Origin: Promicromonospora iranensis
Lineage (GTDB): Bacteria; Actinomycetota; Actinomycetes; Actinomycetales; Cellulomonadaceae
Assembly: GCF_028994805.1 (NCBI RefSeq)
Contig: NZ_JAJQQP010000001.1
Span: 351,464-415,463, forward strand
Direction of reading: 5' to 3'
DNA: 64,000 nucleotides
The translations under genes were made by a program, and so were the position numbers. Under the pieces are notes generated by a model. It made no database searches, had not been told where the DNA came from, and saw nothing but the letters and a program-made list of their open reading frames with translations. Shown here piece after piece: positions 1-64,000 of the stretch. The first letter of the stretch is position 1, and each line of letters starts with the position of its first letter.

Positions 1-72
1 CGTCGGGTCCGTCGGGTCCGTCGGGTCCGTCGGGTCCGTCGGGTCGGTCGGGTCCGTCGGGTCCGTCGGGTT
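1..72 (-). repeat. Nine-base tandem repeat coding a (Asp-Pro-Thr)n linker
   Basis: Eight consecutive copies of the plus-strand unit cgtcgggtc (one copy has ggtcgggtc, the last has cgtcgggtt) run to the window edge. On the minus strand they read Asp-Pro-Thr in frame and form the flexible linker after the GH6 domain. The near-identity at DNA level makes this a slippage-prone minisatellite. Confidence 0.9.
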
Positions 73-1470
73 GATGGCCGGGTACGCGTTGGCGACCAGC
101 ATCTCGAACTGGGCCTGGAACCAGTGGCCCGACAGCGGCGCGCCCGCGAGCGCTCCCGTGTAGTTTCCGCCCAGCTCGCTGGACTGGTAGGTCGGGTCGC
201 ACATGCGGTCGAGGCGCTTGCCCTCGTCGTTCGGGATCTCGACCGACGAGCCGTCCGACTCCCCCGGGGGCTTGACCCACACGAAGGCGTCGAGGTGCGA
301 CTCGGGGTAGCCCGACGGCGTCACGGTCGGCCGCTCACCGATGCCGGCACCCGACGGGTTGCACCAGGCGCCGCGGTGGTTCCGGCGGTCCACCTTGGAC
401 TCGTTCACGTAGGTGTTGAGGTCGCTGGAGGTGCTGACCGCCGTCGGCCGTGCCGAGCCGCCCCAGCCGTTGCGCGACGTGTCGATCAGCATGCCGATGC
501 TCGACGGCGCACCCTGGGCGACCATCAGGTCGTAGAGGTGTGCCGTCCAGTCGACCTCGTCGAAGTCCGGGTTCCACTCGAACCAGTTGGCCGACTTGAC
601 CTGGCCGCTGCCGACCTGGAGGTCGGGGTTGGGCAGGAACGGCTCCTCCAGCGGCGTGGTGTTCGCGGTGTTCGTGACGAACCCGGACACGGCGTCCCAG
701 CCGTAGGTGCTGCCCTCGATGACGTTGGCGAACTCCTGCGCGGCACCGCTGGAGTTGTCGGGCCAGCCGAGCCAGCCCGAGTGGGCGGCGTCGATGTAGG
801 AGTACACGTTGCCGACCTCGTACAGCTCCGTGATGGCGTACTGCACGCCCTCGCGGTAGTACGGCGCCGAGGTGACGCAGTCCGGGTCGGACTGGTTGGT
901 CACGAGGTTCGGCAGCGAGTCCGGCTCGATGGTGGCGACGATCCGCAGGTTCTCGTACTCCGGCTGGTTCAGCAGCGCGGCGATCGGGTCGATGTACTCG
1001 GTCTTGTACCGCTGCATCCCCTCCGGGGTCGCCGGCAGCTCACCGTTGGACGCCAGGGCGTGGCAGTCACGGCCCGGCAGGTCGTAGATGACCACGTTGA
1101 ACACCAGCGGCGCGCCGCCGGACTGGGCGACCGCCTGGTCGAGGTGCCATTCCAGGCCGTGCTGCCGCTCGGTGCCCTCGATGGCCGCGATGCGGTCCAT
1201 CCAGACCGATGTCGGCTCGTCGGCGATGGCCCGCATGTCGGCGGCCACGCCGGGATCGCCGACCTGGTCGGCGGCCGCCTCGACCGACGCCGCCCAGTCC
1301 GGGTTGACGTACTGCCCGGCCCCGACGAACGGGTTGTCCTCGAGCGCGACGGCCGGCGCGCTCACGGCGACCAGCGCGGGAGCGGCGAGAAGTGCGCCCA
1401 CTGCGGCCGCCGCCACAGTGCGTGACCGGCGAGGGGACGTGCCGCGTGAGCGGCGTTGTGCTGTAGACAC
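1..1470 (-). CDS. Secreted GH6 cellulase (cellobiohydrolase-like), C-terminus outside window
   Basis: Glycoside hydrolase family 6 enzyme that hydrolyses cellulose from an extracellular location. The GTG start has a good GGAGG site four bases upstream. Residues 1-42 are an arginine-rich signal peptide ending near AVA. The catalytic domain spans about residues 45-465: YDLPGRDC carries Asp135 and IEPDSLPNLV carries Asp184, which match the two key acidic residues of fungal Cel6A (family knowledge); AAHSGWLGW and WVKPPGESDG are further family blocks, the last holding the proposed base. The reading then enters a Thr-Asp-Pro linker and leaves the window, so a carbohydrate-binding module is expected but unseen. 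No stop codon is visible. It lies directly downstream of a LacI repressor on the same strand, its likely regulator. Confidence 0.93.
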   Translation of the reverse strand, partial: MSTAQRRSRGTSPRRSRTVAAAAVGALLAAPALVAVSAPAVALEDNPFVGAGQYVNPDWAASVEAAADQVGDPGVAADMRAIADEPTSVWMDRIAAIEGTERQHGLEWHLDQAVAQSGGAPLVFNVVIYDLPGRDCHALASNGELPATPEGMQRYKTEYIDPIAALLNQPEYENLRIVATIEPDSLPNLVTNQSDPDCVTSAPYYREGVQYAITELYEVGNVYSYIDAAHSGWLGWPDNSSGAAQEFANVIEGSTYGWDAVSGFVTNTANTTPLEEPFLPNPDLQVGSGQVKSANWFEWNPDFDEVDWTAHLYDLMVAQGAPSSIGMLIDTSRNGWGGSARPTAVSTSSDLNTYVNESKVDRRNHRGAWCNPSGAGIGERPTVTPSGYPESHLDAFVWVKPPGESDGSSVEIPNDEGKRLDRMCDPTYQSSELGGNYTGALAGAPLSGHWFQAQFEMLVANAYPAINPTDPTDPTDPTDPTDPTDPTDPT

Positions 1471-1596
1471 GGTGACCTCCATTGGCCGTACCGAGCGCGT
1501 ACCGCACCGGCTCCAGGCCGAGGGACGGCACACGCACCGCGGCGGCTCGTTCCGCCGTGGCATGACGCAACTTTGCCTACCGTTTGGCTTCGGCAG

Positions 1597-1613
1597 AACC
1601 GTCTTAAACGATT
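1597..1613. promoter_or_regulatory. Possible LacI-type operator upstream of the cellulase
   Basis: The 17-base sequence AACCGTCTTAAACGATT is an imperfect inverted repeat (arms AAyCGT and ACGrTT). It lies about 130 bases before the cellulase start and overlaps the stop of the lacI-type gene. LacI family operators are short odd-length palindromes, so it is a candidate site, but the symmetry is imperfect and there is no second copy to support it. Confidence 0.25.
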
Positions 1614-2724
1614 AGCCCCCGGCCGGAGGTGCGGTCGAACCACGCACGACGAGCCTGCCCACCGGCACGGTGCCCGACGGCGGGGCCTCGCCCTCCGTCG
1701 GGTCGACCCCCACGGCACGCCGGGACGCCGCGGTGCTGAGCGCCGCACGCAGGGCCCTGCCGGTCGCCCGGCCGAGCTCCTCGACGGGATAGGGCACCGC
1801 GGTGAGCGACGGCGTCGTCAGGTAGCACGCGGGCGAGTCCGTCCCCGCGACCACCGACAGGTCCCACGGAACGCCGAGGCCGAGCCGCCGGGCGACGTCG
1901 AGCACCAGGCCGGCCGTGGCGTCGTCGTCGGTCACGATCGCCGTGGGACGGTCGCTCGCCGAGAGCAGCGGGCGCAGCGCCGCCGCCGCCCGCTCGGGAC
2001 CGTCACCCGCCACGGTGCGCAGCTCGATGCCGAAGGGGACGAGAGCCGCTGCCAGGGCGGCGGACCGGCGGACCGGTGCGACGTGATGCTCCGACCCGGC
2101 GACCATCGCGATCCGACGGTGCCCCAGCTCCGCGAGGAAGGCGCCCAGCTGCGCGAAGGCGTCGCCGTCGTCCAGCACCACGTGCTGCCACGTCGCGGGC
2201 GCGCCGTCGACCACGGCCCCGACCACCACCGCCGGTGCGGGGAGGGTGCGCAGCGCCGCGAGCCGCGCGTCGTCGACCCGGACGCCCGTGACGACGAAGG
2301 CCGCGTAGCGGCGCTCCGTCCACCAGCGGTCCATGAGCTGCGCCGCGCCGGCGGGCGACTCCGCGACGTGCACGGCGAGCGTGAGCGTGTCCGGGCCGAG
2401 CGTCTGCAGCGCCCCGGTCACGAGGTCGAGCGGGAACGCGGCGCGGGTGCCGAACGGCTGGTCGTGCACCACGACGAGGGCTGCCGCCGCCGGGCCGCTG
2501 CGCAACGAGCGGGCGGCGGTGGCGGGTCGCCAGCCCAGCTCGTCCGCCACCCGGAGCACCCGTTCACGGGTGGTCGCGGAGACCCCGCTGCGCCCGTTGA
2601 GCGTGTACGAGACGACCGCCGTGGACACGCCTGCGGCCCTGGCGACGTCAACAATCGTCGGTCGGCGCTGATGTGGCGGGCAATCTGACAGTTCGGGATC
2701 ATTCGGTCGCGACGTTGGGACCAT
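1612..2724 (-). CDS. LacI family transcriptional regulator
   Basis: DNA-binding repressor of sugar-use genes, 370 aa. The helix-turn-helix is at residues 23-43 (TIVDVARAAGVSTAVVSYTL) followed by a hinge region (ARSLRSG), then a periplasmic-binding-protein-like ligand domain to the C-terminus with the usual late HRRIAMVAG and TAVPYPVEELG blocks. The ATG at 2724 is chosen because it gives the normal short N-terminus; the open frame runs far upstream only through the opposing gene. It precedes the GH6 cellulase on the same strand and is divergent from a second LacI-like sensor, so a role in cellulose or cello-oligosaccharide control is inferred. The ligand is unknown. Confidence 0.92.
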   Translation of the reverse strand: MVPTSRPNDPELSDCPPHQRRPTIVDVARAAGVSTAVVSYTLNGRSGVSATTRERVLRVADELGWRPATAARSLRSGPAAAALVVVHDQPFGTRAAFPLDLVTGALQTLGPDTLTLAVHVAESPAGAAQLMDRWWTERRYAAFVVTGVRVDDARLAALRTLPAPAVVVGAVVDGAPATWQHVVLDDGDAFAQLGAFLAELGHRRIAMVAGSEHHVAPVRRSAALAAALVPFGIELRTVAGDGPERAAAALRPLLSASDRPTAIVTDDDATAGLVLDVARRLGLGVPWDLSVVAGTDSPACYLTTPSLTAVPYPVEELGRATGRALRAALSTAASRRAVGVDPTEGEAPPSGTVPVGRLVVRGSTAPPAGG

Positions 2725-2787
2725 AACCACGTAGCATGCACCCTCGGGTGAATTTTGCACAGCGTCAACGAAGACGGGTGTATTCGC

Positions 2788-5139
2788 ATGCTCATTGGAA
2801 AGCGCAGGTATGTGATCGGGGTGCTGTCCCCGGTGGTCGGCGGCTACTACTTCGGGCGGGTGCTCGCCGGGATCGCGCGCACCGTCCGACCGGACGGGCA
2901 CCGCGTGGTCGCCGTCCAGACCTATCCGGCGGACCTGGAACGCGAGCAGTTCCCGGACCGTCCGCCGGGCACGGCGTCCGTCAGCCTCGGACAGGTCGAC
3001 GGCGTCATCGTCATCACCTCGGCGGTGAACGAGGCGACACTGCTCCGGATCGAGGACGACGGCACGCCGATCGTGCTCATCAGCGGGCGCGCCACGGGCG
3101 TCGACGCCCCGGTCGTGACCCCGGACAACGAGGGCGGCACCCGCGCGGCCGTCGAACACCTCATCGCGCACGGGCACCGGGAGATCGGGTTCCTCGGCAG
3201 CCTCCGGCAGGCCGACATCGTCCAGCGCCACGAGGCGTACCTCGCCACGCTCCTCGCCCACGGCATCACGCCACGGCCCGAGTGGCTCTACCGCACCGCC
3301 GACAACCAGGAGGCGAGCGCGGCCACCGTCGCGCAGGCCCTCGTCGGCGGCCCGGGACTGCCCACGACGGCGACGGTCGCCGCGACGGACCGCAACGCGA
3401 TCGGGTTCTCCCGCGCGCTGCGCGTCCAGGGGCTGTCCCTCCCGGGCGACCAGGCGATCGTCGGCTTCGACCACTCCGAGGCGGGCGCGCGCGTGCGGCC
3501 CCGGCTCGCGTCGGTGGACCCGCACCACGACCAGGTCGGGGAGCTCGCGGTCTCGCTGCTGCTCGCCCGGATCCGGGGCGAACGCGTGGCGGGCCAGCAC
3601 CTGTCGCGCTCGACCCTCGTCACCCGCGAGTCGTGCGGCTGCCTCGACGCGCGGGCCGGGGCGCTCGTCGGGGGCCTGCCCGCACAGGAGGGGTCGACGG
3701 CCTGGCGACGGCTCGGCGAGGTCGCACGCGCGACGTTCGACGGGGCGGAGGCCCGCCTCGGGCTCGGCGCCGACCTCGACTCCTGGCTGCGGGGCGTGCA
3801 GCGCGTGTTCCGCAGCGCGGCAGCACTGGGTCAGCCGCCCACGCAGGCCACCCTCACCAGTCTCGCCGAGAGCACTCGTGCGCTGCGGCCGCACCCCGAG
3901 GCCCTCGAACAGCTCATCCCCGCGCTGCGGTCCGTCGAGGATGAGTTCCGCGAGCAGGTCAGACGGGGCCAGGTGCCGACCGTCCCCGCGGAGCGGCCGC
4001 ACGCCGTCGGCGTGGCCGGGGCCACTGCCGGGGCCACGGGCCAGCCCGGGAGCGCCGGTCCGCCGGGCGTCGTCGCCGGCAGCGACCCCACGACGAAGGC
4101 TGCGCGCGCTCCCAGCCGCGCAGCCCGCGCCCGCGCGGTCACGCACACCGCCACGGACGTGCTCGTCGCCCTCAGCGCGGGATGCACACAGACCCTGCTC
4201 GCCCGGTCCGGCAGGCTCGAACGGACGATCACCGACCAGTACGAGCTCGACCTCGACCTCCTGCACGCCGACGGCCGGGCGATCCGGGCACTCACCTGGC
4301 TCCCGCGCGGCCACCCCGGCCCCGCCACGCTCGCCCTGTGGTCCGACGCCGAGAGTGCGCCGGTGCCCGGCACGGCGCCGGCGTCCGCCCGGATCAACGG
4401 CGCGCGGACGCTCGAGATCGTCGGCACCACGGCGGTGTCCCGCAAGGCGACGGCTCTGGTGGGCACCCACGTGCCGGTGAGCGAGTTCCCGCCCCCCGCG
4501 CTGGCCGGCGAGGGCGTCGTGTTCGTGGTGCCCGTGACGTTCGACCAGAGCGACTGGGGCATGCTCGCGATCGGCGGCGGCGTGGACATCCATGCCACGA
4601 GCTCCCGCGACAAGTACGACCACTGGGCGGCCATGGTCGCCGTCGCGCTCGACCGGGAGGACCGCCTCACGTCGCTGCAGCGGCAGCAGGCCGCGCTCGC
4701 GGAGGCCGCGAGCCGGGAGCGGGCGCTCGTGCTCGACCTGCGCACGGAGGTCGAGCGCAACGCCCTGGTCCAGGACGTGGCGCTGGAGGGCACGTGGGAC
4801 TGGGACATCGCCACCGGCCAGGTCTTCTACTCCCGCACCTGGCGCGCCCTGGTCGGTCTGCCCGACGACGCCTCGTGCACCGGCATCGAGGAGTGGACCG
4901 GACGGGTGCACCCGCAGGACGTGCGGGCCGTCCAGACGGCCATCGCCCGGCAGCTCGCCGGGGCTGCCGAGCCGCTCGACCTGGAGCACCGGCTGATCGC
5001 CGCCGACGGTCGCGAGATGTGGGTCCGTTGCCGGGCCACCACGGTGACCGACGACGCCGGCGTCCGCGCGCGCATGATCGGCGTGCTCATGGACGTCACC
5101 GGCATGCCGGCCCGGGAACGCCGGGGGGTGGCGCGCTGA
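2788..5139 (+). CDS. LacI-like ligand-binding domain fused to PAS sensor, no output domain
   Basis: Protein of 783 aa. Residues about 1-290 are a LacI-type periplasmic-binding fold (VLSPVVGGYYFGRVLAGIA, later IVGFDHSEAGARVRP) but without a DNA-binding helix-turn-helix and without signal peptide, so it is cytoplasmic. A helical and Ala/Gly-rich middle follows (about 290-460), then a region that could be GAF-like, a coiled coil near 640-665, and a PAS domain at about 675-780 (WDWDIATGQVFYS to GVLMDVTG). It stops right after the PAS domain: no GGDEF, kinase or phosphatase domain follows. LacI-PAS-GGDEF proteins exist in related bacteria, so output may have been lost or supplied by a partner. A TTG at 2755 is an alternative start. 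It is divergent from the lacI gene. Confidence 0.8.
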   Translation: MLIGKRRYVIGVLSPVVGGYYFGRVLAGIARTVRPDGHRVVAVQTYPADLEREQFPDRPPGTASVSLGQVDGVIVITSAVNEATLLRIEDDGTPIVLISGRATGVDAPVVTPDNEGGTRAAVEHLIAHGHREIGFLGSLRQADIVQRHEAYLATLLAHGITPRPEWLYRTADNQEASAATVAQALVGGPGLPTTATVAATDRNAIGFSRALRVQGLSLPGDQAIVGFDHSEAGARVRPRLASVDPHHDQVGELAVSLLLARIRGERVAGQHLSRSTLVTRESCGCLDARAGALVGGLPAQEGSTAWRRLGEVARATFDGAEARLGLGADLDSWLRGVQRVFRSAAALGQPPTQATLTSLAESTRALRPHPEALEQLIPALRSVEDEFREQVRRGQVPTVPAERPHAVGVAGATAGATGQPGSAGPPGVVAGSDPTTKAARAPSRAARARAVTHTATDVLVALSAGCTQTLLARSGRLERTITDQYELDLDLLHADGRAIRALTWLPRGHPGPATLALWSDAESAPVPGTAPASARINGARTLEIVGTTAVSRKATALVGTHVPVSEFPPPALAGEGVVFVVPVTFDQSDWGMLAIGGGVDIHATSSRDKYDHWAAMVAVALDREDRLTSLQRQQAALAEAASRERALVLDLRTEVERNALVQDVALEGTWDWDIATGQVFYSRTWRALVGLPDDASCTGIEEWTGRVHPQDVRAVQTAIARQLAGAAEPLDLEHRLIAADGREMWVRCRATTVTDDAGVRARMIGVLMDVTGMPARERRGVAR

Positions 5140-5193
5140 GCGCCGTCGGCGGGGCGAGGCCGTCGTGCTGGGGCGAGCGGCGCGGGCGCCGTC

Positions 5194-6483
5194 CTACGGG
5201 ACGGTGACCTCGCCGCGCTCCGCCCGGAGCGCGATGTCCGTGCGGTGGTGCGAGCCCTTGAGGCCGATCTTCGCGACACCCTCGTAGGCCCGACGCCGGG
5301 CGTCCGCCAGGTCGGTGCCGAGCGCCACGACGGAGAGCACGCGCCCGCCCGCGCTGACCAGCTCGTCGGCGGTCGAGAGGCCCGTACCGGCGTGCAGCAC
5401 GTGCACCCCGGGGAGCGACTCGGCGTCCTCGATGCCCGTGATCGGGTCACCGGACCGGGCCAGCTCGGGGTAGCCCTCGGACGCGACGACCACCGTCACC
5501 GAGGCCTCGGGACGCCAGCGCAGCGGCTCGAGCTCGGCGAGCCTCCCACGAGCCGCGGCGAGCATGACCTCCGACAGCGGAGTCATGAGCCGGGCCAGCA
5601 CGGACTGGGTCTCCGGGTCGCCGAAGCGCGCGTTGAACTCGACCACCCGCGTGCCCCGGCTGGTGAGCGCGAGCCCGACGTACAGGACGCCGGAGAACGG
5701 CGTGCCGCGGCGTGCCATCTCGTCGATCGTGGGCTGGGCGACCCGGCTCACGACCTCGTCGACGAGGCCCGCCGGCGCCCAGCCCAGCGGGGTGTAGGCG
5801 CCCATGCCGCCCGTGTTGGGGCCCTCGTCGTCGTTCCCGACGCGCTTGAAGTCCTGCGCGGGGACCAGCGGGACCACCGTCACCCCGTCGCACACGCAGA
5901 ACAGGGAGACCTCGGGACCGTCGAGGTACTCCTCGACCACGACGCGACCGTTCTCGTGGGACAGGCAGGCCTCGCCGTGCGCGAGCGCGGCCTCGCGGTC
6001 GTCGGTGACGACGACACCCTTGCCGGCCGCCAGCCCGTCGTCCTTGACCACGTACGGCGGGCCGAACGCGTCGAGCGCGGCGGCGACCTCCGTGGCGTCC
6101 GTGCACACGTGCGCCATGGCGGTCGGCACGCCCGCGGCGGCCATGACCTCCTTGGCGAACGACTTGGAGCCCTCGAGCCGGGCCGCCTCGCCGGACGGCC
6201 CGAACACGGGCACGCCCGCCGCGCGGACGGAGTCCGCCACGCCCGCGACCAGCGGCGCCTCGGGCCCGACGACGACCAGCTCGGCGCCCACCTCCTCGGC
6301 CAGCGCCGCGACCGCCGTCCCGTCCAGCGGGTCCACCGTGTGCCACGTCGCCAGCCCGGCGATACCCGGGTTCCCCGGCGCCGCGTGAAGCTCGTGGGCG
6401 GCGGCCCCGGACGCGGTCTCCCGGTGCAGGGAGTGGATGATGGCGTGCTCGCGGGCACCGGTCCCGATGACGAGGATCTTCAC
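5194..6483 (-). CDS. purD: Phosphoribosylamine-glycine ligase
   Basis: GAR synthetase, second step of de novo purine synthesis: joins glycine to 5-phosphoribosylamine with ATP. 429 aa, normal length. N-terminal MKILVIGTGAREHAI is the family start, GPEAPLVAG follows, and the ATP-grasp domain has KDDGLAAGKGV near residue 150 and the metal-binding end VVEFNARFGDPETQ near 290. The GTG start lies 32 bases after purA on the same strand with no strong Shine-Dalgarno, so the two probably form an operon. Confidence 0.97.
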   Translation of the reverse strand: MKILVIGTGAREHAIIHSLHRETASGAAAHELHAAPGNPGIAGLATWHTVDPLDGTAVAALAEEVGAELVVVGPEAPLVAGVADSVRAAGVPVFGPSGEAARLEGSKSFAKEVMAAAGVPTAMAHVCTDATEVAAALDAFGPPYVVKDDGLAAGKGVVVTDDREAALAHGEACLSHENGRVVVEEYLDGPEVSLFCVCDGVTVVPLVPAQDFKRVGNDDEGPNTGGMGAYTPLGWAPAGLVDEVVSRVAQPTIDEMARRGTPFSGVLYVGLALTSRGTRVVEFNARFGDPETQSVLARLMTPLSEVMLAAARGRLAELEPLRWRPEASVTVVVASEGYPELARSGDPITGIEDAESLPGVHVLHAGTGLSTADELVSAGGRVLSVVALGTDLADARRRAYEGVAKIGLKGSHHRTDIALRAERGEVTVP

Positions 6484-6515
6484 TGTGGCAGAGGGCTCTC
6501 TAGGTGGGTGCGGGC

Positions 6516-7808
6516 TCAGCGCGGGTGGATGAGGTCGTGGACGGGGATGATCTCGTCACGCTTCGGGCCGACGCCGATCGCGGAGATCCGGGTGCCGGAC
6601 ATCTCCTCGAGCGTCTTCACGTAGGCCTGGGCGTTCGGCGGCAGGTCCTCGAAGGCACGGGCCTTGGAGATGTCCTCCCACCAGCCGTCGAGCTCCTCGT
6701 AGATCGGCTTCGCGTGGTGGAACGCCGTCTGGTCGGTGGGCATCTCGTCGTAGCGGACGCCGTCGACGTCGTACGCGACGCAGACCGGCACCTTCTCCAT
6801 GCCGGTGAGCACGTCGAGCTTGGTCAGCACGATGTCGGTGAGCCCGTTGATGCGGGTCGCGTAGCGGGCGATCACGGCGTCGTACCAGCCGGTGCGGCGC
6901 GCGCGGCCGGTGGTGACGCCGTACTCCCCGCCGGTCTTGCGCAGGAACTCGCCCTTGTCGTCGAACAGCTCGGTGGGGAACGGCCCCTCGCCGACGCGGG
7001 TCGTGTACGCCTTGATGACGCCGATCACCGAGTCGATCCGCGTGGGCCCGACACCGGACCCGGTCACCGCGCCGCCCGCCGTCGCGCTGGAGGACGTCAC
7101 GAACGGGTAGGTGCCGTGGTCGATGTCGAGCATCGTCGCCTGGCCGGCCTCGAACAGGACGGTCTTGCCCGCCTGGATGGCCTTGTCCAGCTCGACGGCG
7201 GTGTCCGTGACCATGGGCCGGAGCCGGTCGGCGTACTGGAGCAGCTCGTCGAGCGTCTCGTCCACCGTGATGGCGCGCCGGTTGTAGACCTTCACGAGCA
7301 GGTGGTTCTTCTGGTCGAGCGAACCCTCGATCTTGGCGCGCAGGATCTTCTCGTCGAACAGGTCCCACATGCGGATGCCGACGCGGTTGATCTTGTCGGC
7401 GTACGACGGGCCGATGCCCCGTCCCGTGGTGCCGATACGGCGCTTGCCGAGGAACCGCTCGGTCACCTTGTCGATGGTGCGGTGGTACGGGGCGATGATG
7501 TGCGCGCTGCCCGAGACGAGCAGCCTGGACACGTCCACACCGCGCTCGATCAGGGCGTCGAGCTCCTGGAACAGGACCTCGATGTCGACGACCACGCCGT
7601 TGGCGATGACCGGCACCACGCCCGGCGACAGGATCCCGGACGGCAGGAGGTGCAGCGCGTACTTCTCGTCGTCGATGACGACCGTGTGCCCCGCGTTGTT
7701 CCCACCGTTGAACTTGACCACGTAATCGACGCGGGAGCCCAGGAGGTCCGTCGCCTTTCCCTTGCCCTCATCGCCCCACTGGGCCCCGACGAGCACGACG
7801 CCTGGCAT
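6516..7808 (-). CDS. purA: Adenylosuccinate synthetase
   Basis: GTP-dependent joining of IMP and aspartate, first committed step to AMP. 430 aa, full length. The N-terminal [11 protein letters not shown] loop with catalytic Asp, [11 protein letters not shown], the IMP-site [14 protein letters not shown] near residue 130, and the GTP-binding TKLDVLTG near 330 are all intact. A GGAGA site precedes the ATG. Upstream lies DUF3151, downstream purD. Confidence 0.98.
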
Positions 7809-7883
7809 GGATCTCCACCTTCTCGGATTGCTTGAGTTGCTCCGCGTGGTGCGCCCGATGGCGCCCGCGGGCCGCGCCCGAGT

Positions 7884-8327
7884 CTACTTCGTGGTGGACG
7901 CCAGGGCGCGTACCTCGTCCACCGACGTGCCGGAGTCCCCGAGGAACTTCGCGCAACGCTCCGCCTCATCCTCCTCGCCGATGAGGTGCGCCGCCTGCGA
8001 GAGCGCGAGGAGCGACCGGAGGAAGCCCTGGTTCGGCACGTGGTCGGCCGGGATCGGGCCCTGCCCGCGCCAGCCGGCGCGGCGCAGCGCGTCGAGCCCG
8101 CGGTGGTAGCCGGCGCGCGCGTAGGCGTAGGCCTCGACGTTGCCGGCGGCGGCGTCGGCCGCGAGCGCGCGCTCTGCGAGGACCGCCCACACGAGGGACG
8201 ACGCCGGGGCCGACGCGACCACGGCGACCGGGTCGTCGCCGCTGGTCAGGCGCTCACGGGCGGCCGGGAAGTCGTCGGGAAGCAGAGTGGGGGCCGGACC
8301 CTGCAGCAGATTTTCGTGGGTGCTCAT
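7884..8327 (-). CDS. DUF3151 domain protein
   Basis: 147-aa soluble protein of unknown function. It matches the DUF3151 family over its whole length: N-terminal STHENLL, then AYAYARAGYHRGLDALRR and GQGPIPADHVPNQGFLR, and a C-terminal EEDEAERCAKFL. The family is found in Actinobacteria, often beside purA and fba, as here. The ATG at 8327 is preferred over a TTG two codons upstream because GAGAAT sits six bases before it and no Shine-Dalgarno is present (leaderless start). No catalytic residues are recognisable. Confidence 0.88.
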   Translation of the reverse strand: MSTHENLLQGPAPTLLPDDFPAARERLTSGDDPVAVVASAPASSLVWAVLAERALAADAAAGNVEAYAYARAGYHRGLDALRRAGWRGQGPIPADHVPNQGFLRSLLALSQAAHLIGEEDEAERCAKFLGDSGTSVDEVRALASTTK

Positions 8328-8333
8328 GCGCAA

Positions 8334-8339
8334 ATTCTC
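8334..8339 (-). promoter_or_regulatory. Leaderless -10 box for DUF3151
   Basis: GAGAAT on the minus strand ends six bases before the ATG at 8327. It keeps A2 and T6 of TAnnnT and the spacing seen at other starts in this window. Confidence 0.4.
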
Positions 8340-8368
8340 ACACTTGCGGGGCAGAGATGGACAAAGAG

Positions 8369-8433
8369 GATCGCACCGGATTGCCCTGGGCGGCCGCTCA
8401 GACGGTGAATTTTGCCTTTCATCCGGTGCGATC
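8369..8433. repeat. 13-bp perfect inverted repeat in the DUF3151/STAS divergent promoter region
   Basis: GATCGCACCGGAT (8369-8381) and its exact reverse complement (8421-8433) are 39 bases apart. The right arm lies where the -35 of the downstream STAS gene should be, and TTGCCC / GGGCAA follow the left and right arms respectively. A paired operator or a DNA-looping site is plausible; no regulator is assigned. Confidence 0.6.
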
Positions 8434-8446
8434 GGGCAACAGTCGT

Positions 8447-8452
8447 TACGCT
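8447..8452 (+). promoter_or_regulatory. Leaderless -10 box for STAS gene 1
   Basis: TACGCT ends six bases before the ATG at 8459; there is no Shine-Dalgarno. Transcription would start at or next to the A of ATG. Confidence 0.55.
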
Positions 8453-8458
8453 CGACAC

Positions 8459-8863
8459 ATGATCGAGATCGCGACGTCTCCCACGACGACGACGCTCGTG
8501 ATCGCCGGCGACCTCGACCTCGCCGAACGAGACCAGTTCCCGGAGATCGCAGCGCGCGTCGTCGGCCTGCGCCGACAGCTGCTCGTCATCGACATGTGCC
8601 GGGTCACGTTCATGGACTCCACCGGCGCCGCGTTCCTCATCTCGCTGGCCGACGCCGGCCGTAAGCGGGGCGGCGCGACCGTGATCCGCGGCGCCGACGA
8701 GCGCGACCTGTTCGTGCTCGAGGTGTGCGGCGCGATGGAGCTCTTCCGCGTCGACGACGAGCACTCGTGCGAGCCCTCCGCCCCTGACTCGGGTTTTGCG
8801 GTCATGACACCGCGGGATGACGACACCTCGCCGTTATCGCACCGCGACGTGTCCACCGCGTAA
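8459..8863 (+). CDS. STAS domain anti-sigma factor antagonist (RsbV-like) 1
   Basis: 134-aa protein with an STAS domain at about residues 5-100: IEIATSPTTTTLVIAGDLDL, then DMCRVTFMDSTGAAFL, where the Ser in MDSTG is the phosphorylated residue of RsbV/SpoIIAA-type antagonists (family knowledge). Such proteins bind an anti-sigma kinase when dephosphorylated. A polar tail of about 35 residues follows. The ATG at 8459 is chosen over an upstream in-frame TTG because it has a leaderless -10 box. It converges on the SpoIIE-type phosphatase-kinase gene and is probably its substrate. Confidence 0.87.
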   Translation: MIEIATSPTTTTLVIAGDLDLAERDQFPEIAARVVGLRRQLLVIDMCRVTFMDSTGAAFLISLADAGRKRGGATVIRGADERDLFVLEVCGAMELFRVDDEHSCEPSAPDSGFAVMTPRDDDTSPLSHRDVSTA

Positions 8864-8898
8864 AACGTTATCCACGCCTCTGCCGAGGGAGTCATCTG

Positions 8899-8938
8899 GC
8901 GAGGTAGTCACTCAGTTCACGCTGGGTGACTACCTCGC
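8899..8938. terminator. Bidirectional hairpin terminator between convergent genes
   Basis: Perfect 13-bp stem (8899-8911 with 8926-8938), 14-base loop, core GAGGTAGTC/GACTACCTC. It lies between the STAS stop at 8863 and the SpoIIE-type stop at 8959. A third copy of the half-site GACTACCTCG is at 8944-8953. No U-tract. The same core forms the terminator at 60724. Confidence 0.75.
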
Positions 8939-8958
8939 TACATGACTACCTCGGCGGG

Positions 8959-11439
8959 CTACTTCGGCGGGGTGGGCTGGCGGCGGAGCTTCGCCCAGAC
9001 CAGCTTGCCGGAGCCGGACGGGCGCCAGCCCCACTCGGCCAGCCGGTCCACGATCTGCATGCCGAACCCGCCCAGGCGGTTCGGGTGCCCGTCGGTGGCG
9101 ACCGGCGGTGCCGGGTTGTTGTCCTCGACCTCGATGCGCAGGCCGTCGCCCGTGTCGTACAGGCGCAGCGCGATGTGGCCCCAGCCGTGCAGCACACCGT
9201 TCGCCACCAGCTCGGAGACCACGAGCTCCGCCTGCGCGGACTCCTCGATGCCCCACGCCTGGCAGGTGCGCAGCACGGCGTGGCGGGCCCGGCCGATCGA
9301 GGACGGCTCGCTCGGCAGCATCCAGCGCCGCCACCGCGGCGACAGGGCGGTCTCCCCGGCATCACCGGTCGGGTCGGGGATGCGGACGACGACGATCGCC
9401 ACATCGTCCTCCGGCGCGTCGGCCAGCCGCGAGAGCAGTTCCTCGCCCACTCCGGCGGCGTCGCGCGCGGTGATGGCCGACGCCGTCTCCAGCAGCGCCT
9501 CGAGGCCCAGGCGCAGGGAGCGGTCGCGCCGCTCGATCAGGCCGTCCGTGTAGAACAGCAGCGTGTCGCCCGGCCGGAGGCGCGCCTCGCCCGTGGTCCG
9601 CTCCCGCGAGCCGAAGCCCACGAGCGCGCCACCGCCCTCGTCCAGCTTGATCACCTCGCCTGCGCGCAGCAGGAGGGGCGGGAGGTGCCCCGCACGGGAG
9701 TAGCCGATGGTCCAGACGTCCGGCTCCTCCTCGCGCTTCAGAGAGGCGTACACCATGCTTGCCGAGCGCGGGATGCCCATACCGGCCACGAGCTGGTCCA
9801 CCCGCTCGAGCACGCGGCTCGGCGTCGACAGCTCGAAGGCGTACGAGCGCACCACCGACCGCAGCTGCCCCATGGTCGCGGCGGCCTCGACGTCGTGCCC
9901 GACCACGTCGCCGATGACCAGGCCGACGAGCTCCGGCGAGATCTGCAGGACGTCGTACCAGTCGCCGCCGACCTGCGCGTGCTCGGCGTTCGGCGCGTAG
10001 TAGGTCCACACGTCGAGCCCGGCGACGTCGGCCTGCTCGGGGAGCATGGCGCGCTGCAGGGTCTCGGCGAGGCGGTGCTCGCGGGCGTACATGCGCGCGT
10101 TGTCGATGGCGCTGCCCGCGCGGCGGGCCACCACCTCCACGACCGTGCGCAGCGTGTCGGGCTCGTCGGCCTCGACGTAGTCCCCTGGCTCGTCCTCGTC
10201 GGGGACGATCACGACCAGCCCGAGCACGTCCCGCCGTCCGGCGACGGGATGTACCACCACCGAGTCGGGCGCCTTGCCGAGATCGTCGGCCAGGCGCAGC
10301 GTGAGGTCACGCTGCAGCCAGCCCGACGCCGAGTGCGGCGCGTGCGGGATGTCGAGGTGCAGGGTGACGGGGCCGTCGAGCACGCCGTCGAGCACGTCCT
10401 GCACCGAGTCCACCACCTCGAGGATCGGCATGGGGCCCGTGGTGACCGAGTCGCCCAGCGCATCGGTCTGCGGCCTGCGGCGCGCGGTCTTGTCCGCGAT
10501 GTTGTCGCCCTCGATGTACCGGGCATGGCGGCGCCCGCGCCCGCTCGGCGGTGCCGCGACGTCGACGCCCGCCGCGTGCTTGAGGCCGTCGTCGTTCACG
10601 TAGAAGCCCGCCCAGCGCACCATCGACTGGAGCAGCTCCGCGATGTCGCGCAGGGCGTACGGGTACTCGAGGTCGGTCAGGATCTCGGTCGTCTGGGCGA
10701 TGAGGTCGAGGTCCTCGCGCTGCTGCCGCTCGACCTCGAGGCTCGCGAGCTGCGCGGCGTGCCGCTCCATGTGGTCGGAGACGTCCACGCTGAACCCGAC
10801 CCAGTGGGTGATGCGGTCGCTGTGGCCCGCGCGGGCCGGGGTGAGCGTGAGCTGGGCCCAGCCGTGGGTACCTCCGCGCAGGTGCGACCGAACCGTCGCG
10901 TGCACCTCCTGGCCCGCGTTCACCAGCTCGGTCATGCGCTCGAGGTCCTGCGGCTCGACGAGCATCTCGCCGAGCCTGCGCACCGTGTACCCCGCGAAGT
11001 CGGTGAACCGCACGCCGGCGTAGTGCTCGAAGGCGCTGTTGGCCCAGAGCATCGGCATGCCGTCCTCCGTGGGCCCGGTGAGGAAGACGGGGATGCCTAC
11101 GTTCACCGCGGCGCGCAGCATCACGTCGCCGATCGACGGCGGCAGGGTGCGCGGGATGCCGGTGCCCGACGTGTGCCGGCGCGCCTCGGCAGCGGGCGTC
11201 CGGTAGGCGCCGAGCGGCGCGTTCTTCGGCGGGATGCTGGGGGGCACGCTCGCGGCAGGGGTCACGGGCCGGCCGGCGTCGAAGCCGTTCCCGTTCGCCG
11301 TCCCGTTCGCCCTTCCGTTCGACGTCCCGTCGGCCCTGCCGTTCGACGCCTCGCCCTGGATCGGACCGAGGCCGAATACGGAGAGGCCGGGGTGCCGCGG
11401 CGGCGGAGAGGACGGTGGTAGACCGGATGAATCGGTCAA
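8959..11439 (-). CDS. PAS-GAF-SpoIIE phosphatase with C-terminal RsbW-like ATPase
   Basis: 826-aa cytoplasmic signalling protein. A low-complexity Asn-Gly-rich N-terminus is followed by a PAS domain (about 115-230), a GAF-like region (about 270-450), a PP2C/SpoIIE phosphatase (about 465-680) with metal-site motifs GGDWYDVL, IGDVVGHDVEAA, FYTDGLIE and EDDVAIVVV, and a HATPase (about 695-825) with ELVVSELVANGVLHG and GGFGMQIVDRLAEWG. It can thus both dephosphorylate STAS antagonists and act as an RsbW-like kinase (inference from domains). Start: TTG at 11439 has GGGAGGG five bases upstream; an ATG at 11490 in the same frame has none. It lies between two STAS genes, converging on the first and divergent from the second. 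Confidence 0.9.
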   Translation of the reverse strand: MTDSSGLPPSSPPPRHPGLSVFGLGPIQGEASNGRADGTSNGRANGTANGNGFDAGRPVTPAASVPPSIPPKNAPLGAYRTPAAEARRHTSGTGIPRTLPPSIGDVMLRAAVNVGIPVFLTGPTEDGMPMLWANSAFEHYAGVRFTDFAGYTVRRLGEMLVEPQDLERMTELVNAGQEVHATVRSHLRGGTHGWAQLTLTPARAGHSDRITHWVGFSVDVSDHMERHAAQLASLEVERQQREDLDLIAQTTEILTDLEYPYALRDIAELLQSMVRWAGFYVNDDGLKHAAGVDVAAPPSGRGRRHARYIEGDNIADKTARRRPQTDALGDSVTTGPMPILEVVDSVQDVLDGVLDGPVTLHLDIPHAPHSASGWLQRDLTLRLADDLGKAPDSVVVHPVAGRRDVLGLVVIVPDEDEPGDYVEADEPDTLRTVVEVVARRAGSAIDNARMYAREHRLAETLQRAMLPEQADVAGLDVWTYYAPNAEHAQVGGDWYDVLQISPELVGLVIGDVVGHDVEAAATMGQLRSVVRSYAFELSTPSRVLERVDQLVAGMGIPRSASMVYASLKREEEPDVWTIGYSRAGHLPPLLLRAGEVIKLDEGGGALVGFGSRERTTGEARLRPGDTLLFYTDGLIERRDRSLRLGLEALLETASAITARDAAGVGEELLSRLADAPEDDVAIVVVRIPDPTGDAGETALSPRWRRWMLPSEPSSIGRARHAVLRTCQAWGIEESAQAELVVSELVANGVLHGWGHIALRLYDTGDGLRIEVEDNNPAPPVATDGHPNRLGGFGMQIVDRLAEWGWRPSGSGKLVWAKLRRQPTPPK

Positions 11440-11583
11440 AATGCCCTCCCAACGGTATCTCTTGCTCGAGGTGCTGTTCCAGCAGGACATTCAACCGTAG
11501 ATTGGGACGGTCCGAGATCTGAACCTCAACCTCTATCATCGGACCGACACAGCGGCACGACCACTGCTCCCGGAAGGAGAACC

Positions 11584-12051
11584 GTGCAGGACGGAACTTA
11601 CGACCCCCCGCGCGGTCCGCAGGGCGGGAGCCCCCAGGACCCCGGCCATCAGACCCCCGAGATCGGCGATCCCGCGAGCATCCACGTCATCGTGGGTCGC
11701 TCACGTGCTCGGATCGTGCTCTCCGGGGAGATCGACGCCGACATCGGCGGTGATCTGCACGAGGCCACGGCCGCGGCCGAGGAGTCACGTCTCCCGGTCG
11801 AGATCGACGCGCACCATGTGACCTTCATGGACTCGTCGGGCGTCGCGTTCCTCGCGCGCCTCGCGAGCCGCAGCCCGCACCGAGTACGCGTGCTGCGCGC
11901 ACCGCCGACGGTGCGCTTCCTGCTGGAGGTGACCCGGATCGGTGACCTCCTCGACATCGTGGACGAGGACCCGGGCTTCGAGCTGGACGACGACGGCCCG
12001 TCCGGCCCGCCGTCGGGCGGCGCTCCGACCCCTGCGGGTGTGGGCGGCTGA
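11584..12051 (+). CDS. STAS domain anti-sigma factor antagonist 2
   Basis: 155-aa protein with a Pro/Gly-rich N-terminal 35 residues, then an STAS domain (about 35-130) containing IVLSGEIDADIGGDL and HHVTFMDSSGVAFL, with the phosphorylatable Ser in MDSSG. GTG start with a strong GGAAGGAG site. It is divergent from the SpoIIE-type gene, with a 7-bp inverted repeat GGTCCGA/TCGGACC (11509-11545) between them. Together with the first STAS protein it is a likely substrate of that phosphatase-kinase. The acidic C-terminal tail is not conserved in the family. Confidence 0.87.
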   Translation: MQDGTYDPPRGPQGGSPQDPGHQTPEIGDPASIHVIVGRSRARIVLSGEIDADIGGDLHEATAAAEESRLPVEIDAHHVTFMDSSGVAFLARLASRSPHRVRVLRAPPTVRFLLEVTRIGDLLDIVDEDPGFELDDDGPSGPPSGGAPTPAGVGG

Positions 12052-12061
12052 CGCCTTCCGT

Positions 12062-12129
12062 GATGATCGGTAAAAGGTCAGGTGATCGGTAGTTAGAACT
12101 ACCGATCACCTGACCTTTTACCGATCATC
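12062..12129. terminator. 68-base perfect hairpin (33-bp stem, 2-base loop) between convergent genes
   Basis: Arms 12062-12094 and 12097-12129 are exact reverse complements with only AG between them. Each arm carries GATCGGTA twice, and TTTT runs occur near the base of the stem. It sits between the STAS stop (12051) and the fba stop (12142), so it can end transcription from both sides. The length and perfection are far beyond a usual terminator. Confidence 0.8.
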
Positions 12130-12141
12130 CAAGCGGTCGGG

Positions 12142-13161
12142 TCACATCTTGTGACCGGCCGAGCGGAGCTGCTGGCAGGCCTCGACGATGCGGGCGGCCA
12201 TGCCGGCCTCCGCCGTCTTGCCCCAGGCGCGCGGGTCGTAGGCCTTCTTGTTGCCGACCTCGCCGTCGATCTTCAGGACGCCGTCGTAGTTCTTGAACAT
12301 GTGCTCGACGACGGGGCGCGTGAACGCGTACTGCGTGTCCGTGTCGATGTTCATCTTGATGACGCCGTTGTCGACGGCCGCGGAGATCTCCTCCGCCGTC
12401 GAGCCCGAACCACCGTGGAACACCAGGTCGAACGGCATCTCCTTGCCGATCTCGGCGCCGACGGCCTTCTGGATGTCGAGCAGGATCTCCGGACGCAGCT
12501 TCACCGAGCCCGGCTTGTACACGCCGTGCACGTTGCCGAAGGTGAGGGCGGTCAGGTAGCGGCCGCGCTCGCCGGCACCGAGCGCCTTGACCGTGGCCAG
12601 GCCGTCCTCGACGGTCGTGTACAGCTTGTCGTTGATCTCGGCCATGTGGCCGTCCTCCTCGCCACCGACGACGCCGATCTCGATCTCGAGGATCGTGCGC
12701 GCCGCCTGCGACAGCTCGAGCAGCTCGGCCGCGATCACGAGGTTCTCCTCGATCGGCACGGTGGAGCCGTCGAACATGTGCGACTGGAACGTCGGCAGGC
12801 CGCCGTTCTTGACCTGCTCCGCCTCGATCGCGAGCAGCGGCTTGACCCAGGAGTCGAGCTTGTCGGCCGTGCAGTGGTCCGTGTGGATGGCGATGTTGAC
12901 GCCGTAGCCCTTGGCGACCTCGGTGGCGTAGGCCGCCAGCGCGAGGGAACCCGAGACCCGGTCCTTCACCGTCGAGCCGGACGCGTACTCGGCGCCGCCC
13001 ACGGAGACCTGGATGATGCCGTCGGACTCCGCCTCGGCAAAGCCCTGAAGTGCGGCAGTGACGGTCTGCGACGAGGTGATGTTGACCGCGGGGTAGGCGA
13101 ACTTGCCGGCCTTCGCCCGGTCGATCATCTCGGCGTAGACCTCAGGGGTTGCGATGGGCAT
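12142..13161 (-). CDS. fba: Class II fructose-bisphosphate aldolase
   Basis: Zinc-dependent aldolase of glycolysis and gluconeogenesis, 339 aa. Diagnostic parts are the N-terminal PIATPEVYAEMIDRAK, the zinc-site AIHTDHC near residue 100, EIEIGVVGGEEDG near 175-185, TFGNVHGVYKPG near 230, LVFHGGSGS near 270 and KMNIDTDTQYAF near 295. The ATG at 13161 gives the family N-terminus and has GGAG nine bases upstream; earlier in-frame starts lack this. It follows the amidoligase operon on the same strand but a hairpin separates them. Confidence 0.97.
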   Translation of the reverse strand: MPIATPEVYAEMIDRAKAGKFAYPAVNITSSQTVTAALQGFAEAESDGIIQVSVGGAEYASGSTVKDRVSGSLALAAYATEVAKGYGVNIAIHTDHCTADKLDSWVKPLLAIEAEQVKNGGLPTFQSHMFDGSTVPIEENLVIAAELLELSQAARTILEIEIGVVGGEEDGHMAEINDKLYTTVEDGLATVKALGAGERGRYLTALTFGNVHGVYKPGSVKLRPEILLDIQKAVGAEIGKEMPFDLVFHGGSGSTAEEISAAVDNGVIKMNIDTDTQYAFTRPVVEHMFKNYDGVLKIDGEVGNKKAYDPRAWGKTAEAGMAARIVEACQQLRSAGHKM

Positions 13162-13264
13162 CTGCGAAACTCCAAACGACTGGTGAGATGGGCGGTCGCA
13201 AGAGTGTCCGAGGCCGCCCGGGTATGCACCATCGATCTTGCCACGATCCACAGGCAGCCGTGTG

Positions 13265-13289
13265 CGGCCGTTCGACAGTCGAACGGCCG
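13265..13289. terminator. Hairpin terminator after the amidoligase-sigma operon
   Basis: CGGCCGTTCGA and TCGAACGGCCG form a perfect 11-bp stem with a 3-base loop, 66 bases after the last stop of the operon (13355) and about 100 bases before fba. No U-tract follows on the minus strand, as is common in high-GC Actinobacteria. Confidence 0.6.
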
Positions 13290-13354
13290 AAACACTGTGG
13301 TCTTCGTCGGTCCGTCGCCGTCGGGCGCCCTGCGGACCCCCCGGAAACCAGGGC

Positions 13355-14041
13355 TCAGGGTAGCGGGGGCGTCTCGCCGTCGAGGAGCATGTCCCCCGCT
13401 CGGGCCTTCGCCTCGTCCGCGCCGACCTGCCACAGGTCGGCCAGCCGCTTGGCGTCCTCGTAGGTGTACCCGGCCTCCCGGAACGCGTCCTGCTCCGCCA
13501 CGGTGGGGAAGCGCAGCTCCTCGTCCGACCCGTGCGAGCCCGGCGCCACCGGGACGGCGTTACCGTCGAGGATCAGCTGCCCGGCGCGCGCCTTGGCCTC
13601 CAACGAGTCGACGTTCCACAGGTCGCGGAGCGCCACCAGGTCCCCCGCCGTGTACTCGGCGCCCCAGAACGCGTCGTGCTGCTCGCGGGTGTAGCCGTCC
13701 GGCATAGCGGACCACTCGACGCCGACAGCCTGTGCGACACCGTCGACCGCGGCCGCGAAGCCCGTGTAGGGGTTCGCCGCCGCCGCGGCGCCCGCACCGA
13801 CCACGCCGAGCGTGGACGCGACGACACCGGTGAGCGCGAACGTGCCCGCACGCCGCACGAACGGGGTCACCACGGCGTTCCGGCCGTCGGCCGCCACGGC
13901 GATCGTGGCGGCGATCCGCTGAGCTGTGGCGGCGGTGGCCGCGGCGTCGGGCTCACGTGCGCGCAGGGCCGCACCGATCTGCTCGGCGAGCTCGTCGTGG
14001 CCGGGTTCACCCTCCGGCCGGTCGGGACGGTACTGGTTCAT
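13355..14041 (-). CDS. Membrane-anchored two-repeat protein, putative anti-sigma factor
   Basis: 228 aa. A charged cytoplasmic N-terminus (1-60), one membrane segment (about 66-89), then an extracytoplasmic part with two 40-residue repeats (121-160 and 183-222), each ending in a KARAGx(I/M)LLDG-like block: EAKARAGQLILDG and EAKARAGDMLLDG. The repeats resemble SHOCT-type helical hairpins (inference). The extracytoplasmic part, including ANPYTGF and GVEWSAMPDGYT, is clearly paralogous to the secreted protein at 15741. The ATG overlaps the sigma factor stop by four bases (ATGA), so expression is coupled. Position and topology suggest it holds the sigma factor inactive; no zinc-type anti-sigma motif is present, so this is an inference. 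Confidence 0.7.
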   Translation of the reverse strand: MNQYRPDRPEGEPGHDELAEQIGAALRAREPDAAATAATAQRIAATIAVAADGRNAVVTPFVRRAGTFALTGVVASTLGVVGAGAAAAANPYTGFAAAVDGVAQAVGVEWSAMPDGYTREQHDAFWGAEYTAGDLVALRDLWNVDSLEAKARAGQLILDGNAVPVAPGSHGSDEELRFPTVAEQDAFREAGYTYEDAKRLADLWQVGADEAKARAGDMLLDGETPPLP

Positions 14042-14634
14042 CGCTTCTCCAGGTGGGTCGGGGTGGTGCGCCGGAGAGTGGCCAGGGCGCGCGCGGCGTG
14101 GGAGCGGACGGTGGCCGGCGACGTGCCGAGCACGGTCGCGATCTCGGCGTCGGCCAGCCCTTCGTAGTACCGCAGCACGAGCACCGTGCGCTGCCGCGGA
14201 GGGAGCTGTGCGAGGCGGTGCCACATCGCGTCCTTCTCCGCATGCCCCTCAGCGGGGTCACCCGCGGCGCCTCCGTGCCGGGCCAGCACCTCGTCGCCGG
14301 TGGGCTGGATCATGCGCACGTGCCAGCGACGACGCCACGACAGGTGCTCGTTGGTGACCATGCGCCTCAGGTACAGGTCGGGGCGATCCGTCAGGACGAT
14401 CCGGCGCCACCGCTGGTGGGCACGCAGCAGCACCTCCTGGACCAGGTCCGCGGCCGTGTGCTGATCCCCGACGAGGACCGTCGCGTAGCGGATCAGCCCG
14501 GGCAGGTGCGTCCGCACCAGCTCGTCCAGCGTTCGGGCCGGGTCGCCCTCGTCGGCACCGCCTGCGGGCACCTGCGCCTCCACCCGTGGTGTCGGTGAGC
14601 TGCTCGGGCCGACGGCCTGCAACCAGGTCGTCAT
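14038..14634 (-). CDS. SigE-family (ECF-like) RNA polymerase sigma factor
   Basis: 198 aa. Region 2 lies at about residues 40-110 (YATVLVGDQHTAADLVQEVL and DLYLRRMVTNEHLSWRRR) and region 4 at about 140-190 (LPPRQRTVLVLRYYEGLADA then IATVLGTSPATVRSHAARAL, a clear helix-turn-helix). No region 1 or 3, as in the SigE/SigJ-like extracytoplasmic-function group. The start overlaps the amidoligase stop (ATGA) and the end overlaps the next gene, so it is the third of four coupled genes. It probably drives its own operon under some envelope signal, but no promoter copy elsewhere in the window supports a consensus. Confidence 0.93.
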   Translation of the reverse strand: MTTWLQAVGPSSSPTPRVEAQVPAGGADEGDPARTLDELVRTHLPGLIRYATVLVGDQHTAADLVQEVLLRAHQRWRRIVLTDRPDLYLRRMVTNEHLSWRRRWHVRMIQPTGDEVLARHGGAAGDPAEGHAEKDAMWHRLAQLPPRQRTVLVLRYYEGLADAEIATVLGTSPATVRSHAARALATLRRTTPTHLEKR

Positions 14635-15737
14635 CGCCCGGCCCCCGCCGTCGTCAGGGCCAGCAGCGCCTCTTCCGGGTCGTGCGCCGCCGCTCCGTCG
14701 GGTCGCGGTATCGGCGTGTCGTCGAGGCACCGCAGCAGCAGACGCTCGACGAGCACGGCCCTCCCGACGATGTCCGACGCGTCCAGCGCGCCGGGCAGGA
14801 GGCGCACCTCGACGGTGTCGCGGACGGGGCTCGCGGCGACCAGCTGCGTGAGGTTCACGTCGGCGTACTTCGTCAGGCCGAGCCCGCGCGCGGCAGCACG
14901 CAGCTCGGCCCAGGACTGGTCCTCCCGCTCCACGAGCCGGACGAGCTCCCCGGGCAGCGGCGCCAGACGCCGGCACGCCGCATTGGTGCCCAGCGCCTCC
15001 CACAGCGGCTCACGCCAGTGGCCGAACAGCCGGACCAGGTTGGCGAACGCCGGGGACCGCCGGAAGGACGCGCCGTCCAGGTGCAGGTGGACCGCGGCCT
15101 CGGCAGGAACCGTGAACCCGAGGTCGCGCGCGGGCGTCAGCAGCTCGTCGAGCCGCCGGCCGTGGTCCGTGGTGATCGGTGGCGTGATGACCTCGCAGGG
15201 GCGCTCCCGGCCTGCGGGCAAGGGCATCACGACGGCGACGGTGGCACCCGTGGCATCGTTCACCCGCGCAGACCCGCCCCGCAGCTCGACCTGGGTGCCG
15301 AACAGCTCGGCGACCGGCGCCAGGACGTCGGCCAGCGCCGCGTAGGGGTCCGCGCACCGCTCGATCAGGCGCAGCAGGCGGGGCTCGTCGCACAGGACGC
15401 GGTACCAGCCGCTGTGCCCGGGCCGCGCGGTGGTGCCGGTCAGGTCGGACACGAGGGTGATGTCGTCCACGAGCCGCGCCACGGGTGCACCGGCACCGTC
15501 CACCACGTCGAACGCGGGGGACAGGTGCCGGAACACCCCGACGCCCGGCACCGGTGACGGCTCGCTGTCGGTGTGGAAGGACCGGTGCACCCGGCCGCCA
15601 CCGCGAGCGGCGACGGCGTCCGCGAGCGTCTGCCGGTCCGAGCCGGCGGGCGCGAGCAGCTCGATCTCGAAGCCGATGCGCGAGGTGAGGGTGTTGATGG
15701 TCGCCTCCTGGCGAGTCGTCAGCGGTGCCGGGCGCAC
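14631..15737 (-). CDS. Amidoligase family enzyme (glutamine-synthetase-like COOH-NH2 ligase)
   Basis: 368 aa. The fold is recognised from RIGFEIELLAP at the N-terminus, PCEVITPPITTDHG near 190, AAVHLHLDGASFR near 220 and DTVEVRLLPGALDA near 315, the acidic and His/Arg positions of the amidoligase_2 family. These enzymes use ATP to make amide bonds between carboxyl and amino groups of peptides, proteins or small molecules (family knowledge); the substrate here is unknown. No signal peptide. The GTG at 15737 starts three bases after the upstream stop, with no Shine-Dalgarno. A perfect AGGAGG occurs later, five bases before ATC codon 14 (15698), which is not a normal start. It lies between two paralogous repeat-protein genes and before a sigma gene. 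Confidence 0.85.
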   Translation of the reverse strand: MRPAPLTTRQEATINTLTSRIGFEIELLAPAGSDRQTLADAVAARGGGRVHRSFHTDSEPSPVPGVGVFRHLSPAFDVVDGAGAPVARLVDDITLVSDLTGTTARPGHSGWYRVLCDEPRLLRLIERCADPYAALADVLAPVAELFGTQVELRGGSARVNDATGATVAVVMPLPAGRERPCEVITPPITTDHGRRLDELLTPARDLGFTVPAEAAVHLHLDGASFRRSPAFANLVRLFGHWREPLWEALGTNAACRRLAPLPGELVRLVEREDQSWAELRAAARGLGLTKYADVNLTQLVAASPVRDTVEVRLLPGALDASDIVGRAVLVERLLLRCLDDTPIPRPDGAAAHDPEEALLALTTAGAGR

Positions 15738-15740
15738 GGA

Positions 15741-16295
15741 TCAGCTGTCGGCCGGCGTGGCCGAGCCTGCGGAGCCCAGGGGCAGCTCCTCACCGTCGAG
15801 CACCATCTGGCCGGCGCGGGCCTTCGTCTCCACGAACTCGGTGTCCCACAGCGCGCTCAGGGTCTCGACGTCCTCGGCCGTGTGACCGGCGTCGAGGAAC
15901 GCCGCGATCGCCGTCTGCTCGTTCGCCGGCAGCTCGGGGGTGGTGTGCGTGCCGGGCGCGAACGGGAGTGCCTCGCCGTCCAGGAGCATCTGACCGGCGC
16001 GGGACTTGGTCTCGGTCTCGTCGAGCGACCACAGCTCCTGCAGCTCGATCAGGTCCTCGCCGCTGTACTCGGCGGCCCAGAAGGCCTCGTACTGCGCCTG
16101 GGTGTAGCCGGCGGGCATGTCGGACCAGTCGACGCCGACGGCGTGCACGGTGGTACCGACCACCTGACCGAAGGCCGAGGTCGGGTTGGCCGCGGCTGCC
16201 ATGCCGGCACCGACGACGCACAGGCCGGTGGCCGCGACGCCGATCGCGGTGAGGCGGAGGGTCTTCGAGCGGAAGGTGCGGGTGCTGCTGGTCAC
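15741..16295 (-). CDS. Secreted two-repeat protein, first gene of amidoligase operon
   Basis: 184 aa, unknown family. Residues 1-36 are an export signal (basic start, hydrophobic core, AAAA just before ANPTSAF). The mature part has GVDWSDMPAGYT and two 40-residue repeats (about 69-108 and 131-169) ending in ETKSRAGQMLLDGE and ETKARAGQMVLDGE. The invariant Lys, Arg-Ala-Gly and Asp-Gly of these ends recur in the membrane-anchored paralogue at 13355. Start GTG at 16295 with GGAGGT four bases upstream. Immediately followed by the amidoligase gene (gap of three bases). It may be the substrate or signal of the system; that is inference. Confidence 0.75.
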   Translation of the reverse strand: MTSSTRTFRSKTLRLTAIGVAATGLCVVGAGMAAAANPTSAFGQVVGTTVHAVGVDWSDMPAGYTQAQYEAFWAAEYSGEDLIELQELWSLDETETKSRAGQMLLDGEALPFAPGTHTTPELPANEQTAIAAFLDAGHTAEDVETLSALWDTEFVETKARAGQMVLDGEELPLGSAGSATPADS

Positions 16296-16392
16296 GTGGA
16301 CCTCCAGGTGCGTGGGATGTGCTTGCCCTCTTAAGACGTCGCTCACCCCGCCTGATGTGGAGTCCAGACCGCCACGACTTTTGTCGGCCGGA

Positions 16393-17025
16393 CTACCCCG
16401 CGTGCCGCACCGCCCACGCGTGCATCGCTATGGCCGCCGCGGCGCCCGCGTTGATCGACCGGGTCGAGCCGTACTGCGTGATGTGCAGGACGACGTCGCA
16501 GGCCGCCTGCGCCTCCGACGTCAGGCCGGTGGACTCCTGGCCGAACAGCAGGACGCACTCGGGCGGGAGCCGGTAACCCTCGATCGGCACGGAGCCGGGC
16601 ACGTTGTCGATGCCGACGACGGGGAGGCGCCCGCCTGCCGGCCCGGCCGACGCCGCCCACCCGGCCAGCGCCGCCGCGTCCGGGTGGTGGCTCACGTGCA
16701 GGTACCGGTCGGTGACCATCGCCCCGCGACGGTTCCAGCGGCGTCGGCCCACGATGTGCACGCCTGCCGCGTTGAACGCGTTGGCCGTACGGACCACGGA
16801 GCCGATGTTGAGGTCGTGCGCCCAGTTCTCGATGGCCACGTGGAACGGGTGCCTGCGGGTGTCCAGGTCCGCGACGATCGCCTCGACCGACCAGTACCGG
16901 TACTGGTCGGCGACGTTCCGGCGATCGCCGTCGGCCAGCAGCTCCGGGTCGTAGCGCGGGTCGTCGGGCAGCGGACCGGACCAGGGACCGACGCCGACCT
17001 GGGTCTCGACGGGCTCTTCCGTCAT
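16393..17025 (-). CDS. TrmH/SpoU family RNA 2'-O-methyltransferase
   Basis: 210 aa SAM-dependent methyltransferase of the knotted SPOUT class, probably acting on tRNA or rRNA ribose. Motif 1 NIGSVVRTANAFNAAGV near residue 70, motif 2 VLLFGQESTGLT near 160, and motif 3 TQYGSTRSINAGAAAAIA near 180 are intact. The target nucleotide cannot be read from sequence. It starts 13 bases after the DUF368 gene on the same strand and is likely co-transcribed with it. Confidence 0.9.
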   Translation of the reverse strand: MTEEPVETQVGVGPWSGPLPDDPRYDPELLADGDRRNVADQYRYWSVEAIVADLDTRRHPFHVAIENWAHDLNIGSVVRTANAFNAAGVHIVGRRRWNRRGAMVTDRYLHVSHHPDAAALAGWAASAGPAGGRLPVVGIDNVPGSVPIEGYRLPPECVLLFGQESTGLTSEAQAACDVVLHITQYGSTRSINAGAAAAIAMHAWAVRHAG

Positions 17026-17038
17026 TCCGGTGTCCCTG

Positions 17039-18070
17039 TCATTCCGTCGTCGCGGCCGGCCGCGCGGCCGGGACCGGCGCCCGGCGGGACTCCCACCAGA
17101 CCGCCACGGCGACGACGGCGGCGCCCAGGAGGGCGAGCAGCAGCGGGACGACGATGTCGCCGGGCGGGGTCAGCAGGCCGCCCGCCTCGTCCTGCCACGG
17201 CCACAGCGCGCGCAGCGAGCCGAGCATGAGGCCGGCGAGCAGAGCCATCGTGCCCTGGCGGCGGTGCTCCAGCAGCCAGTGCAGCACCTTGACGAACGAT
17301 CCCAGCCCGACGGCGGCACCGAGCATGAAGGTGCCGATGAAGGCGAGGTCGCGGTCGTGCAGGGCCTCCTGGACCGGGATGTACAGGCCCATGGCCAGCA
17401 GCACGAAGGACCCGGAGACACCGGGCAGCACCAGCGCGTTGATGGCGATCGCCGCTCCGCCGAAGACGAGCCAGAGCGGCGGGTCCGAGATCTCGGCCGC
17501 CGGCAGGCCGGTGAGGAAGAAGGCACCGACCGCGCCGCCGGCCAGCAGCACGACGTCGAGCGGCCGGAACCGGTGCGGCATCATCCGCAGCGGCACGCTG
17601 ACGGAGACGGCGATCATGCCGAAGAACAGCGCTCGCATCGGCACCGGGTTCGACTCGAGCAGGGGCGCGATCGTGTTCAGCGAGACGAGCAGGATCACGA
17701 CCATCCCCGCGAGCACCGGGAGCAGGAACGGCCAGTCGATCTGGCGCAGCGCGGTGGCGGCCGGCCGCAGGCCGCGGCGTCCGGCGACACCCTGGACGAG
17801 CTCGCGCGCGGCGTGCACGAGCTGGCTGGCCGCGCCGAGCAGCCCGTCGTAGAGACCGACGACGAGGGCGATCGTCCCGCCGGAGATGCCGGGCACCGAC
17901 TCGGCCGCACCCACCATCCCGCCACGGAGCCCGTTGCCCAGCGCGGCGGACCACGGCGTCCGGGTGGACGGGGCGGCGTGGCGGCGGACCGGACCGGGGC
18001 GCGCGGTGCCGCCCTGAGGCGAGGCGTCGTCGTCGTGGGGCAGCGTGTCGTCTGGGGACAGGTTGGTCAC
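17039..18070 (-). CDS. DUF368 membrane protein (PopT-like undecaprenyl phosphate translocase family)
   Basis: 343-aa polytopic membrane protein. The family signature is GGMVGAAESVPGISGGTIAL near residue 50, followed by a run of hydrophobic segments and a second PGVSGSFVLLAMGLYIP block near 225. DUF368 proteins have been shown in other bacteria to recycle undecaprenyl phosphate across the membrane (PopT); whether this copy does so is inference. GTG at 18070 is chosen because TAGGCT lies seven bases upstream. A Pro/Arg-rich cytoplasmic N-terminus of about 35 residues precedes the first membrane segment. Confidence 0.9.
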   Translation of the reverse strand: MTNLSPDDTLPHDDDASPQGGTARPGPVRRHAAPSTRTPWSAALGNGLRGGMVGAAESVPGISGGTIALVVGLYDGLLGAASQLVHAARELVQGVAGRRGLRPAATALRQIDWPFLLPVLAGMVVILLVSLNTIAPLLESNPVPMRALFFGMIAVSVSVPLRMMPHRFRPLDVVLLAGGAVGAFFLTGLPAAEISDPPLWLVFGGAAIAINALVLPGVSGSFVLLAMGLYIPVQEALHDRDLAFIGTFMLGAAVGLGSFVKVLHWLLEHRRQGTMALLAGLMLGSLRALWPWQDEAGGLLTPPGDIVVPLLLALLGAAVVAVAVWWESRRAPVPAARPAATTE

Positions 18071-18077
18071 GCGCGAA

Positions 18078-18083
18078 AGCCTA
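18078..18083 (-). promoter_or_regulatory. Leaderless -10 box for DUF368 gene
   Basis: TAGGCT on the minus strand, seven bases before the GTG at 18070. An identical TAGGCT serves the divergent phosphatase gene at 18135. Confidence 0.55.
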
Positions 18084-18134
18084 CGGCCCACCGCAGTGCT
18101 CGACCCACGCCCGCGACCGCCACCTCCCGGGCGC

Positions 18135-18140
18135 TAGGCT
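18135..18140 (+). promoter_or_regulatory. Leaderless -10 box for HAD phosphatase gene
   Basis: TAGGCT ends seven bases before the ATG at 18148; no ribosome-binding site lies between. Confidence 0.6.
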
Positions 18141-18147
18141 GACGGCC

Positions 18148-18924
18148 ATGATCGAGCGGACCACCGAAGCCTGGCTCACGGACATGGACGGCGTGCTGGT
18201 GCACGAAGGAACCGCCCTGCCCGGCGGCCCCGAGTTCATCAAGGCACTGCGGGACAAGGAGCTGCCGTTCCTCGTCCTGACGAACAACTCGATCTTCACG
18301 CCGCGCGACCTGCGCGCCCGGCTCGCGTACAGCGGGATCGAGGTCCCGGAGGAGAACATCTGGACGTCGGCCCTGGCCACCGCCCAGTTCGTCGCGGACC
18401 AGATCCCCAACGGCAGCGCGTACGCGATCGGCGAGGCGGGCCTGACGACGGCGCTGCACCAGGCGGGCTACACGCTCACGGAGTCGGACCCGGACTACGT
18501 GGTGCTCGGCGAGACCCGCACGTACTCGTTCGAGGCCATCACGAAGGCCATCCGGCTGATCGTCGGCGGCGCCCGCTTCATCTGCACCAACCCGGACGTG
18601 ACCGGGCCGTCGCAGGAAGGGCTGCTGCCCGCCGCCGGCTCGGTGGCCGCGATGATCGCCGCGGCGACCGGCCGCCAGCCCTACTACGTGGGCAAGCCCA
18701 ACCCGGTGCTGTTCCGGTCGGCGCTCAACCTGATCGGCGCGCACTCGGAGTCCACGACCATGGTCGGGGACCGCATGGACACGGACATCCTGGGCGGCAT
18801 GGAAGCCGGCCTGGAGACGTTCCTGGTGCTCACGGGGTCGACGTCGGTCGACGAGGTCGAGAAGTACCCGTTCCGCCCGAGCCACGTGGTGAACTCGATA
18901 GCGGACATCGTCGACCTGGTCTGA
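18148..18924 (+). CDS. HAD-IIA family hydrolase (NagD-like phosphatase)
   Basis: 258-aa soluble phosphatase. HAD motif I is LTDMDGVLVHEG near residue 10 with nucleophile and acid Asp12 and Asp14, motif II is VLTNNS near 50, motif III is GKPNP near 180, and motif IV is VGDRMDTDILGG near 205. The cap type is IIA, as in NagD, which dephosphorylates nucleotides and sugar phosphates. The substrate is unknown. Single-gene unit with a leaderless start. Confidence 0.93.
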   Translation: MIERTTEAWLTDMDGVLVHEGTALPGGPEFIKALRDKELPFLVLTNNSIFTPRDLRARLAYSGIEVPEENIWTSALATAQFVADQIPNGSAYAIGEAGLTTALHQAGYTLTESDPDYVVLGETRTYSFEAITKAIRLIVGGARFICTNPDVTGPSQEGLLPAAGSVAAMIAAATGRQPYYVGKPNPVLFRSALNLIGAHSESTTMVGDRMDTDILGGMEAGLETFLVLTGSTSVDEVEKYPFRPSHVVNSIADIVDLV

Positions 18925-18946
18925 GGCCCCGGCAGGGATCCAGCGG

Positions 18947-19675
18947 TCAGGTCAGGCCGGGGATCCCGAACCCGTCGATACCGCCACCGCTCTCGAAGCG
19001 CGGCCCGCCCTTCTCCAGCGGCAGCACGATCCGCGCGACGTCGGCCACCAGCTTGGCCCGCTCCGTCAGGCTCGTGACGTCGGTGCGGCCCGGACGCCAC
19101 AGCAGCACCGAGGGTCCTTCGATCCGCAGCCTGGAGCCGTGGAAGTCGGGCAGCATCACGATGTTCGCGAGCCGTGCGTCGAGGGCGCGGCGCGCGAAGA
19201 ACTCGTCGGAGGCGCGCACGAGCCACTGCCCGTCGAACGCCGGGTTGTCGATCTGGACGTCCTGGGCGCCGAAGAGCTTCTGCCACTTCTCCCGGATCCC
19301 CTCGGGTGACAGGTCGATCACCGGCTCGCCCGGCAGCGCGTCGAGCGCCACGACGTGCGCCGTGCGGCGCAGACCGGCCCGGCGCGCGTCGGCGTCGGGC
19401 GAACCCGAGCGCCACGTGTAGGTGAAGGAGACGACGTCGTAGCCGTCGACGTTGCCGCGCAGGACGTCGCGGGCCTCGCGGTCCAGGCCGATGCCGAACG
19501 GCCGGCCGCTCCAGCGCTGGGCGAGGACCGGGTCCTTGGCGGAGTACTCCCAGCCGTTCGCCTCCGCCCACTGGGCGATGTCCTGCGTACGGCCGCGCTT
19601 CATGACCCGCGCAGCGGCGATCGTGAACGCCACCACTCCGGTGACGAGCAGGACTAAAGCGACAAATGTCCCCAT
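18947..19675 (-). CDS. Single-span membrane protein of unknown function
   Basis: 242 aa. One N-terminal membrane segment (about residues 2-24, TFVALVLLVTGVVAFTIAAA), then a soluble cytoplasmic or outer domain with WAEANGWEYSAKDP, YDVVSFTYTW and a C-terminal GGGIDGFGIPGL. I do not recognise the family beyond its being common in Actinobacteria; no catalytic motif is visible. ATG at 19675 is preferred over a TTG three codons upstream because TATCTT lies seven bases before it. Gene lies between NagD-like phosphatase (convergent) and pyrE. Confidence 0.72.
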   Translation of the reverse strand: MGTFVALVLLVTGVVAFTIAAARVMKRGRTQDIAQWAEANGWEYSAKDPVLAQRWSGRPFGIGLDREARDVLRGNVDGYDVVSFTYTWRSGSPDADARRAGLRRTAHVVALDALPGEPVIDLSPEGIREKWQKLFGAQDVQIDNPAFDGQWLVRASDEFFARRALDARLANIVMLPDFHGSRLRIEGPSVLLWRPGRTDVTSLTERAKLVADVARIVLPLEKGGPRFESGGGIDGFGIPGLT

Positions 19676-19682
19676 GAATCCC

Positions 19683-19688
19683 AAGATA
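19683..19688 (-). promoter_or_regulatory. Leaderless -10 box for membrane protein at 18947
   Basis: TATCTT on the minus strand, seven bases before the ATG at 19675. Confidence 0.5.
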
Positions 19689-19769
19689 CCGTAGGGCTAG
19701 GCAAAAGTCTCCACAGGAAGTGATATCGAGACGGCCAGATTACGGTATAGCGGAGCCCAGTCGGAGGGC

Positions 19770-20345
19770 TCAGGCGAGGCCGAGCTCCTCCAGGCCGTAG
19801 AGGTAGTGGTACGGCACACCGAGGGCCTCGATCTTCTCGCCGGCGCCGGTCGCGCGGTCCACGATCGTGGCGACGCCGAGCACCTCAGCACCGGCGGCCC
19901 TGGCCGCCTCGATCGCGGCGATCGGTGAGCCGCCCGTGGTCGTGGTGTCCTCGACGACCACCACCTTGCGCCCGGCGATGTCGGGCCCCTCGATCTGGCG
20001 CTGCATGCCGTGCGCCTTCGCCGCCTTGCGCACCACGAACGCGTCCAGGTCCTGGCCGCGCGACGCCGCGGCGTGCAGCAGCGCGTCGGCGATCGGGTCG
20101 GCACCGAGGGTGAGCCCGCCGACGGCGTCGATCTCGGCGGTGCCCAGGCCGACCTCCTCGAGATGGTCCAGGAGCACGTGCCCGACGAGCGGCGCCGCCC
20201 GGTGGTGCAGCGTGATCCGGCGCAGGTCGACGTAGTAGTCGGCCTCCTTGCCGGAGGACAGGGTCACCGTGCCGTGCACCACGGCGAGCTCCTTGATGAG
20301 CTCGGCCAGCTGCTCGCGCGGGGTCGGGGAGAAGTCAGCGTTCAC
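19770..20345 (-). CDS. pyrE: Orotate phosphoribosyltransferase
   Basis: 191 aa. Converts orotate and PRPP to OMP in pyrimidine synthesis. KEADYYVDLRRITLHH near residue 33, GGLTLGADPIADALL near 75, FVVRKAAKAHG near 105 and the PRPP loop VVVVEDTTTTGGS near 128 are present. GTG start at 20345 with TACCCT six bases upstream (leaderless). Its neighbour upstream is an SDR gene on the same strand, 28 bases away. Confidence 0.97.
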   Translation of the reverse strand: MNADFSPTPREQLAELIKELAVVHGTVTLSSGKEADYYVDLRRITLHHRAAPLVGHVLLDHLEEVGLGTAEIDAVGGLTLGADPIADALLHAAASRGQDLDAFVVRKAAKAHGMQRQIEGPDIAGRKVVVVEDTTTTGGSPIAAIEAARAAGAEVLGVATIVDRATGAGEKIEALGVPYHYLYGLEELGLA

Positions 20346-20351
20346 GGTGCA

Positions 20352-20357
20352 AGGGTA
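20352..20357 (-). promoter_or_regulatory. Leaderless -10 box for pyrE
   Basis: TACCCT on the minus strand, six bases before the GTG at 20345, in the 28-base gap after the SDR gene. It suggests pyrE has its own promoter. Confidence 0.5.
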
Positions 20358-20373
20358 CGTGGCGCCCCGTCGC

Positions 20374-21153
20374 TCAGCGGTACTTGCCGACGGCGCGGAC
20401 GGCCCAGCGCGGCGCGGACCGCAGCACGGCGACCGCGACCTTGTAGCGCACCGACGGCGTGGACAGGACGACGCCCCGGCGCGCGTCGGCCAGGGCGGTC
20501 CGGACCACGTACCCGGCGTCGAGCCAGCCCCACCCGGGCACGATCGCCGACTCGGGGATGCCCGCCCGCGCGTGGAACTCGGTGTGCGTGAAGCCCGGCG
20601 ACAGCAGCGTGGCGGTCACGCCGGTGCCCTTGAGCTCGACCGCCAGCGACTCGGTGAAGGTCCGCACGTACGCCTTGGCCGCGGCGTACGTACCGCCCGC
20701 GGTGAGGGCGGCCACCGAGCCGACGTTGAGGATCGCGCCGCGGTCCCGTTCGAGCATCTGCCCGACGGCGGCGTGCGTCAGCTCGACCACCGCCTTCACC
20801 ATGACGTCGATCCCGCGGCGTTCGGTGGTGACGCGGCCCGTCGCGAAGCTCGCGCTCGTCGCGAACCCCGCGTTGTTGACGAGCAGGCCCACGGGGCGCA
20901 GGTCCTCCTCGCCGGGCCGGCCGCCGACGACGGCGAGGCGCCGCGCGACCCGCTCGACGTCGTCGGGCAGCGAGAGGTCCGCCGGGAGCACCTCGACCGC
21001 CACGCCGTGGGCGGCGCGGAGCTCCTCGGCGACCTGCTTCAGCCGTTCCTCGTTGCGGGCCACCAGCACCAGGTCGTGCCTGTCCGCGGCCAGCTGCCGC
21101 GCGAACTCGAGTCCCAGGCCGGCGGACCCGCCGGTGATCAGCGCTGTGCTCAT
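20374..21153 (-). CDS. Short-chain dehydrogenase/reductase
   Basis: 259-aa NAD(P)-dependent oxidoreductase of the classical SDR type. Cofactor loop ALITGGSAGLGLEFA at residues 4-18 with a basic ARNEERL after strand 2 that favours NADP, NNAG near 94, and catalytic Ser and YAAAK near 150-165. C-terminal segment is basic. Substrate cannot be inferred. Located between pyrE and the Tct operon, same strand as both. Confidence 0.9.
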   Translation of the reverse strand: MSTALITGGSAGLGLEFARQLAADRHDLVLVARNEERLKQVAEELRAAHGVAVEVLPADLSLPDDVERVARRLAVVGGRPGEEDLRPVGLLVNNAGFATSASFATGRVTTERRGIDVMVKAVVELTHAAVGQMLERDRGAILNVGSVAALTAGGTYAAAKAYVRTFTESLAVELKGTGVTATLLSPGFTHTEFHARAGIPESAIVPGWGWLDAGYVVRTALADARRGVVLSTPSVRYKVAVAVLRSAPRWAVRAVGKYR

Positions 21154-21162
21154 GCCGGCAGC

Positions 21163-22665
21163 CTAGGCCGCTGCGCGCTCCCTGCGCTTGAGCCAGATGC
21201 CCACGGCCAGCAGCACCACGATGGCCGCGTACGCCGTGGCGGCGAACGGGCTGGCGACCAGGTAGCTCAGGTCGCCCTGGCTGATGGCGAGCGAGCGGCG
21301 CAGCCGGTCCTCCGCCATCGGGCCGAGGATCATGCCGACCACCAGGGGCGCCACGGGATACCCGTACCGCCGCATGAAGAACCCGGCCAGGCCGATGAGC
21401 ACCAGCAGCAGCACGTCGACGGGCGAGAAGTTCAGCGCGTACGAGCCGAGCGCGCCGAACAGGATGATGCCCGCGTACAGGTAGTGCCGCGGGATGCGCA
21501 GCACGCGCACCCACATGCCGACGAGCGGCAGGTTCAGGACCACGAGCATGAGGTTGCCGAGGTACAGGCTCGCGACCAGCGCCCACACGAGCGCGGACTC
21601 GTTCTGCAGCAGCATCGGGCCGGGCTGGATGCCGTAGGACTGGAACGCGACGATCATGATCGCCGCGGTCGCCGTCGTGGGCAGGCCGAGGGTGAGCAAC
21701 GGGACCAGCACGCCCGCCGCCGCCGCGTTGTTCGCCGCCTCCGGCCCGGCCACGCCCTCGATGGCGCCCTTGCCGAACTCCTTGCGCCGTTCCTTGCCGG
21801 CGAGCCGGCGTTCGGAGGCGTAGGAGAGGAAGGTCGCGACGTCGGCCCCGCCGGCGGGGATGGTGCCGACCGGGAACCCGATGGCGGCGCCGCGCAGCCA
21901 CGGCTTCCAGGAGCGGCGCCAGTCGTCGCGCTTCATCCAGGTGCGCCAGCCCTTCTCGACCGGGATCACCTGGATCTTCCCGTGCCGCATCCGGGAACCC
22001 ACGTACAGGGCCTCGCCGACGGCGAACAGCCCGACGGCGACGACGACGACGTCGATCCCGTCCGCCAGGTTGGGCACGCCGAACGTGAAGCGCTGCTGGC
22101 CGGTCAGGGTGTCGGTGCCGACCAGGCCGAGGAACAGGCCGAGCGCGAGCGACGCGAGGCCGCGGGGCACCGACGAGCCGAGCAGGGCGCCCACGGTGAC
22201 GAACGCGACCACCATCAGGGCGAAGTAGTCCGGCTCGCCGAGCTGGACGGCCAGCCGGGCGACCACCGGAGCCATGAACGTCAGGGCCACCGTGGCGAGC
22301 GTGCCCGCCACGAACGAGCCGATGGCGGCGGTGGCGAGCGCCGCCGCCCCGCGCCCGGCACGGGCCATCTTGTTGCCCTCGATCGCCGTGACGATAGACG
22401 CCGACTCACCGGGGGTGTTGAGCAGGATCGACGTCGTCGACCCGCCGTACATGCCGCCGTAGTAGATGCCGGCGAAGACGATGATCGCCGCCGTCGGCTC
22501 CAGGGAGTAGGTCAGGGGCAGGAGCAGGGCGATCGTCATGGCCGGGCCGATGCCCGGCAGCACGCCGACCGCCGTGCCGATGAACACGCCGAACAGCGCC
22601 CACAGCAGGTACACGGGGTGCAGCACGGTGGCGAACCCCTCGAGCAGTGCGGAGAAGTTATCCAC
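21163..22665 (-). CDS. tctA: Tripartite tricarboxylate transporter, large membrane subunit TctA
   Basis: 500 aa with about a dozen membrane segments. TctA family marks are [20 protein letters not shown] near residue 33, [19 protein letters not shown] near 70, and GIPRH-like text near the end ([16 protein letters not shown]). TctA forms the channel of a sodium- or proton-driven tricarboxylate importer with TctB and periplasmic TctC. The GTG start overlaps the tctB stop by eight bases. Substrate is a carboxylate; citrate is not proven. Confidence 0.95.
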
Positions 22666-23263
22666 GGAGGAACGGCACCCCTTCCAGGAGCGGGCCGGCC
22701 GGGAGCGAGAGCCCCAGCAGCCCGCCGAAGATCACTTGGACGACCAGGCCCAGCACGAGCCCGGCCAGGGCGGCACGCCACCACGGGCGCGCCCCCAGGA
22801 TCACCGCGGCGCCGCCGAACAGGATCGCCGCGGCGAACGGCCAGCCGATGACGTTGATCGCGAACACGTGGACGACCAGCGTGACCACGAGCAGCACCAC
22901 CGTCAGCCAGTCGGTCCGGACGGTGGGATCGACGTCCTCGCCGCCCTCCTCCTCACCGGCCCGGCCGCTCAGGACCAGGACGACGAGCGCCACCCCCGCA
23001 GCGACGAGCATGCCGCCCACGAGGTAGGGGAAGGCCCGCGGACCGAGCGTGTTGGCCGAGCCCGGCACCGTGATGCTCCCGGCGGCCACCAGCACGTACA
23101 CCCCGAGGGCGGCGGTGGCCAGGGCCAGCACGAGCTCGCCCCACCGGCGGCGCGGCCGCTCCGCCGGTCCCGGCTCGAGGTCGTCCGACGGCGGAGGGCC
23201 CGCCTCCGCCGTCGGCTCACCCGGTGCGGTGGGCGCCTCGGGCGCCGCGTCGTCGGGCCTCAC
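22658..23263 (-). CDS. tctB: Tripartite tricarboxylate transporter, small membrane subunit TctB
   Basis: 201 aa. A Pro/Glu-rich cytoplasmic N-terminus (about 1-40) precedes four predicted membrane segments, with [20 protein letters not shown] typical of TctB near residue 66. It overlaps tctC by four bases (GTGA) and tctA by eight, so the three subunits are translationally coupled in the order C-B-A. Confidence 0.93.
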
Positions 23264-24264
23264 CGGACGAGACCGATGTCCCGCAGCACCACCTGGATCT
23301 CCGCGATGTTCTCGTCGAGGTACGTGTCGAACTCGTCACCGGGGAGGAAGGCGTCGTCCCAGTCCTTCTCCTCCAGCGTCGCCTGCCACGCGTCGGACTC
23401 GGCGAGCTCCGTGACGGCGGCGGTCAGCGCCTCCTTCTCGGCCTCGTCGATCGTGCCGGGGGCGACCACGCCGCGCCAGTTCGTCAGGACCACGTCGTAG
23501 CCCGCCTCGGTCAGGGTCGGGGTGTCCGGGAGCGCATCGACACGCTCCTCGCCGGAGACCGCGAGCGCCCGCAGCTCGCCCGCCTGGACCTGCTCCGCGT
23601 ACTCGCTGACACCCGAGATGCCCGCGCTCACGTTGTTCCCGAGCAGCGCCGCCAGCGACTCGCCGCCGCCCGAGTACGCGATGTAGTTCAGGTTGTTCAC
23701 GATGTGCTCCGAGGGCATGCCCGCGGCCTGGAGCAGCATGCCCGCGAGGATGTGGTCCGTGCCGCCGGCGGACCCGCCGGTGATCGACACGTCCTTGCCG
23801 TTCTCCTTGATGTCCTCGACGAGGTCGTCGATGGTCTCGTACGGCGACTCCGCCGGGACCACGATGACCTCCTGCTCCTCGGTGAGGCGCGCGATCGGGG
23901 TCGTGTCCTCGATCCGGGCCTGGGACTCGTTGGTCTCGACGGCGCCCACCATGACCAGGCCCATCACCAGGAGCGTGTTCGGGTCGGTGGCGTTGGCGAT
24001 GTTCGCCAGTCCCACGGTGCCGCCCGCGCCGTCGACGTTCGTCACCGTCGCGGTGCCGACCAGGCCCTCCTCCTGCATGTCCGCCTGCATCGAGCGGCCG
24101 GTGAGGTCCCAGCCGCCGCCCGGCCCCGCGGGAACCACGATGCTGAGCTCGTCGATGGCGGCGTCACTGCCGCCGCCACCGTTCGCCGCCAGGCTGGAAC
24201 AGCCCGCCAGCGCAAGTGCCAGGACGACCCCGACGGGGGCGGCCCCGGTTCGGATGATGCGCAT
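23260..24264 (-). CDS. tctC: Tripartite tricarboxylate transporter substrate-binding lipoprotein TctC
   Basis: 334 aa, Bug family. Lipobox ALALAGC with Cys22 anchors it to the outer face of the membrane. SIVVPAGPGGGWDLTGR near residue 45 is the ligand loop of Bug proteins, followed by GGSAGGTDHILAGML near 150 and YIAYSGGGESLAALL near 180. ATG with AAAGGAGA upstream. First gene of tctCBA. The ligand is probably a di- or tricarboxylate. Confidence 0.95.
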   Translation of the reverse strand: MRIIRTGAAPVGVVLALALAGCSSLAANGGGGSDAAIDELSIVVPAGPGGGWDLTGRSMQADMQEEGLVGTATVTNVDGAGGTVGLANIANATDPNTLLVMGLVMVGAVETNESQARIEDTTPIARLTEEQEVIVVPAESPYETIDDLVEDIKENGKDVSITGGSAGGTDHILAGMLLQAAGMPSEHIVNNLNYIAYSGGGESLAALLGNNVSAGISGVSEYAEQVQAGELRALAVSGEERVDALPDTPTLTEAGYDVVLTNWRGVVAPGTIDEAEKEALTAAVTELAESDAWQATLEEKDWDDAFLPGDEFDTYLDENIAEIQVVLRDIGLVR

Positions 24265-24369
24265 GTCTTCTCCTTTGAGCGAATGCGGCTGATGGGGCCC
24301 GGGCCGGCTGCGTTGCCGGCCCTCGGCCCGTCTCGCCGCGAGCGTAAGGAGCGGCCAGCCCGCGGGCCG

Positions 24370-24398
24370 GGTTGTGGTCGCAACGAAGGTTGTGGTCG
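24370..24398. promoter_or_regulatory. Direct-repeat site, likely response-regulator operator for tctCBA
   Basis: GGTTGTGGTCG occurs at 24370-24380 and again at 24388-24398, an 18-base period, in the 192-base gap between divergent tctC and the kinase gene. Repeated sites on one strand are typical of CitB/DctR-type regulators. The regulator encoded at 25785 is the obvious candidate. Confidence 0.6.
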
Positions 24399-24456
24399 TT
24401 TTGATCGCGGCCGCCCGGCTACCGCACCTGCCGTCACGCGGTGCACACTGGCGTCC

Positions 24457-25788
24457 GTGAGAAGAGCGATGACGCTCCGGGCGCAGCTGCTGGTGCTGCA
24501 GGTCGTCATCGTGCTCGTGCTCGTGTGCACCACCGGGTTCGTGGCCGTCGCCCTGCAGGAGCGGCAGCTCCGTGAGGCCTACGTCGACCGGATGACCGGG
24601 GTGGCGCAGTCGGTCGCGCGCCTGCCCGCCATCCACGACGCGTTCGACGACGACGAGCCCTCCGCCACGATCCAGCCGATCGCCGAGGTCATCCGCGAGG
24701 CGTCCGGGGTGACGTACGTGGTCGTCACCGACGAGCACGGCGTCCGGTACTCCCACCCCGACCCCGGGCAGATCGGGCGGCCCGTCTCCACCGACCCCTC
24801 CGTGCCGCTGTCCGGACAGGTCTGGACCGGCACCCAGACCGGGACGCTCGGCACGTCCTGGCGCGTCAAGGTCCCGGTCTACGGCGACGCCGCCGACGAC
24901 GCCTCACCCGCCCCCGTCATCGGCACCGCCAGCGTCGGCATCCTCGAGTCCGAGCTCCGCGCCGACCTGACCGAGGACCTCGGCTGGCTGCTCGCGGCGC
25001 TCGCGGCCGCCGCGGTGGTCGGCGTGCTGTGCGCGGCGTGGGTGACCCGCCTGGTCCGTCGCCGGATCTACCTGCTGGAGCCGGAGGACATCGCGGGCCT
25101 CCTGGAGACCCGCGGCCTCACCGACGCGCTGCGCTCCCAGTCGCACGAGTTCGCCAACACCGTGCACGTGATCTCAGGCCTGCTGGAGCTGGGCCGCACC
25201 GAGGAGGCGGTCGCGTTCATCGAGCGGTCGGGCTACGGCGGGCTGCTCACGGCGTCGGCGGTCGCGCCGGGCGTGCGGTCCCCCGAGCTCGCGGCCCTGC
25301 TCCTGGTCAAGGCGATCACGGCGCGCGAGCGCGGTGTCACGCTCGACGTCGACGACGCGTCCGCCCTCGACCCGCCCACCACGCCGGACGCCTCGTCCCT
25401 GCACACGGACGCGCTCGTCGTGCTCGGGAACCTGATCGACAACGCGGTCGACGCGGCCGCCCCGGAGGGACGGGTCCGCGTGCTGCTGCACTCGGACGGT
25501 GCGCACCTGCGCCTGCGGGTGGACGACGACGGCCCCGGCGTACCCGCCAACCTGCGTCACCAGGTGTTCAAGGCCGGGTTCTCCACGAAGGTGCCCGGCG
25601 ACCGGGAGCACAGCCGTGGCATCGGTCTGGCACTGGTCAGACGGGTGGTGGACCGGCACGACGGCGAGGTGGTGATCGGCACCGGCGACCTCGGCGGCGC
25701 GCGGATGACCGTCGAGCTGCCCGTACCGGCGTCGGGGTCGGGCGGGCGCTCCCGAGCGGTCGCCGGCGCCGGAGAGGCGGCGCCATGA
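24457..25788 (+). CDS. CitA/DcuS-like sensor histidine kinase
   Basis: 443 aa. Membrane segment 1 at about 12-32, an outer sensing domain (about 35-170) of the CitA/DcuS type, membrane segment 2 at about 176-199, then the H-box SQSHEFANTVHVISGLLELG with His230, and a HATPase with NLIDNAVDA near 328 and GPGVP plus RGIGLALVRRVV near 385-405. The cytoplasmic PAS that normally sits between membrane and H-box in this family is absent. GTG at 24457 is chosen because CACACT lies seven bases upstream; ATG 24469 is the alternative. It overlaps the regulator gene by four bases and is divergent from tctCBA, so it probably senses the Tct substrate. Confidence 0.92.
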   Translation: MRRAMTLRAQLLVLQVVIVLVLVCTTGFVAVALQERQLREAYVDRMTGVAQSVARLPAIHDAFDDDEPSATIQPIAEVIREASGVTYVVVTDEHGVRYSHPDPGQIGRPVSTDPSVPLSGQVWTGTQTGTLGTSWRVKVPVYGDAADDASPAPVIGTASVGILESELRADLTEDLGWLLAALAAAAVVGVLCAAWVTRLVRRRIYLLEPEDIAGLLETRGLTDALRSQSHEFANTVHVISGLLELGRTEEAVAFIERSGYGGLLTASAVAPGVRSPELAALLLVKAITARERGVTLDVDDASALDPPTTPDASSLHTDALVVLGNLIDNAVDAAAPEGRVRVLLHSDGAHLRLRVDDDGPGVPANLRHQVFKAGFSTKVPGDREHSRGIGLALVRRVVDRHDGEVVIGTGDLGGARMTVELPVPASGSGGRSRAVAGAGEAAP

Positions 25789-26474
25789 CCGGGCAGGCGC
25801 GGACGCTCATCGTGGAGGACGACCCGACCGTCGCCGTCGTGCACCGGGGGTTCGTGGAGAGCCACCCGCGGTTCGTGGTGGTCGGCGAGGCCCGGAACGG
25901 CGCGGACGCCCTGCACCTGGCGTCCGCGCTGCGACCCGACCTCGTGCTGCTCGACCTGCATCTGCCGGACATCGGCGGGCTCGACGTGCTCCGGCGGCTG
26001 CGGCTGCTGCCGGGCCCGCCCGTCGACGTCGTCGCCACGACCGCCGCACGCGGGCTCGACAGCGTGCGGCAGGCCATGGCCGGGGGCGTGGTCGCCTACC
26101 TGGTCAAGCCGTTCACGTCCGCCACGCTGCGCGAGCGCCTCGACGAGGTGTGGCAGCGGCGCGAGGACGTCCGGCGGGCGCAGACCACCCTCGACCAGGA
26201 AGAGGTGGACCAGCTGCTGGCCGGGCCGCGGTCCGCGACCACGCTGCCGCCCAAGGGGCTGTCCGAGCGGAGCCGCACCCTGGTGCAGGAGGCGCTGACG
26301 CGGCTGTGCGGCCCGGCCGACGACGCCTCGGCGGCCGAGGTCGCCGAGGCGGTCGGGATGTCACGGGTCAGCGCCCGCCGGTACCTGGAGCACCTGGTCA
26401 CCGAGGGCCAGGCCCAGGTCGGCCCGCGCTACGGGGCGACGGGCCGCCCGGAGAACCGCTACCGCCCGGTGTGA
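25785..26474 (+). CDS. CitB/DctR-like response regulator
   Basis: 229 aa. Receiver domain (1-125) with acidic EDD at 11-13, phosphoacceptor Asp57 in LLDLHLPD, and VKPF near 107. C-terminal part (about 165-229) is the CitB-type helix-turn-helix, AAEVAEAVGMSRVSARRYLE, ending in GRPENRYRPV. The ATG overlaps the kinase stop (ATGA). Pairs with the kinase at 24457 and is expected to activate tctCBA, with the direct repeats at 24370 as a likely target. Confidence 0.93.
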   Translation: MTGQARTLIVEDDPTVAVVHRGFVESHPRFVVVGEARNGADALHLASALRPDLVLLDLHLPDIGGLDVLRRLRLLPGPPVDVVATTAARGLDSVRQAMAGGVVAYLVKPFTSATLRERLDEVWQRREDVRRAQTTLDQEEVDQLLAGPRSATTLPPKGLSERSRTLVQEALTRLCGPADDASAAEVAEAVGMSRVSARRYLEHLVTEGQAQVGPRYGATGRPENRYRPV

Positions 26475-26526
26475 CCCGCCGGCCAGACAGAGGTTCGCTC
26501 CGAGAAGGCGGTCCTCTGGCGGAGGG

Positions 26527-26958
26527 TCAGAGCGGAGCTGCCAGCGGGTCCGCGGCCGGCTGGACCGGGCCGCTCGCCGTGTCGTACGCGAAGCCCTCCC
26601 GGACCCAGTACTCGAAGCCGCCGATCATCTCCTTGACGTCGTAGCCGAGCTTCGCGAGCTCGAGCGCGGCCTTGGTCGCCGCGTTGCAGCCCGGGCCCCA
26701 GCAGTAGGTCACGACGGGCTTGCCCCGGTCGACGGCCTGCTCGGCGCGGAGCCGCACCTTGCCGCTGGGCAGGTGCACCGCACCGGGCACGTGGCCCTGG
26801 TCCCACGACTCCTGGGACCGGACGTCGACCAGGGTGAACGGGGCGTCCGCCGGGTCCTTGCCGGCGAGCCCGGCGTGGACGTCGGCGACATCCGTCTCGA
26901 AGGCGAGCCGCCCGGCGAAGTGCGCGACGGCGGCGGAGGTGTCGTGAGAGATCGTCAT
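26527..26958 (-). CDS. Rhodanese-like domain protein
   Basis: 143-aa cytoplasmic single-domain rhodanese. LVDVRSQESWDQGHVPGAVHLP at about 43-64 is the CH2A-type block and the active-site loop reads YCWGPGCNAATKAA with Cys91 as the probable sulfur carrier; Cys86 is also in the loop. EMIGGFEYW follows. Possible roles are sulfur transfer or detoxification. ATG at 26958 has CAGACT six bases upstream. It converges on the response-regulator gene. Confidence 0.88.
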   Translation of the reverse strand: MTISHDTSAAVAHFAGRLAFETDVADVHAGLAGKDPADAPFTLVDVRSQESWDQGHVPGAVHLPSGKVRLRAEQAVDRGKPVVTYCWGPGCNAATKAALELAKLGYDVKEMIGGFEYWVREGFAYDTASGPVQPAADPLAAPL

Positions 26959-26964
26959 GGGCCG

Positions 26965-26970
26965 AGTCTG
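26965..26970 (-). promoter_or_regulatory. Leaderless -10 box for rhodanese gene
   Basis: CAGACT on the minus strand, six bases before the ATG at 26958. The same hexamer and spacing serve the hydrolase gene at 51136. Confidence 0.45.
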
Positions 26971-27155
26971 CGGACGCGACGGCACCGGCGACAAGAGGGC
27001 GGATCCCCACGGTCTCTGAAGCATGCGTAAGCCGCGCTACGCCGAGGCCGACGAACCCTTGGGGTCCCGCTACGCCTGACTCCAGGTCCCACGCCAGTCG
27101 TAGAGCGGTGCGGTGGTCTGGTACTCCCGCAGCGTGAGGACGCGATCACCCCTGG

Positions 27156-27509
27156 TCAGGCGTTGAGGCGGCCCTTCGCCGCGCGGGCGCTCCCACTGTT
27201 CTTCAAGCGGGCAGCACCCGAGCCACTGTTGCGCTTCGTGTAACGCTGCCGGGCGGCCTCCCCCGTCGTGCCCAGCACGATGCCGATCTTGTGCCACGAA
27301 AGTTTCGCTGCACGAGCTGTGCCGATCGCATCGTGCATCACCTCGTCGGCCTGCTGCAGCAGGAGTTCACGCTCAGCCATGGCCCGAGTGAGCACGACCT
27401 GCGGCGGGAGCTCGTCGACTCCGACGTCGTAGACCTCGGCCGTGTCGATGTCGAAATCCTCGAAGCGGCGCTCGATCTCGGCAAGCTCGTTGGGCGTAAG
27501 TTCAGACAT
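27156..27509 (-). CDS. Small helix-turn-helix protein, putative antitoxin
   Basis: 117 aa. An acidic N-terminal half (MSELTPNELAEIERRFEDFD) and a DNA-binding-like segment at about 70-92 (AKLSWHKIGIVLGTTGEAAR) that reads as a helix-turn-helix, then a basic tail. AGGAGG eight bases before the ATG lies inside the end of the upstream toxin-like gene. Second gene of a two-gene unit, five bases after the first. Such toxin-first pairs with an HTH antitoxin resemble HigBA-type systems; the assignment rests on organisation and not on a recognised family name. Confidence 0.6.
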   Translation of the reverse strand: MSELTPNELAEIERRFEDFDIDTAEVYDVGVDELPPQVVLTRAMAERELLLQQADEVMHDAIGTARAAKLSWHKIGIVLGTTGEAARQRYTKRNSGSGAARLKNSGSARAAKGRLNA

Positions 27510-27514
27510 AGGTT

Positions 27515-27772
27515 TCACCTCCTGCGTCGCCGCGGCTTCTCCGCGAGGTACTTTTCCCGGGCCGGGTACATCGCGTGCGCAACGATCTCGCGCCCGTTGC
27601 GCTGGATGGTGCCCACCTCAATGATCCGTCCGGCCCGGTCCGGACCGATGTACATGGTCATTCCATCCGACTGCACGATCACACGGATCGCTTTCGCGAT
27701 CACGTGCAGAAGGTCGTCGTCGGCATAGCCGCGCTTGCGTGCGCTGTCGATGATGACCAGTTCCGTACTCAT
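27515..27772 (-). CDS. Small basic protein, putative toxin of a toxin-antitoxin pair
   Basis: 85 aa. Reads LVIIDSARKRGYADDDLLHV, then AIRVIVQSDGMTMYIGPDR and RIIEVGTIQRNGREIVAHAM, ending in a poly-Arg tail. This pattern occurs in small actinobacterial proteins annotated as toxin components; no catalytic residues are assigned. ATG at 27772 has TAGGCT six bases upstream and an inverted repeat just before that. Its last codons contain the Shine-Dalgarno of the partner gene, so the two are coupled. The flanking DNA is richer in A+T than the rest of the window, which hints at transfer. Confidence 0.6.
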   Translation of the reverse strand: MSTELVIIDSARKRGYADDDLLHVIAKAIRVIVQSDGMTMYIGPDRAGRIIEVGTIQRNGREIVAHAMYPAREKYLAEKPRRRRR

Positions 27773-27778
27773 ATTACA

Positions 27779-27784
27779 AGCCTA
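27779..27784 (-). promoter_or_regulatory. Leaderless -10 box for the toxin-antitoxin unit
   Basis: TAGGCT on the minus strand, six bases before the ATG at 27772 and two bases from the operator-like palindrome. Confidence 0.6.
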
Positions 27785-27786
27785 GA

Positions 27787-27807
27787 TTGGCAAATACAAC
27801 ATGCCAA
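27787..27807. promoter_or_regulatory. Operator-like inverted repeat before the toxin-antitoxin unit
   Basis: TTGGCA (27787-27792) and TGCCAA (27802-27807) are exact inverted arms with a 9-base A+T-rich spacer, immediately upstream of the -10 box. Autoregulation by the HTH partner is the likely use. Confidence 0.6.
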
Positions 27808-27839
27808 ATTGAACTTGTGATCCTATGGTGGGCGGTGCC

Positions 27840-28517
27840 TTAGTCCGTCACTGCCTCGCGCAGGAAGCGGACGACCCGTCGCGCACGGAACATCAGCGCA
27901 TAGCCGATCGCGATCACGTGACCCACCACCCGCATCGTCTCGTTGACCGCGCCCTCGAGCAGGGTGTCCTCGTCGTCGACCACGCCGTCCCGGGCCGACC
28001 GCAGGCTGAGGATCCTTGCGCGGTCGTCCGGGCCCAGGTCCTCGAGGAGCTTCGGCACCGTCGAGAGCGACTGCGCGAAGGGGGCGTTGCGCAGCAGGAC
28101 CGGCTTGATGATGTCCTCGGGTTCGAGGAACTTGCCGGCGATGATGATGACGGCGACGACCGAACGGCGTCGGGCGTACGCGGCGAGCACGGCGCCCGCG
28201 CCGGCGGACGCACCCATGAGCGCGACGCGCTCGCCGCGCTGCTCGTAGTACTCGATCATCTGGTCGAGCCGGTCCAGCCGGTCCTGGAACGACACGTCCG
28301 AGGACCAGCGGACGCGGAACATGGTGGTGCGCACACCGAGGGCCTGCCAGGTGCGCAGCGCCTCGCGCTGCAGGTGCACCAGGGGCGGCAGCCGGTCGCC
28401 GAGACCGGGCACGAAGATCACGCGGATCGGCGCCTTCCCGGTGGCTCCGACCACGCGCCGGGCTGCGGCGTCGAGCCCCGGAAGATCACTGTCGCCGCTG
28501 GTCGTCTGCTCGCTCAT
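27840..28517 (-). CDS. Alpha/beta hydrolase-fold protein
   Basis: 225 aa, no signal peptide. IRVIFVPGLGDRLPP near residue 31 supplies an oxyanion-type loop and VALMGASAGAGAVLAAYARR near 98 contains the nucleophile elbow G-A-S-A-G. A catalytic acid and His are less clear: HVIAIGYALM near the C-terminus could hold the His. The substrate is unknown. Single gene on the minus strand between the toxin-antitoxin unit and the ABC operon. Confidence 0.72.
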   Translation of the reverse strand: MSEQTTSGDSDLPGLDAAARRVVGATGKAPIRVIFVPGLGDRLPPLVHLQREALRTWQALGVRTTMFRVRWSSDVSFQDRLDRLDQMIEYYEQRGERVALMGASAGAGAVLAAYARRRSVVAVIIIAGKFLEPEDIIKPVLLRNAPFAQSLSTVPKLLEDLGPDDRARILSLRSARDGVVDDEDTLLEGAVNETMRVVGHVIAIGYALMFRARRVVRFLREAVTD

Positions 28518-28620
28518 GTCGCGCAGAGGCTACACGGCACGGTGTCGTCCGCTGAGTGCCACCGCACGAGGGCCGACGAACAGAGAGGCCGGCAGGTTGG
28601 GGTTGGGGCGAACGCCAGGC

Positions 28621-31200
28621 TCAGCGCCGGAGGACCGGTGTCGCGTCGCGCAGCGTGCGCGTGTACTCGTGCTGCGGGTGGTCGTAGACCTGGTCGGCGG
28701 GCCCCTGCTCCACGATCAGGCCGTCACGCATCACCGCCACGTGGTCGCAGACGTGCCGCACCACGCCCAGGTCGTGCGACACGAGCAGCAGCGTCAGGGC
28801 GTGCTCGTCCGCGAGCCGGGCCAGCAGGTCCAGCACCTGTCGCCGGACGGAGACGTCGAGCGCACTGACCGGCTCGTCCGCCACGAGGATGCGCGGCCGG
28901 CACACCAGGGCGCGCGCGATGGCGATGCGCTGGCGCTGCCCGCCCGAGAACTGGTGGGGGTACCGCTCGGTGGCATCGAGCGGGAGGCCGACGGCATCGA
29001 GCATCTCGCGCACGGCGTCACGGCGGGCGGACGCCGTCCGCGGGCCACCGACCCGGACGTTCGCGGGGTTCAGGAGCGGCTCCGCCACGATGTCGCCCAC
29101 GGTCATGCGGGGATCGAGCGAGCCGTACGGATCCTGGAAGACGAGCTGCAGGGCGGCACGCAGGTCGCCCAGCTCGTGCGGCGCGGCCGGCAGGTGCACA
29201 CCGGCACTGGTGACCCGGCCCGACGTCGCGCGGTCCAGCCCCGCCACGATCCGCAGCAGCGTCGACTTGCCCGAGCCCGACTCGCCCACGATCCCGAAGC
29301 GCTGCCCCTCCTGGACCTCCAGGGAGACGCCACCCAGCGCGTGCACCGCCTGGCCCCGGCTCTGGTAGGTCCGCGTCACGTCCTCGACGCGGATCAGCGG
29401 CTCGGCGACCCGGTCCTCGGACCTGACCGACGACGTGGTGCGGGGCTCCAGGGTCGACGCCGCCAGCAGGCGCCTCGTGTACTCGTGCCGGGGGTGCGCG
29501 AACACCTGGGCGACGGTGCCCTCCTCGACCACCACGCCGTCGAGCAGCACCACCACCCGCTGGCAGACCTGGGACACCACCGCCAGGTCGTGCGTGATGA
29601 AGAGCAGGCCGGCTCCCCGGTCCTCGACCAGCCGCACCATGAGGTCCAGCATCTGGCGCTGCACCGTGACGTCGAGGGCCGTCGTCGGTTCGTCCGCCAC
29701 CAGCACCGCCGGGTCGTTGGCCAGGGCCATGGCCAGCACCACCCGCTGCCGCTGCCCGCCGGACAGCTCGTGCGGGTAGCGCCGTGCGGCGCCGTCGGGC
29801 AGGCCCACCTCGGCCAGGAGCTCGGCGGCACGCCTGGTCGCCGTCCGGCTCGTGGCCCCGTGCAGGGTCATCGTCTCGGCGACCTGGCGACCCACGCGCA
29901 GGAGGGGGTTCAGTGCGGTCATCGGCTCCTGGAAGACCATCGACAGAGCCTCGCCGCGCAGTCCCGCCAGGGCACGCTCGCCCCGCTCCAGAAGGTTCCC
30001 GGGCACCCCGGCGAGGCCCACCTGCCCGGTGGCCACCACACCGTCGGGCAGCAGGCCGAGCGCCGCGAGCGCCGTCATGGTCTTGCCCGAGCCGGACTCC
30101 CCGATCAGGCCGACGCGCTCGCCGGGGCCTACGCGGAGGGAGACCTCGGACAGGAGGGCGCGGCCGCTGTCGGTGCGGACGGTGAGGTCGCGGATGTCGA
30201 GGGCGGGGGTCTCGACGGACGGGCGGGTGGTCCCGACGGGCTCGGCGCTCACGCTCGACGGGCGCTCGCCCGCCGGGGCATGCGGGCCGACGGCGGAGAG
30301 CCGCGGGTCGAACACGTCGCGCAGCCCGTCGCCCAGCAGGTTGAACCCGAGCACCGCCACGGCGATCGCGACGCCGGGCACGATCGCGAGGTGGTCGGCG
30401 ACGCCGAGGAACTGCTGCGACTCCTGCAGCATGCGACCCCACGACGGCGTCGGCGGGGGCGTGCCCAGGCCGAGGAAGGACAGCCCGGCCTCGGCGAGCA
30501 CGGCGATCGCGAAGTTCACGGAGCACTGCACCAGCACCGTCCCTGCGATGTTGGGCAGCACGTGCCGTGCGGCGATCGCGCGCTCGCCGCGGTTCGCCGC
30601 CCGGGCGGCGACCACGTAGTCGGACCGCATGACCTGCAGCGTGCCGCTCCGCGCGACGCGGGCGAAGGCCGGGATCGAGCCGATGCCGAGCGCGACCATC
30701 GCCGTCACCGTGCCCGCGCCGTAGACGGCGCCCAGCACGATCGCGAGCAGCAGGCCGGGGAACGCGAGGAGGATGTCGCTGCCGCGCATCAGGAGGACAC
30801 CGAGCCGCCCGCCGCGCATCCCCGCGAGCACGCCGAGCGGCACGCCCACCACCGCCGCGATGCCCACCGCCACCAGGCCGACGAGCAGCGTGATCCGTGC
30901 ACCGGCCATCACCTGCGAGAACACGTCACGGCCGAACCGGTCGGTGCCGAGCCAGTGCTCGGCACCCGGCGACAGGAGTCGCTCGGCACCCGCGTGCTCC
31001 GGGTCGAACGGCGTCCAGACCAGGGAGACCAGGGCCGTGACGACGACCAGCCCCACGAGCACCGCGCCGATCACCAGCTGGGGGTGCACGCCGGGACGAC
31101 GGGCCTCGGGCCGCGGTCCCGCAGGTTGCCGGCGGGCTCCTGTCGGGGTCCGGGGGTCGGGCGGCGGCTGCCCGACGGCGACCGTGGCCGGGTCGGTCAT
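28621..31200 (-). CDS. Triple fusion: DppC-type permease plus two DppD/DppF-type ATPases
   Basis: 859 aa in one uninterrupted frame. Residues about 1-305 are a peptide-ABC permease (GTDRFGRDVFSQVMAGAR near 88, SYVVAARAANRGE-like EAA loop near 190, six membrane segments). About 330-590 is ATPase 1 with Walker A GESGSGKT, LSGGQRQR and VLVADEPTTALD. About 605-855 is ATPase 2 with GESGSGKS, FSGGQRQR and ILVADEPVSALD. The oligopeptide-tail block PRHEYTRRLL / PQHEYTRTLR follows each. With the DppB permease and binding protein upstream this completes a peptide or nickel importer with a fixed 1:1:1 subunit ratio. Start ATG overlaps the permease stop by four bases. Confidence 0.94.
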   Translation of the reverse strand: MTDPATVAVGQPPPDPRTPTGARRQPAGPRPEARRPGVHPQLVIGAVLVGLVVVTALVSLVWTPFDPEHAGAERLLSPGAEHWLGTDRFGRDVFSQVMAGARITLLVGLVAVGIAAVVGVPLGVLAGMRGGRLGVLLMRGSDILLAFPGLLLAIVLGAVYGAGTVTAMVALGIGSIPAFARVARSGTLQVMRSDYVVAARAANRGERAIAARHVLPNIAGTVLVQCSVNFAIAVLAEAGLSFLGLGTPPPTPSWGRMLQESQQFLGVADHLAIVPGVAIAVAVLGFNLLGDGLRDVFDPRLSAVGPHAPAGERPSSVSAEPVGTTRPSVETPALDIRDLTVRTDSGRALLSEVSLRVGPGERVGLIGESGSGKTMTALAALGLLPDGVVATGQVGLAGVPGNLLERGERALAGLRGEALSMVFQEPMTALNPLLRVGRQVAETMTLHGATSRTATRRAAELLAEVGLPDGAARRYPHELSGGQRQRVVLAMALANDPAVLVADEPTTALDVTVQRQMLDLMVRLVEDRGAGLLFITHDLAVVSQVCQRVVVLLDGVVVEEGTVAQVFAHPRHEYTRRLLAASTLEPRTTSSVRSEDRVAEPLIRVEDVTRTYQSRGQAVHALGGVSLEVQEGQRFGIVGESGSGKSTLLRIVAGLDRATSGRVTSAGVHLPAAPHELGDLRAALQLVFQDPYGSLDPRMTVGDIVAEPLLNPANVRVGGPRTASARRDAVREMLDAVGLPLDATERYPHQFSGGQRQRIAIARALVCRPRILVADEPVSALDVSVRRQVLDLLARLADEHALTLLLVSHDLGVVRHVCDHVAVMRDGLIVEQGPADQVYDHPQHEYTRTLRDATPVLRR

Positions 31201-32144
31201 GACGCCCTCCTGAGCCGGGGGTCGAGCAGCGTGTAGGCGAGGTCGACGAGGAAGTTCAGCAGCACCACGAGGACGACGAGCACCGCCACGATCGACTGCA
31301 CGGCGAGCAGGTCGCGGTTGCCCACCGAGTCCAGCAGCAGGCTGCCGAGACCGGGCACGGCGAACACGCGCTCGATCACGACGGCGCCGATCAGCATCGA
31401 CGCGATCTGCACGCCCACCACCGTCACGATCGGCACGCCGGCGTTCCGCAGCCCGTGCCGGACGAGGGCGCCCGTGAACGTGAGCCCCTTGGCGCGGGCT
31501 GTGCGCAGGAAGTCCTCACGCATGATCTCCAGAACAGCGCTGCGCACGTACCGCGTGATGATCGCCGCCTGCACGGAACCCAGCGCGACCGCGGGCAGCA
31601 GCACGTGCCGCCAGAACTCCCCGAACCCCTCGACGGGCGCCACCCAGCCGCCCGAGGGCAACCAGCCCAGCCGCACGGCGAACAGCGCCACGAGCAGCAC
31701 GCCCACCAGGAAGTTCGGGACCGCGACACCCACCTGGCTCACCGTGGAGAGGGTCACACCACCCGCGTTCCGGTGCCAGACGGCGGCGAGCGTGCCCACC
31801 GGCACCGCCACCACCAGCGCGATCAGCATGCCGAGCAGCACCAGGATGCCCGTGACCTGGACGCGGTCCGCGACCAGCGGGGTGAGCTCCTGCGACGTCA
31901 CGTAGCTCGTGCCGAGATCCCCCGTGAGCAGGCCGCCCACCCACTCCAGGTACTGCGCGACGAGCGTGCCGTCGGTGCCGTGCTCGGCGCGCCAGGCCGC
32001 CAGCGCCTCGGGGGACGCCTCGATCCCGAGCGCGACGACCGCCGGGTCTCCGGGCAGCACGCGCAGCAGCACGAAGATCGCCGCCGTCGCCACCAGGAGC
32101 GTGGCGACGAGCTGGGCGACGTGCGAGGCGAGATGTCTGGCCAC
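31197..32144 (-). CDS. DppB-type ABC transporter permease
   Basis: 315 aa, six membrane segments. N-terminal VAQLVATLLVATAAIFVLLR and LPGDPAVVALG, then GDLGTSYVTSQELTPLV near 80, and the EAA loop LRTARAKGLTFTGALVRHGL near 210, all typical of the first permease of peptide/nickel importers. It works with the fused permease-ATPase protein encoded next, overlapping by four bases (ATGA), and with the binding protein 25 bases upstream. Confidence 0.95.
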   Translation of the reverse strand: MARHLASHVAQLVATLLVATAAIFVLLRVLPGDPAVVALGIEASPEALAAWRAEHGTDGTLVAQYLEWVGGLLTGDLGTSYVTSQELTPLVADRVQVTGILVLLGMLIALVVAVPVGTLAAVWHRNAGGVTLSTVSQVGVAVPNFLVGVLLVALFAVRLGWLPSGGWVAPVEGFGEFWRHVLLPAVALGSVQAAIITRYVRSAVLEIMREDFLRTARAKGLTFTGALVRHGLRNAGVPIVTVVGVQIASMLIGAVVIERVFAVPGLGSLLLDSVGNRDLLAVQSIVAVLVVLVVLLNFLVDLAYTLLDPRLRRAS

Positions 32145-32169
32145 GAGTGGTGTCCGGCGTCAGGCCGGG

Positions 32170-33687
32170 TCAGCCGTCGGACCAGCGCAGGCCGGTCAGG
32201 TCCATCGACTCGGTGGTCGCGTTCGCGGCGACGCCCTCGAGACCGGCCGCCGCCACCACCGTGTTGGGGAAGAGGAACAGGGGGGCGCTCGCGGCGTCGT
32301 CGACGATCATCCGGGCGACCTCCTGCATGCCGGCCACGTACTGGTCCGGACTGGCCTGGTCTGCCTTCTCGGCGGCCTGGGCGAGCCGCGGGTTGTCGTA
32401 GCCGATGTAGTAGTCGGGGTCGCCGAAGATCGTCAGCATGTCCCGGGCCTCCGTGTGGAGGATCACCGACATCTGGTAGTCGTGCTCGGTGAACACCTTG
32501 TCCAGCCAGACGGCCGGGAACTCCGCGGGGACGATCGTCGCGTCGATGCCGACGTCCGCGAGCTGCGACACGACCACCTGGGCGACGGCCTCCGCGTAGG
32601 GGCGGGTCGGGACGTCGAACGTGATGCTCAGGTCCTCGGCGCCGGCCTCCGCCAGCAGCTCGCGGGCCTTGTCCGGGTCGTACGGGTAGGCGTCGGTCAG
32701 GTCCTGGTAGTACGGGTCGGTGGGCGGCACCATCGAGCCGACGAGCTCGCCGTGCCCCGCCCAGGCGGTGTCGAGGACCGCCTTCCGGTCGATCGCGTAC
32801 AGGATCGCGCGGCGGACCCGGAGGTCGTCGAAGGGCGGGGCCGCGTTGTTCAGGGCGAGCAGCACCTCACCGTTCGAGGTGCCGTCGATCACCTGCAGGC
32901 TCTCGTCCTGCTCCAGACCGTCGAGCAGGTCGGGGGTCTGCAGGTTGTACGCCATGTCGATGTCGCCGGCCCGGACGGCGTTGGCCTGGGCGTTGGCGTC
33001 GGCGAAGTAGCGGACGGTGACCTCGGGGATCGCGGGCGCCTCGCCCCAGTAGTCGTCGCGGGCCGCGAGCCTGATGTGCTCACCCGTGGCGACCTCCTCG
33101 ACCGTGTAGGGGCCGGTACCCACCGTCTCCGTCGCCAGGTCAGCGGACAGGTCGTCCGGGAACATGGCGCCCACGGACGTGCCCATGTCGAAGAGCCAGG
33201 CGTTGCTCGGGTGCTTCAGGGTGACCGCGACCTCGGTGTCGCTCGTCGCCTCCGCCTTCTTCACCACGTCCATCTTGGACTTCAGGCTCAGCGTCCAGTC
33301 CTCCTTGACCCGGTCGATCGACGCCACGACGTCGTTTGCGGTGAAGGACGAGCCGTCGGAGAACGTCACGCCGTCGTGCAGCGTGAACGTGTAGACGGTG
33401 CGGTCCCCGTTGACCTCCCACGACTCGGCGAGCTGAGGCTGCACCTCGCCCTCCTGGTCGATCGTCACCAGGCCCTCGTACACGTTGTTCATCAGCAGCT
33501 GCGGGATGGCCGAGCCCGACGTCGTCGTGAAGTCGAGGTTGGTCGGTTCGCCGGTCAGGCCGACGACGACGTCGGTGCGGGCTCCTCCGGTGTCCTCGCC
33601 GGAGCCTGCCGAGCATGCCGCGACCAGGGCCGCGGTGGTGAGGGCGACGACGGCGCCGACGGCACGACGCCTGGTGAGGATCTGCAC
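32170..33687 (-). CDS. Peptide-type ABC transporter substrate-binding lipoprotein
   Basis: 505 aa, SBP_bac_5 family. Signal with twin-basic LTRRRAVG and lipobox LVAAC (Cys25). Family blocks: PTNLDFTTTSG near 55, ESWEVNGDRTVYTFTLHDGV near 90, AILYAIDRKAVLDTAWAGHG near 300, and DPDKARELLAEAG near 345. The ligand may be oligopeptide or nickel-chelate. GTG at 33687 has TACGCT six bases upstream. First gene of the three-gene importer operon. Confidence 0.95.
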   Translation of the reverse strand: MQILTRRRAVGAVVALTTAALVAACSAGSGEDTGGARTDVVVGLTGEPTNLDFTTTSGSAIPQLLMNNVYEGLVTIDQEGEVQPQLAESWEVNGDRTVYTFTLHDGVTFSDGSSFTANDVVASIDRVKEDWTLSLKSKMDVVKKAEATSDTEVAVTLKHPSNAWLFDMGTSVGAMFPDDLSADLATETVGTGPYTVEEVATGEHIRLAARDDYWGEAPAIPEVTVRYFADANAQANAVRAGDIDMAYNLQTPDLLDGLEQDESLQVIDGTSNGEVLLALNNAAPPFDDLRVRRAILYAIDRKAVLDTAWAGHGELVGSMVPPTDPYYQDLTDAYPYDPDKARELLAEAGAEDLSITFDVPTRPYAEAVAQVVVSQLADVGIDATIVPAEFPAVWLDKVFTEHDYQMSVILHTEARDMLTIFGDPDYYIGYDNPRLAQAAEKADQASPDQYVAGMQEVARMIVDDAASAPLFLFPNTVVAAAGLEGVAANATTESMDLTGLRWSDG

Positions 33688-33693
33688 GGAGCC

Positions 33694-33699
33694 AGCGTA
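33694..33699 (-). promoter_or_regulatory. Leaderless -10 box for the peptide ABC operon
   Basis: TACGCT on the minus strand, six bases before the GTG at 33687, identical in box and spacing to the xthA promoter 135 bases away on the other strand. Confidence 0.6.
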
Positions 33700-33831
33700 G
33701 TCGGGGTGAACCTCGCGGTTGTCAGGGCCCGAGAAGTGCGGCGGGAATCACAGCTACGCCGTCCTGGCGCCGGTGGTGTCAGGGCACCGACTTCGGTCGG
33801 TTGCACCGCTCGGACATGCTGCTGTCCCACG

Positions 33832-33837
33832 TACGCT
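33832..33837 (+). promoter_or_regulatory. Leaderless -10 box for xthA
   Basis: TACGCT ends six bases before the GTG at 33844; no Shine-Dalgarno is present. Confidence 0.6.
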
Positions 33838-33843
33838 GACCAG

Positions 33844-34668
33844 GTGCGCCTCGTCACCTGGAACGTCAACTCCATCCGCACGCGCGTCGACCGCGTGCTC
33901 GCCTTCCTCGACCGGTCCCAGGCAGACGTCCTGGCGATCCAGGAGACCAAGTGCCGGGACGACCAGTTCCCGACGGCGGCCTTCGAGACCGCCGGGTACG
34001 AGGTCGCGCACTTCGGGCTCTCGCAGTGGAACGGCGTGGCGATCGTGTCACGGGTCGGCCTGGACGACGTCGCCACCCAGTTCCCGGGGCAGCCGGGCTT
34101 CACCAAGGCGATCATCGAGGACGGCCCTGACCCGCTGCTCGACGTCGTCCCGCCCATCGAGGCGCGAGCGATCGGTGCGACCTGTGGCGGCGTCCGCGTC
34201 TGGAGCCTGTACGTACCGCACGGCCGGGCGCTCGGCGACCCGCACTACACCTACAAGCTGGCCTGGCTGGACGCCCTGCGCACCTCGGCACAGACCTGGG
34301 CCGACGCCGGTGACGCCGTCGCCCTCCTGGGCGACTGGAACGTCATCCCGCTCGACACCGACGTGTACGCCGCCGCCGACTTCGCCGGGAAGACGCACGT
34401 GTCCCAGCCCGAGCGGGACGCCTTCGACGCGTTCGGCGAGGCGGGATACACGGAGCTCACGCGGAAGTTCATCCCCGACGAGCACACCTACACCTACTGG
34501 GACTATCAACAGCTCGCCTTCCCGCGGAACAAGGGGCTGCGGATCGATTTCTGCTGGGCGTCACCGGCCGTCGCCGGCCGCGCGACGAACGCCGTCATCG
34601 ACCGGGACGAGCGCAAGGGCAAGGGCGCGTCCGATCACGTCCCGGTGATCGTCGACCTGGCCGACTGA
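33844..34668 (+). CDS. xthA: Exodeoxyribonuclease III (AP endonuclease, XthA type)
   Basis: 274 aa of the Mg-dependent endonuclease/exonuclease/phosphatase fold, base-excision repair. WNVNSIRTR at residues 6-14 (metal-site Asn), LAIQETKCRD near 30-40 with the metal Glu, LYVPHGR near 122, LLGDWNVIP near 158 with catalytic Asp and Asn, and GLRIDFCWAS then KGASDHVPVIVD near the end with the catalytic Asp-His. All active residues look intact. GTG start, leaderless. Confidence 0.95.
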   Translation: MRLVTWNVNSIRTRVDRVLAFLDRSQADVLAIQETKCRDDQFPTAAFETAGYEVAHFGLSQWNGVAIVSRVGLDDVATQFPGQPGFTKAIIEDGPDPLLDVVPPIEARAIGATCGGVRVWSLYVPHGRALGDPHYTYKLAWLDALRTSAQTWADAGDAVALLGDWNVIPLDTDVYAAADFAGKTHVSQPERDAFDAFGEAGYTELTRKFIPDEHTYTYWDYQQLAFPRNKGLRIDFCWASPAVAGRATNAVIDRDERKGKGASDHVPVIVDLAD

Positions 34669-34800
34669 CGCCCCCGCGTACGGCGCAGGAGGCGCCGAGG
34701 TTCCGCCGTCGATGAGGAAATCAGCGGGTGAAACTGTCCATAAACGGAGCGCATGCCCTGCGTCCGTCGTCCTCGTGACAAGGTCGTTGCCGAATGTCGG

Positions 34801-34806
34801 TAAGTT
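34801..34806 (+). promoter_or_regulatory. Leaderless -10 box for septum-formation protein
   Basis: TAAGTT ends seven bases before the ATG at 34814. Confidence 0.5.
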
Positions 34807-34813
34807 AACCTGC

Positions 34814-36700
34814 ATGACGTCGACGCCCGACCAGTTCCCGGCCGCCACCGAAGTCGCCCAGGTCCCTGCCACGGATCCGGTCGACTCGGCGTCCGTGGTC
34901 GAGGCGGAGCAGGACCCCGCACTCGGCACGTCCGGCGACAGCGGCTCCGAGGACGGCACGGAGTCGCCCGAGCAGGGGACCGAGCACCCGCACGACGGCG
35001 CGGCCGGCAGCGCGGACGACGCCGCGGACACGGCCGACGATGGTGCTGAGCCCGAGGTACCCGCTGAGACCGGGGCTGTGGAAACCCCGGCTGTGGAGGC
35101 CCCGGCCGTTGAGGCCGAGGCCGACGCGAAGGCCGAGGGAGCCGCTGCGGAGGAGAACGCGTCCGCGCCCGCCGCGGAAGACCTCCCAGCGGAGGACCAC
35201 GCCGCAGCAGACCTGGCCGCAGCAGACCCGGTCGCAGCGGACCCTGTGGTGAAGGCCCGCACCGCGGAGGACCCTGCTGTGGAGGATCCTGCCGCGGAGG
35301 AAGAGCCCGGCGCTCCGGCGGACGGACCTGCGCCCGCGGCCGAAGCCGCACAGCCGGCCGAGACCGCGCCGGAGCCTCCGAGCCGCACCGCGCCTGACGC
35401 GGTACCCACGGAGGAGATCAACGTCGTGCTCCCGGTCGCACTGCCGAAGCGGGTCCCGCCCGTTCCCGCCCCGACGCAGGTCGTTCCGGCCCCGGATGCC
35501 GAGAGCTCGGCACCCGAAGTCTCTGCGGAGTCAGGGGAACCGGCCGGCGCGGACGCCGACGGTGGCACCGGTAGCACCACCAGCCCGAGCGACCCCGGCT
35601 CGGGCGACCCGGGCGAGACGCCCGACACGGCCGACAGCGAGCCCACCACGTCGAAGGCCTCCGGCACGAGCGAGCCCGGCTCGGGGACGGCGTCGGGCAG
35701 CGCGGCAGCACCCGTCATCGACGAGACTTTCGACTTCAAGGCGCTCTCCTTCGCCGCGATCTCCGAAGCGCACAAGAAGGCGCTCGGACCACGCACGGTG
35801 GTCAGCGAGGGCGATGCGCCCGAGGTACAGACGGCTGACGCCGCCGCCGCGGACCCGCCGGGAGACGGGACGACGGAAGCGTCCGCCGAGCCGGAGGCGC
35901 CCGCGGAGGAGGAGCCGTCCACCGTGGACCCGGCTCCGGCCGAGGCGCCCGAGCTCTTCGCGTCGCCCACGACGCGCATCCCGCCGACTGTCGCGCCGCC
36001 GAGCCCGTTCCCGACGCCCGCCGGCCCGCCCCAGCACCAGCCGCAGCCGGGTGCGCCGCGCCAGCCCCGGGGCGATGGCCCGCAGCAGCCGCCGTCACCG
36101 TTCCCGTCGCCGCGCGGTGGCTCCGCTCACTCGTTCCCGGCCGTACAGGGCTACGCGCCCGAAACCACCTACGCGGGCTGGCGCCCGGCGACCGCCGCCG
36201 ACGATGCCGCCAAGCGGCGCCGGTTCGCGATGATCGGTGGAGCGGTGGTCGCGCTGGCGGCCGTGGTGGCGGTGATCGCCCTCGTCGTGAACATGGTGAG
36301 CAAGCAGCAGTGGGAGCCGATCGAGGCGATGATCGCGGAGCCTCGCGAGGTTCACCCGCTCCAGCTCGTGCTCGGGTCCTGTCTGGAGACGGTCCCCGAG
36401 GACGGCGAGGTCACCGAGGTGCTCGCCGTTCCCTGCGACACCTCGCACACCGCACAGGTGGTGGGCCGCACCGACTTCGCCGACGCCGCCGTGTGGCCGG
36501 GTCGTGACGAGGTCGACAAGCGGGTGGCGCTGGTGTGCGGCACCAAGCAGCTCGGCCCGACCGCGCGCACCAGCCAGCTCGCGAGCTCCGTGAGCTACGT
36601 GGTCTGGGGCCCCAGCGAGGAGTCGTGGGCCGACGGCGACCGGGTGGGCCTGTGCCTCGCCACCACGGGCGAGCCGATCACGCAGGATCTCCTGCAGTAG
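34814..36700 (+). CDS. Septum-formation family membrane protein with long acidic disordered N-terminus
   Basis: 628 aa. Residues 1 to about 465 are low-complexity, rich in Ala, Pro, Glu and Asp and almost free of hydrophobic residues apart from one patch at about 295-330 (DETFDFKALSFAAISEAHKK); this is probably a cytoplasmic disordered arm with a short binding motif. A membrane segment follows (about 471-495), then an outer domain of about 130 residues with LGSCLETVPEDGEVTEVLAV and CDTSHTAQVVG, the septum-formation domain pattern with paired Cys. Family members sit near division proteins in Actinobacteria. The 3' end overlaps the convergent regulator gene by 23 bases. Confidence 0.8.
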   Translation: MTSTPDQFPAATEVAQVPATDPVDSASVVEAEQDPALGTSGDSGSEDGTESPEQGTEHPHDGAAGSADDAADTADDGAEPEVPAETGAVETPAVEAPAVEAEADAKAEGAAAEENASAPAAEDLPAEDHAAADLAAADPVAADPVVKARTAEDPAVEDPAAEEEPGAPADGPAPAAEAAQPAETAPEPPSRTAPDAVPTEEINVVLPVALPKRVPPVPAPTQVVPAPDAESSAPEVSAESGEPAGADADGGTGSTTSPSDPGSGDPGETPDTADSEPTTSKASGTSEPGSGTASGSAAAPVIDETFDFKALSFAAISEAHKKALGPRTVVSEGDAPEVQTADAAAADPPGDGTTEASAEPEAPAEEEPSTVDPAPAEAPELFASPTTRIPPTVAPPSPFPTPAGPPQHQPQPGAPRQPRGDGPQQPPSPFPSPRGGSAHSFPAVQGYAPETTYAGWRPATAADDAAKRRRFAMIGGAVVALAAVVAVIALVVNMVSKQQWEPIEAMIAEPREVHPLQLVLGSCLETVPEDGEVTEVLAVPCDTSHTAQVVGRTDFADAAVWPGRDEVDKRVALVCGTKQLGPTARTSQLASSVSYVVWGPSEESWADGDRVGLCLATTGEPITQDLLQ

Positions 36701-37724
36701 CAGGAACGCCGGCGATGGCGACAGCCGCCGGCCTCGCCGGTCCCCGCCCGACACATCCGTCCAGCAGGGTCCGGCCCAGCGGCGTCAGCGCGTGGATCAC
36801 CGTGTTGCGCTCGCGTGCGCTGGCGATCAGGCCGGCGTTGCGCAGCACAGTGGCGTGCTCTGACGCAGAGGCCGGGGAGATCGCCAGGCGGTGCGCGATC
36901 TCGCTGGTCGTGGCCCCGGTGCCGAGCGCCCGCAGCACCGCCGCCCGGGTGCGGCCGAGGAGCGCGGTGAGCTGTCGCCCGCTGTCGGTCCTGCCCTCGA
37001 AGCTCCGGTCCGTGGCGGTGGGCTCGTGCACGATCGGGTAGAGCAGCACAGGGGGCAGCTCGGCGTCGGCCAGCGTGATCGGGGCCCGGACGCAGAAGTA
37101 CGACGGGATGATCAGCAGGCCACGGCCGGCCAGGTGGACGTCCCGGTCGGCGGCCGTCGACACCGACAGGACGGGGTACTCCCAGCGCACCGACGGGTGC
37201 AGCGTCCGTAGCGCGTGCTCCGTGCCACCCTCCACCCAGGCGCGGGTGCGCGCCGCACGGTCGATGTCGACGGCGGCGCGGATGTCGTTCCAGTACGGCT
37301 CGACGGCCTGCTGGTAGTAGGAGCGCATCGCGACGCCGAGCCCCCGCACGGCGGGTGCGGAGCCGTCGGCAAGATCACGCATCCAGAGGCGCGGCTGGTG
37401 CTCGCGTGCCAGCACCGAGATGTCGTGGCGGAGCTGTGTCCTCGGGGTGGACAGCACCGCGTCGAGCCCTGTCTCGAAGCTGTCGGTACCCGTCACCGGC
37501 GTGAGAAAGTCCGGGGAGTATCCCCGCGGAGGCGTCAGCCGCAGCAGCATCCGGGCCGCCGGCGACAGACCGGAGACGACCCGCTCCCGCCAGCGCCCGA
37601 ACAGCACCGTGCCCGAACGCTGGTTCACCACGTGCGCACTGAGCAGCACCTCCCACAGAGGGTCCGGGCCCGGAGCGATCCGGACCCGGGCAAGATCATC
37701 CGAAGTGAAGTGGAACCGCAGCAT
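36678..37724 (-). CDS. ArsR-like winged-helix regulator of the DUF5937 type
   Basis: 348 aa. An N-terminal effector region of about 240 residues (starting MLRFHFTSDDLARVRIAPGP) precedes a C-terminal winged helix at about 255-330 (LLGRTRAAVLRALGTGATTS, then EIAHRLAISPASASEHATVL and LIASARERNTVIHALTPLG). The N-terminal start with LRFHFTSDDLARVR is typical of streptomycete-type ArsR regulators with DUF5937. AGGGAGG lies five bases before the ATG. The regulated gene is unknown; a palindrome at 37801-37820 in its upstream region may be its operator. The C-terminal tail overlaps the septum gene tail to tail. Confidence 0.88.
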   Translation of the reverse strand: MLRFHFTSDDLARVRIAPGPDPLWEVLLSAHVVNQRSGTVLFGRWRERVVSGLSPAARMLLRLTPPRGYSPDFLTPVTGTDSFETGLDAVLSTPRTQLRHDISVLAREHQPRLWMRDLADGSAPAVRGLGVAMRSYYQQAVEPYWNDIRAAVDIDRAARTRAWVEGGTEHALRTLHPSVRWEYPVLSVSTAADRDVHLAGRGLLIIPSYFCVRAPITLADAELPPVLLYPIVHEPTATDRSFEGRTDSGRQLTALLGRTRAAVLRALGTGATTSEIAHRLAISPASASEHATVLRNAGLIASARERNTVIHALTPLGRTLLDGCVGRGPARPAAVAIAGVPATAGDPA

Positions 37725-37800
37725 CAGGCCCTCCCTGACCGTCTGCCCTTCCCGTGGCCCCCGTCGGCTCGCCCCCCGCGCGCCCTGACCGTGTGGGACC

Positions 37801-37820
37801 GTGTGCGGCATGCCGCGCAC
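37801..37820. promoter_or_regulatory. Palindrome upstream of DUF5937 regulator
   Basis: GTGTGCGGCATGCCGCGCAC has a perfect 12-bp core GCGGCATGCCGC with nearly symmetric flanks. It lies 77 bases upstream of the regulator start and could be an autoregulatory site. Confidence 0.35.
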
Positions 37821-38009
37821 GGTTTCACCCCGCACACACAGAGGGACGTGCGAGATTTCAGGTTCTGGGCGGTCGGGCACTCACCTTCACAACACCATCA
37901 CACTGTGCTGTTCCCTGGTGTCGCTCACCCCGCCCGCCCCCACGCGGCTGTTCCCTCGTTCCCCAGGATCGCAGGCGGACCGTGCACCTCACATCGCTCG
38001 ATCGGCGTA

Positions 38010-38041
38010 ACCCGGTGTACGTCGAACGACGTACACCGGGT
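38010..38041. terminator. Hairpin terminator after clpB
   Basis: Perfect 15-bp stem ACCCGGTGTACGTCG / CGACGTACACCGGGT with a two-base AA loop, 14 bases after the clpB stop on the minus strand. No U-tract. Confidence 0.75.
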
Positions 38042-38054
38042 CGCCGGACGGGGA

Positions 38055-40688
38055 TCAGGCGGTCAGCACCTTGCGGTCGAGAGTCAGGCCCTCGCCGTCC
38101 GCACGGTCGACGACCACCGTGTCACCGTCGGACACCTCGCCCGCGAGCAGCAGCCGTGCCAGGCGGTCGCCGATCTCACGCTGCACCAGACGGCGCAGCG
38201 GCCGGGCGCCGTACGCGGGGTCGAAGCCCTCCAGTGCGAGCCACTCGCGCGCCGCCTCCGTCACGTCGAGCGTGATGCGGCGGTCCTCCAGCCGCTTCGC
38301 GAAGGCGCCGACCTGCAGCTCCACGATGTGGCCCAGCTCGTTCAGCGTGAGCGCGTCGAAGACGACCACGTCGTCGAGCCGGTTGAGGAACTCGGGCTTG
38401 AACGCGGCGCGTACGGCCGTCATCACGGACTCGCGCCGCTCCTCGTCCGACAGCATCGGTTCCACGAGGAACTGCGAGCCGAGGTTCGACGTCAGCACCA
38501 GGATCGTGTTGCGGAAGTCGACCGTGCGGCCCTGGCCGTCGGTGAGGCGGCCGTCGTCGAGCACCTGGAGCAGGACGTCGAAGACCTCCGGGTGCGCCTT
38601 CTCCACCTCGTCGAGCAGCACCACCGAGTAGGGCCGACGCCGGACCGCCTCGGTGAGCTGGCCGCCCTCCTCGTACCCGACGTAGCCGGGCGGCGCGCCG
38701 ACGAGCCGGGCGACGGAGTGCTTCTCGCCGTACTCGGACATGTCGATCCGCACCATGGCGCGCTCGTCGTCGAACAGGAAGTCGGCCAGCGCCTTGGCGA
38801 GCTCGGTCTTGCCGACACCCGTGGGACCGAGGAACAGGAAGGAACCGGTGGGCCGGTCGGGATCGGAGACGCCGGCCCTGGTGCGCCGCACGGCGTCGGA
38901 CACCGCCGCCACCGCGGCCTTCTGGCCGATGAGACGCTGCCCCAGGACGTCCTCCATGTGCAGGAGCTTCTCGGACTCGCCCTGCAGCAGCCGCCCGGCC
39001 GGGATGCCGGTCCACGCGGCGACCACCTCGGCGATCTCGTCGGCGCCCACCTTGTCGGCGATCATCGGCGGCTCGGCGTGCTCCGGGCCCAGCCCGTCCG
39101 GACCGGGCCCGTCCTCCGAGCCGGCCTCGGCCTCCTCCGCCGCCACGAGCTCCTTCTCGACCACCGGGATCTCGCCGTACCGGATCCGTGCGGCGCCCTC
39201 GAGGTCGCCCTCGCGCAGCTTGCGCTCGGCGTCGGTGCGCAGCTCGTCGAGACGAGCGCGCAGGTCACCGACGCGGTTGTGGCCGGCCTTCTCGGACTCC
39301 CAGCGCGCCGTGAGCGCCGCGAGGGCCTCGCGGCGGTCCGCCAGGTCGGCCCGGAGGCGCTGGAGGCGCTCCGTGGAAGCCGCGTCCTCCGACTCGGAGA
39401 GCACCACCTCTTCCATCTCGAGGCGCGTGACCGCACGCTGCAGCTCGTCGACCTCCACCGGGGACGAGTCGAGCTCCATGCGCAGCCGGGAGGCGGCCTC
39501 GTCGACCAGGTCGATCGCCTTGTCGGGGAGCTGACGCCCGGAGATGTACCGGTCGGAGAGCGACGCGGCCGCCACCAGCGCCGAGTCGGCGATGGTCACC
39601 TTGTGGTGCGCCTCGTAGCGCTCCTTGAGGCCGCGCAGGATCGCCACCGTGTCCTCGACCGACGGCTCGCCGACGAACACCTGCTGGAACCGGCGCTCCA
39701 GCGCCGGGTCCTTCTCGATGTGCTCGCGGTACTCGTCGAGCGTGGTGGCGCCCACCATCCGCAGCTCACCGCGCGCGAGCATGGGCTTGAGCATGTTGCC
39801 CGCGTCCATGGCTCCCTCACCGCCGGCGCCCGCGCCGACGACCGTGTGCAGCTCGTCGATGAAGGTGACCACCTCGCCGTCCGACGCCGTGATCTCCTCC
39901 AGGACCGCCTTGAGGCGCTCCTCGAACTCGCCGCGGTACTTCGCCCCGGCCACCATCGAGGCCAGGTCCAGCGCGACGAGCCGCTTGCCCTTGAGGGACT
40001 CGGGCACGTCCCCCGCGACGACCCGCTGGGCCAGCCCTTCGACGACGGCGGTCTTGCCGACGCCGGGCTCGCCGATGAGCACGGGGTTGTTCTTGGTGCG
40101 GCGGCTCAGCACCTGGATCACGCGGCGGATCTCCGAGTCACGACCGATGACCGGGTCCAGCTTTCCGTCCCGGGCGCGCTGCGTCAGGTCCGTGCCGTAC
40201 TGCTCGAGAGCCTTGTACGTGCCCTCCGGGTTGGGGCTGGTGACCCGGCCGGACCCGCGCACGGCGGGCAGCGCCGCGCGCAGGGCGTCAGCGGTGGCCC
40301 CCGCGTCGGACAGGATCTGGGCGGCGGGCGACTGACCGGACGCGACGGCGATGAGCAGGTGCTCCGTGGAGACGTACTCGTCACCCAGCCCTTGTGCCTC
40401 CTTGGACGCCAGGTCCAGGACCGTGGCCATGGCCCGGCTCGCGCTCGGCTGGGCGGTGCTCGCCCCGCTGGCCTGCGGCAGCGCGACGAGGGCCGCGCGC
40501 ACCTGCCGGCCGATGGCCTGCACGTTCGCCCCGACCGCGTCGAGCAGCCCGGTCGCGACACCACGCTCCTGCTGGAGCAGCGAGGCGAGCAGGTGGACCG
40601 GCTCGAGCTGAGGGTTGCCGGCCGCTGACGCCGACTGGATCGCGTCGCCGATCGCCTGCTGCGACATGGTCGTGAACTTGGTGTCCAT
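38055..40688 (-). CDS. clpB: ATP-dependent disaggregase chaperone ClpB
   Basis: 877 aa, normal length. N-terminal substrate domain ([16 protein letters not shown]), first AAA domain with Walker [14 protein letters not shown] near 205 and [12 protein letters not shown] near 275, the coiled-coil middle domain (about 405-520), and a second AAA domain with [15 protein letters not shown] near 610 and [14 protein letters not shown] near 680. With DnaK/GrpE it rescues aggregated proteins. The middle domain carries an extra acidic Gly-Pro stretch (about 535-555) not usual in the family. GGGAGG precedes the ATG. An HspR-type operator lies 71 bases upstream, predicting heat induction. Confidence 0.97.
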
Positions 40689-40758
40689 GAGGCCTCCCAC
40701 GATGATGCTGAAGTCTGCGCACGACCAGCTCCTCAGGGAGATGCCGGTCACGCTCAAA

Positions 40759-40779
40759 GTTGAGTCTACTCCGCTCAAC
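40759..40779. promoter_or_regulatory. HspR-type (HAIR) operator upstream of clpB
   Basis: GTTGAGT-N7-GCTCAAC matches the HAIR consensus CTTGAGT-N7-ACTCAAG at 12 of 14 arm positions and has perfect symmetry except one pair. HspR represses clpB and dnaK in Actinobacteria through this element. Confidence 0.75.
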
Positions 40780-40815
40780 CTTGGAATTCACTGTAGCGTG
40801 CGCCACCCACACTCG

Positions 40816-40821
40816 TACCGT
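40816..40821 (+). promoter_or_regulatory. Leaderless -10 box for chloramphenicol phosphotransferase homologue
   Basis: TACCGT ends six bases before the ATG at 40828. It lies 37 bases from the clpB operator, so the two promoters are back to back. Confidence 0.55.
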
Positions 40822-40827
40822 TGCGGC

Positions 40828-41385
40828 ATGGGCACCCAGGTGATCGTCCTCAACGGTGGTTCGAGCTCCGGCAAGTCAGGTATCGCGCGCAGCCTGCAGA
40901 CCGTCCTCCCCGAGGCCTGGCTGTCCCTCAGCATCGACACCCTCGTCGAGGCGATGCCCGCCCGCCTGACCACCGGCGGCGACGGGATCGGGTTCGCGGA
41001 CGACGGCGGCGTCGCCGTCGGGCACGACTTCATGGTGCTGCAGGACGCCTGGATCACGGGGCTCGTCGCCATGGCCCGCGCGGGCGCGCACATCGTCGTC
41101 GACGACGTGTTCCTCGGCGGCGCCGTGTCGCAGCGCCGCTGGCTCGACGCCCTGGGCGACGTGCCCACGCTGTGGGTCGGCGTGCGCTGCCACGCCGCCG
41201 TCGCCGAGGAGCGCGAGGCCGCTCGCGGCGACCGCGTCGCGGGCATGGCCGCCAAGCAGGCCGACATGGTCCACGAGGGCGTCGTCTACGACCTCGAGGT
41301 CGACACCACGCGCAGGGCGTCGACGGACTGCGCCCGGACCATCGCAGCGCACCTGAGATCATCGCGGGGTGACCGAGCAGACTGA
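40828..41385 (+). CDS. Chloramphenicol 3-O-phosphotransferase homologue (CPT family)
   Basis: 185-aa P-loop kinase. Walker A is [10 protein letters not shown] at residues 9-18; [13 protein letters not shown] near 36 has the Asp that acts as catalytic base in Streptomyces venezuelae [19 protein letters not shown] near 92, [20 protein letters not shown] near 114, then [20 protein letters not shown] and LEVDTT closely follow the CPT sequence I recall. It would inactivate chloramphenicol by phosphorylating its primary hydroxyl; activity here is inferred. Leaderless start. The stop overlaps the TauE permease start by 17 bases, so that permease is downstream in the same unit. Confidence 0.85.
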
Positions 41386-42169
41386 CGCATCCCTGACACT
41401 TCCTCGCGCCGTCCTCGTCGGGATCGTCGGTGGAGCCTTCTCCGGGCTGTTCGGCCTGGGCGGCGGCATCGTGATGGTGCCCCTCCTGACCTCGCTCGGC
41501 GGCCTCACGCAGCGCCGTGCCAGTGCCTACTCGCTCGCAGCGATCCTGCCCGCGGCGATCGTCGGATCCATCCCGTACCTGACGCACGAGGCCGTGGACC
41601 TCATCGCCGCGGGGCTGCTCGTTGTGGGTTCGGTGATCGGGGCGGTGGTCGGGGCGCGGCTGCTGGCCAGGGTCCCCGAGACCCTGCTGCGCTGGCTCTT
41701 CGTCGGGGTGCTCGTCGCGGGGATCGTGCGGTCCCTGCTGGACGGGTTCGGCGAGCCGCCGTCGGTCGACTCCCCCGAAGGGCTGCCCAGCGTGCTCGAC
41801 GGCGCAGGGATGATCGGACTCGGCCTCGTCATGGGTATCGCGTCCGGCCTGCTCGGCATCGGCGGCGGTCAGCTCGCCGTCCCGGGCCTGTCCGCCCTGT
41901 TCGACTTCGCCCCGGCCCTGGCCAAGGGCACGTCCCTGGTCGCGATGATCCCCACCGCCATCTCGGGGACCTGGGTCAACGCCCGCAACCGGCTGGTCCG
42001 CCTGAAGACCGCCGCGATCATCGGCCTGGTGGCGTCGGGCTTCTCGTTCGGCGGCGCGAGCCTCTCGGTCGTGATGCCCGACGACGTCGCGTCGATCACC
42101 TTCGCCGCGCTCCTGGTCTTCGCCCTGATCCAGCAGGTCCGCAAGGCGCTGGAGAAGCAGAAGCGCTAG
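41369..42169 (+). CDS. TauE/SafE family permease 1
   Basis: 266-aa membrane protein with about eight hydrophobic segments in two homologous halves: [20 protein letters not shown] near residue 20 and [20 protein letters not shown] near 155, the glycine-rich family repeats. TauE/SafE proteins export sulfite, sulfoacetate or similar anions; the substrate is unknown. GTG start overlapping the upstream kinase gene. Confidence 0.88.
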
Positions 42170-42187
42170 GCACGCGGGCCCATCCCT

Positions 42188-42247
42188 TTCGAGGCCTCAG
42201 TTCCTTCGTTCTGAAACGGTTCAGAGCGGAGAAACCTAAGCCTCGAA
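42188..42247. terminator. Imperfect hairpin between convergent TauE and carboxyltransferase genes
   Basis: TTCGAGGC (42188-42195) pairs with GCCTCGAA (42240-42247), and the stem continues with mismatches (CTCAGTT with AACCTAAG). The right arm covers the carboxyltransferase stop. A second small hairpin CTGAA/TTCAG lies in the loop. Confidence 0.5.
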
Positions 42248-43690
42248 GGAGAGAGCGCCTCCGGGGGACGAGGCCATCCGGTTCAGCACCGCCGCGCACT
42301 CCGCGGCCACGGCGACCGCCACGTCCCGTGCGGTGTCGCCGTCGTGCTCCGGGACCACCCGCTGCACCGCACCCTCCGCGAGCAGGTCGACGGCGCGCAC
42401 GTGCTGCGCCTCGGCCATCTGCGCGGCGTGCGCCGTGTCCCCGTGCACGATGACGCTCGCGCCCTCCGGCGGCAACGGGGAGAGCCAGGCGTGCTCCGCC
42501 GCGATCACCACTTGTGCCGGGAGCAGCGCGAGCGCGCCGCCGCCGCAGCCCTGGCCGAGGATCACCGACAGCGTCGGCACCGTCATCCGGGTCAGCGCCG
42601 CCATGCAGCGCGCGATCTCGCCCGCCAGCGCCCCCTCCTCGGCGTCCTGCGAGAGCTCCGCACCCGGTGTGTCGATCACCGCGACCAGGGGCAGCCGCAG
42701 CTCCTCGGCGAGACCCATCGCACGCCGCGCCACGCGCAGGGCGGCGGGGCCCATCGGGGTGCGGTCGCTCTGCCGGGTCCGGTCCTGCCCGACGACCAGG
42801 CACGGCCGGCCGTCGAGACGCGTGAGCGCGACCAGCATCGACTCGTCCCGCTCGCCCTCCTCCGTGCCGGACAGCCGCACCGTCCCCGACGCGCCGTAAC
42901 GCAGCAGGTCCCGCACGCCCACCCGGTCATCGGCACGGGTCCGCAGCACGGAGTCCCACGCCGACGTCGTGCCCGAGGGCTCGCCCTCCCGGCGCGGCAG
43001 GTTCGACGGCGTCGGTGGGTCGACCAGCACCGCGAGCGCCCGCTCGACGAGCGCCGGGAGGTTCTCGGGGGCGACGACGCCGTCGAGCACGCCCTTGGCG
43101 GCGAGGTTCTCGGCGGACTGGACGCCGTCGGGCAGCGCCGTGCCTGTCAGCGCCTCGACGACACGCGGTCCGAGGAACCCGATGAGGGCTCCCGGCTCGG
43201 CGACGGTGAGGTGAGCGAGCGAGCCCCAGGACGCGTACACGCCACCGGTGGTGGGGTGCCGCAGGTACACGAGGTACGGGAGGCCGGCGTCGCGGTGGTC
43301 CATGACGGCGCGGGAGATCTCGACCATCCGGAGGAACGCGGGAGTGCCCTCCTGCATCCGGGTGCCGCCGGACGCCGTGGTCGCCAGGAGAGGCAGTCGT
43401 TCCGCCGTCGCGCGCCGGACGGCGGCGGTGATCCGCCGGGCGGCGGCCCGGCCGATGGAGCCGCCGAGGAAGCGGAACTCGTTGACGACGACCACGACGG
43501 GCCGGCCCCGGACCCTCCCGCGGCCGGTGAGCACCGACTCGTCGGTCCCGGCCTTGTCCGCGGCCGCCGCCAGCACCGCCCGGTACTCCGCGGGATGCTC
43601 CGACGTGTCGACCGGTTCGTCCCAGGACTCGAAGCTGTCCGCGTCGAGGACCAGGTCGAGCAGCTCGCGCGCGGTCCACCGGCGCGTCAC
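42236..43690 (-). CDS. Fused acyl-CoA carboxyltransferase (AccD-AccA type, AccD3-like)
   Basis: 484 aa with both halves of the crotonase-fold carboxyltransferase in one chain. N-half: FRFLGGSIGRAAARRI near 75, SGGTRMQEGTPAFLRM near 110, HPTTGGVYASWGSLAHLT near 145. C-half: CLVVGQDRTRQSDRTPMG near 310, VAVIDTPGAELSQDAEEG near 355, SVILGQGCGGGALALLPA near 385. The AccD zinc-ribbon cysteines are absent. It resembles M. tuberculosis AccD3. No biotin carboxylase or carrier is encoded nearby; in this operon it may act on malonyl-CoA (inference). GTG start overlaps the CoA-transferase stop (GTGA). Confidence 0.88.
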   Translation of the reverse strand: MTRRWTARELLDLVLDADSFESWDEPVDTSEHPAEYRAVLAAAADKAGTDESVLTGRGRVRGRPVVVVVNEFRFLGGSIGRAAARRITAAVRRATAERLPLLATTASGGTRMQEGTPAFLRMVEISRAVMDHRDAGLPYLVYLRHPTTGGVYASWGSLAHLTVAEPGALIGFLGPRVVEALTGTALPDGVQSAENLAAKGVLDGVVAPENLPALVERALAVLVDPPTPSNLPRREGEPSGTTSAWDSVLRTRADDRVGVRDLLRYGASGTVRLSGTEEGERDESMLVALTRLDGRPCLVVGQDRTRQSDRTPMGPAALRVARRAMGLAEELRLPLVAVIDTPGAELSQDAEEGALAGEIARCMAALTRMTVPTLSVILGQGCGGGALALLPAQVVIAAEHAWLSPLPPEGASVIVHGDTAHAAQMAEAQHVRAVDLLAEGAVQRVVPEHDGDTARDVAVAVAAECAAVLNRMASSPGGALSFEA

Positions 43691-44928
43691 CGGTCGTCCT
43701 CCGGATCCCGTGTCTCCGCGCCCTGAGCCTCCGTGCCCGGGGTCCCCGGCCGGGGCGTGTCGAGCCAGGCCCGGATGCGGGCGGCGTGCTCGTCCAGCAC
43801 CGGGGGCGCCCGGTGGTCCCGGTGCGTGACCTCGGCGCCGGACGGGTCGAAGAACCGCAGCGGCGGGCCGGGCAGCGTCATCGTGCCGAGGCTGCTGTGC
43901 TGGACGTCCACGAGCAACCCCTGGCTCGCCGTCTGCTCCCATGCGTACACCTCGTCGAGCGTACGCACCCGGCCCGCCGGGATCCCGGCGTCGGCGAGCC
44001 GCTCGAGCAGCGCGTCGGCGTCCATGTCGGCGAACGCGGCCTCGACGGCCTCGATGACCTGGTCGCGGCGGGCCACCCGTTCCGGGTTGCTCCGCATGCC
44101 CTCCGCGTCGGCGTCCAGCCCGAAGGCGAGGCAGAACTTCTGCCACAGCACCTCGGACCCGACGGCTATCTGGACGGCGCCGTCACGGCAGCGGAACAGA
44201 CCGTACGGCGCGATCGAAGGGTGGTGGTTGCCTTGCGCGTGCCCCACCTCCCCGGCGACCGTCCACCGGGTGCCCTGGAAGGCGTGCACGCCGGTGACCG
44301 CCGCCAGCAGCGACGTCCGCACGACCTGTCCGACGCCGGTGGTGTGCCGCTCGTGCAGCGCCGCGAGCACGCCGTACGCGCCGTAGATCCCGGCCAGCAG
44401 GTCGCCGATCGGCACGCCGACGCGCTGCGGGTCGTCCGGACCGGACCCGGTGAGCGACATCAGGCCGGCCTCGCCCTGGGCGATCTGGTCGTACCCGGCA
44501 CGACCGCCCTCAGGACCGTCGTGCCCGAACCCGGTGATCGAGAGCACCACCAGGCGGGGGTTGCGCTGCAGCAACGACTCGACGCCGAGGCCGAGCCGCT
44601 CCAGCACGCCCGTCCGGAAGTTCTCGACGAGCACATCGGCACGGTCGACGAGCTCGAGCAGGGTCGCCCGGTCGGCGTCGGCCTTGAGGTCGAGCGCTAT
44701 CGACTCCTTGTTCCGGTTCGCGGACAGGAAGTACGTCGACTCGCGGGCGTCCTCGTCACCGACGAAGGGCGGACCCCAGCTGCGGGTGTCGTCGCCTCGG
44801 TCAGGCACCTCCACCTTGACGACGCGCGCCCCCAGGTCACCGAGCATCATCGTGGCGTGCGGCCCGGCGAGGGCCCGGGAGAGGTCGACGACGACGACGT
44901 CGTCCAAGGGGCCGGTCATGGTGCTCAC
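43687..44928 (-). CDS. Class III CoA-transferase (CaiB/BaiF family)
   Basis: 413 aa. N-terminal VVVVDLSRALAGPHATMMLG and DLGARVVKVEVPDRGDDTRS are family landmarks, with NRNKESIALDLK near 70 and GYDQIAQGEAGLMSLTG near 165, whose Asp is the acyl-anhydride nucleophile. These enzymes move CoA between carboxylates. Between a MatC-type carrier and a carboxyltransferase, it may activate the imported dicarboxylate to its CoA ester. GTG at 44928 overlaps the carrier stop; ATG 44919 with GGTGAG upstream is the alternative start. Confidence 0.92.
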   Translation of the reverse strand: MSTMTGPLDDVVVVDLSRALAGPHATMMLGDLGARVVKVEVPDRGDDTRSWGPPFVGDEDARESTYFLSANRNKESIALDLKADADRATLLELVDRADVLVENFRTGVLERLGLGVESLLQRNPRLVVLSITGFGHDGPEGGRAGYDQIAQGEAGLMSLTGSGPDDPQRVGVPIGDLLAGIYGAYGVLAALHERHTTGVGQVVRTSLLAAVTGVHAFQGTRWTVAGEVGHAQGNHHPSIAPYGLFRCRDGAVQIAVGSEVLWQKFCLAFGLDADAEGMRSNPERVARRDQVIEAVEAAFADMDADALLERLADAGIPAGRVRTLDEVYAWEQTASQGLLVDVQHSSLGTMTLPGPPLRFFDPSGAEVTHRDHRAPPVLDEHAARIRAWLDTPRPGTPGTEAQGAETRDPEDDR

Positions 44929-46256
44929 CAGCCCGGCAGGACGAGGATGCCCCAGACCAGCAGCGGCCCCACGAGGGTGACGATGATGGCGTAGTTGAGG
45001 ATCTGCTTGTAGTAGGCCTGCTCGGAGATCGTGTCCGGGCGGTTGGCGAGCATCAGGGCTCCGTTCGTGGAGAAGGGGCTGACATCGACGATGGTCGAGG
45101 AGACGGCCAGGGCCGCCGCCATCGCCCAGGGGCTGACGCCGCCGCCCGCGATGAGCGGCACGGCGATCGGGATGATGACCGGCAGCAGCGCCGTCGACGA
45201 CGCGAACGCCGAGGCGATGCCGCCGACGTAGCAGAGCACCAGCGCGCCGATGGCGGCGATGCCGAGGCCTGCCGCCCAGTTACCGATGTACTCGGGAGAG
45301 CCTGCCTCGGTCAGGATCGTCGCGTAGGTGCTCACGCCGGCCACGAGCAGCACCGTGGGCCACGCGATCTGCTTGACGGCGTCCTTGTGCTGCTGCGGCG
45401 AGAGCATGGCGAGCACCACCGCGGCGGTGATCGAGACGAAGCCGATGTTCATGTCGAAGGCGAGGGCGGTGGTCGCCACCGCGGCGAACGCGACGAGCGT
45501 CAGCACGTGGTCCCGGCGCACACCGGTGCCGCGTGTGGTGGTCGAGACGCCGGCGCCCTGGCCGCTGGCCGTCACGGACGCACCCCCGGTGTGCAGGTCG
45601 TCGACGACGTGGTCGGCCGCCTCGGAGGCCTCGGCGGGGTCGACCCGCTGCTGCATCAGCTGACGTCCGCCGAGCGCGAGGAACAGGATCACGGCCATCG
45701 CGGTGTTGACGGCGAGCGACGCGATGAACACCGCCATCTCGGTGCCCTCGTAGCCGACATCAGACATCACGGAGTTGGTGATGGTGCCGTAGATGCTGAT
45801 CGGGGAGAACCCGCCGCCCTGGGCGCCGTGCACCACGAACATGCCCATCATGAGCGGGTTGATCTGGTAGCGGCGGGCGAAGCCGAGGGCGACGGGGCCG
45901 ATGATCGCGCAGGCCGCGGGGCTGGCGGCGCCCATCGCGGTGAGGAGGGCCGTCACGCCGAACATGACCCAGGGGATGAGTGCCACCCGGCCCCCGACGG
46001 CCTGGATCGCCTTGGAAACGATGAGATCGACGGTGCCGTTGTTCTTGGCGATGGAGAACAGATACGTAACCCCGATAAGGGTCAGCACGAGGTCGGCGCT
46101 GATACCGCCCAGAACCTCTTTCTCATCCATGTGCAGGGCGAAGACGCCGACGAACCAGGCCGCCACATAGGCGAGCGCGCCCATGTTGATCGGCAGGACT
46201 GTCCCGGCCACGAACAACGCGACCAGCGCGATGATCGCGATCCACTCAGGACCCAT
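44925..46256 (-). CDS. matC: MatC-type dicarboxylate (malonate) carrier
   Basis: 443-aa polytopic permease. The N-terminal part (MGALAYVAAWFVGVF, then GISADLVLTLIGVTYLFSIA and NNGTVDLIVSKAIQAVGGR) matches the MatC_N domain first described in the Rhizobium malonate carrier; the second half (SAFASSTALLPVIIPIAVPL, VDVSPFSTNGALMLAN) is of the CitMHS/ion-transporter type. A hydrophilic loop at about 215-255 separates the halves. AGGAG precedes the ATG. First gene of a three-gene operon; the GntR gene is divergent from it. Substrate could also be another C3-C4 dicarboxylate. Confidence 0.85.
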   Translation of the reverse strand: MGPEWIAIIALVALFVAGTVLPINMGALAYVAAWFVGVFALHMDEKEVLGGISADLVLTLIGVTYLFSIAKNNGTVDLIVSKAIQAVGGRVALIPWVMFGVTALLTAMGAASPAACAIIGPVALGFARRYQINPLMMGMFVVHGAQGGGFSPISIYGTITNSVMSDVGYEGTEMAVFIASLAVNTAMAVILFLALGGRQLMQQRVDPAEASEAADHVVDDLHTGGASVTASGQGAGVSTTTRGTGVRRDHVLTLVAFAAVATTALAFDMNIGFVSITAAVVLAMLSPQQHKDAVKQIAWPTVLLVAGVSTYATILTEAGSPEYIGNWAAGLGIAAIGALVLCYVGGIASAFASSTALLPVIIPIAVPLIAGGGVSPWAMAAALAVSSTIVDVSPFSTNGALMLANRPDTISEQAYYKQILNYAIIVTLVGPLLVWGILVLPGW

Positions 46257-46314
46257 GAGAACTCCTCTTCCCATCGCGGCAGTCACCTTTGACCGACGAG
46301 GCACGATGGATCAG

Positions 46315-46325
46315 TGGCCTAGCCA
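46315..46325. promoter_or_regulatory. Possible GntR operator between matC and the GntR gene
   Basis: TGGCCTAGCCA is a perfect short palindrome of the TGGynnnrCCA kind used by FadR-type GntR regulators. It lies between the divergent starts at 46256 and 46363. Confidence 0.45.
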
Positions 46326-46350
46326 ATAGTCCAGTGGCGGTTCTGTCAAG

Positions 46351-46356
46351 TATTCT
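46351..46356 (+). promoter_or_regulatory. Leaderless -10 box for GntR gene
   Basis: TATTCT ends six bases before the GTG at 46363; no Shine-Dalgarno lies between. Confidence 0.6.
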
Positions 46357-46362
46357 CGGCTG

Positions 46363-47076
46363 GTGACCCCCAAGGCTTCCGCCGAACTGCCGACACCGCT
46401 GACCCGCACGCGCCTCTACGAGCAGGTGGCGGAGCAGATCACCGCCTGGATCCGGCAGAACGGGCTCGAAGCCGGGGACCGGCTGCCGCCCGAACGCGAG
46501 CTCGCGTCCCGCCTCGGGGTCAGCCGGGCGACCCTCAGCCAGGCGCTCGTCGCGCTGGAGGTGGTCGGCGTCGTCGTCGTGCGGCACGGGGACGGCACCA
46601 TCCTGACCGGCAAGCACAGCGAGAGCCGGATCGTTGAGGCGATCCGTGCGCACGCCGACCGGATGCCCGAGATCATCGACATCCGGGACGCGCTGGAGAC
46701 GAAGATCGCCGCCCTGGCCGCAGAGCGCCGCACGGAGGACGACCTGGCGGCGATCGACGCGGCGCTGGACACGATGGAGGAGGCCATCACCCACGGAGAC
46801 CGGGGCGTGGAGGCCGACGAGCAGTTCCACGGGGCCGTGACCACCGCCGCCCACTCCGACCTCCTGGCCCAGACCATGCGGGAGATCGCCAGCCTGATCC
46901 GGGAGAGCAGGCTCGAGTCGCTCTCCCAGCCGGGGCGTCCCCGCAACTCTCTGAACGGGCACCGGGCCATCGCGGACGCCATCCGGGCCCGCGACCCGGA
47001 GGCTGCCGCTGCGGCCATGCACGCGCACGTCGAGATGGTGAGCGACGTAGCGCTCCTCCGGGGCCAGGAGCGGTGA
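46363..47076 (+). CDS. GntR family regulator (FadR/FCD subfamily)
   Basis: 237 aa. Winged helix at about 15-80 (LYEQVAEQITAWIRQNGLEA, GDRLPPERELASRLGVSRAT) followed by an all-helical FCD ligand domain (IIDIRDALETKIAALAAERR near 105, DEQFHGAVTTAAHSD near 150, HRAIADAIRARDPEAA near 205) with the Asp/His metal-ligand pattern. Divergent from matC and coupled to a TauE permease gene, it probably regulates both, much as MatR does in Rhizobium (inference). GTG start, leaderless. Confidence 0.93.
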   Translation: MTPKASAELPTPLTRTRLYEQVAEQITAWIRQNGLEAGDRLPPERELASRLGVSRATLSQALVALEVVGVVVVRHGDGTILTGKHSESRIVEAIRAHADRMPEIIDIRDALETKIAALAAERRTEDDLAAIDAALDTMEEAITHGDRGVEADEQFHGAVTTAAHSDLLAQTMREIASLIRESRLESLSQPGRPRNSLNGHRAIADAIRARDPEAAAAAMHAHVEMVSDVALLRGQER

Positions 47077-47834
47077 CCGGCTGGGAACAGCTCGCCGTCC
47101 TCGGCGCCGGACTCGGAGCCGGGGTGCTGACCTCGACGGTCGGCGTCGCGTCCCTCCTCAGCTTCCCCGTGCTGCTCGCCGTCGGGCTGCCGCCCGTCGT
47201 CGCGAACGCGTCGAACACCGTCGGACTGGTGCCCGCCGGGCTGAGCGGCTCGTTCGGCTACCGGCAGGAGCTGCGCGAGCACCCCCGTGCGACGGCCGTC
47301 GTGCTCGCGACCTGTGCGGCGGGGTCGGTCGGTGGGGCGATCCTGCTCCTCGCGCTGCCACCCGGGGTGTTCGAGGCGGTCGTGCCGTGGCTGATCCTGC
47401 TCTCCTGCCTGCTCGTCGGCGCGCAGCCGTGGATCAGCGCGTGGCTGCGCCGCACCCGCAACGAGCCCACCCGGCTGCGCCACGAGATGTCCCCGGCCAC
47501 CGTGGTGCTCGCCGTGCTCACCGGCACCTACGGCGGCTACTTCGGGGCCGGCTCCGGCGTGATGATGGCCGCGGTGCTCGGGCTCGGGACCGATTTCCCG
47601 GTGCGGATCGTGAACGCGCTCAAGACCCTCGCCGTGCTGGCCGCCAACGTCGTGGCCACTCTCATCTTCGTGGTGGTCGCCGACCTGGACTGGCTGGCGA
47701 TCGGGCTGCTCGCGGCCGGGTCCGTGGTGGGCGGGTACGTCGGAGCGCGCCTGGGCCGCAAGATGCCGCCGGCCGTCTTCCGGGTGCTCGTGGTGGTGGC
47801 CGGCGTGGGCACCGCGACCTTCATGCTGCTCTGA
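47073..47834 (+). CDS. TauE/SafE family permease 2
   Basis: 253 aa, about eight membrane segments. GAGLGAGVLTSTVGVASLLS near residue 12 and GTYGGYFGAGSGVMMAAVLG near 150 are the two family repeats; NASNTVGLVPAGLSGSFGYR near 45 is also typical. GTG overlaps the GntR stop (GTGA), so it is co-translated with the regulator. It is diverged from the first TauE at 41369. May export a sulfonate or carboxylate product of the adjacent pathway; not shown. Confidence 0.88.
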   Translation: MTGWEQLAVLGAGLGAGVLTSTVGVASLLSFPVLLAVGLPPVVANASNTVGLVPAGLSGSFGYRQELREHPRATAVVLATCAAGSVGGAILLLALPPGVFEAVVPWLILLSCLLVGAQPWISAWLRRTRNEPTRLRHEMSPATVVLAVLTGTYGGYFGAGSGVMMAAVLGLGTDFPVRIVNALKTLAVLAANVVATLIFVVVADLDWLAIGLLAAGSVVGGYVGARLGRKMPPAVFRVLVVVAGVGTATFMLL

Positions 47835-48046
47835 ACCGGCTCTTCTGATCCCGCTCCTCCGATCCCGCTGTTTCAACAGGATCGTGACGCCTGACCGCTC
47901 CGCACGCAGCCGTGCCGAACCGCAAGCTGACCCCCTCGTCGCGCGCCGAACCGATACCAGGGTGTCGATCAGCGCCGGTATCGACACACACCTTGCGGCT
48001 CGGCGGATCACGCAGCGGGCAAGCTGCGGGCCGGCGCATCCGCTGG

Positions 48047-48063
48047 TGCACAACTATTGTGCA
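48047..48063. promoter_or_regulatory. Operator 1 of ArsR-type regulator
   Basis: TGCACAACTATTGTGCA is a palindrome with 7-bp arms, 30 bases upstream of the gene start. It matches operator 2 at 14 of 17 positions, with a centre-to-centre distance of 26 bases. Confidence 0.7.
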
Positions 48064-48072
48064 CGATCACTG

Positions 48073-48089
48073 TGCACAGTTATTGTGCA
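48073..48089. promoter_or_regulatory. Operator 2 of ArsR-type regulator, over the -10 box
   Basis: TGCACAGTTATTGTGCA repeats operator 1 and covers the -10 hexamer TATTGT, so bound repressor would block RNA polymerase directly. Confidence 0.7.
48081..48086 (+). promoter_or_regulatory. Leaderless -10 box for ArsR-MFS operon
   Basis: TATTGT ends six bases before the ATG at 48093. Confidence 0.6.
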
Positions 48090-48092
48090 TGC

Positions 48093-48710
48093 ATGCCTGC
48101 TGCACACGACGACTTCCGCCTCACTCCCGAGGCCGTCAAGGTTCTCGCTCACCCGTTGCGCTCGCGCCTGCTCGGCACCCTGCGGCGCGGCGGTCCGGCG
48201 ACGGCGACCACGCTCGCGACGGCGCTGAGCACCAACTCCGGGGCCACCAGCTATCACCTGCGCAAGCTCGAGTCCGTCGGCTTCGTGGCGGACACGGGCG
48301 AGGGGACCGGCAAGCAGCGGCTGTGGCGGGCCGCCACGAGCTCGCACAGCTGGGAACGCACCGAGCTGGCGCACGACGAGGACGCCGCCACCGCGCTCGG
48401 CTGGCTGGAACGTGACTACCTGCGCCTGTTCAGCACCGACTTCGGCCATTGGCTCGACGTCGCCGACGCGTGGCCGGACGAGTGGCAGGACGCGGCGGGC
48501 ATGGGCGATTCCTGGGTCACGGTCAACCCGGCGCAGCTCCAGGCGTTGCGCCGGGAGCTGGACGAGGTCCTCGAACGCTACCGGGACGCCGACCCCGCCC
48601 CGGACGGGCGCCGCGTGACCTTCTGGACCGCGGCCTTCCCGCTGGAGCCGGACGACATCCCGGACCTGGACACCGACGCCGACACGGACACCGGAACGGA
48701 CCAGCCGTGA
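48093..48710 (+). CDS. ArsR-type winged-helix regulator
   Basis: 205 aa. Winged helix at about 8-80: RLTPEAVKVLAHPLRSRLLG, then ATTLATALSTNSGATSYHLR and LESVGFVADTGEGTGKQRLW. The C-terminal half (85-205) is acidic with a run WLDVADAWPDEWQDAAGMGD that is common in actinobacterial helix-turn-helix regulators paired with MFS pumps. Two palindromes and a leaderless promoter immediately upstream indicate autoregulation. Overlaps the MFS gene by four bases (GTGA). Confidence 0.9.
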   Translation: MPAAHDDFRLTPEAVKVLAHPLRSRLLGTLRRGGPATATTLATALSTNSGATSYHLRKLESVGFVADTGEGTGKQRLWRAATSSHSWERTELAHDEDAATALGWLERDYLRLFSTDFGHWLDVADAWPDEWQDAAGMGDSWVTVNPAQLQALRRELDEVLERYRDADPAPDGRRVTFWTAAFPLEPDDIPDLDTDADTDTGTDQP

Positions 48711-50062
48711 TCCCGATGACCCCGGCCCGGGCGCGGCGTGTCTTCCTGCTGCTGACCCTCACCCGGTGGTTCCCCGTCGGACTGATCGTCACCGTGACCA
48801 CGCTGCTGCCGCTCGAGCGCGGGCTGTCGGTCACCCAGGCGCTGACGGCGCTCTCCGTCACCGGGCTCACCGTGTTCCTCCTGGAGCTGCCCACCAGCGG
48901 CCTGGCCGACGCGCTGGGCCGCCGTCCGCTGCTCGTCGTCGCCGCCGTGCTCCAGGTGGCGGCGGCCGTCCTGTTCCTCACGGCGCAGAACTTCTGGGCG
49001 TTCGCCCTGGCAGCGACGGTCACCGGCGCCTTCAGAGCGCTCGACTCCGGACCCCTGGAGGCGTGGTTCGTCGACACCGTGCACGCCACCGAGCCCGGTG
49101 CCGACGTCGACCGGCCGCTGGCCGCGCACGGCACCGTGCTGGGGGTCTCGATGGCCGCCGGTGCCCTCGTCTCGGGCGGGCTCGTCTGGTGGCACCCGCT
49201 CGACGCATGGTCGGCTCTGGCGCTCCCCTACGCGGTGTACGCCGGTCTCGCGATAATCCACCTGGTCGCCGTGGCGGTCCTGGTACGGGAGGCACCCCGT
49301 GGCCCGGCACCCGCTGCCGACGTCGCACGGCCGGGCAGCAAGGTGCTCGCGTCGGCGCGCCAGGCACCGGGCATCGTCCGCGACGGTCTGCGGCTCGCGC
49401 GCGACAACCGCGTGCTGCGCTGGCTGCTCCTCGTCGAGGTGTTCTGGAGCGTCGGCATGGTGGTGTTCGAGACGTTCCAGCCGATCCGGCTGTCCGAGCT
49501 GCTGGGCGGCACCACCGCCGGCGCGGCCGTCGCCGGGCCGGCCGCCGCGGCGGGGTGGGCGGTGTTCGCCGGAGGGGCGGCGCTCACCGGCCTTGCCACG
49601 CCTCGCCTCGGCGTCGCCCGGACGGCGATCCTGGCTCGTCTGCTCAACGGGCTCGGGGCGGTGTGGATGGGCCTGGCGCTCGGTCCGGTCGGCCTGGTCG
49701 CCGCCTACCTCGTGACCTACAGCCTGCACGGCGCGTGCGGGCCCGCCTATCAGGCGCTGCTGCATCGCGAGGCCGAGTCCCGGAACCGTTCGACGGTCCT
49801 GTCGATGGCGTCCATGCTCTCGTTCGCGGCGTTCTCCCTGGCCGCTCCCGCCCTCGGCTGGGCGGCGGACCTGCTGTCCACGCAGGCGGCCATGGTGCTC
49901 GCGGGCGCGTTCAGCACTCTCGGCGCTGCCTGCTTCCTGCCCGCGCTGCGCCGGGAGCGGAGACTCGCTGCGGGCGGCCCCCGGGGCCCGGGCCCCGGCC
50001 CAGCCGCAGGCCCCGACGCCGATCCCGCAGCCGCCACTCCGGTCACGCCCACCGCCGCCTGA
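48707..50062 (+). CDS. MFS transporter
   Basis: 451 aa with about twelve membrane segments. Loop 2-3 has ELPTSGLADALGRRPLLVVA, a variant of the MFS motif GxLaDrxGrr, near residue 62. A Pro/Ala-rich cytoplasmic tail of about 40 residues follows the last segment. Coupled to the ArsR-type repressor, it is probably a drug or metabolite exporter induced by its own substrate. Substrate unknown. ATG 48716 is an alternative start. Confidence 0.9.
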   Translation: MIPMTPARARRVFLLLTLTRWFPVGLIVTVTTLLPLERGLSVTQALTALSVTGLTVFLLELPTSGLADALGRRPLLVVAAVLQVAAAVLFLTAQNFWAFALAATVTGAFRALDSGPLEAWFVDTVHATEPGADVDRPLAAHGTVLGVSMAAGALVSGGLVWWHPLDAWSALALPYAVYAGLAIIHLVAVAVLVREAPRGPAPAADVARPGSKVLASARQAPGIVRDGLRLARDNRVLRWLLLVEVFWSVGMVVFETFQPIRLSELLGGTTAGAAVAGPAAAAGWAVFAGGAALTGLATPRLGVARTAILARLLNGLGAVWMGLALGPVGLVAAYLVTYSLHGACGPAYQALLHREAESRNRSTVLSMASMLSFAAFSLAAPALGWAADLLSTQAAMVLAGAFSTLGAACFLPALRRERRLAAGGPRGPGPGPAAGPDADPAAATPVTPTAA

Positions 50063-50158
50063 CCGGGCCACCGAGCCCGTCCCATACCGGCTACCCGACG
50101 TCCCGCCCATGGGGACAACTCCCCTCAATCAGGCTTTTCGATACCGGGCGACGACCTG

Positions 50159-50164
50159 CATGCT
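50159..50164 (+). promoter_or_regulatory. Possible leaderless -10 box for LppM gene
   Basis: CATGCT ends six bases before the GTG at 50171; weak match to TAnnnT but correct spacing. Confidence 0.35.
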
Positions 50165-50170
50165 GTCTGG

Positions 50171-51106
50171 GTGATCCGCTCCCGCGTCCTGGCTGCCGCC
50201 TCCCTCGCCGTACTGACCCTGACTCTGTCCGGGTGCGTGCGCATGGGTGTGGAGGTGGACCTGAAGGCCGACGACGCGGCGGCGTCCAGCGTGGTGCTGG
50301 CCGTCGAGGACAAGTACCTGGACCAGACCGGGCAGTCGCCCGACAGCGTCATCGACGCCCTGACCCAGGGCCAGGACGACCCCGCGCAGGACGCGGTCCG
50401 CACCGAGAACTTCCAGCAGGACGGCTACACCGGAACCCGGTACGTCTACCCCGACGTGGCGATCGGCGACGTCGGTGCCCAGGTGGGCTGGCCGATCGAG
50501 GTGGTGCGCAAAGGCCGCGACTACGTGGTGTCCGGCACGCTCGACCTGACGGAGGAGAGCCTCAGGAGCCGAGGCGGCGCCTCCATCGAGAATCTGAGCG
50601 TCACCGTCGACCTCACGTTCCCGGGCAAGGTGAAGAGCTCGAACGGCACCGTCGACGGCAACACCGTGCGCTGGGAGCCCACGGTGGGCGAGGCCGTCGA
50701 GATCCGGGCACGAGGTGCCGCGACCGGCCCGACCGACCAGCTCGCCGACGAGGCGGCCGGCGCCTCCGAGGTGGTGACCCTGCCCGTCGTGCCCGAGTGG
50801 ATGGTCCTCGTGCTCGGTCTGAGCGGGCTGGTCATCCTGCTGCTCATCGGCATCATCGTGTGGCAGGCCATGCTGCGGGTACGGGACCGGCGCCCGGAGC
50901 CGGTCGGCGCTCCGTTCCCACAGCCGCACGTCCCGCACCAGCAGCAGCTACTCCCCCAGCAGCAGCCGGCGGCCCCCGTGGCGTACCCCTCGTCCCAGCC
51001 GTACGGGGCCGGCCCGGCGCAGTACGGCGCGGCTCCCACCCACCCGCAGGAGCAGGCGACGCCGCCGGACCCGAACCGGCCGCCGAGCTTTCCGCCGGGA
51101 TTCTGA
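50171..51106 (+). CDS. LppM-type lipoprotein with C-terminal membrane anchor
   Basis: 311 aa. Lipobox TLTLSGC with Cys22, then an outer domain (about 23-205; MGVEVDLKADDAAASSVVLA and SIENLSVTVDLTFPGKV) of the LppM family, a membrane segment at about 214-236 (MVLVLGLSGLVILLLIGIIV), and a Gln/Pro-rich cytoplasmic tail. In M. tuberculosis LppM affects phagocytosis and envelope lipids; in a soil organism it is probably an envelope protein of unknown role. Confidence 0.85.
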   Translation: MIRSRVLAAASLAVLTLTLSGCVRMGVEVDLKADDAAASSVVLAVEDKYLDQTGQSPDSVIDALTQGQDDPAQDAVRTENFQQDGYTGTRYVYPDVAIGDVGAQVGWPIEVVRKGRDYVVSGTLDLTEESLRSRGGASIENLSVTVDLTFPGKVKSSNGTVDGNTVRWEPTVGEAVEIRARGAATGPTDQLADEAAGASEVVTLPVVPEWMVLVLGLSGLVILLLIGIIVWQAMLRVRDRRPEPVGAPFPQPHVPHQQQLLPQQQPAAPVAYPSSQPYGAGPAQYGAAPTHPQEQATPPDPNRPPSFPPGF

Positions 51107-51123
51107 CCGGTCACGACCTGGGG

Positions 51124-51129
51124 CAGACT
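51124..51129 (+). promoter_or_regulatory. Leaderless -10 box for hydrolase gene
   Basis: CAGACT ends six bases before the GTG at 51136, supporting that start over the ATG at 51148. Confidence 0.45.
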
Positions 51130-51135
51130 GGCCCG

Positions 51136-52107
51136 GTGAACCGTGCCATGGACGACAGCGGGACCGACTGGACCGAGGACGTGCTGGGCGAGGGCTTCGA
51201 GGCCCGCACCCTGCGGCTGCCGCAGGGCGCCGAGGCGACCCTCGTCCGCTACGTGCCCGAGGACGGTCCCGGTGTCGGCCGCCCGCCGGTGCTGTACGTG
51301 CACGGGTTCACGGACTACTTCTTCCAGCGGCACCTCGCCGAGGCCGTCGCCGGTCGGGGCTACCCGTTCTACGCGATCGACCTGCGCGCGCACGGGCGCT
51401 CCATCGACGCGTGGACGGCGGGCGGTGGCGATCCGAACATGGTCAACAGCCTGCGGCTCTACCAGCAGGACCTCGACGCCGCCGGCGACGCCATCACCGA
51501 GGACGGCCACGCCGGGCTGGTGCTCATGGGGCACTCGACCGGCGGTCTGATCACCTCGATGTACGCGAACGCGCGGCCGGACCGGGTGACGGCACTGGTG
51601 CTGAACAGCCCGTGGTTCGACCTGCGGGGCACGTGGTCCGACCGGACGATCGTCACCCAGGCGGTGTACGTGCTCGGGCGGATAGCGCCGCGCACCGTGC
51701 TCACCACGCTCGGCGGGGACTACGGTCGTGCCCTGCACCACGCCACGGGCGGCGAGTGGGAGTACGACCTGCGGTGGAAGCCGTACGCCGGGTTCCCCGT
51801 CCGCGCGGGATGGCTGGCGGCGATCCGGCGCGGGCACCGCAGGCTGGCTCGCGGTCTCGCCGTGCAGTGCCCGACGCTCCTGTGCACCAGTGACAGGACA
51901 GGGCCCGACGGCGGGGAGGCTGCGGTCATGCTCAGCACCGACGCGATCCTCGACGTCGCGCACATGCACGCCCGCGCCCCGAAGCTGGGCGAGACGGTCG
52001 ACGTGGCGATCATCGAGGGCGGCGCCCACGACCTGGCGCTGTCCCCGAAGCAGGCCCGCGAGAAGTACCTCACCACGGTTCTGGACTGGCTGGACGCGAC
52101 GGTCTGA
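51136..52107 (+). CDS. Alpha/beta hydrolase (lysophospholipase/monoacylglycerol-lipase-like)
   Basis: 323 aa, no signal peptide. LYVHGFTDYFFQRHLAEAVA near residue 53 gives the oxyanion loop, IDLRAHGRS near 85, and LVLMGHSTGGLITSMYAN near 130 carries the nucleophile Ser in GHSTGG. IIEGGAHDLALSPKQ near 295 contains the probable catalytic His. Closest in pattern to monoglyceride lipases and lysophospholipases. Substrate not determined. Confidence 0.88.
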   Translation: MNRAMDDSGTDWTEDVLGEGFEARTLRLPQGAEATLVRYVPEDGPGVGRPPVLYVHGFTDYFFQRHLAEAVAGRGYPFYAIDLRAHGRSIDAWTAGGGDPNMVNSLRLYQQDLDAAGDAITEDGHAGLVLMGHSTGGLITSMYANARPDRVTALVLNSPWFDLRGTWSDRTIVTQAVYVLGRIAPRTVLTTLGGDYGRALHHATGGEWEYDLRWKPYAGFPVRAGWLAAIRRGHRRLARGLAVQCPTLLCTSDRTGPDGGEAAVMLSTDAILDVAHMHARAPKLGETVDVAIIEGGAHDLALSPKQAREKYLTTVLDWLDATV

Positions 52108-52127
52108 GGTCGTGGTGGGATGACGCC

Positions 52128-52721
52128 ATGCAGCACGATCTCCGTCTCAGCGCGCACGGCGTCCGCCTCGAGCCGCTCTCGCACGCCCACGCTCCTGCGC
52201 TGGCCGGCCTGGTCGACGCCCAGCTCTGGGCCGGCATGACCACAGCTCCCCCGAACACCGCCCCGGCGATGGAGACCTACGTGGACGCCGCCCTCGCGGC
52301 CCCCGACCACCTCCCGTTCGCCGTGCTCGGCCCCGAGGGCGAGGTCCGCGGCACCACGCGGTTCTACGAGCTCAGCACCAGGCAACGCCGGGTCGAGATC
52401 GGCTCGACGTTCTACGGCAGGGCCTGGTGGGGCGGCGCGACCAACCCGGCGGCCAAGCTGATGCTGCTGCGGCACGCCTTCGAGGTGCTCGACCTGCGCA
52501 GGGTCGCGCTGCGCTGCGACGCGCGGAACGACCGGTCGCGCGCCGCGATCCTGCGGCTCGGCGCCCAGGAAGAGGGCAGGCTGCGCGCGCACCGCGTGGC
52601 GGCGGACGGTTCCGAGGGCGACACCCTGTACTTCTCGATCCTGTCCGACGAGTGGCCCGGCGTCCGCGACCGCCTCGAGGCCCGGCTGACGGCCGGGGCC
52701 GCCGTGCCCGAGCCCCGCTAG
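52128..52721 (+). CDS. GNAT family N-acetyltransferase (RimJ/RimL-like)
   Basis: 197 aa. The N-terminal LSAHGVRLEPLSHAHAPALA and the acetyl-CoA region VEIGSTFYGRAWWGGATNPAAK near 88 followed by LRRVALRCDARNDRSRAAIL near 124 are typical of the RimJ/RimL/YjdG branch. It transfers acetyl groups to an unknown amine, possibly a protein N-terminus. The gene follows the hydrolase by 20 bases. Confidence 0.9.
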   Translation: MQHDLRLSAHGVRLEPLSHAHAPALAGLVDAQLWAGMTTAPPNTAPAMETYVDAALAAPDHLPFAVLGPEGEVRGTTRFYELSTRQRRVEIGSTFYGRAWWGGATNPAAKLMLLRHAFEVLDLRRVALRCDARNDRSRAAILRLGAQEEGRLRAHRVAADGSEGDTLYFSILSDEWPGVRDRLEARLTAGAAVPEPR

Positions 52722-52743
52722 CTCGCCGCCGGACGTCGGCCGG

Positions 52744-55700
52744 TCAGCGCAGGTCGCGCAGATATGCCGCGGTACCTCCCGAGGCCGCCGTCCTGCGCTC
52801 GTCGAGCGTCGCGATGATGAGCAGCACGACGGCGGCCGGGACGAGGGTGAGGATCCACGGCAGCGGTGAGACGCCGACGCCCAGCTTGGCGAACACGACG
52901 ACCACCTCGACGGCCAGCGTCCAGACGCCGATCCAGAACGGTGCCGACAGGCGCAGCCGTGACCCGACGAGGACCGCCGCGAGTGCGGCGAGCACCACCC
53001 ACGACGCACGGATCGTCAACGGGTCGGTGGCGGTGGACAGCACCGAGGGGCCGACGAGGGCCGCGATGCCCCAACCGATGGTGCGCCAGGAACCGCCGTG
53101 GCCGAGGGGCCACGTCATGAGCGTGCCCGACGTCTCCTTCGGTGCGCCGGCTGCCACCCAGCGGCGCAGCGCCACCGCACCCGACCAGATCAGGCCGGCG
53201 CCGAGCATCACCGAGAACGCCTCGACGCGCAGCTCGCGCGGCGACCAGGCAGCGATCGCGACGGCCGTGGCGCACAGCCAGACCAACCACGGTGGTGCTC
53301 CGACTCCCGCGCGTCCCGCCCGCCGCGTGACCAGCACGAGCACGGCGAGCAGCGCCAGCTCCAGGGCCAGCAGCAGCACTATCGAGCCCCACACCGGGCG
53401 GGTGTTGGCCACCGCGCCCAGCGTCACGAGCACCAGGCCCGGTGCCATGCCCCAGCGGTCGAGCCACGCTGCCGTCCTGCCGCGCGCCGGCCGGCGGACC
53501 AGAGCGGCCGCCGCGACCAGGAGCAGCCCGGCCACGAGCGCCCAGCCCAGTCCAGCGGCGAACACCCAGCCGGCGTCGACCGGTACCCCGAACGGGGCGC
53601 CGTCGTACCAGGTCAGCCGGGACAGGCCAGGCTGCTCACCGTCGGACCCCAACCAGCTCACCGGCTCGCGTGCGACATGGAGCGACTCGACCACGCCGCT
53701 GAGTGCGGCCAGAGCACCCACCGCGACCAGTCCACGCCGCACGGGACGTGTCCACGAGTCGCGCAGGAACGCGACCCGCCGGCGAACCGCCGGCAGGTCC
53801 AGGGCGTACGCCACCGCCAGTGCGATCGCGGCGCCGCCCACCAGGGCGAACGCCCGCCAGTCGGCGGGCTCGGCGCGGGTCAGGTGCACCAGGAGGCTCG
53901 GCACGACGGCGAGCCCGGCGCCGACGGCGGCGAGCCGCCACGCATGCGTCGCGGCGGTGACCGGACCGGGGGCGCTCGTGGTCGCCGCGTCCGCGGCGCC
54001 GGGCTCGGAGCGGCCCACGCGCCAGGCCACGAGCACGCCGACCGCCACGGCGCCCAGTGCCGGCGGGAGGGTGTAGGCCTCGACCAGCCGCACGTCGCCA
54101 CCACCCAGTGCCGTCCAGAGCGCGGCGAGTCCGAGCGCACCGGCCAGCGGCCAGACGTGGCGACGCCCGGGTTCGCGCGCGACGAGCACGGTGCCGGCCA
54201 TGAGCAGCAGCAGCACGGCGACCGCGACGTCCGACCCGGCCGCCGGTCGCGCGTAGGCGAGGACGACAGTGATGGCGCCCGTGAGCAGCGCGGACCGCTC
54301 CAGGCTCCGGCGTATCGCCGCGGCGAGCCCGGGACCGCCGTCCGGCACCCGGGTCGAGATCCGGTCCGCGACGCGAGCCGCTCCGCCCGCGACCGCCGAC
54401 ACGAACGCCGCGATGGCCGGCAGGACGTACGGGGACCCCGAGACCTCCAGGATCATCGCTCCCGCGCTGGTGACCATGACGGACGCCGTGGGAAGCAGCA
54501 GGAAGGCGGCTCCGGCACGGACGACGCGGGCCAGGCCCACCCGGGCGGTGAGCAGGAGCACGAGCTCGAGCGCCAGCATGGCCGCGGCGGCACCCGCCGA
54601 CCACCAGGTGCGTTCGAGCACCACGGTGACCACGCCCGCCGCGAACGGCCCGGCGGTGACACCGAGCACCACGTACCACTCGTTCCGCGAGGTGCGTGCC
54701 CCGAGGGTGACCGCGATGGTCACCAGCGAGGCGACGGCCGAGACCGTGCAGATCGCCGCGACGGTGGACAGATCGAGCCAGCTGAGGACCACCCCGAGCA
54801 CGGCCAGGGGGTAGGCGTACCCGGCCCCGACCAGCCACGGGTGCGCCGTCGGCCGCAGCACGCCGCGCAGCGACAGCAGCAGCGCGCAGACGGCGAGGGC
54901 GCCGCCCGCCGCCGTGGGCCGCGACACCCACGAGAAGGCGAGCAGCATCCCGGTCGCGGTGAACGCCCCGGCCAGGGCCGTGGCGCGCGCGAGACGCAGG
55001 TCGGCGCCCGTGGTGCCGGTCCCGCCGATCACGCGCAGCCGCCCCGACGCGCGGACCAGTGCCCTGACCGCGCCCTGCACGGTCGCGACGGCCGGGCGCA
55101 GCACGCGCCAGGCCGCAGACCGGTCGGCCGTCGCCGCAACGAGGGTGGACGCGAGCAGCGCCACGGCGGTGAGGGACACCGCCGCGAGGAGGCGCGGGTC
55201 GAGGGCCAGCCCGACGGCGGCCACCAGCGCGGCCACGGGGGCGACGACGGCCTCGGCCCGCCGCCGGCGCGGGGCGAGCCGTGCCGCCAGCAGCGTGACG
55301 ACGACGAGGGCCACGGTCCCCAGGTGCGCCCACGGGAGGTCCGGGCTGAAAAGGGTCCCTGCGCCCCGGACCACCTCGCCGGCCCCCGCCGTGGGAACCA
55401 GCGCACCGGTGGGCACCGTCCACGCGGCATCCCGCGCCGACCAGGCGGCCGCCCAGGCGTCCGCCACCCGCGCCAGGACCAGCATGATCGCCGGGACCGC
55501 GGAGGCCGCCACGACGATCCAGCCGCTCAGCAGCAGGTCGTCCCGGGTGGTCGGGGCCAGGGCCCCGCGGACGGAGCCGACGCCCGCCGCGCGCAGCAGG
55601 CGCGGAGCGGTCAGGAGCGCGAGCACCGCCCACACGCATGCCGCGCCGAAGGGGACCCAGCCCGCTCCGGCCCCTTGACCGACCCAACCCAGCAGCCCGC

Positions 55701-58437
55701 CTGCCGCGACGGCGAGCACACCGCCGAAGACCGTCCAGTGCCGGTGGTGGGTGGCGCGCCGCAGGAGCGCGACGGTCACCGCCGTGAGTGCGAGGAGCAG
55801 GGCGGTGCCGCCGAGGCCCGGCAGCGCCTCAGGCTGGCGGACGACGAACGACAGGAGCACGGCAAGCGGTACCGCCACGAGCGCGCCGACGTCGAGCACC
55901 GCGATCTCGGCCCGCAGCCGGGACCTGATCCGTGGTCCGGAGACGAGGCGGGCGGCACGCCCGAGCAGGGTGGCGAGCGCCGCGGCCAGGAGGGCCACCG
56001 CGGGCAGCCACGAGCCGTCGGGCGGGTCGCCGGCGCCGAGGAGCAGCAGCGGGACGGCCGGGACCGCGAGGACCGCTGCGGACATCCATGCCCGAACCCG
56101 CAGGACGTGGCCGAGCACCGCCCCGGTGACGACCACGGCGGACCACAGCGCGGCGGTGGTCCCCAGCGGGGTCAGGGGTGCGACCGGCACCGTGAGGACA
56201 GCCAGGGCCGAGACCCCCAGGGCGGCGGGCAGCCCGGCCGCGCGCACCACCCGCAGCACCCGCGCCTCGACGGTGAACAGCGACCCGGGCGGGGCGTCGA
56301 GACGCCGGAGGAGTGCCGGGAGCAGTCGTATCGCCGCCCACGCCACGACCGCGACCAGCACCATCGCCAGCACCCACCGCCACGCCGACCACGCGGAGGC
56401 GGGCAGGCCCAGCAGCACCAGCACCGGCACCGCCGGTGCGGCGAGCACCGCGGCCGACAGCCAGGACCGCACACGGAGCCGGTAGCCGAGTGTCACGGCG
56501 AGGACCACCACCGCGGACCACAGCACCGTCGCCGCGCCCAGCCGCGTCAGGGGCGGAACGGCCTCCGCGGTGAAGGATGCCGCCAGCGCGAGCGGGAAGG
56601 CTGCCGCGCGCACCATCCGCAACGTGGTCGCCTCGATGCCGAACTCCGTGCCGTGCCGCTCCGCGAGCTTCGGCAGCGACCGCCCCGCCGCCCAGCTGAC
56701 GAGCCCCACCAGCATCAGGGCGAGCACCCACCACCACGCCGACCAGACAGCAGCAGGCAGAGCCAGTGCGACCACCACGGGCACCACCGGCGCGGCGACA
56801 AGAGCGGTCGTCGTCCAGGAGCGGACGCGCAGCCGGTACCCGAGCAGCGCGGAGAGGACGACCACCCCGGACCACAGGACCGCTGTCGCACCGGGCCCCG
56901 TCAGCGGTGGCACCGCCTCGGCCCCGCGCGAGGTGATCAGGGCGAGCGGTAGTCCTGCGGCGCGGAGCAAGCGCAGGACACTCTCCTCGAGGTCGAACGT
57001 GACGTCGGCACCGAGCCGCCGCACGAGCACCGGGAGCTGCCGCATCGCCGCCCAGGCGACCACCGCGACGAGGACGAACGCGAGCACCCACCACCGCGCG
57101 GACCCGGCGGCCCCCGGGAGGGCGAGCCCGACCAGGACCGGCACCACCGGCGCCGACACCAGCCCCACCGAAGCCCACGAGCGCACCCGCAGCCAGGATC
57201 CGAACACCACGGAGAACGCCACCACGCCGGACCACAGGATCGCCGCCGCGCCCGGCACGGCAGAGGGCCACACGGCCTCGGCGCCGAGCGCAGCCAGCAG
57301 GGCGAACGGCGGCCCCGCGGCTCGCACCACCCGCAGCACCCGCGTCTCGGCGACGAACCGGGTGCCGGAGCGCTCGCCGACCAGCTGCGCCACCCGCATC
57401 GCCGCCCATGCCACGACGCCGACCAGCAGCAGCGCGGGCACCCACCACCACATCGACCACGTCGAGGCAGGCAGGCCGATGGCCACCAGCGCCGGCACCA
57501 CGGGTGCCGACACCAGCCCCGCCGACACCCACGAGCGCACCCGCAGCCATGCTCCGAGCGCGACGAACCCGGGTGCCAGGACGGCGAGCACCGCTGCCCG
57601 AGCCAGCGCCGGGTCGAGCCCGCCGAGCAGGCCGGCCTGCATGCCGAGCTCGACGTCCACCCACGCCAGCACCACCGCGAGCGCCGCGACGGCCTCGCTC
57701 GTCGTGCGCAGCCCGGCTCGGCGCAGCAGGGCCCCGACCGTCACCGCCGTGGCCGTGACGATCCCCGTGACGACCGCACGCAGCAGCAGGTTGTCGCCGA
57801 ACGTGAAGAAGACGAACACCACCGCCGACACGGCGAGCAGCGCCGCTCCGGCGCCCGCGAGGATCGGCTGCAGCGAGATGCCCGGCCCGGACGGGCGCGA
57901 CGACGGTGCGGCGTCCTGGTCGGCCGCGCCAGCCGGGCCGGCGGGCTGCGGCGGGCCGGCCACGGTCGGTCGTGCCGATTCCGCTCGACGCACCGCTGGT
58001 GCGGGCGAGGTGGGTACGGGTAGCGGCACGGCGGGCGCCGGCGGACGGTGCGCGGGCGGCACGAGCACTGGTGCCGGTACCGAAGGCGCGGACGGCGACG
58101 GTGCGGACGGCGACGCGAGCGCCGGCGCGGTCACGGCACCGTCCCCGCGGGCCGGACGGCCCAGGCCGTCGGCCGTTCGCGCGTCCGGGTCGACCTCACC
58201 GCCGGTCGCGACGACCTGCGCCCGCCGCATCGCGTCGAGCGCCGCCTCTCGGTCCCGGAGCGTGTCCGCCGCGGCGACGGACAACCGCCATACCTCTTGC
58301 GCGTGTCGTCCGGAGACATCGAGCCCGCAGGCATCGCAGACGACGGACGTGAGGTGTTCCCCGCAGGCAGGACACCTCGTGGTGTCGGTGAGGCGGGCGA
58401 CGACGTCGCCGGCCCAGGTCGGAGGCATGCCCGCCAT
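52744..58437 (-). CDS. Giant polytopic membrane protein with N-terminal zinc ribbon
   Basis: 1,897 aa. A zinc ribbon CPAC...CDAC (Cys22, 25, 34, 37) is followed by a short helical region, a Pro/Ala-rich stretch (about 95-200), and then almost continuous hydrophobic segments to the C-terminus, several dozen in all. Residues about 290-795 consist of five near-copies of a 120-residue unit (RVRSW...APVVPVLV...WWVLA...VAWAAMR...VLR.VRAAG). No known catalytic motif is seen. Similar zinc-ribbon giant membrane proteins of unknown function occur in related Actinobacteria. Start: ATG 58437 or 58428; earlier in-frame codons would run into the divergent Ada gene. Function unknown. Confidence 0.85.
56060..57560 (-). 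repeat. Five in-frame tandem repeats of about 360 bases inside the giant membrane protein
   Basis: The block coding RVRSW (or RVRAW) recurs near 57540, 57185, 56825, 56467 and 56095, giving periods of about 354-370 bases, each a multiple of three. Units share long identical stretches such as cgcccaggcgaccac-like DNA and code for four membrane segments each. This indicates duplication by recombination. Confidence 0.75.
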
Positions 58438-58576
58438 CCTGGCGGAGTCGACAGCGAGCGCGCTATCTATCCACAGGGTGAGTCCGAGGGGCGGGCGAGC
58501 GCCCGCGCCCGGGCATCCACCGCCGTGTCCGAAACCCGCTAGCCGTCGGCTCCTGACAGGGCGCAGGATGGTGGAC

Positions 58577-60109
58577 ATGACCGACGTCGAGCTCCGCGGC
58601 CCCGCGTTCACCGAGCGCTACCGCGCCATCGCCGCGCGCGACTCCCGCTTCGACGGGCAGTTCTACACGGCGGTCAGGACCACCGGTATCTACTGCCGGC
58701 CGTCCTGCCCTGCCCGCACGCCGAAGGCGGAGAACGTCGCGTTCTACCTGACGTCGGCCGCCGCGCACGAGGCAGGCTTCCGAGCGTGCAAGCGTTGCCT
58801 GCCCGAGGCGGCCCCCGGCACGCCCGCGTGGGACCTGCGACGGGACCTCACGGGCCGCGCCATGCGCCTCGTGGCCGACGGCGTGGTGGACCGCGAGGGC
58901 GTCTCCGGGCTGGCGACGCGACTGGGGTACTCCGAACGGCAGCTGCACCGCCTCCTGGTCACGGATCTCGGCGCGGGGCCGCTGGCGCTGGCCCGGGCGC
59001 AGCGCGCACAGACGGCCCGTGCGCTCCTGGTCGGCACCTCCCTCCGGCTGGCCGACGTCGCCTTCGCCGCCGGGTTCGGCTCCATCCGGCAGTTCAACGA
59101 CACGGTGGCCGAGGTGTTCGGCGCGACGCCGTCGGAGCTGCGGGCGCGGGCCCGGCGGTCCGGGCGCACGGTCAAGGACCCGGCCCGCGAGACCGGCGCC
59201 ACGGCCGGCGAGCCCGTGCGGATCTCGCTCGCCCTGCCCGTCCGGGAGCCGTTCGACGCGCGGGGCGTGCTGGAGTTCCTCGCCGTCCGTTCGGTCGAGG
59301 GCGTGGAGTCGGCGGACCTGAGCGTCCTCCGGTACGCCCGGACCGTCGCCCTGCCCCACGGCCCCGGCGCGTTCGAGGTGCGTGTGCCGCGTCCGGGCAG
59401 CGGCCGGGTCGACCTGGACCTCGAGCTCACCGACCTGGCGGACGCGCCGGTCGCCGTCGCGCGGGTCCGGCGTCTGCTGGACCTCGACGCCGACCCCGTC
59501 GCCGTCGACTCGGCGCTTGCCGCCGAGCCGGTGCTCGCACCGTCCGTCGCCGCGGTCCCGGGCATCCGTGTACCGGGCACGCTGGACCCGGCGGAGCTGC
59601 TGGTCCGCGCGATCGTGGGTCAGCAGATCAGCGTCGCCGCGGCACGCACCCACCTGTCCCGCCTCGCGACGGGCGTCGGCACCCCGTACGCCTCCGCGTT
59701 CGAGGGCCTCGCACGTCTGTTCCCCAGCTCCGCCCAGGTGGCCGACGGCGCACCGGCGCACCTCCGCCTGCCCGCCCGGACCCTGGCGACGGTGGTCGCT
59801 GCCGGCCGTGACCTCGCGGACGGGACCCTCATCCTCAGCGTCGGTGACGAACCCGACGACCTACGCCGGCGCCTGGTGTCCCGACCCGGCATCGGCCCCT
59901 GGACCGCCGGCTACGTGGCGCTCCGGGTGCTCGGCGACCCGGACGTCCTCATGGACGGCGACGTCGCCCTGCTCGCCGGTGCGCGCAACCTCGGCCTGGT
60001 CTCTCCGGAAGACCCGCGGCCCCACCAGTTCAAGGAGCTCGCCCGACGCGGCGCGGTCTGGGCGCCCTGGCGCTCGTACGCCGCCATGCACCTCTGGCGC
60101 TCCGCCTGA
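58577..60109 (+). CDS. Ada-type methyl acceptor / AraC regulator / AlkA glycosylase fusion
   Basis: 510 aa combining alkylation sensing and repair. Residues 1-80: Ada zinc domain with Cys40, Cys44, Cys71, Cys74 (IYCRPSC and ACKRC), where Cys40 would take methyl groups from phosphotriesters. About 85-185: AraC helix-turn-helix ([40 protein letters not shown]). About 205-310: AlkA N-terminal fold. About 315-505: HhH-GPD glycosylase with [14 protein letters not shown] and [20 protein letters not shown], ending at the catalytic Asp in [10 protein letters not shown]. It removes 3-methyladenine and probably activates its own operon with ogt. ATG 58577 is preferred; ATG 58568 is three codons earlier. 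Confidence 0.92.
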
Positions 60110-60176
60110 CACGTCAGGCCGGTGGGTCACCCGAGTGACCCGTGCGTCCGACAACCTGTCCCACGAGAGGAACACC

Positions 60177-60737
60177 ATGCACGCGACCACGCTGACCACC
60201 CCGGACGGCCCCTTCAGCATCCTCGTCGACGAGGTGCCCGACGCATCGGGCACCGCCGTCGCTCCGGCGCAGCAGGCGGTGCTGGCCGCCGGCTGGACCG
60301 CCGACCTCGACGCGCTGCTCGCCCTCGTCCATCCGACCCTCCGGCCGGGTACGGCTCCGGGCCGGCTCGCCGCGACGTCGCCGTCGGGCGGTGTGCTCGC
60401 CGAGGCAGCGGACGCCGTCCGCGCCTTCTACGACGGCGACCACGGGGCGCCCGGGCGGGTGCCGGTACGGCAGGTGAGCGGTCCCTTCCGGACCCACGCC
60501 TGGGACGTGCTGCGCGAGGTGAAGGCCGGCGAGCGCATCACGTACAGCGAGTACGCGGTGCGGTCCGGCCGGCCCGCGGCGGTGCGTGCGGCTGCCGGGG
60601 CGTGCGCGATGAACGCGGCGGCGCTGTTCGTGCCGTGCCACCGCATCCTGCGCACCGACGGCACGCTGGGCGGGTTCCGCTACGGGCTGCCGATCAAGCA
60701 GAGCCTGCTGGCCCGCGAAACGACCCCGCCGAGGTAG
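60177..60737 (+). CDS. ogt: Methylated-DNA--protein-cysteine S-methyltransferase
   Basis: 186 aa suicide repair protein that removes methyl from O6-methylguanine. The active site FVPCHRILRTDG holds Cys154, with GERITYSEYAVRSGRPAAVR at 118-137 as the DNA-binding helix and GGFRYGLPIKQSLLARE at the end. AGAGGAA lies a few bases before the ATG. It follows the Ada/AlkA fusion by 67 bases and is probably in its regulon. The stop codon lies in the terminator stem. Confidence 0.93.
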   Translation: MHATTLTTPDGPFSILVDEVPDASGTAVAPAQQAVLAAGWTADLDALLALVHPTLRPGTAPGRLAATSPSGGVLAEAADAVRAFYDGDHGAPGRVPVRQVSGPFRTHAWDVLREVKAGERITYSEYAVRSGRPAAVRAAAGACAMNAAALFVPCHRILRTDGTLGGFRYGLPIKQSLLARETTPPR

Positions 60738-60762
60738 TCGCCAGCTGACTACCTCGGCGGGG
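60724..60762. terminator. Bidirectional hairpin terminator between ogt and the ABC permease
   Basis: Perfect 16-bp stem (60724-60739 with 60747-60762), 7-base loop, core GAGGTAGTC/GACTACCTC. The ogt stop TAG is inside the left arm and the permease stop is seven bases after the right arm. Same core as the hairpin at 8899. Confidence 0.8.
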
Positions 60763-60768
60763 TGAGGG

Positions 60769-61695
60769 TCAGCCCTTGACGGAGCCCGCCAACAGGCCAC
60801 GCACGAAGTAGCGCTGCAGGCTCAGGAACACGATCAGCGGCACAATGATCGAGATGAACGCCCCGGCGGACAGCACGTGCCAGTCGCCACCTCGGGAACC
60901 AGCCAGCTCGGCGATCCGCACCGTCAGTGGGAAGGTCTGGGGACCGCCCATGACCAGCGCCACCAGCAGGTCGTTCCACACCCAGAGGAACTGGAAGATC
61001 GCGAACGCGGCGATGGCCGGTGTGAGCAGCGGCAGGATGACCCGGAAGAAGATCTTCACGTGCCCCGCTCCGTCCACCCGGGCCGCCTCGACGAGCGAGG
61101 AGGGGATGTCCCGCATGAAGTTGTGCAGCAGGAAGATGGCCAACGGCAGGGCGAACATCGAGTGCGACAGCCAGATAGGCCAGAACGTGCCGTTGATCCC
61201 GGTGCCCACGTACGCCCGCAGCAGCGGGATGAGGGTGATCTGGATGGGCACGATCTGCAGCGCGAACACCGCCACGAACAGGATGTCGCGCCCCTTGAAG
61301 TCGATCCACGCGAACGCGTAGGCCGCGAGCAGCGCGACGGTGATCGGGATGAACACCGCGGGCAACGTGATCACGAACGAGTTCACGAAGAAGTCGATCA
61401 GGCTGGTCGAGCTGTCGAACAGCGCGATCTCGTAGTTGCGGAACGAGAACACGCCCTCTCCCGCGAACGCGTCTGCGAAGACCGTCCACCAGCCGCTGCG
61501 CCGGATGTCGATCTCGGGCCGGAACGACGTGATCAGCAGCCCGAAGGTCGGCACCGTCCACACGAGCGCGATCACGACGGCGATCATGCTCGCCCACGGT
61601 GAGGTGAGCTTCTTCTTCGCCGTGCGCGCTCGCTGCTGGAGGTTCGACGGCGGCGGAACCGCCTTGGGCGCCACGGCCGGCTGGGTGGTACTCAT
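60769..61695 (-). CDS. Carbohydrate ABC transporter permease (MalG type)
   Basis: 308 aa with six membrane segments after a basic cytoplasmic N-terminus of about 35 residues. LITSFRPEIDIRRSGWW near 55 and the EAA loop IPSSLVEAARVDGAGHVKIF near 195, then ILPLLTPAIAAFAIFQFLWV and WNDLL, are typical of the second sugar permease. It works with the permease encoded just upstream, overlapping by four bases (ATGA), and with a shared ATPase not in this window. Confidence 0.95.
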   Translation of the reverse strand: MSTTQPAVAPKAVPPPSNLQQRARTAKKKLTSPWASMIAVVIALVWTVPTFGLLITSFRPEIDIRRSGWWTVFADAFAGEGVFSFRNYEIALFDSSTSLIDFFVNSFVITLPAVFIPITVALLAAYAFAWIDFKGRDILFVAVFALQIVPIQITLIPLLRAYVGTGINGTFWPIWLSHSMFALPLAIFLLHNFMRDIPSSLVEAARVDGAGHVKIFFRVILPLLTPAIAAFAIFQFLWVWNDLLVALVMGGPQTFPLTVRIAELAGSRGGDWHVLSAGAFISIIVPLIVFLSLQRYFVRGLLAGSVKG

Positions 61696-62678
61696 CGGAC
61701 CTCCTCGGCCAGTCGCATCTGGCGCACGTTGTAGATGATGACCGGGATCACGATGACGAACAGCAGCACCGCGAGCGCGGCACCCAGGCCCGCGTTGTTC
61801 TGCCGGAAGCTCTGCTCGTAGAACTCGTTCGCCACGACCGAGGTGCCGTAGCGGCCGGCGGTCATGGTGCGGACGATGTCGAAGACCTTGAGGGTCGTCA
61901 TCGCGATGGTCGTCAGCACCACGACGAGCGCCGGTCGGATGCTCGGGATCGTGATGCGCCAGAACATGCCGAGGCCGGACAAGCCGTCCAGGCGGGCAGC
62001 CTCCACGATGTCCGTCGGGATGGCCCGGATCGACGCCGAGAGCAAGGTCATGGCGAAACCGGTCTGGATCCAGATGAGCACGACCATGAGCAGGAAGGTG
62101 TTGAGCGGCCGCTCCAGCAGGAACTGCACCGGCGAGCCGCCCAGCCAGACGATGATCTGGTTCAGTAGGCCGGTCTGCTCGACGCTCTCGGGCTTGAACT
62201 CGTAGACGAACCGCCAGATGATGCTGGCGCCGACCATGGAGATGGCCATCGGCAGGAACACGAGGGCCTTCGCGAACTTCTCGAACCGGCTGTGGTCCAC
62301 CACCACGGCGTAGACCAGGCCGATGAACGTGGCGAGGGCCGGCGCCACCAGCACCCACAGGGCCGTGTTCCCCAGTACGAGCAGGAACGCGGGCTCGGAG
62401 AACGCCCTGGCGTAGTTGTCCAGCCCGATGAACTCGGAACCGTTGCGGTTCTGGAACGAGTTCACGATGGTCCCGCCGGCCGGGTAGAACAAGCCGGCTG
62501 CAAGGAGCACGAGCGCGGGCCCCACGAATCCCCCCGCCACGAACCACTTCGACGGGTTCCGTCGCCGGTCCACCACCACGAGGATCAGGGCCATCACCGC
62601 GACGAACAGCGCGATCGCGATGATCATCAGCAAGAACTTGTGCACCGGGTCGTCCCCGGCACTCAGAAGCCAGTCCAT
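61692..62678 (-). CDS. Carbohydrate ABC transporter permease (MalF type)
   Basis: 328 aa. Two N-terminal hydrophobic segments (about 15-65) with a basic loop RRRNPSKWF between them, then GLDNYARAFSE near 92 and the EAA loop IPTDIVEAARLDGLSGLGMF near 215. GGAGG five bases before the ATG. It lies after the binding-protein gene with a hairpin in the gap. The sugar is not known, but the tight pair and binding protein match alpha-glucoside-type systems of the same group. Confidence 0.95.
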   Translation of the reverse strand: MDWLLSAGDDPVHKFLLMIIAIALFVAVMALILVVVDRRRNPSKWFVAGGFVGPALVLLAAGLFYPAGGTIVNSFQNRNGSEFIGLDNYARAFSEPAFLLVLGNTALWVLVAPALATFIGLVYAVVVDHSRFEKFAKALVFLPMAISMVGASIIWRFVYEFKPESVEQTGLLNQIIVWLGGSPVQFLLERPLNTFLLMVVLIWIQTGFAMTLLSASIRAIPTDIVEAARLDGLSGLGMFWRITIPSIRPALVVVLTTIAMTTLKVFDIVRTMTAGRYGTSVVANEFYEQSFRQNNAGLGAALAVLLFVIVIPVIIYNVRQMRLAEEVR

Positions 62679-62750
62679 GGATCCTCCAGATCCTGGTTGT
62701 CGGGTCCGGTCGTCGTCGCCCGGGCCGAATTCTGGGTCCTCAGGCCCGCA

Positions 62751-62779
62751 GAGGCGCGGGACAGGATGTCCCGCGCCTC
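62751..62779. terminator. Intercistronic hairpin between binding protein and permease genes
   Basis: GAGGCGCGGGAC and GTCCCGCGCCTC form a perfect 12-bp stem with a 5-base loop, 30 bases after the binding-protein stop. Such hairpins stabilise the upstream message or attenuate downstream transcription, so that binding protein exceeds permease. Confidence 0.65.
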
Positions 62780-62809
62780 CGCGCGTCACTCAGGACCGAT
62801 TGCTGCTGA

Positions 62810-64000
62810 TCAGTTCTTCGGCCAGGAATTCTCGATGTCGTCGGTGACCTCCTGGCTGCTGGCGTCCGACGCGAACCACTCGGTGATACCGGCCCAGAAG
62901 GAGCCGGTGCCGACCTCGGACGGCATCAGGTCGGACGCGTCGAAGCGGGCGACCGTGGCGGGGTCCGCCAGGATCTCGGCCGACAGCCGGTCGAAGTCCG
63001 TCGCCAGCAGCTCCGCGTCCAGCCCGGAGTTGGCGCTCACCCAGCCACCGGCCGGCGTCGCCGCCGCCTTGGCGTTGGCCCAGTCGGGGCTCGACAGGTA
63101 GGTCTGGAAGGCCTGCACCTCGGGGCGGTCCGTGAAGGCACCGATGAACTCACCGGCCACCAGGGTCGGCCGCTCGTCGGTCGTCTCGGCCGGCAGGTAG
63201 AAGGCGTAGACGTCGCCGTCCGGCGCCACGTTGGTGCCCTCGGGCCACTGCGTCTGGTAGAAGTTCGCCGCGCGGTGCATCCAGCAGTTGCCGTCGAGGA
63301 TCGGGTACCCGGCGTCCGTCCACGGGGTGGTCGCGATCGAGTCGACGTCGCCCAGACCACCGTTCACGTGGTCCGGGTTCTTGAGGATCTCGCCCGCGGC
63401 GTCCCATGCCTCGACGATCTGCGGGTCGTTGAACGGGATCTCGTGGGTGTACCACTGGTCATAGACCTCGGGCCCGGCGGTGCGAAGCACCACGTCCTCG
63501 ATCCAGTCGGTGCCCGGCCAGCCGGTGGCGTCACCGGACTCGACACCCGCGCACCAGGGGCGCGTCGCGCCCTCGTTGTCCGCGGCGATCTCCTCGGTGA
63601 GCGTCATCATGTCGTCCCAGGTCTCCGGGACCTCGTAGCCGGCCTCCTCGAACATCGTGGGGGAGTACCAGACGTACGACTTCACGTTCGAGCCCAGCGG
63701 GGCGGCGTAGAACGTGCCGTCGACGGTGCCGTACTCCTTCCAGTCCTCGGACCAGTACTCGTCGACATTGGCCTCGACCTGCTCGGGGGCAGGAAGGACG
63801 GCGTCGTACTGCGTCACCAGGGTGTTCAGCAGACCCGGCTGCGGCAGGATCGCGATGTCCGGCGGGTTGCCGGCCTGGACGCGCACCGGAAGCTGAGCCT
63901 CCATCTCACGTGAGGCCTCGTACTCGACGGTGACGCCTGTGCAGTCCTCGAACGGCTTGTAGGAGTCCTGCTGCGTCTCCGCCTCGGGCTCGACGATCGT
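62810..64000 (-). CDS. Sugar ABC transporter substrate-binding protein, N-terminus outside window
   Basis: At least 396 residues visible, SBP_bac_1 type. The visible N-terminal part reads KPFEDCTGVTVEYEASREME, then NPPDIAILPQPGLLNTLV, the usual family progression, and YAAPLGSNVKSYVWYSPTMF near 100 residues in. GATGWPGTDWIED and AAATPAGGWVSANSGLD follow. Start and signal peptide are beyond the window edge. It is the first gene before the two permeases; the sugar is unknown, with alpha-glucosides a reasonable guess. Confidence 0.92.
   Translation of the reverse strand, partial: TIVEPEAETQQDSYKPFEDCTGVTVEYEASREMEAQLPVRVQAGNPPDIAILPQPGLLNTLVTQYDAVLPAPEQVEANVDEYWSEDWKEYGTVDGTFYAAPLGSNVKSYVWYSPTMFEEAGYEVPETWDDMMTLTEEIAADNEGATRPWCAGVESGDATGWPGTDWIEDVVLRTAGPEVYDQWYTHEIPFNDPQIVEAWDAAGEILKNPDHVNGGLGDVDSIATTPWTDAGYPILDGNCWMHRAANFYQTQWPEGTNVAPDGDVYAFYLPAETTDERPTLVAGEFIGAFTDRPEVQAFQTYLSSPDWANAKAAATPAGGWVSANSGLDAELLATDFDRLSAEILADPATVARFDASDLMPSEVGTGSFWAGITEWFASDASSQEVTDDIENSWPKN

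Follow-up and report, generated by a model that had tools for sequence, protein, structure and literature searches.

In Clostridium thermocellum, the membrane anti-sigma factor RsgI carries an outer module of a kind that recurs in the secreted proteins made under its sigma factor, SigI, and the sigma gene is autoregulated, according to the sections consulted of two published accounts (PMC4711584, PMC12203970). In graspetides, as far as the consulted part of one report describes them, the gene of an amide-forming ligase stands next to that of a ribosomal product, which in some cases has repeated cores (PMC8939145). Our literature search returned no account of an operon like the one described below, and where an amidoligase and a sigma factor co-occurred in a text, this was not in its title or abstract. 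A survey of jumbo phages mentions an amidoligase and an anti-sigma factor in its text.

Promicromonospora is a cultivable soil genus. The window, the whole stretch of 64,000 nucleotides of P. iranensis DNA that was analysed, contains four coupled genes, here called A to D (Table 1). Recomputation from the coordinates gave a gap of 3 bases between A and B and overlaps of 4 bases each (ATGA) between B and C and between C and D, in agreement with the first-pass annotation. The same annotation had recognized an amidoligase and an ECF-type sigma factor in the middle genes, and both profile assignments lie above their cut-offs: B matches Amidoligase_2 over residues 19-332 (E 2.3e-12, 47.8 bits, cut-off 22), and C matches the SigE-family model with 152.1 bits (curated cut-off 141.55). 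The supposed paralogy of the first and last genes is borne out by 51% identity between residues 64-227 of the D protein (P0004) and the product of gene A, with two units in each. The repeat had been given as 40 residues long; the actual unit has about 50 residues and is modelled as three helices. We give about an even chance to the reading that these genes form an autoregulatory circuit of sigma and anti-sigma factor, in which the anti-sigma factor carries the module of the exported product and the amidoligase is dedicated to that module.

Table 1. Genes of the operon and the promoter candidate, in positions of the window.
Feature	Position	Strand	Description
Gene A	16295-15741	-	GTG start; hydrophobic segment at the N-terminus; two repeat units; predicted export
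Gene B	15737-14631	-	GTG start; Amidoligase_2, PF12224
Gene C	14634-14038	-	SigE-family ECF sigma factor, TIGR02983
Gene D	14041-13355	-	N-terminal part without membrane segment, then one hydrophobic segment and two repeat units
ECF-type promoter candidate CTCCACA-N17-CGTC	16335..16362	-	Upstream of A, just outside the region delimited in the first-pass annotation

The predicted three-helix unit had no match in Pfam, NCBIfam or the PDB, and the product of gene A was without a match in Pfam and NCBIfam (E up to 1) and among PDB sequences (E up to 10). Tryptophan, lysine and proline are nearly invariant across 153 units (W26 in 153/153 and K34 in 151/153, with the aspartate D18 in 149/153), counts obtained with a profile that was built on 30 hand-picked units and is biased toward well-conserved ones. 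The near-invariance of W, K, G and P may reflect no more than maintenance of the fold. The A and D units from a single genome do not generally match each other best; the D of the same genome was the top match for 6 of 19 A proteins in a ranking that covered the genomes with both A and D other than G131, G099 and G031.

The genome of the host has seven other SigE-family genes above the cut-off. For two of them a script search detected no comparable partner gene; for the other five it located one that begins -4 to +2 bases from the stop codon of the sigma gene and encodes a short N-terminal part, a single membrane segment and a large outer portion. The gene of D likewise lies directly 3' of C and overlaps it, and the predicted topology of its product comprises an inner N-terminus, one span and an outer domain. 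In position and architecture, D thus fits a SigE-family anti-sigma factor, as had been proposed for it, and we treat it as a predicted anti-sigma factor, the two units of which face outward. Alternatively, D might be a second structural copy of A with a longer leader, and C would then be regulated in some other way. A Pfam search of D matched no anti-sigma domain, and its predicted cytoplasmic part consists of just two helices modelled at low confidence (residues 15-28 and 33-52, pLDDT under 60), both of which would suit such a copy. By definition the class I anti-sigma domain has four helices, in the part of the source consulted (PMC7406223). We nevertheless hold a copy of A to be very unlikely, in view of the partners at five of the seven other sigma genes and of the 4-base overlap of C and D in 19 of 22 loci (B and C overlap likewise in 19 of 22; for this comparison start codons were chosen manually, with M entered as the first residue). 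Moreover, in a second family the gene after the sigma factor again encodes an anchored unit protein, the cytoplasmic part of which differs in sequence.

An ECF-type pattern was found upstream of A in 23/23 tested cassette loci, with a spacing of 16-17. In 22 of the 23, a distance of 38-43 bases separates the end of the pattern from the start of A; the exception (G090) has a doubtful start model. The strict pattern matched the host genome solely at the candidate in Table 1. The strict f1 pattern was also present in 68 of 150 genomes of the family, many of which lack the cassette, a frequency close to that of the reversed control, and a looser pattern gave 14 matches in the host genome versus 15 in the control, which is no enrichment. 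Pattern matches alone therefore prove little, and the promoter evidence is partly circular because the patterns were derived from these very upstream regions. A pattern search for targets outside the cassette found none. The conservation of the promoter before A supports autoregulation of the operon.

In the second family, the pattern GGCAAC-N17-CGTC stands before the sigma gene in 8/8 loci examined and before a separate secreted gene in 6/6; it is absent before the repeat gene in the two loci where that gene follows the sigma gene. L152, which carries a sigma factor, also lacks it. In the loci without a sigma gene (L151, L154-L157, L176), neither pattern was found within 750 bases before the units. 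A different lineage of sigma factors was recognized in this work by profile scores. Since the separate secreted gene is preceded by an ECF-type promoter of its own, the secreted protein looks like an output of the sigma factor. The first-pass annotation had seen in it a mimic, substrate or ligand of the anti-sigma factor. It is unlikely to be only a mimic or ligand, because of this promoter and because several loci have the unit protein and the amidoligase without a sigma gene in the fetched part of the flank.

In the autoregulatory circuit that we favor, D would keep C at the membrane through its cytoplasmic N-terminus, as its architecture suggests. It would monitor whatever the units of A meet outside, because its outer part is the same three-helix unit as that of A. 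A possible trigger is that A becomes scarce or that a binding partner of A becomes free, whereupon the units of D would bind or D would be cut. The released C would then transcribe its own operon, and more of A, the amidoligase, the sigma factor and the anti-sigma factor would be made.

Within a draw of 150 genomes from the family of the host, 24 contained the amidoligase, and the order A-B-C-D was kept on a single contig in 20 of these. Unit genes were present in 24/24 amidoligase genomes versus 3/126 of the others (Fisher p 7.5e-25). Absence of such co-occurrence in relatives had been named beforehand as what would speak against the proposal; the neighborhood does recur. Wider draws yielded 18 further amidoligase genomes (17 + 1). 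In all 42 genomes, which are those picked up by the amidoligase searches, a repeat-unit gene lies near the amidoligase, directly 5' of it in 41, with the sigma factor present or absent. The profile HMMs of the cassette proteins were built from sets without the A of G099 and G031, the D of G131, whose reading frame is doubtful, and the C of G131, G091, G064 and G130b. The genomes in which the ligase clade and the helical module were found together belong to five family handles and to one other class of the phylum. At L151, L154, L155, L156, L157 and L176, the unit protein and the amidoligase are present but the fetched flank contains no sigma gene; upstream, that flank covers only about 1 kb at L156 and L157. 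Because the pair occurs in this form, the enzyme seems to be partnered with the unit protein and not with the sigma circuit. A ligase clade is tied to an uncharacterised helical module in every amidoligase genome found, and in many of these the two stand beside a sigma switch, the predicted sensor of which uses the product's own module.

Amidoligases were reportedly the subject of a study by Iyer and others in 2009, and to our knowledge the substrates of Amidoligase_2 enzymes are mostly unknown. In B, the residues G22, E24, E26, H217, H219, D221, N295, E310 and R312 are invariant in an alignment of 24 rows, and we take them to be active-site motifs. The structure model of B came closest to GCL, Dop, YbdK, GS and PafA and resembles the fold of GCL, glutamine synthetase and Dop-PafA; this GS/GCL-type fold is combined with the conserved acidic and histidine motif residues. 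By eye, B has no signal peptide. It would be active in the cytoplasm and dedicated to the unit proteins, and its most likely chemistry would be the ATP-driven formation of an amide bond on these proteins prior to their export; the first candidate site is the one lysine per unit that is nearly invariant. By inference, B may modify the module, and the modification may set sigma activity. A point against an action of B on the units is that, once A is exported, the enzyme and the unit lie on opposite sides of the membrane. K34 is retained in genomes without a detected amidoligase (two units in G128 and two in G142). More specifically, and with clearly less confidence than in the circuit as a whole, we suggest that B forms an amide or isopeptide bond on this lysine, to the near-invariant aspartate, another neighboring acidic side chain or a small carboxylate, that A is modified at multiple sites, and that D reports the state of the modification or of the target to the sigma factor. 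If this is true, the operon would represent a novel type of post-translational modification system that exceeds RiPP cores in size and is wired to a transcription switch of its own. The unit proteins offer Amidoligase_2 a concrete candidate for a protein substrate, each unit having one lysine as candidate site.

The modified object might instead be an envelope component, such as a peptidoglycan precursor or a teichoic acid, to which the exported units would bind once it is modified, and D would sense the state of the envelope through its units. A hydrophobic segment precedes the first unit in 69 of 73 unit ORFs, and the units are predicted to sit outside the membrane, which suits this idea as well as the favored circuit. 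The envelope idea also agrees with an LPxxP tail beyond the last helix of the unit, which is strongly conserved in the manner of a binding surface. Co-regulation of the secreted unit protein with the enzyme looks likely from the promoter patterns, and sigma factors of the SigE/ECF kind often respond to envelope stress. However, the unit searches gave no likeness to a known wall-binding domain, and when the flanking genes of 35 loci were clustered, the largest common gene family reached 6 loci at most. The families beside the amidoligase (c3, c5) are confined to one genus handle. Those common to several families (c7, c8, c10-c12, c14, c18, c20) are each present in 2-5 loci, with distances that vary, and by eye they look not like envelope enzymes but like common types, among them antiporter, ABC, chemotaxis and two-component families. 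An envelope substrate is possible but doubtful in our estimation. Still less probable, and quite unlikely, is that B produces a diffusible small molecule, an amide or a peptide, as a self-made signal that the outer units bind, that D reads to release the sigma factor and that A buffers. The placement of the amidoligase inside a sigma operon would agree with this, and GCL and YbdK, fold neighbors of B, are enzymes acting on small molecules. However, at loci without a sigma gene in the fetched part of the flank such a signal would have no nearby reader, and in the flanks of the 35 clustered loci we found no transporter or additional biosynthetic gene common to most of them.

The likeness of B to the Pup ligase PafA, to Dop and to carboxylate-amine ligases of the GS/GCL fold is one of fold only. 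In pupylation, PafA joins Pup, a tag ending in Gln or Glu at its C-terminus, to lysine; no Pup-like tag was identified here, and the partner of B is an exported repeat protein. Like the graspetide systems, as far as the consulted source describes them, the operon pairs a ribosomal product with an amide-forming ligase, a comparable logic. Unlike in graspetides, B has no ATP-grasp match, falling in PF12224 with a GS/GCL-like model, and the product, instead of being a short core peptide, is a folded module that carries a signal peptide or membrane anchor. With other SigE-family sigma/membrane-partner pairs (TIGR02983), of which the host genome has several, the pair of C and D shares the sigma family, the tight coupling, the single-span partner and its short N-terminal part; it differs in that the outer unit of D is common to a co-transcribed secreted protein and that the pair adjoins the gene of this protein and an amidoligase. 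A model of the RsgI N-terminal domain exists in profile databases, and no RsgI model was among the Pfam and NCBIfam matches of D at E up to 1. The operon is like RsgI/SigI, within what the consulted accounts describe, in that the predicted membrane anti-sigma factor D carries an outer unit that is also present in A, and A lies behind a conserved promoter. In contrast to RsgI/SigI, the sigma factor here is of the SigE-type ECF class and not SigI, an uncharacterised three-helix unit takes the place of a carbohydrate-binding module, and an amidoligase is part of the circuit.

The window carries four coupled genes on the minus strand, as the first-pass annotation had described, and recomputation of their coordinates returned a gap of 3 bases between A and B and overlaps of 4 bases each at B-C and C-D. 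A encodes a predicted exported protein built of repeat units, B an amidoligase, C an ECF sigma factor and D an anchored unit protein. For A, there was no Pfam or NCBIfam match at E up to 1 and no PDB sequence match at E up to 10; searches of the same databases with D returned chance-like matches only. Nine named relatives were found, namely seven Promicromonospora, Myceligenerans pegani and Cellulomonas triticagri.

Coordinates of the window operon and of the orphan unit gene
Feature	Position	Strand	Description
gene A	16295-15741	minus	repeat-unit gene of window operon
gene B	15737-14631	minus	Amidoligase_2 PF12224 match above cut-off
gene C	14634-14038	minus	SigE-family TIGR02983 match above cut-off
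gene D	14041-13355	minus	anchored unit protein gene
orphan unit gene	L082 (G128) 6091-6723	minus	A/D recombinant-like

Among 150 genomes drawn from the family, the amidoligase was present in 24 and A-like units in 27, and all of the 24 fell within the 27 (Fisher p 7.5e-25). The order A-B-C-D was kept on one contig in 20 of the 24 amidoligase genomes. Elsewhere, a contig end cuts the locus after C (G064), the cassette is divided between two contigs (G130), A is displaced about 7 kb upstream of the amidoligase with an overlapping and apparently damaged sigma/D part (G131), or a truncated A and the amidoligase are all that remains (G099). Three genomes had units without the amidoligase. In G142 a 1.7-kb contig ends where the unit gene starts, and the remainder of the cassette may be absent from the assembly. 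That of G053 is a remnant (L083, 2492-2722, minus strand) in which Thr replaces the near-invariant lysine, and no amidoligase was found in this genome. The third, G128, has an orphan gene in which the first part shares 95.6% identity with A of another genome, G105, over 113 residues; over the final 61 residues, identity is 85% to D of G105 and 55% to A of G105. The promoter pattern is kept in front of this gene. This orphan resembles an A/D recombinant, such as would arise if the two paralogues had recombined and B and C had been lost in the process. Paralogues on either side of the cassette may delete it in this way.

To look beyond the family we used an amidoligase profile of 24 sequences (mean column identity 76%), with cut-offs of E up to 1e-10 in the order draw and 1e-5 in the phylum draw. 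Of 396 genomes of the order it matched 21, and 17 of these lie outside the first family; in the phylum draw (396 genomes) it matched only the window genome and G782, which belongs to another class. A 30-unit profile found in the phylum draw, besides the window genome, G782 and one chance-like match of 23 residues (G711). In all 18 further loci a unit ORF lies directly 5' of the amidoligase; at the level of profile matches, unit genes were near the amidoligase in 42 of 42 genomes and directly 5' in 41, G131 being the exception. A sigma gene was near in 11 of the 18 (L150, L152, L153, L159-L166). The order is window-like in L150 and L166; it is sigma, anchored unit protein, secreted unit protein, amidoligase in L160-L165, and sigma, single anchored unit protein, amidoligase in L152, L153 and L159. 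In L166 (G283) the amidoligase gene is split between two frames (6002-7017), and the anchored protein lacks the near-invariant lysine in two of its three units. The fetched flanks of L154, L155, L156, L157, L158 and L176 showed no sigma gene, the upstream sequence being only about 1 kb in L156 and L157 and the unit gene of L158 being cut by a contig end. L151 has no sigma close to the pair, only one weak match 4 kb away on the opposite strand. Because the unit/amidoligase pair occurs without a sigma gene nearby, the amidoligase seems to have the unit protein as its partner, not the sigma circuit.

Units from 44 loci, 153 in number and with 148 distinct sequences, were aligned to a model of 52 columns. 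W26 is present in all 153 units, K34 in 151 and D18 in 149, and P48 in all 149 units that reach this column; L22 (98%), G38 (97%) and G44 (95%) are also conserved. K34 is the only conserved lysine, as the runner-up column has lysine in 37 of the 148 distinct units. In the structure predicted for D each unit is modelled as three helices at block pLDDT 85-94, with lower values in the remainder, and none of the known folds compared with the unit stood out. Proteins carry one to five units, and the highest number, five, was seen in L152, in an anchored protein between sigma and amidoligase (about 4704-5666). A hydrophobic segment, for which we set a threshold of mean hydropathy of at least 1.5 over 17 residues, precedes the first unit in 69 of 73 unit ORFs, and the units are therefore predicted to lie outside the membrane, free or anchored. 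The four exceptions were G131 (doubtful), G099 (truncated), L158 (contig-cut) and one L166 gene at 1.22.

The window genome has eight sigma genes over the TIGR02983 cut-off, including C. A script search of this genome found, for five of the other seven, a partner gene whose start lies between -4 and +2 bases of the sigma stop; its product carries a membrane segment at residue 40-57 and has a large outer part. No such partner was found for the remaining two. The architecture of D, with its membrane segment at 67, matches these five, and its N-terminal part is conserved among relatives around a pattern like DxLxxRIxxALRSR. Position and architecture support the prediction that D is an anti-sigma factor. 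Elsewhere in the same genome (L181 and L185, C29:161524-164409), two SigE-family sigma genes stand in tandem about 2 kb apart, and behind each comes a gene for a one-span membrane protein. Judged by eye, the window also encodes a phosphatase of the SpoIIE type that has sensor-like and ATPase-like parts (8959-11490, minus); a divergent gene next to it (11584-12051, plus) encodes a STAS-domain protein, an arrangement as in partner-switching regulation.

The pattern CT[CG][CA]ACA, 15-18 bases, CGT[CT] precedes A in 23 of 23 loci, G099 and G131 being left out, with an observed spacing of 16-17; a mononucleotide shuffle gives an expectation of 0.0008 per sequence for this pattern, which was derived from those very sequences. 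The strict pattern occurs once in the window genome, at the A-D operon, and this is weak evidence because its reversed control is about equally frequent over the whole draw. In L166 the first gene is preceded by CTCCACA-N16-CGTT. The sigma factors of L153 and L159-L165 score far lower with the window-type profile but belong to the SigE family (164.4 bits for that of L163), and are paired with a different pattern, GGCAAC-N17-CGTC. Defined from the regions preceding sigma, it is found there in all eight loci and before the separate secreted gene in six of six, of which L160 and L163 had been viewed before the pattern was fixed. It is absent before the repeat gene in the two loci where this gene directly follows sigma. 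In L160-L165 (162,212 bases, both strands counted) it occurs 13 times, 12 of them at sigma or secreted-gene sites. L152 has a sigma gene and lacks this pattern; the sigma sequences of L152, L150 and L166, once trimmed, reach 138-141 bits, slightly under the 141.55 cut-off. Loci without sigma have neither pattern within 750 bases ahead of the units. By these promoter patterns, the sigma factor appears, in two lineages, to have the genes for the secreted protein and the amidoligase among its outputs.

The sequences themselves show the coupling of the genes, their co-occurrence, the unit shared by A and D, the topology (as predicted) and the promoter patterns. In the mechanism that we suggest, D would hold C, the outer units of D would read whatever the units of A meet, and release of C would raise expression of all four genes. 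As for the chemistry, the most probable reading is that an amide bond is formed on the unit proteins ahead of their export, K34 being the candidate site; the main rival, which may hold instead, is modification of the envelope by the amidoligase. The first-pass annotation, in which the anchored protein was anti-sigma factor and sensor and the amidoligase modified a repeat protein or a cell-wall peptide, is supported in part, by the co-occurrence of the genes in relatives and by the position and architecture of D.

The literature searched, mostly without subscription papers, gave no description of a ligase and module pair of this kind. In PMC4711584, RsgI anti-sigma factors are described with outer carbohydrate-binding modules, which is the same sensing logic as we propose for D, although D is not a member of the RsgI family. 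What is known here is a sigma/anti-sigma pair with a product-like sensor, and what is added is its coupling to the ligase and module pair.
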